A stretch of DNA of 22,580 bases. Source: a virus. The position numbers and the translations under genes are program-made. How positions within the stretch are numbered: position 1 is the stretch's first letter; every line of letters begins with the position of its first letter. A model generated the notes under the pieces. That model did no database searches, was not told the DNA's origin, and saw only the letters and a program-made list of their open reading frames with translations. Below, piece after piece: positions 1 through 22,580 of this stretch. The DNA is taken from positions 1 to 22,580 of IMG/VR virus record IMGVR_UViG_3300042866_000695. One strand, given 5' to 3'.

Positions 1-86
1 AACGGGACTAGTGCGTGCCTGCCCATCAGGAACCTCGCAACGTCTTGTCTGGGGCCACTGATGGGGGTGCCGTGGTAGTGGATCAT
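1..86 (-). CDS. Partial N-terminus, candidate DpdA-like transglycosylase (runs off window)
   Basis: Only the first 28 codons are present; the gene continues past position 1. The ATG at 86-84 overlaps the TGA of the transporter gene (ATGA), so the two are translationally coupled. The visible protein reads MIHYHGTPISG... ...ARFLMGRHALVP. From memory, this HGTPI...GRHALV opening is typical of a phage protein family that continues with a DNGAF motif comparable to DSGGFQ of tRNA-guanine transglycosylases, i.e. DpdA-like enzymes that insert 7-deazaguanines into DNA. The catalytic part is outside the window, so the assignment rests on a short N-terminus plus the transporter neighbour. It could be another conserved phage protein of unknown role. 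Confidence 0.45.
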   Translation of the reverse strand, partial: MIHYHGTPISGPRQDVARFLMGRHALVP

Positions 87-565
87 CGCGCCCAGCGGCG
101 GATGACCAGCGCCCAGACCGCGCCGCCCGCGACCTTGGCCACGAACTGCAGCGCCACGATGTGCGGCAGGAACCCGCCGAACGCGATGGTCGGGAAGATC
201 AGGCTGTCGGCCAGCGCGCCTGCGGCGTTGCTGCCGTTGGACCGGGTCAGGTAGCCGCGCTTGATCAGAGCCTGGTAGACCGTGGCGTCGACCACTGCGG
301 CCATCGTGAAGGCGACCATCGAGGCCAGCGCGATCTTGCCGGCGGCCGGGTTCAGCAGGTAGGAGATCGCGCCAGCTGCAGCGATCAGCGCCAGCATCCG
401 CGGCACCAACTGCGGGCCGCGCCACTTCTCGTGCAGGTGGTCGCGCAATGAGAGGTCCAGGCCGATCAGCAGGAACGCGTTGATCGGGGACACCCACGGG
501 CCGAAAGCGGCGACCGACAGGTTGGCGCCAGTGATGGCGGCGATGTAGAGGGCGATGGGAAGCAT
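83..565 (-). CDS. VUT/YhhQ-type queuosine precursor (preQ0/preQ1) transporter, short phage form
   Basis: This is a 160-aa hydrophobic protein with about five membrane segments. The C-terminal half carries the family pattern: DATVYQ, then RSNGSNAAGALADSLIFPTIAFGG, then a closing AAKVAGGAVWALV helix. This fits the DUF165/VUT family, whose E. coli member YhhQ imports preQ0/preQ1 across the inner membrane. At 160 aa it is shorter than YhhQ (about 220 aa), as many phage copies are. The ATG at 565 has a GAAAG about 8 nt upstream. It follows a promoter/operator at about 613 and overlaps the next gene by ATGA. Known family role: precursor uptake. Inferred role here: feeding a phage base-modification enzyme. 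Confidence 0.8.
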   Translation of the reverse strand: MLPIALYIAAITGANLSVAAFGPWVSPINAFLLIGLDLSLRDHLHEKWRGPQLVPRMLALIAAAGAISYLLNPAAGKIALASMVAFTMAAVVDATVYQALIKRGYLTRSNGSNAAGALADSLIFPTIAFGGFLPHIVALQFVAKVAGGAVWALVIRRWAR

Positions 566-608
566 GGGGGTCTTTCAGGGGTGGTTCGGAAAGCAGAGTG
601 TACAGGAA

Positions 609-627
609 ATCTTAGCGTGTGCTACAG
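609..627 (-). promoter_or_regulatory. Promoter/operator C for the transporter unit
   Basis: On the minus strand the sequence is TGTAGCACACGCTAAGAT. The 12-bp core TAGCAC/ACGCTA is a near-palindrome shared with the sites at 4043, 8758 and 9751. It overlaps an extended -10 (CGCTAAGAT; -10 hexamer at 614-609). It lies about 45 bp upstream of the transporter start. No good -35 is visible, so it would act as an extended -10 promoter or be activated. Confidence 0.5.
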
Positions 628-703
628 CTTAAACAGGTGTTCTAACTCGTATAATGTATATTGTGACCAAGCAAAATGCTAAAGCGGTCACTAACTTAGG
701 CCT

Positions 704-756
704 TGCATCCTGCATCAACGGCTCGTTGCAGGTGCTACGTGCAAGTGCAGGATGCA
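704..756 (-). terminator. Inverted repeat after the SNF2/DUF3310 operon, possible terminator or RNA 3' end
   Basis: Perfect 11-bp arms TGCATCCTGCA (704-714) and TGCAGGATGCA (746-756) enclose a 31-nt loop that contains a second small hairpin (CAACG gct CGTTG, 716-728). It begins one base after the stop codon at 757. There is no U-tract, so this is not a classical intrinsic terminator; it may instead be an RNA stability or processing element. Confidence 0.35.
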
Positions 757-951
757 CTACGACCGCCTCGCCTGCAACTTTTCCCAGTCCTTCGCGCACT
801 CGACGTCGCACCAGCGCTGCTCGTCGCCCACGATCTCGTCGCAGTAGAGGCACCGGCCGGTGGCAACAGGCCCCACCGGCTTGCGCACGGCCTGGGCGAA
901 CGTGCGGGCGAGCTCCTCGCGCTCGCTGGCGATGTCGAGGTTGTCGCTCAT
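757..951 (-). CDS. Small zinc-finger-like protein
   Basis: This 64-aa protein has four cysteines arranged C34-x2-C37 ... C48-x3-C52 (CLYCDE ... RWCDVECAKDWEKL), a likely zinc knuckle. The N-terminal half (SEREELARTFAQAV) looks helical. The ATG at 951-949 overlaps the TGA of the DUF3310 gene (ATGA), which fixes the start and argues it is real. It is the last gene of the nine-gene unit. The zinc knuckle resembles those of small phage nucleic-acid-binding proteins, but I do not recognise a named family and assign no function. Confidence 0.75.
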   Translation of the reverse strand: MSDNLDIASEREELARTFAQAVRKPVGPVATGRCLYCDEIVGDEQRWCDVECAKDWEKLQARRS

Positions 952-1508
952 TTCCTGGTCTCCAGCTCGATCAGCAGGTCGATGAAGTGGCGGGCCTTCT
1001 TCAGGTCCTCGACCCCACCCTTGTCGCGCCAGCGAGTCAGGTACTTGATCGCGCACCCCTCGGCGAACGGGATGCCGTTCGCATGGATGTACTCGATCGG
1101 CTGGATCTTCATCTTCTTGTAGTGGTCGCCGCCCTCCTGTTTGCCAAGGGCGCTGGCCGGCGTGAAGGCCTTCTCTGCTAGTGCGGGGTGGAGCGCACCT
1201 GCAGCCTGGAACCTGGACGCCAACCCCTGGAAGGTATCCGGCATCTTGGGCATCTCCAGAATGTCACGCAGTGGTTTTGGCCGCGGCGTCGCTGCGGCAA
1301 GCAGTTCCTCCCCGGGGGGTAGGATCAACAGGCCGGTCGGATCGGACTTGATATCGGAGTCCAGCCTGCGCGTGCCCGTCCAGGGGTTGAAGGCCCACAG
1401 ACGGTGGGGGTAGCGCTCCCTGCAGTCAGCACCTGTGAGCGTTACCGACATGGTCAGCAAGCTGCCTGTAATCGGGCTGTATTTCAGGGGGGTATTTTGG
1501 GAGTGCAT
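948..1508 (-). CDS. DUF3310-containing protein
   Basis: This 186-aa protein has a clear DUF3310 domain at about residues 126-183, with GGDHYKKMKIQPIEYI, an Ala-Ile-Lys-Tyr-Leu-Thr-Arg core and KARHFIDLLIEL. DUF3310 is common in phage replication regions; it was linked to nucleotide metabolism (SaV-like), but the activity is unproven. The N-terminal 120 residues are a separate segment containing CRERYPHRLWAFNPWTG, of unknown role. The ATG at 1508 overlaps the helicase stop (TGATG), with AAAAGGAAA upstream as ribosome site. A GTG one codon earlier is possible. A second in-frame ATG 19 codons in (before SVTLTGADC) is a possible alternative start. Confidence 0.8.
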   Translation of the reverse strand: MHSQNTPLKYSPITGSLLTMSVTLTGADCRERYPHRLWAFNPWTGTRRLDSDIKSDPTGLLILPPGEELLAAATPRPKPLRDILEMPKMPDTFQGLASRFQAAGALHPALAEKAFTPASALGKQEGGDHYKKMKIQPIEYIHANGIPFAEGCAIKYLTRWRDKGGVEDLKKARHFIDLLIELETRK

Positions 1509-2914
1509 CACTGTTTCCTTTTCATGTATTCAAGCAGCGCGTCCTGCACGCTGCGCTTGCCGTCCCGTCGGGCCAGCACCACCTCGTCGACCGTGCCCCT
1601 GGCCACCAGGTAGTGCACGAACACGTTCTTGCCGGTGCCGGCCTGGAGCTGGCGCATGGGGCCCACGCGCTCGATGATCTGGTCGTGCAGATCCAGGCGC
1701 CAGGTCTGGCCAAAGAACACCACCGTGTTGCAGTGCTCCTGCAGCCCGTCGATGCCCTCGCCGATGCTGGCCGGGTGGCCGATCCACAGCTTGCCCTTGC
1801 CGGCCTTGGCCTGGGCGAGGTGGTCCTCGCGCGCCAGGTCCAGTGCGTCGGGCCACTCGCGCAGGATGCGCTCGCGGTCTGACTTGAACTCGTAGGTCAC
1901 CAGCAGCGGGTCGTCGCCGGTCTCCTCCATCAGCTCGCCCAGCGCGTCGAGCTTCTCGCGGTGGAACTCGATCCACTTGCCCGGGCCGTAGCGCTCGGGG
2001 TCCAGGTACGCGGCCCCGTTGGCCAGCTGCAGGCACTTGTTGCTGAGTGCCGCGGCGTTGAACACCTCGACCTCGGTCTCGCCCAGCATCGTGAACAGCT
2101 CGCGCTCGAGCTCGCGGTACTTGACCTTGGCGCTGGCCGGTAGGTCGACCTCAATCACGTTGACGATCGGCTCGCGCAAATCGAACCAGTCCTTCGGGTC
2201 CAGCGTCAGGCAGATGTCAGCCAGTCGTGCGTGGATCTCCTCGTGCGCGTTGGGCAGGATCACCGGCACGATGCCGGGCTTCTTGCTGATCGCGTCGATC
2301 ACCCGCTTGTAGGCGAACCAGCGCTCCTCGAAAGCACTGTAGGTGCGCCCCAGGCGCTGGCCTGCGTCAAGGAACCACATGGCACCCCACAGGTCCTTCA
2401 ACCCGTTGCTGGCTGGGGTGCCGGTGAGCTGGATGAACCGCTTGACCTTGGTGTGTGCGACCGTGCCCAGGGCCTGCGCCCGGGCGGTGCCCTGGCGAAT
2501 CCTGAAACCCTTGAGGCGCACCGCCTCGTCGGCCACCACGGTGGCGAAGGGCCAGCGGTCACCGTAGAAGTCCACGATCCAGGGCAGCTGATCGTAGTTC
2601 GTCACGAAGATCGGCGCGCTCTTGCGCAGCGCGGCCTTGCGCTGCTCGAGCGTGCCCACCACCGGCACCACCTCGAGGCCCCGCAGGTGTTGCCACTTCG
2701 CGGCCTCTGTGGCCCAAGTGTCGCGCGCCACGCGCAGCGGCGCCAGCACGAGGGTCGGCGCACTCTCACCCCACACCCGGTGGAGGATCTCCAGGTGGGT
2801 GAGGGTTAGCACGCTCTTGCCCATGCCAGGCTTTGCCCACAGGGCGCAGCGGGGCTGGTTTATGAAGTGCTCCATCGCCAGCGGGGCGAAGGCGCGCGGG
2901 ACGTAGTCCTTCAT
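1508..2914 (-). CDS. SNF2-type DEAD-like DNA helicase/translocase
   Basis: This 468-aa protein is the usual size for phage SNF2-like helicases. Motif I (Walker A) is KPGMGKS at 28-34, motif Ia LVLAPLRV about 56-63, motif II VVADEA at 126-131, and motif III QLTGTPASNGLKDLW from 162. The C-terminal half has GEGIDGLQ (motif V) and IIERVGPMRQ (motif VI; usually Q-x2-GRxxRxGQ). It probably remodels protein-DNA or fork structures during phage replication. The chosen ATG at 2914 overlaps the stop of the 51-aa gene upstream (ATGA) and has GAAGAG as ribosome site; a longer frame to 3085 would read into the neighbouring genes. Confidence 0.92.
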   Translation of the reverse strand: MKDYVPRAFAPLAMEHFINQPRCALWAKPGMGKSVLTLTHLEILHRVWGESAPTLVLAPLRVARDTWATEAAKWQHLRGLEVVPVVGTLEQRKAALRKSAPIFVTNYDQLPWIVDFYGDRWPFATVVADEAVRLKGFRIRQGTARAQALGTVAHTKVKRFIQLTGTPASNGLKDLWGAMWFLDAGQRLGRTYSAFEERWFAYKRVIDAISKKPGIVPVILPNAHEEIHARLADICLTLDPKDWFDLREPIVNVIEVDLPASAKVKYRELERELFTMLGETEVEVFNAAALSNKCLQLANGAAYLDPERYGPGKWIEFHREKLDALGELMEETGDDPLLVTYEFKSDRERILREWPDALDLAREDHLAQAKAGKGKLWIGHPASIGEGIDGLQEHCNTVVFFGQTWRLDLHDQIIERVGPMRQLQAGTGKNVFVHYLVARGTVDEVVLARRDGKRSVQDALLEYMKRKQ

Positions 2915-3066
2915 CTCTTCGCCTGCTGCGCCTTCGCGCCCAACAGGCCGGCGTCCTTCTTGGCCTGGATGTTGAGAATGTAGGCAGCCAGCTCGCCGGC
3001 GGTGCGCCGCCAGTCGAAGGCGTTGCCCGTCGAGCGGGGGAGGGTGGTGCCGGGCCAGTACTTCAC
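2911..3066 (-). CDS. Small protein, unknown (51 aa)
   Basis: A GTG start at 3066 overlaps the stop of the VRR-NUC gene (GTGA), and the TGA overlaps the helicase ATG (ATGA). The protein begins MKYWPGTTLPRSTGNAFDWR and continues with a helix containing GELAAYILNIQAKK. Overlaps at both ends and in-frame continuity make it very likely a real gene. It has no recognisable domain; its place between nuclease and helicase suggests an accessory replication role, which is inference only. Confidence 0.75.
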   Translation of the reverse strand: MKYWPGTTLPRSTGNAFDWRRTAGELAAYILNIQAKKDAGLLGAKAQQAKR

Positions 3067-3377
3067 GACAGCAGCTCCTCGACACCCTCGATCGAGTCGA
3101 TCACGACGACGCGCTGGCCCATCTTGCGCATGCGCTTGTGCTCCCGCAGCTGGTAGTCCTCGGGCGCCACGCCGGTGGCCTTGAGCTCGACCCAGATGGT
3201 GCGCCCACTGCGCACAACGCGCGGCGGCTGGTCAAGGCGCGTAGCCGGGCCGAACACCGGCAGCATCACCAGCCGATCCGGCGCACCGCGCCGGCCGATC
3301 CACTGGACCTTGCGCACCTCGCCGCCCAGCGCCTTCACGCGCTTGACGAGGTGCTTTTCGATTGTTGACTCACGCAC
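3063..3377 (-). CDS. VRR-NUC domain nuclease
   Basis: This 104-aa protein is a stand-alone VRR-NUC (PD-(D/E)XK) nuclease. The active-site pattern is visible: GAPDRLVM (31-38, catalytic D34), WVELKATG (62-69, E64-x-K66) and the downstream Q (DYQLREHKR, 74-82). In phages this small nuclease is commonly encoded next to a SNF2 helicase, as here, and is thought to process branched DNA. The start is a GTG at 3377, giving MRESTIEKHLVKRVK; longer frames upstream lie inside the zinc-ribbon gene. It overlaps that gene by 43 nt, the longest overlap in this unit. Confidence 0.9.
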   Translation of the reverse strand: MRESTIEKHLVKRVKALGGEVRKVQWIGRRGAPDRLVMLPVFGPATRLDQPPRVVRSGRTIWVELKATGVAPEDYQLREHKRMRKMGQRVVVIDSIEGVEELLS

Positions 3378-3520
3378 GGTGTGCCTTTCTTGAATTCGTG
3401 GATCCGCTCCAACGTACTGAAGCGGTGGTGGTTGAAGCACTCGTAGCGGCGGCGCACGCCAGCCGTTGTGCGACGGGTCTCGAGTACGTCGGCCGGCTTG
3501 TTGCAGACCGGACACTTCAC
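3335..3520 (-). CDS. Stand-alone NrdR-like zinc ribbon protein
   Basis: This 61-aa protein begins MKCPVCNKP, and the RRRYEC-x2-H-HRFSTLER stretch follows at 23-39. That is the N-terminal zinc ribbon of the ribonucleotide-reductase repressor NrdR (CPxC ... RRRxCxxCxxRFTTxE), but the fourth ligand is His31 instead of Cys and the ATP-cone domain is absent. It may bind DNA or RNA. The GTG start at 3520 overlaps the TGA of the upstream gene (GTGA). Confidence 0.75.
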   Translation of the reverse strand: MKCPVCNKPADVLETRRTTAGVRRRYECFNHHRFSTLERIHEFKKGTPCVSQQSKSTSSSA

Positions 3521-3702
3521 ACCAGCACCAAGATCCCGGCCAGCGCGGCCACGGCGATGATGCACGCGCCGAGCACGAGCTTGTCTTGCCAGTCCATCGG
3601 ACGTTCGGTGTGCTCGAGGGCGCACGCATAGTCGACGTCGTTGGCTGTCTGGCGCTGGGTGCGCGTGTAGCGCGGGGGGCAGTCGAGGAAAAGGGGTTTC
3701 AT
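3517..3702 (-). CDS. Small single-pass membrane protein
   Basis: This 61-aa protein has a polar N-terminal part and a C-terminal membrane helix (LVLGACIIAVAALAGILVLV, residues 42-61) ending at the last residue. ATG 3702 overlaps the upstream stop (ATGA) and its stop overlaps the next GTG. The tail-anchored layout suggests a membrane-associated accessory protein. Family unknown. Confidence 0.7.
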   Translation of the reverse strand: MKPLFLDCPPRYTRTQRQTANDVDYACALEHTERPMDWQDKLVLGACIIAVAALAGILVLV

Positions 3703-3794
3703 AGCGGGGCCTCGTCGAAGTTGTCAGGGTTGAAGGGGATGGGCTGGGCCGGCTGCCGGGGCGGCAGCTGGGTGGGGAAGGGCCAGGTGGTCAC
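3699..3794 (-). CDS. Very small Pro-rich protein (31 aa)
   Basis: A GTG at 3794 overlaps the previous stop (GTGA), and its TGA overlaps the following ATG (ATGA). The product reads MTTWPFPTQLPPRQP... and ends DNFDEAPL; eight of 31 residues are proline. The precise double overlap is the main evidence for translation. No family recognised. Confidence 0.55.
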   Translation of the reverse strand: MTTWPFPTQLPPRQPAQPIPFNPDNFDEAPL

Positions 3795-4006
3795 AGGCCC
3801 ACCTCGGCGCGCTGGACAACGGCCACCGTGCGCAGGTTGCGGAAGCGGACCTGCAGCGGGAACGAGTGCGCCGGGATCTGGGGTAGGTTGATCGGCAGCG
3901 GGCGGCCCGGGCCGTCGGACCAGATGAAGTCCTTGTTGGCTTTTAGGTCGGAGATCACGGCGGCCTTCGACGTGTAGTCGCGACCGTAGGCGGGGATGAG
4001 GTGCAT
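3791..4006 (-). CDS. Unknown phage protein, first gene of the nine-gene unit
   Basis: This 71-aa protein starts MHLIPAYGRDYTSKAAVISD and contains a basic, beta-like C-terminal part (FPLQVRFRNLRTVAVVQRAE). ATG 4006 is chosen because GGAG lies 8 nt upstream; the frame extends to 4048 but would start inside the promoter. The KDF..SDG arrangement resembles small conserved proteins of betaproteobacterial phages, function unknown. It is directly downstream of the promoter/operator at 4039-4057. Confidence 0.75.
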   Translation of the reverse strand: MHLIPAYGRDYTSKAAVISDLKANKDFIWSDGPGRPLPINLPQIPAHSFPLQVRFRNLRTVAVVQRAEVGL

Positions 4007-4038
4007 ACTGCTTGCTCCAGGTGGTTGTTGATCTGTGA

Positions 4039-4057
4039 ATTGTAGCACCTGCTAAAT
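4039..4057 (-). promoter_or_regulatory. Promoter/operator A for the nine-gene replication unit
   Basis: The minus strand reads TTTAGCAGGTGCTACAAT. TAGCAGGTGCTA (4054-4043) is a perfect 5+5 palindrome with a 2-bp spacer and overlaps an extended -10, TGC-TACAAT (hexamer 4044-4039). It lies between the polymerase stop and the start at 4006. The same element occurs before other transcription units. Confidence 0.55.
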
Positions 4058-4071
4058 CCCAAGAGAAACGC

Positions 4072-6171
4072 TCAACCTTTCCGATACCGCGTGCACTCGA
4101 ACCCAGCGGCGGCCAGCGGGATGCCCTTCGCCCACACTGGTGGGTGCGCCATCATCTTCGCCAGGCCTTTGCAGTCGAACTGGCGCGGGTCGTCTGGTGT
4201 CTCGGTGATCAGCTCGTCGTGCACGGAGAGCACGATCTCGTAACCGCAGGCCTCGATCAGCGGCATGCTGCTGGCCATCACGTCGCGCGCGAAGGCCTGG
4301 GTGCAGTTCTCGATGATCTTGCCGCCGTAGGTTTTGATGGCGCCCCATTGCCTTGTGTACTGGTTGACTCCGAAATACGAAATCTGCCCGTTGTCGTCGA
4401 CCTTCGGGTTGATGTAGCAGAGGTATCGCCCAGAGGGCAGGCGGATGCGCAGCCACGCACCATCGCGGCGGGCCTTGAGGTGCTCGCCGATGGCGAAGGT
4501 CTCACCCGGGTGCGCGATCGCAGCGCGCACGCTCTCACCCGCTGCGTGCCACAGCGCGGTGGTGTGTGGGTGCGCGTCGCGCCAGGCGCGCTTGAGCACC
4601 TCGCAGGCGACGTACACATCCTGCGGCAGGCCGAGCGTGCGCTTCTTGCCAGTCGCCCACTTCCACACGCCAAGGGCATCCTCGAGCGCTTCGCGTGAGG
4701 CCGTGTCCCACACCGCCTTCGCCAGCTCCTGCAGGTCCATGTTGTAGACCGCGGCGAAGGTCAGGAACGCCGCGACGCCGCCCTCGTACCCGAGACCGAG
4801 CTCCATCACCTTGCCGATCTGGCGCTTCTGCCCGACCGCCTCCTTGGGGTCGATGTTGAACGACCGGCCGTAGGCGACCTTGTAAAGGTCCTCGCCGGTG
4901 CCAGCGTCGAAGTCGGCGAAGGCCTTGAGCTTCCATCGCTCACCGGCCAGGAAGGCCAGCCCCCGGCCTTCGATGTTGGAGAGGTCGGCCACCACCAGCT
5001 TCTTGCCGGGCGGGGCCGCGATGCAGCCGCGGATCGCGTTGGCCGTCTGCTGCATCACGTTGGTGTAGACCAGGTCGGCGCAGCCGGTCTTGAGCGCCTC
5101 GACCACCAGGTCCTGCGCGGCCTCGTCGAAGCCGGGCTCAGGCCTGGGCAGGTTCTGAGGCTGGAAGATCCGACCGGCCCACCGCGCCGTGCGCTGCGCG
5201 CCGGCGAACTGCAGGGTGTTGCGCAGGCGGCCGTCGGCGCTGGTCGCATTGACCAGGGCCTTGTACTTGGCGGTGCTGGTCTTGGTGGCCTCCAGTCGGA
5301 TCGACAGCAGCAGCTTCACGCCCTCGGGCAGCTCGGGGTCCTCGAGCCGGCGGCGCAGCGTGTCGGCCTTCATGTCGGGCAGGTCGACACCGTACTCGGC
5401 CAGGATGAACGCCAACAGGTTGTCGCGCTGGCTGGCGTTGGTTACCAGGCCGTCGGTCTGGTCGGTGACCTCGGCCTTCAGTCGCTTTTGCTCACGCGCC
5501 ACCGCATCAATCGCTGCCCGCGCCAGGTCAATATCAACGGCGACCCCCCGATCGTTGATGCGCTGGTCAAGGTGCCAGAGCGCCAGCTCAGGATGACCAG
5601 TGCGGTAGTTCCAGCTCGGCAGGCGTTGGCCGATGGCCCGCATGGCGACGATGTCTTGTCTGGAATACTCGAGAAACTCGGACCACTCTTTGGGGTGTGA
5701 TTCACGGGTAGCCCTTCGCAGTGCGTGGCCCTTGGGCCGGGGTTTACAGAACAACTGGATCAGCTCGCGCCCGCGCTTGTCCTTCGCCTGGTCGGCCTCC
5801 AGTCCTACGATCTGGCCGATCTTATCCAGACCGCCTGGCAGGCCGTGCGCCATCGCCTGGATCATCGTGTCCTGCCAACGCTCCACGGGCACGTCGATGC
5901 CCCAGCAGTGGCGCAGCAACGTGCGGTCGAAGGCACTGTTGTGGGCGGCGATCAGGACGGTGGGGTCGAACTGTAACGCCGCGAACAGGTCGGCCGTAAG
6001 GTCTGGGCGCTCGCCTGCAGTGCAGTCCCACACTTGCGGTTCACCGTCGTCGATCGCCCACTGGGCCACGGTGATCTCGGTGCTGGGGTGCTCGGCGTAG
6101 CGGTGCGTGCCGTGCGCTTTGAGGTCGCACTCGCTGTAGGTCTCGCAGTCAAACCAGAGGGTGGTCATCAT
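4072..6171 (-). CDS. Family A DNA polymerase with 3'-5' exonuclease (phage PolA type)
   Basis: This 699-aa replicative polymerase has an N-terminal DEDDy exonuclease: D8-x-E10, HNSAFD at 77-82, and YSRQD at 169-173. The polymerase domain has motif A VADLSNIEGR (D396), motif B R450-x3-K454-x7-Y462 (RQIGKVMELGLGYEGG) and motif C VHDE (650-653). No 5' nuclease domain is present. The O-helix residue equal to E. coli Phe762 is Leu458, a variant reported as associated with temperate viruses. The start is ATGATG at 6171 or 6168, with GAAAG upstream. It is separated from the SSB-like gene by the structured 250-bp region, unlike the tightly packed genes elsewhere. Confidence 0.95.
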   Translation of the reverse strand: MMTTLWFDCETYSECDLKAHGTHRYAEHPSTEITVAQWAIDDGEPQVWDCTAGERPDLTADLFAALQFDPTVLIAAHNSAFDRTLLRHCWGIDVPVERWQDTMIQAMAHGLPGGLDKIGQIVGLEADQAKDKRGRELIQLFCKPRPKGHALRRATRESHPKEWSEFLEYSRQDIVAMRAIGQRLPSWNYRTGHPELALWHLDQRINDRGVAVDIDLARAAIDAVAREQKRLKAEVTDQTDGLVTNASQRDNLLAFILAEYGVDLPDMKADTLRRRLEDPELPEGVKLLLSIRLEATKTSTAKYKALVNATSADGRLRNTLQFAGAQRTARWAGRIFQPQNLPRPEPGFDEAAQDLVVEALKTGCADLVYTNVMQQTANAIRGCIAAPPGKKLVVADLSNIEGRGLAFLAGERWKLKAFADFDAGTGEDLYKVAYGRSFNIDPKEAVGQKRQIGKVMELGLGYEGGVAAFLTFAAVYNMDLQELAKAVWDTASREALEDALGVWKWATGKKRTLGLPQDVYVACEVLKRAWRDAHPHTTALWHAAGESVRAAIAHPGETFAIGEHLKARRDGAWLRIRLPSGRYLCYINPKVDDNGQISYFGVNQYTRQWGAIKTYGGKIIENCTQAFARDVMASSMPLIEACGYEIVLSVHDELITETPDDPRQFDCKGLAKMMAHPPVWAKGIPLAAAGFECTRYRKG

Positions 6172-6422
6172 CCATCTTTCAAAAAGGTCGCCCGTTCCGA
6201 GGAATGACCGCTTTCAGTTTCCAGCAGCACGGTCTGCTCAGTCGCGCCCCGGATAGCAGTACCGGGCGGGGGCGCGACATATTCCTCAGCGATGCGCAGG
6301 GTGGGTGAGTCCCGGCTAGGAGTTGCTGCTCCCGATGTTTGGTGAGGGGCCTGACTTCACAGGCAGCCCGGCGAACCAACCGGGGCCCTCACCAAACAGC
6401 CCCCTCGAGGGGGCCGCCTGGG
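6172..6422 (-). ncRNA. Structured gene-free region: two candidate three-way junctions
   Basis: This is a 251-bp gap inside an otherwise compact operon, packed with inverted repeats. Element 1: a 13-bp perfect stem (6336-6348 / 6386-6398) encloses two hairpins, 6349-6353/6360-6364 and 6367-6371/6380-6384, with only 0, 2 and 1 unpaired junction bases. Element 2: GAGGAAT/ATTCCTC (6199-6205 / 6281-6287) encloses GACCG/CGGTC (6206-6210 / 6230-6234) and a 10-bp stem GTCGCGCCCC/GGGGCGCGAC (6241-6250 / 6269-6278). A 16-bp palindrome (6399-6414) precedes both. It may be a structured RNA, a cis-regulatory leader of the polymerase gene, or a replication element. Confidence 0.5.
6399..6414 (-). terminator. 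GC-rich palindrome after the SSB-like gene, partial terminator candidate
   Basis: The perfect palindrome GCCCCCTCGAGGGGGC starts 9 bases after the stop codon of the ssDNA-binding protein gene. In the transcript direction it is followed by TGTTTGG, so the U-tract is weak. It could attenuate transcription into the polymerase gene or just protect the mRNA end. Confidence 0.4.
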
Positions 6423-6998
6423 TTACCATAAGTCGTCGGCGCTCGCGCCTTCGGTGACCTCGTCGAACTCGTCAGCATCGGCCGGGCGGCCAGCGCTGAA
6501 CGAGTCACCGTCGGCGTAGAACTGCACGCCGCGCAGGGTGCAGTTCACGCGCTTGCCGTACTGGTTGTCCTGCGCCCAGAACTCCAGCGAGGCGTTCACG
6601 TAGCACCCGGCATACGGGCGACCGCTCTTCATGGTCAGCGGCGTGCGGTCGCGGTCGATGACGGTCGGGGGCGCGTTCTCTTGGCTGTTGGCGCTCAGGA
6701 AGTAGTTGCCCGGGAACCCGTCGTACTGGGGCTTCGTGTCGCCGTCGTGCAGCGCGACCTTGTCGGTCTTGCGCAGGCCAGCCAGTACGGTGGCTGCCTT
6801 GTCCTTCCATTTGTCCTTGGCCACCGCGTCGATCTTGGCGTTGATCTCGGCGAGCTGGGGGTGATCAGCGCCGAGCAGCAGCGCGGCGCCGTAGCGGGGC
6901 TTGCCTTCGCCGGCCACGGTGGTGGGCTCGAACAGGGCGGGGAAGGACAGGCGTGCGTTCTTCAGGAGAATGCGGCCCAGGGGGGTAGGTGCGGTCAT
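6423..6998 (-). CDS. Enc34-type phage ssDNA-binding protein (DUF2815)
   Basis: This 191-aa protein matches DUF2815, the OB-fold ssDNA-binding family characterised in Enterobacter phage Enc34. Recognisable parts are the opening GRILLKNARLSFPALFEP, the core YGAALLLGADHP, the DRTPL...SGRPYAGCYVNASLEFWAQDN stretch, and an acidic C-terminal tail (DADEFDEVTEGASADDLW) like that of single-strand binding proteins that recruit partners. It coats ssDNA at the phage fork. AAAGG precedes the ATG. It lies between the DUF2800 nuclease and the polymerase, a frequently seen phage replication cassette. Confidence 0.92.
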   Translation of the reverse strand: MTAPTPLGRILLKNARLSFPALFEPTTVAGEGKPRYGAALLLGADHPQLAEINAKIDAVAKDKWKDKAATVLAGLRKTDKVALHDGDTKPQYDGFPGNYFLSANSQENAPPTVIDRDRTPLTMKSGRPYAGCYVNASLEFWAQDNQYGKRVNCTLRGVQFYADGDSFSAGRPADADEFDEVTEGASADDLW

Positions 6999-7020
6999 GG
7001 TGTTTACCTTTGGTTGAGAA

Positions 7021-8289
7021 TTAAGCGAGATCGTCCGTCACGGTGGCGAAGTCCTCTGCGACCGGACGGATGTCGAGCGCGGGACGGGAATCGGAAACGG
7101 GGGCCACATGTGGCTTGCCATCGGGTTGGGTGATCAGCGTCTGCAGCTTGGGCCACTGACGTTTGCCGATCACCTCGGCCTTGGCCAGCTTGTCGGCGCT
7201 GGTGGGGCTGATCAGCTTGAGGTCGTACATGTCTTCGATCTTCACCCGGAAGGTCTTGAGCAGCTCCTCGGCGGCCTTCGGGTCAGACCACGCGCGGCTG
7301 CCACGCTTGCCCTGCACCAGCTTGTAGCCTGGCACCGGAGCACCGGCCAGCAGGCGGCGCTCGGCCTCGGCGCGCACGGCCTTGCACCAATCTTCGATCA
7401 GGTCGACCTTTGACAGTGCGACGCTGATGTAGTCGGGATGCGCGGATGTCTTGTCGAGGGCGGGCTCCACCAGCTCGGCGAACTCCTCGGGAGTGGCCGG
7501 CGTGACTGAGGCAACCTGGTAGGTCACCTCGTTGCGCAGCGCAGGGCAGGTGGCCTTGGCCCTGCAGAACTTGCAACCCTTCTCGGTCGGGCGCAGGAAC
7601 AGCTCCTGCCAGCGGGTCTCGTCGTCCTCGTGGCGGGTGCGCTCGGCGTTGCGGCAGGTCAGGACCGCACTACGTGCGGTGCTACGGCCCCAGGCCTCGA
7701 GATCCTCGACCGACATGTCGTATTCGCTGGGCTTGACCGACAGGCGGGGCTGGCTGATCGCCATGCGGATCCGCTCGAAGTCAGCCACCAGGCCGTGGTA
7801 GGCCTGCAGCGCGCCGAGCGCGTACAGGCTCATCTGCGGGTTGGCCTCGGCCGAGACCTCGACGCCCATGCCGTACTTGAAGTCGACCACGATCAGTTCG
7901 ATGCCGCGGGCCACGATCACGTCGGCGGTGCCCCAGGCCTCGTCCTCGGGGGTGCCGAGGTACTGGCTGTAGTTCACCCGGATGTCGGCGAACACGACGC
8001 CATCGTCACCGCGCAGGTCGGCGACGTAGTCAACGCAGACCTGGACATGACGGGCCATGTCGTCGTCCACCTCGAACGCGAACCCGTCAGCCTCGATCAG
8101 TCGGCCGATGAACGCGGACGCTGGCAGGTTCTCCTGCAGCGCCCAGGTCAGCACCTGGTGCGCCGCGGTGCCCTCGGCTGCGTACTTGCTGGTGCTGTTG
8201 GGCATGCCAGCCTCGAGCACATGCTTGCCCGGGCAGGCCATGTCTGCCTCGAACTTGCTGGCGCTCCACGTGGAGTGACTGCCGGCCAT
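7021..8289 (-). CDS. DUF2800 family, Cas4-like PD-(D/E)XK nuclease
   Basis: This 422-aa protein starts MAGSHSTWSASKFEADMACPG. The nuclease core is visible: EGTAAH (39-44), WGTADVIV (119-126, D123), VVDFKYG (134-140, D136-x-K138) and QMSLYA (152-157). One N-terminal cysteine (C19) and three C-terminal ones (C239-x2-C242-x5-C248) fit the 4Fe-4S pattern of Cas4/AddB nucleases. It probably is a DNA end-processing exonuclease used in replication or recombination with the SSB next to it. ATG 8289 lies 2 nt after the preceding stop; a longer frame from 8337 overlaps that gene and is not favoured. Confidence 0.9.
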   Translation of the reverse strand: MAGSHSTWSASKFEADMACPGKHVLEAGMPNSTSKYAAEGTAAHQVLTWALQENLPASAFIGRLIEADGFAFEVDDDMARHVQVCVDYVADLRGDDGVVFADIRVNYSQYLGTPEDEAWGTADVIVARGIELIVVDFKYGMGVEVSAEANPQMSLYALGALQAYHGLVADFERIRMAISQPRLSVKPSEYDMSVEDLEAWGRSTARSAVLTCRNAERTRHEDDETRWQELFLRPTEKGCKFCRAKATCPALRNEVTYQVASVTPATPEEFAELVEPALDKTSAHPDYISVALSKVDLIEDWCKAVRAEAERRLLAGAPVPGYKLVQGKRGSRAWSDPKAAEELLKTFRVKIEDMYDLKLISPTSADKLAKAEVIGKRQWPKLQTLITQPDGKPHVAPVSDSRPALDIRPVAEDFATVTDDLA

Positions 8290-8291
8290 GA

Positions 8292-8723
8292 TCAGCCAGC
8301 CAGTGCGACGTTGACGGCAGCCAGGGCGTCGGCCCACTTCGACTGGTCGAGGTCCTTGAAGGTCTTCACGCCGAACGACGCGGCGACCTCGGCGGCCTTC
8401 TCACGGGATTTGCCAGCCAAGGAGAACACGGCCTTCTGCAGGGTAGGGTAGTCGACTGAGGCGGCGGGCTTCTCGGACGAGGCAGCAGGCGCAGCGGGGG
8501 TGCCCGCTGCAGCAGGCTTTGGGTCAGAAGGGGACTCCGCAGCAGGCGCGGCGCTCGCAGGCTGGGCCGCCGCGGTCGCAGCTGGGGTAGCTGCAGGCTT
8601 CGGCTTTCCCGGATTGATGTCGGCCACGGCGGCCTTCTCGGGTGCACTGACGGCGCCGGTGTTGGCTGTGAAGAACGCGACCAGGGCGGCCTGGTCGGGG
8701 AAGTTGAGGGTGACTTGGATCAC
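8292..8723 (-). CDS. Unknown protein with Ala/Pro-rich linker
   Basis: This 143-aa protein has three parts: an N-terminal segment of about 30 residues (beta-like, MIQVTLNFPDQAALVAFFTA), a low-complexity Ala/Pro/Ser linker (about 36-90), and a C-terminal helical part (residues about 91-143) with AVFSLAGKSREKAAEVAASF and a DLDQSKWADALAAV ending. The GTG at 8723 has AAAGGA 7 nt upstream. It is first in the unit with the nuclease, SSB and polymerase. The linker between two small domains suggests an adaptor, but I do not recognise a family. Confidence 0.75.
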   Translation of the reverse strand: MIQVTLNFPDQAALVAFFTANTGAVSAPEKAAVADINPGKPKPAATPAATAAAQPASAAPAAESPSDPKPAAAGTPAAPAASSEKPAASVDYPTLQKAVFSLAGKSREKAAEVAASFGVKTFKDLDQSKWADALAAVNVALAG

Positions 8724-8753
8724 GGGGAATTCCTTTCGGGGTTGTAAAACATC

Positions 8754-8771
8754 ATTGTAGCGGATGCTACA
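8754..8771 (-). promoter_or_regulatory. Promoter/operator D for the nuclease-SSB-polymerase unit
   Basis: TGTAGCGGATGCTACA (8756-8771) is a near-perfect palindrome; on the minus strand CGCTACAAT supplies an extended-like -10 (hexamer 8759-8754). It lies about 30 bp upstream of the GTG at 8723 and overlaps the stop codon (8769-8767) of the preceding small gene. Confidence 0.55.
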
Positions 8772-8967
8772 GGGCTTGGGAGATCTTTTTTGCTGCCAGA
8801 TACTTTTCGGCAGCCTCCTGGGCGGTGTAGCCCGAGAAGTACCAGTGGTGCGCGGTGGGCCACTCGATGCGCCCGGCGTGTGCCGGCTCGGCTTTCACGA
8901 CCACAGCTTCAAAGGTGCCCATCCACTTCACTCGGGCCTTGGCTTTGGTGGAGCTGGTGGGGTTCAT
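8767..8967 (-). CDS. Unknown small protein (66 aa)
   Basis: This basic protein contains KARVKWMGTFEAVVVKAEP and ends with a helix that includes AQEAAEKYLAAKK. The WYFSGYTAQEAAEKYL part resembles small phage proteins with a C-terminal amphipathic helix. ATG 8967 overlaps the stop of a 23-codon frame upstream. Its TAG lies within the palindromic site of promoter D. Function unknown. Confidence 0.65.
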   Translation of the reverse strand: MNPTSSTKAKARVKWMGTFEAVVVKAEPAHAGRIEWPTAHHWYFSGYTAQEAAEKYLAAKKISQAL

Positions 8968-9035
8968 TTGCGGCTCGGTATCTGGCCAGGGGCCTTGCGC
9001 GGATCGGTCTGCTTGTGGGGCGGGGTGTGGAGCAT
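8964..9035 (-). CDS. Possible 23-aa peptide
   Basis: A short frame starts with ATG at 9035, has AAAGGA 7 nt upstream and ends in TGA overlapping the next ATG (ATGA). The product is MLHTPPHKQTDPRKAPGQIP plus three residues, basic and Pro-rich. It may be a real small protein or only a translational-coupling leader for the 66-aa gene. Confidence 0.45.
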   Translation of the reverse strand: MLHTPPHKQTDPRKAPGQIPSRK

Positions 9036-9047
9036 GGCGCTGTCCTT

Positions 9048-9440
9048 TCAGGCTGCGAGTTGCGTGGGCTGTGCGAGGCGGGTGCCGTCGAGCATGAAGA
9101 AGAACTCGGGGTTGAACTCGCCCCAGGCGGCGGCCTTGGGGCCGATCAGTTGGCCGTACTGCTGGTCGACGGACCAGATGGCGATGCAGTCTTGCTTGAG
9201 CGCCACGGCCAGCATGTCGACGCGGTTGTCTTGGCCGATGCCGTTGTCTTCGGCGAGGATGACCAGGGTCAGCTCGGTGTCAGACTGGACCACCTTGGCG
9301 CGGACGATGTCGAAGCCGTGGTTGCGGGCGGCCTGCGTGGCCTGCAGGGCGCGGCGTGTGGTGAGCGGGTTCAGGACGCCGTTGGTGTAGGAGAGATCGG
9401 CAGGGACGTTGTCGAGGCCGATGTTCAGGATGAAGTTCAT
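9048..9440 (-). CDS. Unknown phage protein (130 aa)
   Basis: This 130-aa protein starts MNFILNIGLDNVPADLSYTN and contains AEDNGIGQDNRVDMLAVALKQDCIAIW and QLIGPKAAAWGEFNPEFFFML. It is acidic to neutral with alternating beta/alpha character. I recognise no named family. Its place in the first early unit next to the switch suggests an early accessory function, possibly host takeover or DNA metabolism, but nothing in the sequence proves it. A hairpin lies in the gap upstream (9484-9503). Confidence 0.75.
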   Translation of the reverse strand: MNFILNIGLDNVPADLSYTNGVLNPLTTRRALQATQAARNHGFDIVRAKVVQSDTELTLVILAEDNGIGQDNRVDMLAVALKQDCIAIWSVDQQYGQLIGPKAAAWGEFNPEFFFMLDGTRLAQPTQLAA

Positions 9441-9483
9441 TGCATGGTTCTTTCTCTACGTTGCGGGTTGGGGAATCTCGTCT

Positions 9484-9503
9484 GACCTGCCCGGGGGCAG
9501 GTC
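9484..9503 (-). other. Intercistronic hairpin
   Basis: A perfect 8-bp stem GACCTGCC/GGCAGGTC with a 4-nt loop lies between the 66-aa gene at 9513 and the 130-aa gene. No U-tract follows, so a processing or mRNA-stability role is more likely than termination. Confidence 0.45.
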
Positions 9504-9512
9504 GCACGGGAC

Positions 9513-9713
9513 TCAGGTGGCTTGCGCGTCGCGGCGGGTGTTCAGCTCGAACTGCTTGGACGCCCGGCACTTGATGCACTGGTACGGCTGCGGCTCGTTC
9601 TTGAACCCGGCCCAGTCGGTGGACATCGGGGTGCGCAGGATGTTGCGACCGCAGGCGGTGCGAGCTGCCATCCCTTTGGGTCCTTTGTCGAGGTGCATTT
9701 GACGGTAGGCCAT
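9513..9713 (-). CDS. Unknown small protein with paired cysteines (66 aa)
   Basis: This 66-aa protein starts MAYRQMHLDKGPKGMAARTA and has C21 plus C46-x2-C49 (CIKCRASKQ), a possible metal site with one ligand missing or supplied by His7. ATG 9713 has GGAG 7 nt upstream. It is the first gene after promoter B and therefore first in the leftward early region. Function unknown. Confidence 0.7.
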   Translation of the reverse strand: MAYRQMHLDKGPKGMAARTACGRNILRTPMSTDWAGFKNEPQPYQCIKCRASKQFELNTRRDAQAT

Positions 9714-9744
9714 TTGTTTCTCCGGTTAATTAATTGCGATGTCG

Positions 9745-9764
9745 ATAATGTAGCACATGCTAAA
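9745..9764 (-). promoter_or_regulatory. Promoter/operator B, leftward early promoter nearest the switch
   Basis: The minus strand reads TTTTAGCATGTGCTACATTAT. TAGCATGTGCTA (9762-9751) is a perfect palindrome overlapping the extended -10 TGC-TACATT (9752-9747). It lies between the terminator of the repressor operon (9777-9802) and the first early gene. This position fits the main leftward promoter controlled by the repressor or Cro. Confidence 0.55.
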
Positions 9765-9776
9765 ACACCCGCGCAC

Positions 9777-9802
9777 AAAAAAGCCCGACAAAATCAGTCG
9801 GG
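9777..9802 (-). terminator. Intrinsic terminator of the repressor operon
   Basis: On the minus strand CCCGAC and GTCGGG form a 6-bp stem with a 7-nt loop (TGATTTT), followed by CTTTTTT. It lies just after the stop of the 51-aa membrane protein and separates the repressor unit from promoter B. Confidence 0.85.
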
Positions 9803-9810
9803 TATTGGTT

Positions 9811-9966
9811 TCAGACCAGGAGGTTGGCCAGTGCGCAGATCAGGGCCACCGCCCCGATCCCGATCGCCCAGCGGATGCCGCGGCGGATGTCGTCGAGCGG
9901 GTCGTCGTACACGCCGCCGTGCTCGATCAAGTACCGGATGCGCTGCTCGAGGGTGTTGTCGTCCAT
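9811..9966 (-). CDS. Small single-pass membrane protein behind the repressor (51 aa)
   Basis: The frame MDDNTLEQRIRYLIEHGG... ends with a hydrophobic helix (WAIGIGAVALICALANLL) at the C-terminus. Its ATG (9966-9964) overlaps the repressor stop (TAATG) and a terminator follows. It is therefore co-transcribed with the repressor and expected to be made in the lysogen. Lysogenic conversion or superinfection exclusion is possible but only inferred from position. Confidence 0.75.
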   Translation of the reverse strand: MDDNTLEQRIRYLIEHGGVYDDPLDDIRRGIRWAIGIGAVALICALANLLV

Positions 9967-10385
9967 TACTTGCCTCCGATGATGAGCCCGACCAGCTTCT
10001 GTATGTAGGCCTCGTCGACCCGCCCGGTCAGGCGCACGCGGTCGTACACGAGTGCGACAAGCTGAGAGTAGGTCTCAGGGTTGGGCCGTAGGCCCTTGTC
10101 ACGTAACGAGCTTGCCACGGCGCGAACGCACTCTGCAAGCTGCTCGTCATCCGGCTGCACACTGCCGGGGTTTTCCTTATCCAGCCACCCCATGGGCAGG
10201 CCCAGCTTGCCCTCGATCTCGCGGGCGACCTTCTCTGACACTTCGCGGGTGGGCCTGGGGCCGGCGAGCTGGGCCAGGTAGCTGCCGTTGGAGTGGCCCA
10301 GCTTCTTGGCCAGCGAGGTGGGTCCACCCCAGCTGCGCATCAACGTGCGCAGGTTCTCGCGGCGCTGTTCGTAGACCGATCGCAT
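9966..10385 (-). CDS. XRE-type HTH repressor (CI-like)
   Basis: This 139-aa protein has an N-terminal helix-turn-helix at about 22-55 (PTSLAKKLGHSNGSYLAQLAG, then a REVSEKVAREIEGKLGLPMGWLD stretch typical of phage repressors with a GLPMGWLD end). The C-terminal half (DEQLAECVRAVASSLRDKG... YSQLVALVYDRVR) is helical and probably dimerises; there is no LexA/CI-type peptidase domain. It lies divergent to the Cro-like gene. Start ATG 10385: longer frames reach back over the Cro-like gene and are rejected. There is no good Shine-Dalgarno; TTGCAC-N18-TAGGCT (10422-10393) sits 7 nt before the ATG, suggesting a leaderless mRNA. Confidence 0.85.
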   Translation of the reverse strand: MRSVYEQRRENLRTLMRSWGGPTSLAKKLGHSNGSYLAQLAGPRPTREVSEKVAREIEGKLGLPMGWLDKENPGSVQPDDEQLAECVRAVASSLRDKGLRPNPETYSQLVALVYDRVRLTGRVDEAYIQKLVGLIIGGK

Positions 10386-10451
10386 GGCGCGCAGCCTACC
10401 CGACCTTACCGCAAAGGTGCAAATTCTGTACGGTCTGCTAAAATCTGGCGC
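10386..10451. promoter_or_regulatory. Divergent control region of the repressor and Cro-like genes
   Basis: A 66-bp region holds both promoters. Rightward: extended -10 TGCTAAAAT (10436-10444) ends 7 nt before the Cro-like ATG at 10452. Leftward: TTGCAC (10422-10417) and TAGGCT (10398-10393) end 7 nt before the repressor ATG. Repressor operators are expected here; the direct repeat GCAAAGGTGCAAA (10411-10423) is a candidate. Neither gene has a ribosome site, so both may be leaderless. Confidence 0.6.
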
Positions 10452-10772
10452 ATGAAAACCATCACACCCATGCGCGCCTGGATGGCCGCCGCCACCACCG
10501 ACGAGCAGATGACGCTGGCGCTCAGAGTCCGCACCACCCGCGGACAGCTGTACCAACTCGCGGGCGGCCACCGCCAGGCGAGTGCCGACATGGCGGGGCG
10601 CGTCGAGTCGGTGACTGCCGAGATGCACAAGGCCAGCCGGGGGCGTTTGCCACTGGTCTTCAAGACTGACCTGTGTGCTGCCTGCCGGGCGTGCCAGTAC
10701 GCGAGCAAGTGCCTGGGCTCGCGTGCCGTGGTCTCGGATTTCCCTATCGTGAGTGAGGTGTCCGGTGATTGA
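10452..10772 (+). CDS. Cro/YdaS-like HTH regulator with C-terminal four-cysteine cluster
   Basis: This 106-aa protein has an HTH at about 15-50 (LRVRTTRGQLYQLAGGHRQA, then SADMAGRVE), the pattern of Cro/YdaS-like phage regulators. A short C-terminal extension holds C75-x2-C78-x2-C81-x5-C87 (LCAACRACQYASKC), spacing compatible with zinc or an iron-sulfur cluster, which is unusual for a Cro. ATG 10452 lies 7 nt from the -10, so no leader. It heads a unit with two tiny overlapping genes. Confidence 0.8.
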   Translation: MKTITPMRAWMAAATTDEQMTLALRVRTTRGQLYQLAGGHRQASADMAGRVESVTAEMHKASRGRLPLVFKTDLCAACRACQYASKCLGSRAVVSDFPIVSEVSGD

Positions 10773-10842
10773 GTTCCTGATCTTCTGGCTGGGTTTCATG
10801 GCGGGTTTCTGCACGATGGCCCTCTTCAGCGCGAACAAATGA
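10765..10842 (+). CDS. Tiny membrane peptide (25 aa)
   Basis: A GTG start within the end of the Cro-like gene (8-nt overlap) gives MIEFLIFWLGFMAGFCTMAL plus FSANK, almost wholly one membrane helix. Its TGA overlaps the next ATG (ATGA). The overlap at both ends and the strongly hydrophobic composition support translation. Function unknown. Confidence 0.55.
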   Translation: MIEFLIFWLGFMAGFCTMALFSANK

Positions 10843-11006
10843 AGCTGGCTGTGGGCATGCGACTGATGCTGCCCAGCGGCAATATCCTGGTCCTCGTGCG
10901 ACGCGAGCGCTCGATGTGGGTGTGCCAGTACACCCAGATGGCCCGCCAGCGAGGCGAGGTCGAGTTTACCGGCGCGTGGCTCAGGAAGTGGGCCAGGCGT
11001 GTGTAA
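10839..11006 (+). CDS. Small basic protein (55 aa), unknown
   Basis: The frame MKLAVGMRLMLPSGNILVLV... continues with RRERSMWVCQYTQMARQRGEVE and ends GAWLRKWARRV. ATG 10839 overlaps the stop of the membrane peptide. The short beta-rich fold (GNILVLVRRERSMWVCQY) resembles small SH3-like phage proteins seen beside replication genes, but the family is not certain. Confidence 0.65.
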   Translation: MKLAVGMRLMLPSGNILVLVRRERSMWVCQYTQMARQRGEVEFTGAWLRKWARRV

Positions 11007-11192
11007 GCTGTCCGTGCGATGGGGCGCATAGGGCTGTACTGACTGCTACAATCTTAGGGCCAAACCGTTTCTGTCCCGCCATGGGTGGGGGTTCCGGCCC
11101 GTGGACAGCGGGTTGGTTTGGCGACTCCGGAACCTCCACCCATGGCGCTTTTGAAAGTCGCCAATGTTCAACGCTTCAACCGGAGACCGCAG
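11007..11192 (+). other. Leader of the primase-helicase gene with long hairpin
   Basis: A 186-bp gap. It holds an extended -10 (TGCTACAAT, 11045-11052... promoter G) and a very long inverted repeat: arms 11077-11097 and 11127-11147 pair over 21 bp with one G-T wobble and a 29-nt loop that contains CCCG/CGGG (11098-11101 / 11109-11112). An in-frame ATG at 11142 lies inside the 3' arm. No other gene is seen. Confidence 0.7.
11044..11052 (+). promoter_or_regulatory. Promoter G of the primase-helicase unit
   Basis: CTGCTACAAT contains the extended -10 TGC-TACAAT (hexamer 11047-11052), as in the leftward promoters, but its left half (TACTG) does not match the TAGCA palindrome arm. Transcription would start near 11059, just before the long hairpin. 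Confidence 0.45.
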
Positions 11193-13148
11193 GTGAACGC
11201 GGTCACCACCATCAAGCCCCACCTCTCGAGCATCGTGGCGCCCGATGAGATGCGCAACCTGCCAGCCTGGCTGGTGTGGCGCTTCGAGTACCACGAGGGC
11301 GAGGACAGGCCACGCAAGGTGCCCTACTACACGAACGGGTCCAAGCGCCACGGCGTGCAGGGCCGTCCAGAGGACCGGCAGCAGCTCACCACGTTCGACG
11401 CCGCGCGCACCGCGGCCGCGCGCCGGGGCTTTGACGGTGTCGGGTTCGTCCCGCTGCCCGAGTTCAACATCTGCGCGCTGGACTTCGACCACTGCATCAC
11501 CGGCGGCGACCTGCACCCGGACCTGGTGCCGATCGTCACCAACACCTACGCCGAGTACAGCCCCAGCGGCACCGGCGTGCGCGCCTTCATCAAGGGTCAG
11601 TACGGCAACAGCAAGTACAAGGGCGACCCGTACGGGTTCGAGGTCTTCAGCACCAAGGGGTTCGTGACCTTCACGGGCAACATGCTGCCGGCCAGCGAGA
11701 TGATGGGCAACGCCAACACTGTGGCGGCCGTGGACGAGCCGGTGCGCGAGCTCTGCACGCGCCTCTTCGCCCGGCCTGTGGGCGAGATCAGCGTGAGCGC
11801 TGGCGAGCCGGTGGGCCTCACCGCGGCCCAGCTCGAGGAGCTGCTGGCCAAGCTCGACCCTGGCATGGCCCACGACGAGTGGCTCGCGGTGGGCATGGGA
11901 CTGCACCACGAGACCCGCGGCGAGGGGTTCGACTATTGGTGCGACTGGTCAGAGCAGAGTGACAAGTTCCCAGGGCGCGAGGTGCTGCTGCAGCGCTGGA
12001 CCTCGTTTGGCAAGCACCACGACCGCACCGTCACCATCCGCACCGCGATGAAGATGGCCGGCATGAGCCCCAACACCCCGGCCAGCGCTGAGGAGTTCGA
12101 GGCCCTGCTGGACGACGCGCCGCCCACAGGCGAGGCCCCCCGGTTCAACTTCGAGCCGGTGCACCTGTTCTCCAGCGCCAAGGCGCTGCCGTGGATGATC
12201 AAGGGCGTTTTACCGAAGGCAGCGCTCGGCGTGGTGTACGGTGCCAGCGGCAGTGGCAAGAGCTTCGCGGTGCTGGACATGGGCATGGCGATCGCCCGGG
12301 GCACCGCATGGCGCGGTCGCAAGGTGCGCCAGGGCAGGGTGGCCTACATCGCCGCCGAGGGTGCTGACGGGTTCAGGAAGCGCCTGGCAGCCTACGCGCA
12401 GCACGGGCAGGTGGATCTCACCGGTGTGCCCATGAGCGTGCTCAACGCGGCGCCCAACCTCCTCGAAAAGCAGGACGCGGTCGACATCGCCCGTGGCATC
12501 AAGGCCAGCGGGGGTGCGGATCTGATCGTGGTGGACACGTTCGCCCAGACCACCCCGGGGGCTAACGAGAACGCGGGCGAGGACGTGGGCAAGGCGCTGG
12601 GGTACTGCAAACGCATCCACGAGGCCACAGGCGCCATGGTGCTGCTGATCCACCACAGCGGCAAGGACGCCACCAAGGGGGCCAGGGGCTGGTCAGGCCT
12701 GCGCGCCGCGGCCGACGCTGAGATCGAGGTGGTGCGCGAGGGTGACCAGCGGGCGCTGCGGTTGACCAAAAGCAAGGACGGGGAGGACGGGTTGGAGTGG
12801 GGTTTTGCGCTCGAGGTGGTGCAGATCGGGGTGGATGAGGACATCGAGCCCATCACCAGCTGCGTGGTGGTGGACGCACCAATGCCGGCCGTGGGTGGGG
12901 TCTCGATGCGCAAGCTGGGCCCGGTGGAGACCATCGTGAACGCCGTGATTCAGGAGTTCGCGCTGGCCCAGACCGAGGGCATCGAGGTCACGCCGGTGGT
13001 GCTGGAGGCCATGAAAAGGATGGATCCGCCGGCCGATGGCAAGCGGGATTCACGACGCCAAAGGGTGCGCAGGGCGCTGGATGCACTGTGCATTGGGGAC
13101 AATTCGCCGTACGGGATTGGCGATGATGGTTGCATCTTTGTTTGCTGA
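11193..13148 (+). CDS. Primase-helicase: PrimPol-like N-terminus, PriCT, AAA_25 RecA-like helicase
   Basis: This 651-aa fusion has an N-terminal primase/polymerase-like domain with acidic residues in ALDFDHC (95-101) and the SGTGVRAFIKG block (125-135). A PriCT-type linker domain follows at about 208-272 (DEWLAVGMGLHHETRGEGFDYW). A RecA-like ATPase comes next, with Walker A GASGSGKS (350-357), Walker B LIVVDTFAQ (444-452) and LIHHSGKD (485-492). It primes and unwinds the phage origin. Start: a GTG at 11193 with CGGAG 7 nt upstream is preferred; an in-frame ATG at 11142 would add 17 residues but lies in a hairpin arm with a poor ribosome site. The C-terminal RRQRVRRALDAL may be a winged-helix tail. 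Confidence 0.9.
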   Translation: MNAVTTIKPHLSSIVAPDEMRNLPAWLVWRFEYHEGEDRPRKVPYYTNGSKRHGVQGRPEDRQQLTTFDAARTAAARRGFDGVGFVPLPEFNICALDFDHCITGGDLHPDLVPIVTNTYAEYSPSGTGVRAFIKGQYGNSKYKGDPYGFEVFSTKGFVTFTGNMLPASEMMGNANTVAAVDEPVRELCTRLFARPVGEISVSAGEPVGLTAAQLEELLAKLDPGMAHDEWLAVGMGLHHETRGEGFDYWCDWSEQSDKFPGREVLLQRWTSFGKHHDRTVTIRTAMKMAGMSPNTPASAEEFEALLDDAPPTGEAPRFNFEPVHLFSSAKALPWMIKGVLPKAALGVVYGASGSGKSFAVLDMGMAIARGTAWRGRKVRQGRVAYIAAEGADGFRKRLAAYAQHGQVDLTGVPMSVLNAAPNLLEKQDAVDIARGIKASGGADLIVVDTFAQTTPGANENAGEDVGKALGYCKRIHEATGAMVLLIHHSGKDATKGARGWSGLRAAADAEIEVVREGDQRALRLTKSKDGEDGLEWGFALEVVQIGVDEDIEPITSCVVVDAPMPAVGGVSMRKLGPVETIVNAVIQEFALAQTEGIEVTPVVLEAMKRMDPPADGKRDSRRQRVRRALDALCIGDNSPYGIGDDGCIFVC

Positions 13149-13357
13149 ACGCGCAGTGCTGTGCGGATTCAGAGTGCAACACTGCAACACGACTGCAACG
13201 TTGCACCGTGTTGCACGTTGCACTTACTTCAAAAAGTGCAACGCAACGCAACGCCGCCCTATAGGGGCGTTGCAGTGTTGCACTGAAGTGTCGGTTGTTG
13301 CAGTCGAATGAGCAAAGTTTTACACGCTCCGACTGGTCAGAAAGGAACGCGCAAATC
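13149..13357. repeat. Iteron-like array, candidate replication origin
   Basis: Twelve copies of TGCAAC or its complement GTTGCA (two only as GCAAC) occur between 13174 and 13302, in blocks of three: forward (13174, 13183, 13194), reverse (13200, 13210, 13217), forward (13236, 13243, 13248), reverse (13269, 13277, 13297). GTGCAACACTGCAAC (13174-13188) is repeated exactly inverted at 13269-13283. Inner elements include TGCAACGTTGCA (13194-13205), a 10-bp stem CGTTGCACTT/AAGTGCAACG (13216-13225 / 13234-13243) and CCCTATAGGG (13257-13266). It directly follows the primase-helicase gene. No gene is supported in it. Confidence 0.7.
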
Positions 13358-13594
13358 ATGCAGAAACTGATCGCATTGAACGAAAACGGCCGGCGCATCG
13401 GCGAGCACCACCCGCTGGCCAAGTTGACTGACGCGGAGGTGGGGCAGGTGCAGGCGCTGCTGGACGAGGGGCTGTCCTACGCGGTGGTGGCGGCGAAGTT
13501 CGACGTGAGCAAGTCCTGCATCGCCCACATCGCGGCTGGCCGACGGCGTGGTCAGTCGGTGGCTCGCGTTGTGCGCGTGTCCGTCACTGGTTAG
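13358..13594 (+). CDS. Small HTH DNA-binding protein
   Basis: This 78-aa protein contains a homeodomain-like HTH: LTDAEVGQVQALLDEGLSYAVVAAKFDVSKSCIAHIAAG (about residues 24-62), preceded by NGRRIGEHHPLAKL. Such small HTH proteins are common just before phage terminase genes. AAGGA lies upstream of the ATG at 13358; the frame extends to 13295, into the iteron array, and is not favoured. Its place beside the repeat array makes it a candidate binder of it, or a late-gene regulator; both are inference. Confidence 0.8.
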   Translation: MQKLIALNENGRRIGEHHPLAKLTDAEVGQVQALLDEGLSYAVVAAKFDVSKSCIAHIAAGRRRGQSVARVVRVSVTG

Positions 13595-13608
13595 CACCGC
13601 GCTACATT
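13577..13608 (+). promoter_or_regulatory. Candidate late promoter L1 before terS
   Basis: GTGTCCGT (13577-13584), an 18-bp spacer and TACATT (13603-13608). The same layout recurs at 15458 and 18885. The -10-like hexamer ends 7 nt before the terminase small-subunit ATG, which has no ribosome site. Confidence 0.45.
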
Positions 13609-13615
13609 GCCATGC

Positions 13616-14122
13616 ATGGCCCATCACCCCTTCCCGTGGCGCGACGCATACCTGGCAGCCCTGCGCGAGGTGCCGGTGTTCCAGCACGCATGCAAGGCGG
13701 TGGGCATCGATCGCACCACAGCGTGGCGAGCACGCCAGGACGATCCTGAGTTCGCCCAGGCCGAGGCCGAGGCGCTGGAGGACGGCATCGACCGAGCCGA
13801 GCAGGAGGCCTTCAGGCGGGCCGTGGTGGGCTTTGAAGAGCCGGTGGTGGACAAGGGCCGCCTGGCCTACCGATACGAGCGCTACGAGGACGAGGCGGGC
13901 GCAGAGCAATACCGCATCAAGCTCGACGCCAACGGCCAACCCGTGCCCCTCACGATCCGCAAACACAGCGACGCGCTGCTGGCGCTGTTCCTCAAGGGAC
14001 GGCGCAAGAAGGTCTACGCCGACCGCACCGAGCTCACCGGTGCAGATGGCGGGCCGGTGCAGCAGGCCACAGTCATCATCGCCACAGGTGTGCCGGTCGA
14101 CACGTTCGACGACCTCGCCTAG
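13616..14122 (+). CDS. terS: Terminase small subunit
   Basis: This 168-aa protein has an N-terminal HTH (LAALREVPVFQHACKAVGID, then RTTAWRARQDDPEFAQAEAEALEDGIDRAEQEAFRR) typical of small terminases that recognise the packaging site. It is followed by a beta-rich oligomerisation part and the RKHSDALLALFLKGRRKKVY block found in many phage TerS proteins. Its stop overlaps the terL GTG (TAGTG). ATG 13616 is chosen; a TTG three codons earlier is possible. No Shine-Dalgarno is visible, and a candidate -10 ends 7 nt before the start. Confidence 0.85.
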   Translation: MAHHPFPWRDAYLAALREVPVFQHACKAVGIDRTTAWRARQDDPEFAQAEAEALEDGIDRAEQEAFRRAVVGFEEPVVDKGRLAYRYERYEDEAGAEQYRIKLDANGQPVPLTIRKHSDALLALFLKGRRKKVYADRTELTGADGGPVQQATVIIATGVPVDTFDDLA

Positions 14123-15456
14123 TGCTGCCCCAGACCATCGACCTGGGCTACAGGCCTCGCCAGTGGCAGCGCGAGGTCCACTTGGCCCGCAAGCGCTTCA
14201 CGGTGCTGGCGCTGCACCGGCGGGCCGGCAAGACCGAGCTGGCGCTGTCCGAGCTCATCGACAAGGCGCTGCGCTTCACGCTGCCCTTGGGCCTGTTCTT
14301 CTACGTGGCACCACTGCTCAAGCAGGCTAAGTCCATTGCCTGGCTGCGACTGAAGCAGAAGGTGCAGCCCCTCGTTATGCGTGGCCTGTGCGAGATCAAC
14401 GAGTCCGAGCTGTGGGTGCGCTTCACGACCAACGGCGCGGTGATCCGGTGTTACGGGGCCGACAACCCCGACGCCATGCGTGGCGTGCGACTGGACGGCG
14501 TGGTGATCGACGAGGTGGCCAACGTCAAGCCAGAGACCTGGCTCGAGGTCATCCAGCCCGCCCTGGCCGACCGTTTGGGCTGGGCCCTGATGATCGGCAC
14601 ACCGCACGGCGTGAACCTCTTCAGCGAGCTGTTCTTCAAGGCCCGCACGCTGGATCAGTGGTTCGCAGCGCTGTACACGGTCTATGACACCGACGCGCTG
14701 AACCCGACCGAGGTGGAGCGCTACCGGCAATCCGTGGACGAGAACACGTTCAAGCGCGAGATGCTGTGCGACTTCGCGGCAGCAGGCGACAACCAGCTGA
14801 TCTCACTGAGCGATGTGCAGGCCGCCGCTGGGCGCCACCTGAACCCGCGGGACTACACGTTCGCAGCCAAGGTGCTGGGCGTGGACCCCGCACGTTTTGG
14901 GGACGATCGCAGCGTGATCTTCATGCGCCAGGGGCTGTATGCCTCAAAGCCCGAGGTGTACCGCGGCATCGACAACATGGACCTCGCGGCCAAGGTGGCG
15001 GCGACCATCGAGCGCGAGCGCCCTGACGCGGTGTTCATTGACGCGGGCAACGGGTCTGGCGTGATCGACCGGCTGCGCCAGCTGCACCACGACGTGATCG
15101 AGGTGCACTTCGCAGGCATGCCGAGCGAGGCGCAATACCTCAACAAGCGCGTGGAGATGTGGCACAACATGAAGGAGTGGATCATGTCGGGCGCCGCGAT
15201 CCCCGACATCGTGGACCTGAAGCAGGATCTGGCCGCACCCACCTACAAGTTCACGTCCAGCGACAAGATGCAGCTCGAGAGCAAGGACGACATGAAGGCC
15301 CGAGGCCTGCCGTCGCCCGACCTGGGTGACGCGTTGGCCCTGACCTTTGCCCACCAGGTGTACCGAGACCACAGCGTCGAGGCCCGTGCCCGGGCGCTGG
15401 GCCTGCCGGTCGAGGACAACAGCGCGCTGGAGTACGACCCCTACGCCCGGCGCTGA
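14122..15456 (+). CDS. terL: Terminase large subunit (ATPase-nuclease)
   Basis: This 444-aa packaging motor has Walker A HRRAGKT (32-38), Walker B GVVIDE (126-131), the coupling motif MIGTP (157-161), and a RNase H-like nuclease with D255 (GVDPARFGDD), D307 (VFIDAGNGSG) and D403 (DLGDALALTFA). It translocates DNA into the procapsid and cuts concatemers. GTG 14122 overlaps the terS stop by one base, so the two are coupled. The length is normal. Confidence 0.95.
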   Translation: MLPQTIDLGYRPRQWQREVHLARKRFTVLALHRRAGKTELALSELIDKALRFTLPLGLFFYVAPLLKQAKSIAWLRLKQKVQPLVMRGLCEINESELWVRFTTNGAVIRCYGADNPDAMRGVRLDGVVIDEVANVKPETWLEVIQPALADRLGWALMIGTPHGVNLFSELFFKARTLDQWFAALYTVYDTDALNPTEVERYRQSVDENTFKREMLCDFAAAGDNQLISLSDVQAAAGRHLNPRDYTFAAKVLGVDPARFGDDRSVIFMRQGLYASKPEVYRGIDNMDLAAKVAATIERERPDAVFIDAGNGSGVIDRLRQLHHDVIEVHFAGMPSEAQYLNKRVEMWHNMKEWIMSGAAIPDIVDLKQDLAAPTYKFTSSDKMQLESKDDMKARGLPSPDLGDALALTFAHQVYRDHSVEARARALGLPVEDNSALEYDPYARR

Positions 15457-15457
15457 G

Positions 15458-15489
15458 GTGTCCGTGTCCACGCCCGGGCCTCGCACAAT
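15458..15489 (+). promoter_or_regulatory. Candidate late promoter L2 before the 64-aa gene and portal
   Basis: GTGTCCGT (15458-15465), an 18-bp spacer and CACAAT (15484-15489), directly after the terL stop. Two GCCCGGGC boxes (15472-15479, 15490-15497) flank the -10-like hexamer. Confidence 0.4.
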
Positions 15490-15517
15490 GCCCGGGCAAT
15501 CCCTGAAGGACACCACG

Positions 15518-15712
15518 ATGTGCATGTCGTCGCCAAAAATTCCCGCACCCACGCCCCCGCCCCAGGCAGTCAAGCAACCTGACCAGGCGCAGGCCGTGGA
15601 CATGATGAAGCGCAACCGCTCGAGCGCCGCTATGGGTGGGGGCTCGCTGCTCACCGGCCCCAGTGGCATCGCCAGCGCATCCACCGGCAAGACCAGCCTG
15701 CTGGGCGGCTGA
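15518..15712 (+). CDS. Small Pro-rich phage protein between terminase and portal
   Basis: This 64-aa protein begins MCMSSPKIPAPTPPPQAVKQ and ends with a Gly/Ser/Thr-rich tail that includes GGGSLLTGPSG and TSLLGG. Proteins of this size and pattern are often found between terminase and portal in podoviruses; they are probably minor virion or assembly proteins. GAAGGA precedes the ATG by 8 nt, and the TGA overlaps the portal ATG (TGATG). Confidence 0.75.
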   Translation: MCMSSPKIPAPTPPPQAVKQPDQAQAVDMMKRNRSSAAMGGGSLLTGPSGIASASTGKTSLLGG

Positions 15713-17397
15713 TGGAAGATCCCCTCGACAAACGACAGCGCATGTTGGCGCGCAAGAGCGCGCTGTGGAACGAGCGCTCGAGCTGGATCACGCACTGGCG
15801 TGAGATCAGCGAGTACCAGCAACCACGCGCTGGTCGTTTTGTCGTGACCGATCGCAACAAGGGCGACAAGCGCGCCAACAGCATCCTGGACAACGCGGCC
15901 GTGTTCGGCTCGCGCACGCTGGCTGCGGGCATGATGTCGGGCATGACCAGCCCCGCCAGGCCGTGGTTCCGCCTGGAGATCCCCGACAAGGACCTGATGG
16001 AGGCCGGGCCGGTGAAGTCCTGGCTGCACCAGACCGCCGTGCTGCTGCGTGCAATCTTTGCAGGCTCCAACACCTACCGCTCCCTGCACACGATGTACGA
16101 GGAGCTCGGCCTCTTCGGCACCGCCGCCAGCATCGTGCTGCCCGACTTCGACAACGTGATCCATCACTACCCGCTGACCATCGGCGAGTACGCACTGGCC
16201 ACCAGCCACAAGGGCGTGGTCGACACGCTGTGCCGCGAGTTCCAGATGCAGGTCGGGCAGATGGTCGATCAGTTCGGCAAGGAGAACGTGAGCACCACCG
16301 TGCTCAACCTGTACCAGCGCGGCCAGGTCGACCAGTGGATCGACGTGGTGCACATGATCGAGCCCCGTCGTGACCGCGACTACGGCAAGCTGGACTCGAA
16401 GAACAAGCGCTTCGCCTCCTGCTACATCGAGCCGGGCAAGGACAACTTCGACAAGTACCTGAGCGAGTCGGGCTTCGACAACTTCCCCGGGCTGTGCCCG
16501 CGGTGGGTGGTGACGGGCAACGACATCTACGGCACCAGCCCCGGCATGGAGTGCCTGGGCGACGTGAAGCAGCTGCAGCACCAGCAACTGCGCAAGGGGC
16601 AGGCCATCGACTACCAGGTCAACCCACCCCTGCAGGTGCCCACCAAGTACAAGGAAGCGGCGCGCAACCGCCTGCCTGGCGGGATCATGTACGTCGACAG
16701 CATGGGGCAGAGCAACGCGATCAAGAGCGCGTTCGAGGTGAACCTCAACCTGCAGCACCTGCTGGGCGACATCGAGGACGTGCGTTCGCGGATCCGTTCG
16801 AGCTACTACGCCGACCTCTTCATGATGCTGGCCAACGACACCCGCAGTGGCATCACCGCCACCGAGGTGGCCGAGCGACACGAGGAGAAGCTGCTGATGC
16901 TGGGCCCCGTGCTCGAGCGCCTGCAGAACGAGCTGCTGTCCCCGCTGATCGACGTGGCCTTCGACTACGCGAACCGGGCCAACATCCTGCCCGAGCCCCC
17001 GCCCGAGCTGCAGGGTGCAGACCTCAAGGTCGAGTTCATCAGCGTGCTGGCTCAGGCCCAACGCGCGGTGGCGGCCCAGGGCGTGGACAGACTGCTGGCC
17101 ACGGTGGGGCAGCTCGCTGCGCTCAAGCCCGAGGTGCTCGACAAGATCGACTTCGACCAGGCCATCGACGACTACGGCGACATGTACGGGGTCAACCCGA
17201 AGATCGTGGTGCCGGACGATCAGGTCGCAGCGCTGCGCCAGGAGCGCGCCGCGGCAGCACAGGCAGCACAGACGGCCGCCGCCATGCCACAGGCCATCGA
17301 GTCGGCGAAGACCGCAGGCGAGGTGAACGCGGACGGCGTCGAGGACGTGATGGGCAGACTCATGGGGTACGGCACACCGAGCCCCTCACAAGTTTAG
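15712..17397 (+). CDS. Portal / head-to-tail connector, podovirus type
   Basis: This 561-aa protein matches the podovirus head-tail connector family (T7 gp8 / BPP-1-like): the opening WITHWREISEYQQPRAGRF, DNAAVFGSRTLAAGMMSGMTSPARPWFRL, EELGLFGTAASIV, YGTSPGMECLGDVKQLQHQQ, and ITATEVAERHEEKLLMLGPVLERLQNELL. The C-terminus is a Gln/Ala-rich helix (AALRQERAAAAQAAQTAAA). It forms the dodecameric DNA gate at one capsid vertex. The start overlaps the previous stop, and the length is usual for the family. Confidence 0.95.
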   Translation: MEDPLDKRQRMLARKSALWNERSSWITHWREISEYQQPRAGRFVVTDRNKGDKRANSILDNAAVFGSRTLAAGMMSGMTSPARPWFRLEIPDKDLMEAGPVKSWLHQTAVLLRAIFAGSNTYRSLHTMYEELGLFGTAASIVLPDFDNVIHHYPLTIGEYALATSHKGVVDTLCREFQMQVGQMVDQFGKENVSTTVLNLYQRGQVDQWIDVVHMIEPRRDRDYGKLDSKNKRFASCYIEPGKDNFDKYLSESGFDNFPGLCPRWVVTGNDIYGTSPGMECLGDVKQLQHQQLRKGQAIDYQVNPPLQVPTKYKEAARNRLPGGIMYVDSMGQSNAIKSAFEVNLNLQHLLGDIEDVRSRIRSSYYADLFMMLANDTRSGITATEVAERHEEKLLMLGPVLERLQNELLSPLIDVAFDYANRANILPEPPPELQGADLKVEFISVLAQAQRAVAAQGVDRLLATVGQLAALKPEVLDKIDFDQAIDDYGDMYGVNPKIVVPDDQVAALRQERAAAAQAAQTAAAMPQAIESAKTAGEVNADGVEDVMGRLMGYGTPSPSQV

Positions 17398-17406
17398 GAG
17401 GGCGCC

Positions 17407-18825
17407 ATGGGCACCAAGACATCGAACGGATTTCAGTGGCTCGAGGACAGCGAGACGGGCGATCCCACAGGCGTGCGCCGAGCGCGCGACGGCAAGGCGT
17501 TCAACCTAGCCAGGCTGAGTGCGGATGGCACATCCCTGGTGTCAGGGGATGGGAAATCCTTGCCTTTGACGCTGACTCAACAGCACAAACGATGGATGGA
17601 ATTCATAACCGTTGCCAGCACTACGCCGTGGAACGATCAGGCTGGCACCGGGCTTACCCTCGCAGTTGATACCGCCGTGCTGTTTAATGGGCAGCCAACG
17701 TTGCGCCTTGATATTCCGGCGAGTTCTAGCGGCACGTACCGAGTGGGCACCACGCTGGCAACGCTGAACATGCCTTACCTGTGGGATGGTAAGCAACTGG
17801 CCGTTGCCGTCAAGTCATCCAACATGACAGCCTGCGATGGCGTTACCGGCGTGCTGCTGGGTGATGCTACTTTCACGAACTTCTACACGTTCACCGGACA
17901 ACGCAACGCGGCCAACGTACCGCAGGCCAATTGGGTGGCCGGTGATTGGATTATTTCACGCGGCACCGTTGCAACGCAGACGGCTTCGGGCACATTCGTT
18001 GGGCAAAAGCGGCTGCGAATCAACTTCACCATATCAAGCGTTGGCACTGCCACGCAAATCTGGATCGGCTTCGTCGGCATTGCAGCGCAAAAAAAGCCAA
18101 CGGTGATCCTGTCGATTGACGACGGGTACGCCAGCGGGTATTCATTTATCGCGCCACTTGCCCGCTACTACAAGATCCCGGTGAGTTTCGGGATTGATAG
18201 ATCCTATGTCGGCACAGCCAACTATTTCACCTCCGCACAGATTCAGGAATTGCAGGCCGATCCAAGCAACCTGTTTGAGTTCGTCACGCACGGCTTCAAC
18301 AACCAAACGATCAACACCACCACCGTCGAGGCGTACATCGCAGACCAAGTAGCCACGCGCTCCTATCTGCGCGGCCTTGGAATCAATGGCGACGGCCCAA
18401 ATCATCACCCGTGGGTGCAAAGCCTCTACAGCAACACGGCACAGGCGCAATTGAAGGCGGCTGGCTTCCTGTCTGCCCGCGCAGGGGTGGCAACACCGCT
18501 ATCCATGCACGATGCCCTGATGACGACCGGCGACGAAAAGCGCGTCTATCAGCTTATCAACTGCTGCACGCTAACGACAGGCTTGACGCTGGGGGCCGCT
18601 CAAACAGCGGTGACCACGGCTTGCACGACAGAAGGCTATGGTGTCACGCACGTTAACGCGCACGACTTTGCCGTATCGGACGCTGCCAGCCCGCCGACAT
18701 GGAGCTTCGACAAAATGACGGAGCTTATGGGGTGGCTCGACGCACAGCGCACTGCTGGAGTTTGCGACATCAAATCGTGGGGCCAGTGGTACGCCGATCT
18801 AGCTGGCGTGCCCTACGGCAAGTAA
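17407..18825 (+). CDS. Polysaccharide-deacetylase-like (NodB-fold) protein with phage N-terminus, moron-like
   Basis: This 472-aa protein has three parts. Residues 1-55 (GFQWLEDSETGDPTGVRRAR, then KAFNLARLS) are GC-rich like the neighbours. Residues 56-228 are beta-rich, perhaps carbohydrate-binding. Residues 232-465 are NodB-like: VILSIDDGY (D238, D239) and EFVTHGFNN (H295); the usual second metal His (H-x3-H) is Asn299, so activity is uncertain. AGGAGG precedes ATG 17407, and a terminator follows. Hand-counted GC is 50% at 18181-18240 versus 60% at 16381-16440 in the portal gene. Position between portal and capsid suggests a virion-attached or acquired cargo gene; it might act on host surface polysaccharide. 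Confidence 0.8.
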   Translation: MGTKTSNGFQWLEDSETGDPTGVRRARDGKAFNLARLSADGTSLVSGDGKSLPLTLTQQHKRWMEFITVASTTPWNDQAGTGLTLAVDTAVLFNGQPTLRLDIPASSSGTYRVGTTLATLNMPYLWDGKQLAVAVKSSNMTACDGVTGVLLGDATFTNFYTFTGQRNAANVPQANWVAGDWIISRGTVATQTASGTFVGQKRLRINFTISSVGTATQIWIGFVGIAAQKKPTVILSIDDGYASGYSFIAPLARYYKIPVSFGIDRSYVGTANYFTSAQIQELQADPSNLFEFVTHGFNNQTINTTTVEAYIADQVATRSYLRGLGINGDGPNHHPWVQSLYSNTAQAQLKAAGFLSARAGVATPLSMHDALMTTGDEKRVYQLINCCTLTTGLTLGAAQTAVTTACTTEGYGVTHVNAHDFAVSDAASPPTWSFDKMTELMGWLDAQRTAGVCDIKSWGQWYADLAGVPYGK

Positions 18826-18854
18826 TCCCATCCCCTGCCGGTAAGGATCGAAGC

Positions 18855-18882
18855 AAGCCACCTCCGGGTGGCTTTTTCGTTT
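18855..18882 (+). terminator. Intrinsic terminator after the deacetylase-like gene
   Basis: AAGCCACC (18855-18862), loop TCCG, GGTGGCTT (18867-18874) followed by TTTCGTTT. It lies 30 nt after the stop and separates the deacetylase-like gene from the capsid genes, which then need their own promoter. Confidence 0.85.
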
Positions 18883-18884
18883 GC

Positions 18885-18916
18885 GTGTCCGTGACACGCA
18901 CGCGCCGTCCTACGAT
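18885..18916 (+). promoter_or_regulatory. Candidate late promoter L3 before the capsid genes
   Basis: GTGTCCGT (18885-18892), an 18-bp spacer and TACGAT (18911-18916), directly behind the terminator. The -35-like part overlaps a perfect inverted repeat TGCGTGTC cgt GACACGCA (18882-18900). The expected start, near 18923, leaves a leader of about 9 nt before ATG 18932. Confidence 0.45.
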
Positions 18917-18931
18917 GCGCGCAAGTCAACC

Positions 18932-19243
18932 ATGAGAGATCCCACAGACCTGCGCGGCCAAGAACACGATGCCCAAAGCGAAGAGCTGCAGGCGCGTGAG
19001 AAACGGCGCAAGGAACTGGAGGACATCAAGTGGCTGATGGCCCACCCCCAAGGTCGGCGGGTTGCAGCCCGTCTGCTCGATGAGGCAGGTGTTAATCGGA
19101 CCTCGTTCAACCACTCAGGCAGCCTGATGGCGTTCAGCGAGGGCAAGAGACACATCGGTCTTTTTCTGACAGGCGAAATGCTGCAGGCCGCCCCCGAGGG
19201 GTATTTCAAGATGTTGAAAGAATTCCAGGCCAATGACAACTGA
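18932..19243 (+). CDS. Bbp19-like phage protein
   Basis: This 103-aa protein shows the Bbp19 family pattern from Bordetella phage BPP-1: IKWLMAHPQGRRVAARLLDEAGV, NRTSFNHSG, then EGKRHIGLFLTGEMLQAAPEGYFKMLKE. A charged N-terminal part (QSEELQAREKRRKELED) is probably coiled coil. It sits before the scaffold and capsid genes as in BPP-1. ATG 18932 is preferred to the frame's earlier start at 18881, which lies in the terminator. It overlaps the next gene by 11 nt. Confidence 0.85.
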   Translation: MRDPTDLRGQEHDAQSEELQAREKRRKELEDIKWLMAHPQGRRVAARLLDEAGVNRTSFNHSGSLMAFSEGKRHIGLFLTGEMLQAAPEGYFKMLKEFQANDN

Positions 19244-19808
19244 CACAGTAGCGGAAGCCAGCACAAACACCACAGACGCTGGGGGACCGGATACGACCGC
19301 CACCGAGACGGCGCAGCCGACGGCGCAGAGCACGGAGACCAAAGCCCCTGAGGCCCAGGCCCCCGAGTCCTACGACCTGAAGATGCCCGAGGGCGTTGAA
19401 CTCGACAAGGCAGCCGCCGACGAGTTCACCGCGATCGCCAAGGAGATGAAGCTCCCCGCAGATGCTGCGCAGAAGCTCGCCGACGTCGGGGCCAAGATGG
19501 CCCAGCGCCAGGTCGAGGCCCACGCCAAGCTGGTGGAGAGCTGGACCGAGAGTGTCAAGACCGACAAAGAGATCGGCGGTGACAAGCTCGCAGAGAACCT
19601 GGGCATCGCGCGCAAAGCGCTCGATCAGTTCGGCACGCCCGAGCTGAAGGACGTGTTGAACATGACCGGCTTCGGCAACCACCCGGCCGTGATCCGCGCG
19701 TTCTACAAGATCGGTAAGGCGATCAGTGAAGACGGGTTCGTGAAAGGCAGCACCCCGAGTGCAGCTGCCACGGACATTGCAAAACGTATGTTCCCCACAA
19801 TGAACTGA
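19233..19808 (+). CDS. Probable capsid scaffolding / head assembly protein
   Basis: This 191-aa protein has an acidic, Thr/Ala-rich disordered N-terminus (1-48) and an amphipathic helical rest (ESYDLKMPEGVELDKAAADE, then FTAIAKEMKLPADAAQKLADVGAKMAQRQVEA), the layout of phage scaffold proteins. The KALDQFGTPELKDVLNMTGFGNHPAVIRAFYKIGKAISED block is widely conserved just upstream of podovirus capsid genes. It probably guides procapsid assembly. It is 10 nt upstream of the capsid gene. Confidence 0.85.
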   Translation: MTTDTVAEASTNTTDAGGPDTTATETAQPTAQSTETKAPEAQAPESYDLKMPEGVELDKAAADEFTAIAKEMKLPADAAQKLADVGAKMAQRQVEAHAKLVESWTESVKTDKEIGGDKLAENLGIARKALDQFGTPELKDVLNMTGFGNHPAVIRAFYKIGKAISEDGFVKGSTPSAAATDIAKRMFPTMN

Positions 19809-19818
19809 AAGGTATCCC

Positions 19819-20814
19819 ATGCCAACCATCACCGCTACCAACCCCACCCTCTTGGATGTCTCCAAGCGGCTGGATCCCAACGGCAAGATCGACAGCATCG
19901 TCGAACTGATGGCCGCCCAGAACCCCATCCTCGAGGACATGAGCTTCGTCGAAGGCAACCTGATCACCGGTCACAAGACGACCGTGCGCACCGGTCTGCC
20001 CACCCCCACCTGGCGCAAGCTGTACGGTGGCGTGCAGCCCACCAAGTCCAGCACCGCGCAGGTCACCGACTCCTGCGGTATGTTGGAAGCGTACGCCGAG
20101 GTCGACAAGGCCCTGGCTGACCTCAACAACAACGAGGCCGCCTTCCGCCTGAGCGAGGACGCCGCCCACATCGAGGGCATGGCGCAGGAGCACGCAGCCA
20201 CGCTGTTCTACGGCAACGAGGGCACCGAGCCTGAGGCCTTCACTGGTCTCGCCCCGCGCTACAACTCGCTTTCTGCCCAGAACTCGGACAACATCATCGA
20301 TGCCTTCAGTGGCTCGGGCGGTGATCTGACCTCGATCTGGCTGTGCGTGTGGGGCCCGCAGACCGGCTTCGGCATCTACCCCAAGGGCAGCGTGGGCGGC
20401 CTGCAGATGACCGACAAGGGTCAGGTCACCATCGAGAACGTCGACGGCGCGGGTGGGCGGATGGAAGGGTATCGCACCCACTACCGCATGGACTCGGGTC
20501 TCACGATCCGTGACTGGCGGTATTTCGTGCGCGTCGCCAACATCGACGTGAGCGAACTGAACACGGCCGCCAACACGAAGAACCTGATCACCTGGATGAT
20601 CCAGGCCTCCGAGCGCATCCCCGTGCTCGGCAAGGGCCGCGCCTGCTTCTACCTGAACCGCAACCTGCGCGAGAAACTGCGCCTGGGCATCTTGGAGAAG
20701 ATCTCCTCGAACCTGACCTGGGAGACCGTGGAAGGCAAGCGCGTGATGACCTTCGACGACATCCCGGTTCGTCGCACCGACGCGCTGCTCAACACCGAGA
20801 CCCGCGTGGTCTGA
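19819..20814 (+). CDS. Major capsid protein, BPP-1 Bbp17 / epsilon15 gp7-like
   Basis: This 331-aa protein has the expected size and order for the BPP-1/epsilon15 HK97-fold capsid. Recognisable stretches are DPNGKIDSIVELMAAQNPILEDMSF, GHKTTVRTGLPTPTWRKLYGGV, LFYGNEGTEPEAFTGLAPRYN, GIYPKGSVGGLQ and the ending MTFDDIPVRRTDALLNTE. GAAAGG precedes the ATG. It is preceded by the scaffold and followed by the cement protein, as in that virus group. Confidence 0.93.
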   Translation: MPTITATNPTLLDVSKRLDPNGKIDSIVELMAAQNPILEDMSFVEGNLITGHKTTVRTGLPTPTWRKLYGGVQPTKSSTAQVTDSCGMLEAYAEVDKALADLNNNEAAFRLSEDAAHIEGMAQEHAATLFYGNEGTEPEAFTGLAPRYNSLSAQNSDNIIDAFSGSGGDLTSIWLCVWGPQTGFGIYPKGSVGGLQMTDKGQVTIENVDGAGGRMEGYRTHYRMDSGLTIRDWRYFVRVANIDVSELNTAANTKNLITWMIQASERIPVLGKGRACFYLNRNLREKLRLGILEKISSNLTWETVEGKRVMTFDDIPVRRTDALLNTETRVV

Positions 20815-20841
20815 TCACCCAGTCACTGAAAGGAACCCAAA

Positions 20842-21324
20842 ATGATTCTCGACGAAAAACTCGAACTGGCCGACGCCGTATCGGTCGCTCTCACTGCTGG
20901 TGCCACGCCGCAGAACATCGGCGACGTCATCGACCTGGGCACTGCCCGGGACCTCGGTGGCGACCGCGCCCTGTACCTGGTCATCACGGTGGACACCGAG
21001 GTGATCACGGCAGGCGCGACGGGCGCGATGGAGTTCATGTTGGTGTCTGACGGCACCGACACGATCGCCACCGACGGCAGCCAGTCGATCCACTACGTCT
21101 CGGAAGCGTTCGTGACCGACGACGCTGCCGCAAACGACGTGCGACTGAGCGCTGGCGCCACGCCGGTGATCGTGCAGCTGCCAGCCGAGGGCGTGCCCTA
21201 CGAGCGCTACCTGGCGCTGCAGGTCGTCTGCCTGACGACCAACACGACCGCTGGCAAGATCAACGCCTTCCTGACCACTGACGTGGCTCGGTGGCGTTCG
21301 TACGACGCCCCGTTCCAGCTCTGA
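20842..21324 (+). CDS. Capsid cement / decoration protein, Bbp16-like
   Basis: This 160-aa beta-rich protein starts MILDEKLELADAVSVALTAG and ends with NTTAGKINAFLTTDVARWRS. It fits the Bbp16-type capsid stabilisation protein that directly follows the major capsid gene in BPP-1-like phages. AAAGGA lies 7 nt before the ATG. It stabilises the shell at the outer capsid surface; this role is known for the family, not shown here. Confidence 0.85.
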   Translation: MILDEKLELADAVSVALTAGATPQNIGDVIDLGTARDLGGDRALYLVITVDTEVITAGATGAMEFMLVSDGTDTIATDGSQSIHYVSEAFVTDDAAANDVRLSAGATPVIVQLPAEGVPYERYLALQVVCLTTNTTAGKINAFLTTDVARWRSYDAPFQL

Positions 21325-21335
21325 AGGGGTAGCCC

Positions 21336-21569
21336 GTGAAAGTTGTCGCCATCAAAGAGGCCTTCTACAACGGGCGTCGCGTGCGCGTGGGCTCCGAACT
21401 CGACGTGCCGGAAGGCACGAAGGGTTCGTGGTTCGCGCCCACCGCGTCGATCCAGGCCAAAGCTGCCAAACCCAAGCTCGAAAAAGCCGAGCCAAAGGCC
21501 TTGTCGGAACTGGGCGGCGCAGAGGCGAAGCGCTTTGTTGACGTCCACCGCAAGGCTGATCTGGCCTGA
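21336..21569 (+). CDS. Unknown small structural-region protein (77 aa)
   Basis: The GTG at 21336 has AAGGGG upstream. The N-terminal half (MKVVAIKEAFYNGRRVRVGS) forms a short SH3-like strand pattern with a GSELDVPEGTKGSWF turn; the C-terminal half is Lys/Ala-rich. It is conserved in position between cement protein and the following virion gene in related phages as far as I recall. Perhaps a head completion accessory; function unproven. Confidence 0.75.
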   Translation: MKVVAIKEAFYNGRRVRVGSELDVPEGTKGSWFAPTASIQAKAAKPKLEKAEPKALSELGGAEAKRFVDVHRKADLA

Positions 21570-21591
21570 CACCTGCCACTGAAAGGCCAAC

Positions 21592-22580
21592 ATGACGACC
21601 ATCATCCTCGAAGAAACTTCTGACCCTTCCGGCCGGGGACGTAAGTCGCTGCTGCGGGGGGTGGACGGGTCTGCTCTCGTGACCTCGGTGCAGAAGAAGT
21701 TCCGTGATTCTTTCACCCGACCGCTGACTGATCTGTGGGATGTCACCAGCGCCGGGGGCGTGACCGCCACCAACAGCGCCGGGGTGCTCACTATCGCCTC
21801 CGGCACCACCGCTGCAGGTTACGTCGAGATGGTGTCCAAAGAGACCTTCACCATCCCGTTCCGGGTGATGTGCGCCGTACAGTCGGGTGCCACCCGCCAG
21901 GCCAACACCCACCACTACCTCGAAGCAGTGTCAGTGGATCCGGTCACGCTGCAGCCCGATGGTCGCCACTCGTTGGGCCTCAACATTGGCGGTGCCGCCA
22001 GCACCACGGTCACCCAGGCCGTCTACGAGGTGCAGAACGGTGGATTGGCACCGCTGGCATCCGCGGCAGTCACCATTGTCACCACCGCGACGTACTCGGT
22101 CCTCGAGCTCGAACCGTTTGCCGATGAGGCCTACTTCCACTCTCGCACGCTCGACGCCACTACGGGTCGCGCCAACAGTTACGTGCGCCACCAGCAGATC
22201 CCCGACCCGACGGTGCTCTACAAGCTGCGTTTGCGCTCGCTGAACCACGCCGCCTGGAGAGTGATCACCGGCGCGGTCGCTGGTGCGGGCAACGTCATCC
22301 GCCTGACCTCGACGGCACATGGCTACACCGGCACCCCCACGGTGTGGGTGGAGGCACTGAACGGGGTCACCAACAACGGTGCCGAGGTGCGCGGTAATTA
22401 CGCGATCACGGTTGTTGATGCGAACACGATCGACCTGACCGGCACCGTGTTCGGCGGCGCTTATGTCGCCGGTTCTGGCCGGGTGGCGCTCGGTGCAGCC
22501 CCGGCTGCCATCAACCTGCAGTTCCAGTTCATCAACTGCCAGGACTACGCCGAGCTGACCGCAGAGATCACCGCGGGTCG
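21592..22580 (+). CDS. Virion structural protein, truncated by window end
   Basis: An open frame starts at ATG 21592 (GAAAGG 7 nt upstream) and has no stop through 22580 (329 codons seen). The N-terminal part contains VQKKFRDSFTRPLTDLWDVT followed by a jelly-roll-like beta region (LTIASGTTAAGYVEMVS...). Around residues 222-300 is the module RLTSTAHGYTGTPTVWVEAL ... NGAEVRGNYAITVVDANTIDLTG, which is frequent in phage tail and fibre proteins. It is likely a tail or head-tail structural protein. Confidence 0.8.
   Translation, partial: MTTIILEETSDPSGRGRKSLLRGVDGSALVTSVQKKFRDSFTRPLTDLWDVTSAGGVTATNSAGVLTIASGTTAAGYVEMVSKETFTIPFRVMCAVQSGATRQANTHHYLEAVSVDPVTLQPDGRHSLGLNIGGAASTTVTQAVYEVQNGGLAPLASAAVTIVTTATYSVLELEPFADEAYFHSRTLDATTGRANSYVRHQQIPDPTVLYKLRLRSLNHAAWRVITGAVAGAGNVIRLTSTAHGYTGTPTVWVEALNGVTNNGAEVRGNYAITVVDANTIDLTGTVFGGAYVAGSGRVALGAAPAAINLQFQFINCQDYAELTAEITAG

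What the first reader, a model, noticed from the sequence alone, without database searches (positions are those of the whole stretch)
1..565. Possible phage 7-deazaguanine DNA modification cluster at the left edge
A preQ0/preQ1-type VUT transporter is translationally coupled (ATGA) to a gene whose first 28 residues resemble a DpdA-like phage family. Known: DpdA enzymes insert preQ0 derivatives into phage DNA and protect it from host restriction; phages often encode precursor synthesis genes. Here no synthesis gene is seen in the window, so the phage would rely on importing precursor. An import-only modification system would be uncommon.
Basis: partly seen in the sequence, partly recalled or inferred. 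Interest (0 to 1): 0.7.

Follow-up and report, generated by a model that had tools for sequence, protein, structure and literature searches.

The report
Phage DNA-modification enzyme with precursor importer
At its edge this virus fragment carries a small membrane importer overlapping the start of an enzyme of a type thought to swap guanine in phage DNA for a modified base; the pair is real and widespread in phages, and whether the importer is what feeds the enzyme can now be tested.

Summary
Window 83-565(-) is a Vut_1-family transporter. The gene starting at 86(-) overlaps it by ATGA. A 99.3%-identical contig (L005) carries that gene 340 nt past the window edge and shows a FDNGAF motif; an 87% relative (L006) gives the whole 237-aa protein. 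It is PHROG 887, and its model fits TGT/DpdA structures best (archaeal TGT Z 15.2, DpdA 7ui4 Z 13.5). D48, D86 and H113 are invariant in 75 of 75 homologues, D189 in 74 (one truncated). MED16 and 7-11, whose DNA carries measured dADG, belong to the same family. The pairing is not chance: 72 of 80 phage loci with this transporter have DpdA within 2 kb, 64 of them adjacent. It is also not uncommon. Ten named phages have the pair without QueC or QueD, and Hutinet 2019 already proposed uptake for DpdA-only phages. 'Import-only' as dependence is not supported: five of five bacterial genomes carrying the pair, and E. coli, encode QueC. Best reading: an accessory two-gene module in which the importer tops up 7-deazaguanine for a DNA transglycosylase. 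New here are the strength of the linkage and partner swapping. Substrate, modified base and function remain untested.

The parts
1..86 (-). 5' end (28 codons) of a short DpdA/TGT-like gene running off the left edge; continues in near-identical contig L005 and is complete in L006 (237 aa)
83..565 (-). Vut_1-family six-helix transporter, 160 aa, short phage type (PHROG 4899)
83..86 (-). ATGA overlap: stop of VUT and start of dpdA, the usual form of translational coupling
   Evidence: 4-nt overlap also in L005 and L006
566..756 (-). Intergenic leader upstream of VUT, 48% GC against 65% for the window; perfect 11-nt inverted repeat 704-714/746-756; no Rfam riboswitch, no sigma-70-like promoter or terminator by consensus
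951..1511 (-). DUF3310 gene next to the leader, in the region matching BPP-1 bbp48; in BPP-1 the next genes are excisionase and integrase instead of VUT-dpdA

Best explanation
A two-gene accessory module at the end of the replication operon of a BPP-1-like podophage. The Vut_1 protein is a small membrane importer for a 7-deazaguanine (preQ0, preQ1 or a relative). The overlapping gene is a short (~237 aa) TGT-fold transglycosylase of the MED16/7-11 DpdA type that exchanges guanines in phage DNA for that base. The hosts that could be checked can also make preQ0, so import most likely tops up a limiting pool rather than replacing host synthesis. Shown: both genes, their overlap, fold, conserved putative active-site residues, and linkage across phages. 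Inferred: transporter substrate, DNA as target, the base inserted, and benefit against restriction.
For: Complete homologue L006 is PHROG 887 'queuine tRNA-ribosyltransferase' E 3.4e-61, L005's 141 residues E 4.2e-40. AlphaFold pLDDT 86; VIA-align best matches archaeal TGT 1j2b Z 15.2, bacterial TGTs ~13.8, DpdA 7ui4 Z 13.5. D48, D86, H113, G134 in 75 of 75 homologues, D189 in 74 of 75, MED16 and 7-11 included. VUT model (pLDDT 94.5) best fits ECF S-components, 5edl Z 11.2, TmRibU 10.3. Linkage: of 80 VUT-selected loci 64 have DpdA <150 nt away and 8 more within 2 kb, in both orders; among 28 representatives analysed with a simple gene caller DpdA is the neighbour in 21 and the next commonest family within five genes in 6; 5 of 50 VUT loci in bacterial genomes have it. 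QueC and QueD in 0 of 51 records while DpdA is in 43. MED16 (354) and 7-11 (50 per 10^6 nt) carry dADG with no known synthesis gene.
Against: No DNA measured for any phage with the pair, to my knowledge. Pfam, NCBIfam and PDB sequence searches do not hit the protein, though NCBIfam DpdA also misses MED16 and Pfam TGT also misses CAjan. Direct hhalign to ten bacterial TGTs is no better than column shuffles. Foldseek's top PDB hits are TrpA barrels, TGT at rank 28. VUT falls below the TIGR00697 and YhhQ cut-offs. Of 79 further loci chosen by DpdA, 70 have no VUT in the fetched stretch, so DpdA does not need it.
Confidence: 0.65

Rival explanations
1. Import-only in the strict sense: the phage's hosts lack preQ0 synthesis and modification depends wholly on uptake by the phage transporter.
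For: No QueC/QueD in the window and 50 related records or in ten named phages with the pair. In L022 the same VUT overlaps a DpdA with a DpdC-like tail, a set that would need only imported preQ0.
Against: All five bacterial genomes found with the pair encode full-length QueC and TGT; E. coli, host of LHE71, Opt-719 and RCIP0319, rings in the QueC control. The window's own host is unknown.
Confidence: 0.12
2. The transglycosylase acts on something other than phage DNA: tRNA, another RNA or a protein, as the TGT-like Cap10 may do in the Cap10-CdnD complex; VUT then feeds that reaction.
For: Cap10-CdnD 9ntn is the third-best structural match, Z 14.4. MED16 and 7-11 DNA carry only trace dADG. Fold does not show substrate.
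Against: The family contains MED16 and 7-11 whose DNA does carry dADG; a relative (ZHS) sits beside FolE in a phage with QueC and QueD.
Confidence: 0.13
3. VUT and DpdA are merely neighbours; VUT imports another compound or serves an unrelated accessory function.
For: mEp021 has the VUT beside a gene annotated as cytosine methyltransferase and no DpdA in the fetched stretch; 45 of 50 bacterial VUT loci lack this DpdA; the fold is shared by many vitamin S-components.
Against: 72 of 80 phage loci linked, both gene orders, overlapping reading frames in most; VUT also overlaps a different DpdA type in L022.
Confidence: 0.07

Closest known systems
Pantoea phage vB_PagS_MED16 DpdA and Salmonella phage 7-11 DpdA (DpdA-only phages; Hutinet 2019, Simoliuniene 2021)
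   Same: Same short DpdA family: 38% and 32% identity to L006 DpdA by tblastn, same conserved residues, no QueC or QueD
   Different: No VUT found beside dpdA in these two; their DNA was measured (trace dADG), this phage's was not
Pectobacterium phage PEAT2, Acinetobacter phage AB3P2, Escherichia phages LHE71, Opt-719, RCIP0319 and ECO111 5-P, Flyfo siphovirus Tbat1_6, Enterobacter phage Phc, Pseudanabaena phage Pam5, Rhizobium phage RHph_X2_30
   Same: VUT and short DpdA side by side (one small gene between them in Pam5, two in RHph_X2_30), no QueC or QueD
   Different: Different phage backbones; dpdA comes first in AB3P2 and Pam5; VUT 35-55% identical to the window's where one search found it
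Enterobacter phage EC151 and Seuratvirus preQ0 clusters
   Same: Phage-encoded preQ0 transporter in a 7-deazaguanine DNA modification cluster
   Different: EC151 encodes the full synthesis set folE, queD, queC, queE besides dpdA
E. coli YhhQ (COG1738, PF02592)
   Same: Vut_1 family
   Different: Window protein is 160 aa and scores below the TIGR00697 and PRK11212 cut-offs; substrate untested

Membership tests
Short phage DpdA (PHROG 887; MED16/7-11 type) | Profile match over the length of the protein | tested here: met
   L006 E 3.4e-61 over 1-228; L005's 141 aa E 4.2e-40; the window's own 28 aa only E 0.36 by PHROG but 2.9e-10 by the family profile
Short phage DpdA (PHROG 887; MED16/7-11 type) | DNGAF Asp and ADST Asp (putative acid/base and nucleophile, assigned from TGT motifs as recalled) | tested here: met
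   D48 75 of 75, D189 74 of 75. In L005, near-identical to the window phage, D48 is seen; D189 lies beyond its end
TGT/DpdA superfamily | TGT-type TIM barrel | tested here: met
   AF2 model of L006 DpdA; VIA-align ranks archaeal TGT, Cap10, bacterial TGT and DpdA 7ui4 at Z 13-15; barrels are common and Foldseek alone put TrpA first
NCBIfam NF041059 DpdA / Pfam PF01702 TGT | Score above model cut-off | tested here: not met
   No hit. Neither discriminates: MED16 DpdA is missed by NF041059 and the CAjan record by PF01702
7-deazaguanine DNA modification system | Modified base in virion DNA, lost when dpdA is deleted | not testable with these tools
   Needs LC-MS; published only for relatives and for CAjan
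7-deazaguanine DNA modification system | Phage-encoded precursor synthesis (FolE, QueD, QueE, QueC) | tested here: inconclusive
   QueC and QueD absent in the 22.6-kb fragment and 50 related records; the record is incomplete; FolE and QueE were not searched by family in whole records
Vut_1 (PF02592) | Score above Pfam gathering cut-off | tested here: met
   48.9 vs 27.2 bits
Queuosine precursor transporter TIGR00697 / YhhQ PRK11212 | Score above curated cut-off | tested here: not met
   33.8 vs 50.95 and 19.8 vs 252 bits

The most novel reading that the evidence does not exclude
A large, little-recognised class of phages runs a minimal supply-and-insert hypermodification module: a short DpdA paired interchangeably with a precursor importer (VUT), with QueE, or with a ~80-aa protein of invariant C-P, E, E, H-x-G residues that may be a stripped-down QueF-like nitrile enzyme making the unexplained dADG; the same importer is also coupled to a DpdA with a DpdC-like tail. 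DpdA-only phages show trace modification because precursor is limiting; those with the importer would be heavily modified from environmental 7-deazaguanines.
Probability: 0.22. Interest if true: 0.72.

Novelty: new member of a known kind. Interest (0 to 1): 0.45.

Why it matters
Hutinet 2019 left open where DpdA-only phages, its largest group, get their precursor, and saw no correlation of YhhQ with any group. Here one transporter subfamily is tied to one DpdA subfamily in most loci examined, and several of these phages have E. coli as the host named in their records (LHE71: K-12). That makes the question testable: does the phage importer set the level of DNA modification, and from which precursor?

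Tried and rejected
Riboswitch upstream of VUT (preQ1 riboswitches often control such transporters, recalled): an Rfam evalue scan of window 1-1600 gave only two chance-level eukaryotic families, and a gathering scan of 11 sources gave none. The 195-nt leader folds only slightly better than shuffles, z -1.71. Promoter and terminator consensus: none in 1-1000.

QueF-like identity of the ~80-aa partner: hhalign puts Cys on Cys and HE on HE of host QueF, but 4 of 200 column-shuffled profiles score as high, and Pfam, NCBIfam, PADLOC and PDB searches give nothing meaningful. Kept only as a lead. It is not found in the window nor in the 9.4-kb L006. MED16 gp37, beside dpdA, is not this protein (no hit).

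TGT by sequence profile alone: hhalign of the DpdA family to ten bacterial TGTs pairs DNGAF with DSGGF but not above shuffles, so the TGT claim rests on the model, the PHROG family and the conserved residues.

PF01702 as a test for phage DpdA: rejected as uninformative, since the CAjan record also fails it. Literature: Cui 2023 on further DpdA subfamilies is not held; what I know of it is recalled and not used as evidence. Searches for DpdL and Cap10 papers found nothing useful. Searches that could have shown a paper on the VUT-DpdA pair led to EC151, a listing of GATOR-GC (not read) and general mentions; I do not claim the pair is absent from print.

Full report
What is there. The window is a whole IMG/VR record of 22,580 bases classed as a linear fragment. 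Its left arm runs on the minus strand: a family A DNA polymerase, an SNF2 helicase and a DUF3310 protein (Pfam), then the VUT gene at 83-565 and the start of a gene at 86 that leaves the window after 28 codons. The two share ATGA. DNA similarity to named phages is best to Bordetella phage BPP-1 and kin (67% identity over 53% of window 1-6200). In BPP-1 the DUF3310-equivalent gene is followed by excisionase and integrase; here the VUT-dpdA pair follows, so the pair looks like an accessory module.

Extending past the edge. L005, found by VUT, matches window 3804-1 at 99.3% and runs 340 nt further. It gives 141 residues of the left gene with the motif FDNGAF. L006 (87% DNA identity at this end) gives the complete protein of 237 aa. 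In L006 no synthesis gene is evident by eye among the ORFs after dpdA.

What the left gene is. PHROG 887, annotated queuine tRNA-ribosyltransferase, E 3.4e-61. Pfam and PDB sequence searches find nothing. An AlphaFold model from 59 relatives has pLDDT 86. Foldseek ranks TrpA barrels first and TGT 28th, but realignment by VIA-align puts archaeal TGT first (Z 15.2), then the Cap10-CdnD complex (14.4), bacterial TGTs (about 13.8), human QTRT1 and the DpdA crystal structure 7ui4 (both 13.5). In a 75-sequence alignment with MED16, 7-11, HK106, Vibrio phages and ZHS, D48, G50, D86, H113 and G134 are invariant and D189 is missing only by one gap; L005 is the truncated row. The divergent member ZHS reads GIGGLVG and SVDSTSW, which resemble TGT motifs as I recall them, and sits beside a GTP cyclohydrolase I gene in a phage with QueC and QueD. 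By direct profile alignment to bacterial TGT the link is not significant.

What the VUT is. Vut_1 by Pfam, PHROG 4899, below the NCBI cut-offs for queuosine precursor transporter and YhhQ. Its model (pLDDT 94.5, six helices) fits ECF S-components best (5edl Z 11.2); for helical proteins such Z values are only indicative.

How tight the pairing is. The best 80 of 147 VUT relatives in viral contigs were kept. In 64 the DpdA lies under 150 nt away (54 DpdA first, 10 VUT first), in 8 more within 2 kb, and in 8 none of this DpdA type was found. At 90% VUT identity, of 35 representatives 27 are adjacent, 4 near and 4 without. Of 72 pairs, 47 overlap by 8 nt or less and 16 by more, the latter depending on start choice; 9 have gaps. 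Of the eight exceptions, L022 has the VUT overlapping a 425-aa protein that matches DpdA (NCBIfam NF041059 E 2.2e-26, below cut-off; PADLOC DpdA 5.9e-25) with a DpdC-like tail (1.2e-5); L026 has what looks like the same protein and L023 part of it. In L082 the VUT starts close to the contig edge. L025 has a 216-aa neighbour with DNGCF of unknown kind (PHROG 15826). L065, L073 and L077 show none. As contrast, 50 VUT loci from bacterial genomes have this DpdA nearby in 5. So VUT predicts DpdA, not the reverse.

Named phages. Of 22 GenBank phage records with the VUT I read ten; nine have DpdA beside it: PEAT2, AB3P2, LHE71, Flyfo Tbat1_6, Opt-719, Phc, RCIP0319, Pam5, ECO111 5-P; mEp021 does not in the fetched stretch. 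RHph_X2_30 is a further case. The whole records of these ten phages have no QueC and no QueD, while CAjan and ZHS ring in both.

Is it import-only? In the window and 50 of the 80 VUT-set records (picked mostly for length) QueC and QueD are in 0 of 51, DpdA in 43; most are fragments. In 42 DpdA-set records QueC appears once, weakly (L126's record, 23.3 bits). But all five bacterial genomes carrying the pair (L176, L186, L204, L211, L217) have full-length QueC and TGT. By their titles three are isolates and two are MAGs, in which a phage contig could be a binning artefact. E. coli, host of several such phages, also has QueC (control). The host can therefore make preQ0, and import is better read as a boost. 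EC151's authors read a transporter beside full synthesis genes in the same way (PMC8310023, passages).

What is known. [quoted passage not shown] 7-11 had dADG at 50 per 10^6 nt, Orion none. PMC8306585 (abstract, outline and passages): MED16, DpdA only, dADG 354 per 10^6 nt, minimal effect on restriction. So the idea of uptake is published; what is added is that one VUT subfamily is tightly tied to one DpdA subfamily. Other papers were seen as passages only (PMC7472734, PMC11945000, PMC8878043, PMC8472413); PMC9382816 on Pam5 had no match for the terms asked.

Partner swapping. L085's DpdA (79% identical to L006's) is preceded directly by a QueE homologue (TIGR04508 E 2.7e-30, below its cut-off). 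A ~80-aa protein (PHROG 37496 for the Epa33 copy; invariant C12-P13, E34, E49, H69, G71) is found in 55 of 79 DpdA-set loci and 11 of 80 VUT-set loci, beside DpdA or VUT. Searched on its own, 78 of 78 newly fetched loci carry DpdA, 76 within 60 nt. It resembles QueF by eye; the statistics are weak. It is absent from the window as far as the window goes.

Judgement. A real and correctly read pair, member of a known kind, with an overstated rarity and dependence. Interest is moderate because it gives a clear test bench in laboratory E. coli.

Noticed in passing
L002:6756-6998 (Epa33 gp12); L086:3194-3433; L008:926-1165; L259:4001-4231: A ~80-aa conserved protein (PHROG 37496) directly beside DpdA in many phages, invariant C-P, E, E, H-x-G; may be a reduced QueF-like enzyme, evidence weak (4 of 200 shuffles as good).
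   Followed up: partly
L085:1397-2020: QueE homologue (7-carboxy-7-deazaguanine synthase) overlapping the start of a DpdA closely related to the window's, in place of VUT.
   Followed up: partly
L022:163-1440; L026:1739-3016: 425-aa protein overlapping VUT that looks like DpdA with a DpdC-like C-terminal part (PADLOC PDC-M57A 9.8e-38): possible transporter plus insertion-and-conversion fusion.
   Followed up: partly
window 644-756; L006:5660-5800: A similar noncoding element (GTGCATCCTGCAC...AGCACCTGC...GGTCACAATATACATTAT) lies upstream of VUT in the window but downstream of dpdA in L006; in the window it includes a perfect 11-nt inverted repeat. Meaning unknown.
   Followed up: partly
L349 (mEp021) 2459-3726: VUT-like membrane protein followed by a gene annotated as DNA cytosine methyltransferase, without DpdA in the fetched stretch.
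   Followed up: no
L235, L236, L237, L233-L234: Bacterial regions: an extra QueC with a weak TGT-like match in L235 and L236; QueC beside the short VUT in L237; TGT-like matches and a QueE-like gene near VUT in L233-L234. Possibly chromosomal deazaguanine islands.
   Followed up: no
L184, L188, L191, L202, L212, L219: In contigs labelled SAR324, Deltaproteobacteria or Proteobacteria the short VUT sits in a conserved chromosomal neighbourhood without DpdA, so the transporter also exists as a cellular gene.
   Followed up: no
window 17407-18825: 472-aa ORF between portal and capsid genes with a stretch that looks like a polysaccharide deacetylase by eye (SIDDG); no Pfam hit at 0.001.
   Followed up: partly

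What the first reader, a model, noticed from the sequence alone, without database searches (positions are those of the whole stretch)
6172..6422. Two adjacent candidate three-way-junction structures between SSB and polymerase genes
The surrounding operon is compact, yet 251 bp here have no gene and form nested perfect stems: a 13-bp stem enclosing two 5-bp hairpins with almost no unpaired junction bases, and a second multibranch element with a 10-bp GC stem. A 16-bp palindrome precedes them. This is far more ordered than a terminator. Options include a new phage structured RNA, a cis-regulator or protein-binding leader for the polymerase, a nuclease-resistant mRNA element, or a branched-DNA replication element.
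Basis: seen in the sequence. Interest (0 to 1): 0.78.

Follow-up and report, generated by a model that had tools for sequence, protein, structure and literature searches.

The report
New pseudoknotted RNA before phage polymerase
Between two DNA-replication genes of a group of bacterial viruses sits a previously undescribed, intricately folded RNA of about 150 letters, whose shape has been kept for a long time while its sequence changed, and which ends right where the ribosome starts reading the next gene, so it probably controls that gene.

Summary
The 251-nt gap (6172-6422) lies in a minus-strand replication operon (exonuclease-SSB-PolA) of a BPP-1/BcepC6B-like phage. It holds two separate things. 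(1) RNA-1, window 6339-6176 minus, about 150 nt, is a new structured RNA. It is a true three-way junction (helices P2/P4/P6). Its 5' strand pairs into the loops of both hairpins (P5, P1), and a further hairpin loop pairs with the 3' tail (P3). I found 49 members in phages and prophages of Burkholderiales and other Proteobacteria. 82.9% of cells pair, against 57.5% shuffled and 34-46% with partners slid. In 29 rows not used to propose the structure every helix holds (0/5000 permutations), although the P6 register was set on the full alignment. G.U exceeds A.C, so the structured strand is the mRNA. It matches no Rfam family, and the papers searched do not describe it. (2) The first '13-bp three-way junction' (6398-6336) is a long hairpin whose stem is kept but whose interior is replaced even between close relatives. 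RNA-1 ends a median 24 nt before the next start codon, whichever gene follows. Best explanation, inferred: a cis-acting intercistronic RNA that gates expression of the polymerase side of the operon; ligand or partner unknown. A second, unrelated pseudoknotted leader RNA precedes the primase gene.

The parts
6176..6339 (-). RNA-1: conserved pseudoknotted RNA, cmsearch envelope (reads 6339 to 6176)
   Evidence: Models R1/R2: 129 and 118 bits in the window (the window row is in the training set); 49 members; pair counts; out-of-sample test
6331..6334 (-). P5 5' strand CGGG, pairs with CCCG in the P4 hairpin loop (pseudoknot)
   Evidence: Helix 1: 96.7% paired; 97.0% v 92.0%, 0/5000; weakest covariation because nearly invariant
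6324..6330 (-). P1 5' strand AGCAGCA, pairs with TGCTGCT at 6229-6223 (pseudoknot into the P6 loop)
   Evidence: Helix 2: all 7 pairs with changes on both sides; 82.2% v 55.0%
6296..6316 (-). HPA hairpin (GCCGGG/CCCTGC), loop ACTCACCCA carries the 5' strand of P3
   Evidence: Helix 3: 96.4% paired, 6/6 pairs covary; 97.4% v 70.1%
6197..6289 (-). P2 closing helix of the three-way junction: CTGAGGAAT (6289-6281) with ATTCCTCGG (6205-6197)
   Evidence: Helix 5: 88.8% paired, 8/9 pairs covary
6241..6278 (-).
   Evidence: Helices 6-7: 75.6% v 44.2%
6206..6234 (-). P6 hairpin GACCG/CGGTC whose loop contains the 3' strand of P1
   Evidence: Helix 8: 6/6 pairs with changes on both sides; register set on A4, not used to make A4; 68.9% v 53.4%
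6188..6193 (-). P3 3' strand GGGCGA (tail), pairs with the HPA loop
   Evidence: Helix 4: 76.5%, 5/6 pairs covary; 74.4% v 61.6%; one mismatch in the window itself
6176..6187 (-). U-rich spacer CCTTTTTGAAAG: tail and Shine-Dalgarno-like GAAAG directly before the polymerase start
   Evidence: spacer GC 0.43 v loci 0.63; P3b-to-start median 24 nt in 49 loci
6336..6398 (-).
   Evidence: equivalents in L004, L008, L009, L011, L016, L018, L021, L025, L027, L028, L060 and BPP-1, on either side of RNA-1; interiors differ
6399..6414 (-). Palindrome / terminator-like hairpin GCCCCCTCGAGGGGGC followed by TGTTTGG
   Evidence: 1 site v 0.5 expected by chance; similar hairpins precede the A-element in L004, L008, L018, L027, L028, L060
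4072..6171 (-). PolA-type DNA polymerase gene downstream of RNA-1
   Evidence: phrog_17, E = 6.5e-118
6423..6998 (-). DUF2815-type ssDNA-binding/annealing protein gene upstream
   Evidence: phrog_112, E = 4.7e-49

Best explanation
RNA-1 is a new family of structured RNA in the mRNA of BPP-1/BcepC6B-like phages. Shown by comparison: P2, P4 and P6 form a three-way junction; the contiguous 5' strand (P5a+P1a) pairs into the loops of both hairpins; hairpin HPA's loop pairs with the 3' tail (P3); a U-rich spacer and a ribosome-binding site follow. Inferred: it is a cis-acting intercistronic switch. When fully folded, P3 closes the RNA against the ribosome-binding site of the next gene (by default the DNA polymerase), within about one 30S footprint. 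Melting or stabilising P3 through a phage protein, a metabolite or the passing ribosome then sets how much of the polymerase side of the operon is made relative to SSB. The direction of the effect and the partner are unknown.
For: Seven helices: six supported on a plain MAFFT alignment and all seven on 49 members (82.9% paired v 57.5% shuffled; covariation 0.560 v 0.166 shuffled and at most 0.108 slid). 29 rows not used to propose the structure: 0/5000 for every helix, with P6's register chosen on the full set. The structured strand is the mRNA: G.U 74 v A.C 23 at the well-supported pairs, 0/500 shuffles. Always between ssb and pol where both are held, one clear copy per genome. The last helix ends a median 24 nt before the next start codon whichever gene follows, and the spacer is AU-rich (0.43 v 0.63 GC). 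Several relatives without it carry a terminator-like hairpin at the same junction (L009, L025, L032, L026, BPP-1), so gene expression is plausibly interrupted there. In the same phages RNA-2, at the primase start, has a helix that covers its own SD.
Against: The next gene is often not the polymerase (HNH/NUMOD4-like endonucleases, methyltransferases, small ORFs), so a polymerase-specific role is not required. Several close relatives lack RNA-1 (L009, L010, L011, L025, L032, L035), so it is dispensable. No helix of RNA-1 itself was shown to cover the SD. Genes in these phages are tightly packed, so the short spacing may be a side effect. No expression data.
Confidence: 0.45

Rival explanations
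1. RNA-1 is a transcription attenuator or antiterminator: the final pseudoknot helix P3 plus the U-run stops RNA polymerase unless the fold is altered, or the folded RNA makes polymerase read through downstream terminators, as put RNAs of HK022 do.
For: P3b is followed by a U-run in the window and many members. L013, L014 and L028 carry a GC hairpin plus T-run just after it. Relatives without RNA-1 have terminator-like hairpins there.
Against: Several members (L063, L094, L168, L169, L178) have no U-run. A loop-tail pseudoknot is not a canonical terminator. The pattern scan finds no terminator at RNA-1's 3' end in the window.
Confidence: 0.22
2. RNA-1 is excised or terminated as a separate small RNA that acts in trans on host or phage factors.
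For: Compact, independent unit; both neighbouring genes can change while it stays; one copy per genome.
Against: Always in the same operon, same strand and same place; no promoter found near it in the window; tight spacing to the next ribosome-binding site.
Confidence: 0.13
3. RNA-1 and the adjacent long hairpin protect the mRNA from nucleases or mark processing sites, balancing SSB and polymerase mRNA.
For: Very stable folds; a long hairpin often stacked next to RNA-1.
Against: Simple hairpins would do; the conserved crossing helices are more than a block needs.
Confidence: 0.1
4. RNA-1 is a self-cleaving or otherwise catalytic RNA that separates the ssb and pol messages.
For: Compact fold with several crossing helices, typical of small ribozymes; conserved unpaired stretches (GCUA, UGCGCAAAC) at the junction in one branch (alignment A4).
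Against: No match to any Rfam ribozyme; topology differs from HDV-like ribozymes; no evidence of cleavage.
Confidence: 0.06
5. The region works as DNA (cruciform or single-stranded origin, recombination or packaging site).
For: Lies among replication genes; the A-element is a long inverted repeat with exchangeable interior.
Against: RNA-1 keeps G.U pairs on one strand; the pairing crosses in ways unlikely for extruded duplex DNA. Not excluded for the A-element.
Confidence: 0.04

Closest known systems
T4 gene 32 (SSB) mRNA pseudoknot and T4 gene 43 (polymerase) translational operator (from general knowledge)
   Same: Phage replication genes controlled by structured RNA at the ribosome-binding site; a pseudoknot is involved for gene 32
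   Different: Those are small elements before their own gene; RNA-1 is about 150 nt, has three pseudoknots, lies between ssb and pol and tolerates other downstream genes
Pseudoknotted translational riboswitches (SAM-II, preQ1) (from general knowledge)
   Same: Compact pseudoknotted fold with a loop-to-3'-tail helix next to a ribosome-binding site
   Different: Different topology; no Rfam match; no ligand known; several unrelated downstream genes
HDV-like ribozymes (from general knowledge)
   Same: Helix P1 crosses P2, with a hairpin between the P2 5' strand and the P1 3' strand
   Different: An extra hairpin between P1a and P2a, a strand 5' of P1 that pairs into the P4 loop, P1b inside a hairpin loop, a 3'-tail pseudoknot
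put antiterminator RNAs of phage HK022 (from general knowledge)
   Same: Phage RNA in an early operon
   Different: put RNAs are simple stem-loops near early promoters; RNA-1 is larger, crossing and in mid-operon
manA, wcaG and PhotoRC-II motifs of cyanophages and c4 antisense RNA (PMC2864571)
   Same: Phage-borne structured RNAs found by comparative genomics
   Different: Other genes and hosts; RNA-1 matches no Rfam family, and that collection includes several of these

Membership tests
Any Rfam 15 family | Score at or above the gathering cut-off | tested here: not met
   Window and ten relatives: no hit; relaxed search of the window gap gives only chance-level matches, best E = 1.2, and of L113 none
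Genuine conserved structured RNA | Compensatory changes beyond shuffled and slid controls, out of sample | tested here: met
   strand shown by G.U v A.C
HDV-like ribozyme | P1-P2-P3-P1.1-P4 nested double pseudoknot starting at the cleavage site, and self-cleavage | tested here: not met
   Topology differs (P5a upstream of P1, extra HPA, P1b in the P6 loop); no Rfam hit. Cleavage itself not testable
Riboswitch | Conserved aptamer upstream of an expression platform | tested here: inconclusive
   Conserved core ends a median 24 nt before a start codon, but no RNA-1 helix shown to cover the SD
Riboswitch | Binding of a small ligand | not testable with these tools
   Needs in-line probing
T4 gene 32-type autoregulatory leader | Lies in the 5' leader of the ssb gene and binds SSB | tested here: not met
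   RNA-1 is downstream of ssb; protein binding not testable
Polymerase-specific leader | Polymerase gene always directly downstream | tested here: not met
   other ORFs directly follow in about half of the members
Intrinsic terminator | GC hairpin followed by a T-run | tested here: inconclusive
   Scan finds only the palindrome at 6412-6400; P3 plus T-run is not a hairpin; some relatives do have one
put antiterminator RNA | Makes RNA polymerase ignore terminators | not testable with these tools
   Needs transcription assays

The most novel reading that the evidence does not exclude
RNA-1 is a new class of regulatory or catalytic RNA with its own fold, in which one 5' strand bridges the loops of both arms of a three-way junction and the tail locks onto a third hairpin. 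Together with RNA-2 before the primase it forms a phage RNA-based circuit that times replication.
Probability: 0.3. Interest if true: 0.88.

Novelty: new variant of a known kind. Interest (0 to 1): 0.75.

Why it matters
A phage RNA family with three pseudoknots, present in phages and in prophages of many Proteobacteria and without an Rfam match or a paper that I could find, is a concrete target for structure and function work. If it regulates replication genes it would show how a temperate phage balances SSB and polymerase at the RNA level. If it binds a ligand or cleaves itself it is a new riboswitch or ribozyme. A cultured phage, BcepC6B, carries it.

Tried and rejected
Coding explanation: the only mechanical ORF over the gap is a 66-aa TTG frame; stems with compensatory changes fit RNA better. 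Folding energy as proof: too weak (z about -2.2). Rfam: nothing. HDV-like and group I topology: compared by helix order and rejected. Pairing of the A-element stem (GGTGAG) with the HPA loop (CTCACC): perfect in the window, but when the HPA loop changes (L004, L008, L018, L027, L028) the A stem does not follow, so chance. A-element as a single mobile repeat: interiors unrelated. DNA search of 50,697 phage records with the window region: no hit; BcepC6B was found through its polymerase and the RNA model. A DNA pattern scan of viral contigs gave only unrelated sites. First genome-contig scan with one protein found nothing; the alignment scan gave 80 loci. Literature: searches found no description of such an RNA; the 2017 '224 RNAs' paper is not held.

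Full report
What is there. The window is a 22.6-kb virus record. Its early genes run on the minus strand: exonuclease, SSB/annealing protein (phrog_112), PolA (phrog_17), helicase. The nearest cultured relatives by polymerase are Bordetella phage BPP-1, Burkholderia phage BcepC6B and others, at about 53-56% identity. Folding energy is only modestly better than shuffles (z = -2.2 and -2.5), so the question had to be settled with relatives.

Comparative evidence. Searches with polymerase and SSB gave dozens of phages, and their ssb-pol junctions were extracted. Most of the close relatives hold a homologous core. On a plain MAFFT alignment of 13 cores, with a structure taken from one member (L012), 85.8% of cells pair, against 64.1% shuffled and 34-50% slid; 120 double changes against 42. 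Models R1 and R2 then found 49 members at E <= 0.05. They include prophages of Castellaniella, Vreelandella, Cupriavidus, Achromobacter, Paraburkholderia, Burkholderia, Caballeronia and Propionivibrio and of MAGs assigned to Ramlibacter, Gallionellaceae and Sphingomonadales, plus phage BcepC6B, whose annotated gp37 start overlaps the RNA. On these 49 rows the structure scores 82.9% paired (57.5% shuffled, 34-46% slid), 554 double changes (186) and covariation 0.560 (0.166). In the 29 rows that were not used to propose the structure or to build R2, every helix beats all 5000 partner permutations. A caution: P6 was recognised on A4, which contains these rows, so for P6 the test is not independent of choosing the register; and permutations do not remove relatedness. 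At pairs selected by Watson-Crick content only, G.U is 74 and A.C 23, so the minus (mRNA) strand is the structured one.

Architecture, in the order 5'-P5a-P1a-HPA(loop = P3a)-P2a-P4(loop = P5b)-P6a-P1b-P6b-P2b-P3b-U-rich-SD-AUG. P5a pairs with the P4 loop, P1a with the P6 loop, and the tail with the HPA loop. The window's own P3 has one A-C mismatch. My hand-made segmentation test agrees but was selected for pairing; the MAFFT and out-of-sample tests are the ones to rely on.

Context. Whole-record searches give one clear copy per genome. Only already known carriers, and no new ones, turned up among 399 Burkholderiales and 399 Pseudomonadota genomes, searched with strict filters. The distance from P3 to the next start codon is 9-44 nt in 37 of 49 members, with median 24 over all; the rest mostly have the long hairpin in between. 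The next gene is polymerase, NUMOD4/HNH-type endonuclease, DNA methyltransferase or a small ORF (names from reading the sequences, not from a family search). The upstream neighbour also varies. So RNA-1 is tied to the place in the operon and to a ribosome-binding site rather than to one gene.

The first element. The 13-bp hairpin has counterparts on either side of RNA-1 in many relatives and in BPP-1. Stems are kept, interiors unrelated: L005 and L006, 94-98% identical over long matching stretches outside it, carry different interiors. I cannot explain this; it is a separate finding.

RNA-2. At window 11057-11166 plus, just after an extended -10-like TGCTACAAT, a second pseudoknotted RNA precedes the primase gene. 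It has a long stem with an inner hairpin whose loop pairs with the 5' flank; 'GGTTTGGCGACT' can pair either with the 5' GCCAAACC or with the 3' AGTCGCC that overlaps the GAAAG SD and its spacer. Complementary changes support all four helices (13 sequences, hand-segmented). A 9-11 codon ORF follows and in most cases overlaps the primase start. This is an analogy that makes RNA-based control in these phages more plausible; it is not evidence about RNA-1 itself.

Mechanism and limits. Shown: the fold, its strand, its conservation and its place. Inferred: cis control of downstream expression. Not shown: any effect, ligand, protein partner, cleavage or transcript. Novelty rests on Rfam 15 and on an open-access library that lacks some key papers.

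Noticed in passing
window 11057-11166 (+): RNA-2: second pseudoknotted leader just after an extended -10-like TGCTACAAT and before the primase gene; mutually exclusive helices, one covering the SD; followed by a 10-codon ORF that overlaps the primase start. Found in 13 phages, including L009 and L025 that lack RNA-1.
   Followed up: partly
window 6336-6398 (-); L005 and L006 ssb-pol junctions: Long hairpin with kept stem (TTTGGTGAGG..CCTCACCAAA) and wholesale-exchanged interior between close relatives; often directly after a terminator-like hairpin or RNA-1's U-run.
   Followed up: partly
L004, L018, L020, L026 (NUMOD4/HNH-like ORFs); L105, L106, L113 (HNH-like ORFs); L008, L181, L210 (methyltransferase-like ORFs): The ssb-pol junction is an insertion hot spot for such genes, placed after RNA-1 where it is present (L026 lacks it); identities read by eye.
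   Followed up: no
L063 2166-2246 (BcepC6B gp37 5' end): Annotated start of gp37 overlaps RNA-1; the true start is probably downstream, near 2247.
   Followed up: no
L065 3540-3665 (Acinetobacter phage 4316): The region after DUF2815 has hairpin-loop complementarities that might be another pseudoknotted RNA; not tested.
   Followed up: no
L143, L155, L156: The same RNA-1 coordinates and score (and the same polymerase match) appear in contigs titled Vreelandella, Clostridia and Aeriscardovia; the two MAG assignments are probably binning errors.
   Followed up: no

Follow-up and report, generated by a model that had tools for sequence, protein, structure and literature searches.

Replication origins are unknown for most tailed phages that have been seen only in metagenomes. 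A 22,580-base IMG/VR virus fragment (IMGVR_UViG_3300042866_000695; the whole stretch is hereafter referred to as the window) carries a dense, symmetric cluster of short repeats behind its primase-helicase gene, which raises the question of whether this cluster is an origin and, if so, which protein reads it. The window encodes an SNF2-type helicase, a family A DNA polymerase, an Enc34-type ssDNA-binding protein, a DUF2800/PD-(D/E)XK protein and a repressor-like gene, together with the primase-helicase, a small HTH protein, the terminase small and large subunits (TerS and TerL), a head-tail connector and a major head protein; a search of eight window proteins against NCBIfam named none of them. 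We conclude that the array is very likely the replication origin of a tailed phage, with its 12 iterons as binding sites of the phage's own primase-helicase.

Layout of the repeat array

The array lies in the non-coding gap between the stop codon of the primase-helicase gene (13148) and the start of the small HTH gene (13358), as the preliminary description had placed it, and the primase-helicase gene ends 26 bp upstream of the first repeat. Twelve copies of TGCAAC had been claimed; we found ten exact copies within 13175-13302, and the other two are CGCAAC, with one mismatch each (13242-13247 and 13247-13252, overlapping by one base). GCAAC thus occurs 12 times in total, in the order of three forward, three reverse, three forward and three reverse copies that had been described, with spacings of 8, 11, 5, 10, 7, 21, 5, 5, 21, 8 and 20. 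The repeat search and the spacing table delimit block 1 on the forward strand (13175-13199; TGCAAC at 13175, 13183 and 13194), block 2 on the reverse strand (13200-13222; at 13200, 13210 and 13217), block 3 on the forward strand (13237-13252; TGCAAC at 13237 and the two CGCAAC copies, in 5-bp steps that are kept in most relatives) and block 4 on the reverse strand (13269-13302; at 13269, 13277 and 13297). An A/T-richer spacer, CTTACTTCAAAAAG (13223-13236), separates the two halves, with a distance of about 20 bp between blocks 2 and 3 in most relatives, and a central palindrome, CCCTATAGGG, is located at 13257-13266. The inverted repeat reported as 15 bp (13174-13188 / 13269-13283) is present and perfect, but its arms measure 16 nt (13173-13188 / 13269-13284).

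TGCAAC occurs 19 times in the whole 22.6-kb window against 14.9 expected (about 0.085 per 128 bp), and arithmetic from this whole-window expectation gives a Poisson chance of roughly 1e-17 for ten copies in 128 bp. Runs of three TGCAAC with gaps of at most 12 bp were found twice in the record, both times inside the array. Clustered short repeats at one non-coding site beside a candidate initiator gene, as expected of an iteron origin, are found here with 12 copies. An Rfam search with the array gave no match, direct similarity searches of the array DNA against annotated phages returned chance matches only, and the GC skew of the window, a check proposed in the preliminary description, gave no clear origin signal.

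An A/T-cored inverted repeat of the type GTGCAAAnTTTTGCAC was also observed on both sides of the array (13147-13170 and, as GAGCAAAGTTTTACACGCTC, 13310-13329). Elements of this type, independent of the iteron word, flank the arrays of relatives as well (L010, L024, L032, L038 and L120); among 101 loci they were present upstream in 26 (0.2 expected) and downstream in 18 (1.1 expected). The first search patterns for this flanking palindrome gave 0 matches in the window.

The primase-helicase and its C-terminal domain

The gene upstream of the array (11085-13148, forward strand) encodes a protein with a PrimPol-like N-terminus, PriCT_2, a RepA-type AAA_25 helicase and a predicted C-terminal winged helix, which we propose as the origin-binding initiator. 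Pfam detected AAA_25 (4.6e-37) and PriCT_2 (4.6e-15) only, and no SF3/D5-type helicase domain. In a PDB search with a profile of 15 relatives, the N-terminus matched NrS-1-type primases (6a9w and relatives) and the helicase region matched RSF1010 RepA (1g8y_A, E = 1.5e-7, profile positions 352-505); together with AAA_25, the latter match identifies a RepA-type hexameric helicase. The true start of the protein is probably GTG 11196 rather than the GTG at 11085 that opens the reading frame, as relatives in the alignment start at a matching M(N/S/T)AVT.

An AlphaFold2 model of residues 592-687, built with 92 homologues (mean pLDDT 88; about 92-98 for 612-687), predicted an H-H-H-E-E winged helix at residues 612-687 (12918-13145, forward strand), with helices at 613-626, 635-644 and 657-669 followed by two strands; much of the full-length model had low confidence. 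In winged-helix folds, the third helix is the recognition helix. A second look with VIA returned generic winged helices, e.g., Fur, MecI and linker histone H1 (Z 6.4-8.3), matches that support the predicted fold and name no relative. Foldseek of the domain against the PDB gave no match below E 0.001, and no sequence relation to solved structures was found. As a working analogy, the protein has a C-terminal winged helix of the SaPI/PICI/P4-alpha type, given this model and the residues within it that track the repeat word.

Covariation of the repeat word with the recognition helix

Searching viral contigs and bacterial genomes at the protein level yielded about 320 loci, many of them overlapping, including 147 distinct loci with a complete C-terminus and downstream DNA. 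Nearly all are metagenome contigs and partly near-duplicates; identical loci were removed and independent pairs were used. The nearest relatives in the phage collection showed 43% identity. In most loci the array lies directly downstream of the primase-helicase, usually starting 25-60 bp past the stop codon, and in some, additional sequence separates the two by a few hundred bp. The preliminary description had named absence of the array from close relatives with the same replication genes as evidence against it; we found the array in nearly all of them, so the sequence half of that test was passed. The blocks keep their order and spacings (about 8, 11, 5, 10, 8, 20, 5, 5, 21 and 8), and the central CCC-TATA/TTTA-GGG palindrome (variants TATA, TTTA and TAAG) is likewise retained, even where the word shares nothing with TGCAAC. 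All copies of one array, forward and reverse, have one common word that changes in concert; the words include TGCAAC, TGCACC, TTCACC, TGTTTC, TGTCCC, TGCCCC, TGCCAC, TGGCAC, CCGCAC, CCGAAC, TGCTAC, TGCACT and TGCAAT, and further ACCCTTCA, CCCGACTT, CCCTGAAAC, GTACTCAC, ACCCTGAAAC, CCCTACTT and ACCCTTGA. No array was found in a distant clade with a related helicase (e.g., L298-L321) or in Caulobacter phages with a related helicase (L102), nor downstream in Caulobacter phage GB2A.

Several observations concern the surroundings of these arrays. A perfect DnaA box (TGTGGATAA) borders an iteron block in one clade only (L011, L014, L017, L020, L051 and L053; 6 of 79 loci), and DnaA boxes were therefore rejected as a general feature of the array. 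Arrays of CATCCAACCT, TTGCTCA, GAACGAA, ACGGACA and CTGAACG were seen in or near the distant relatives L060, L055, L200, L201 and L202, a set that includes actinobacterial and rhizobial contigs. In L034 (1435-1855), an array with the word CCGACA lies beside HTH-terS-terL with no primase-helicase relative detected upstream, and a different initiator may be using the same layout there. The TerS proteins of L026, L030, L033, L034 and L010 match that of the window only over the last ~30 residues (139-171), and the HTH protein and TerL (14122-15456, forward strand; phrog_2, 2.5e-50) stay alike, which suggests swaps of the TerS N-terminal part.

We found that the repeat word varies with the C-terminal ~75 residues of the primase-helicase. 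His660 was present in 25 of 26 TGCACC loci and in none of the 53 TGCAAC loci (79 loci; Fisher's test, 1e-19), the exception being L185, which combines Arg660 with TGCACC. Kinship was controlled for with a tree built from primase-helicase residues up to 595 only, on which the word must have changed 13 times, at least 10 of them on well supported branches; in 10 independent pairs, His followed the word in nine, did not differ in one and opposed it in none (p = 0.004). A scan of 1,489 column/residue tests ranked residue 660 first (2.9e-18), with the next column at 1.6e-7. The residue-word rule, fixed beforehand, was obeyed by 12 of 12 distinct loci retrieved later. Words had been assigned by searching 700 bp downstream, and a targeted look revealed arrays beyond that distance in L146, L177, L282 and L288, all of which agree with the rule for residue 660. 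Close pairs show the same switch: Arg to His with TGCAAC to TGCACC (L045/L048, 98% identical outside the tail), His to Arg with TGCACC to TGCAAC (L014/L015, 95%), and a helix start changing from TRAQH to NRATM with TGCACT to TGCAAT (L282/L288, 98%).

With all words included and the rest of the protein controlled for (partial Mantel test, 91 loci), residues 653-664 gave r = 0.58 (0 of 1000 permutations) and the overlapping window 645-656 gave 0.44; windows without a common residue remained below 0.19. Per-residue partial correlations were highest at 656 (0.53), 659 (0.51), 660 (0.44) and 654 (0.41), and place the word-tracking stretch at residues 654-660 (R D S R R Q R; 13044-13064, forward strand), i.e., in the AlphaFold2 model, the turn before the third helix (657-669) and its first turn. 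For residues 659, 656 and 654 a finer code was read by eye (15-20 odd loci). We hypothesize from these loci that residue 659 pairs with base 4, 656 with base 3 and 654 with bases 1-2, such that Gln, Met, Ile or Leu659 would go with A4, Glu, Asp, Tyr or Phe659 with C4, and Asp654 with CC at bases 1-2; residue 659 is only partly predictive, as the base paired with Thr, Ala or Ser differs from one context to another. There is, in our judgement, an even chance that this amounts to a modular origin-recognition code, in which individual bases of a 6-bp iteron are specified by a handful of positions (654, 656, 659 and 660) where the recognition helix of one winged-helix domain begins (e.g., His660 with C5; Arg, Lys, Met or Leu660 with A5; Tyr or Asn660 with T5; Glu, Asp, Tyr or Phe659 with C4). 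Under such a code, every change of the helix would be accompanied by a rewriting of all 9-12 iterons, which for a single base would have happened on at least 10 independent occasions, as though selection favoured incompatibility among related phages. In the open-access literature, we found no paper on covariation of iterons with a recognition helix or on iterons beside phage replicative helicases.

The array as a candidate origin

The suggestion of an origin with iterons is well supported, as the word covaries with the winged-helix domain of the primase-helicase. Two other roles had been raised for the site, packaging recognition near terS and binding by the small HTH protein, and neither gained support because neither protein tracks the word. 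For TerS (13607-14122, forward strand; phrog_4044, 1.4e-25), the column scan, an indirect line of evidence, reached no better than p = 8e-4. A pac or cos site bound by TerS would suit the position of the array ~300 bp before terS, but TerS N-terminal parts differ even among TGCAAC loci (that of L026 aligns with the window protein at 139-171 only); we regard this reading as highly improbable. For the HTH protein (HTH_38 by Pfam; 13358-13594, forward strand), the best column gave p = 8e-5, with 3 of 8 pairs. Its gene follows the array in nearly all relatives, a point in favour of binding as a late-gene regulator; however, L015 and L011 have the same HTH recognition helix with different words, and L006 and the window have different HTH recognition helices with the same word, so we give regulation by this protein very little credence.

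It is also unlikely that the array is a regulatory operator through which the primase-helicase shuts off or times its own operon and the HTH-terS transcript, with replication starting elsewhere. Binding by the same domain would yield the same covariation, and the array does lie between two genes on one strand; yet twelve sites, two inverted halves and a central palindrome exceed the needs of simple repression, and sites of this kind are the origins, or putative origins, of the related initiators SaPI Rep and Cch2 (PMC7581432, PMC6092414). Initiator binding at the array could additionally serve autoregulation. A role as a folded RNA or as a DNA hairpin or cruciform, rather than as duplex repeats read by a protein, would draw on the strong folding of the single strand (far better than shuffles, z = -7.5) and on the origin of plasmid pRN1, described as a stem-loop that follows the gene of a winged-helix primase-helicase (PMC4234260). 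The array folds strongly because its iterons are inverted, however, and the direct copies within each block also change together, which pairing alone does not require; with the covariation left unexplained and no Rfam family matched, we regard this reading as barely credible.

We therefore return to an origin read by its own initiator, for which a fused PrimPol / RepA-type helicase / winged-helix protein is the best reading. From the covariation, we strongly infer that the primase-helicase tail recognizes the array in a sequence-specific manner. Replication from this site we infer by analogy, because SaPI Rep, Cch2 and the PICIs show the same arrangement, in which the sites that a replication protein reads with its DNA-binding domain are clustered immediately behind its gene. 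In the proposed mechanism, the C-terminal winged helix (612-687) would place its recognition helix (657-669) on each TGCAAC, with residues 654-660 setting the word, and each of the two inverted halves would accommodate one initiator assembly, the two facing in opposite directions. This would bring the ring of the RepA-type helicase, and with it the fused PrimPol, to the array; the duplex would open, perhaps at the spacer (13223-13236) or the central palindrome, and both forks would be primed, after which extension would fall to the phage's family A polymerase and SSB. Sequence alone thus suffices here to propose an origin, the protein that reads it and the residues involved. The natural word switches offer matched protein-DNA pairs for testing how an initiator and a dozen sites change jointly, and for asking whether origin words decide the compatibility of coinfecting phages.

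By mechanism, the system resembles the SaPI/PICI Rep-ori, P4 alpha and pRN1 systems; it is not a member of any of them, because it has a RepA-type helicase and no detected SF3 domain. The C-terminal domain of SaPI Rep and of Cch2 binds iterons just downstream of its own gene (PMC7581432), and PICI origins consist of initiator-bound short iterons directly downstream of their own gene, in two sets, sometimes with terS further on (PMC7581432, PMC6092414). The window shares with these elements and with SCCmec Cch2 a helicase initiator, a C-terminal DNA-binding domain and iterons directly downstream of the gene, whereas SaPI/PICI helicases are SF3/D5-like (PMC7581432) and the window protein has a RepA-type helicase (AAA_25) joined in one chain with PrimPol and PriCT_2. 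Unlike SaPIs and PICIs, the window belongs to a phage that encodes a family A polymerase of its own. The alpha protein of satellite phage P4 likewise combines primase, helicase and a C-terminal origin-binding domain in one polypeptide and uses short iterons (ori/crr), but its primase is of the bacterial (Toprim) type and its helicase belongs to SF3, neither of which was found in the window protein. A comparison with P4 has been made for pRN1, whose ORF904 has its origin directly downstream of the gene, with a sequence that diverges and a form that is kept (PMC4234260). ORF904 is, like the window protein, a primase-helicase with a C-terminal winged helix; the pRN1 origin differs in being described as a stem-loop without iterons, on an archaeal plasmid with an SF3 helicase. 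The NrS-1 phage primase-polymerase resembles the window protein in its N-terminal PrimPol (6a9w and relatives). The RSF1010 oriV with RepA, RepB' and RepC has the same ingredients, namely a RepA-type helicase, an AEP-type primase and iterons, but splits them over three proteins, with RepC reading the iterons (PMC4234260). No separate RepC-type iteron-binding protein was recognized in the window, where the word tracks the primase-helicase and not the neighbouring HTH protein. All three parts are carried by the window protein, and one protein with three RSF1010-type functions would be a compact initiator for study.
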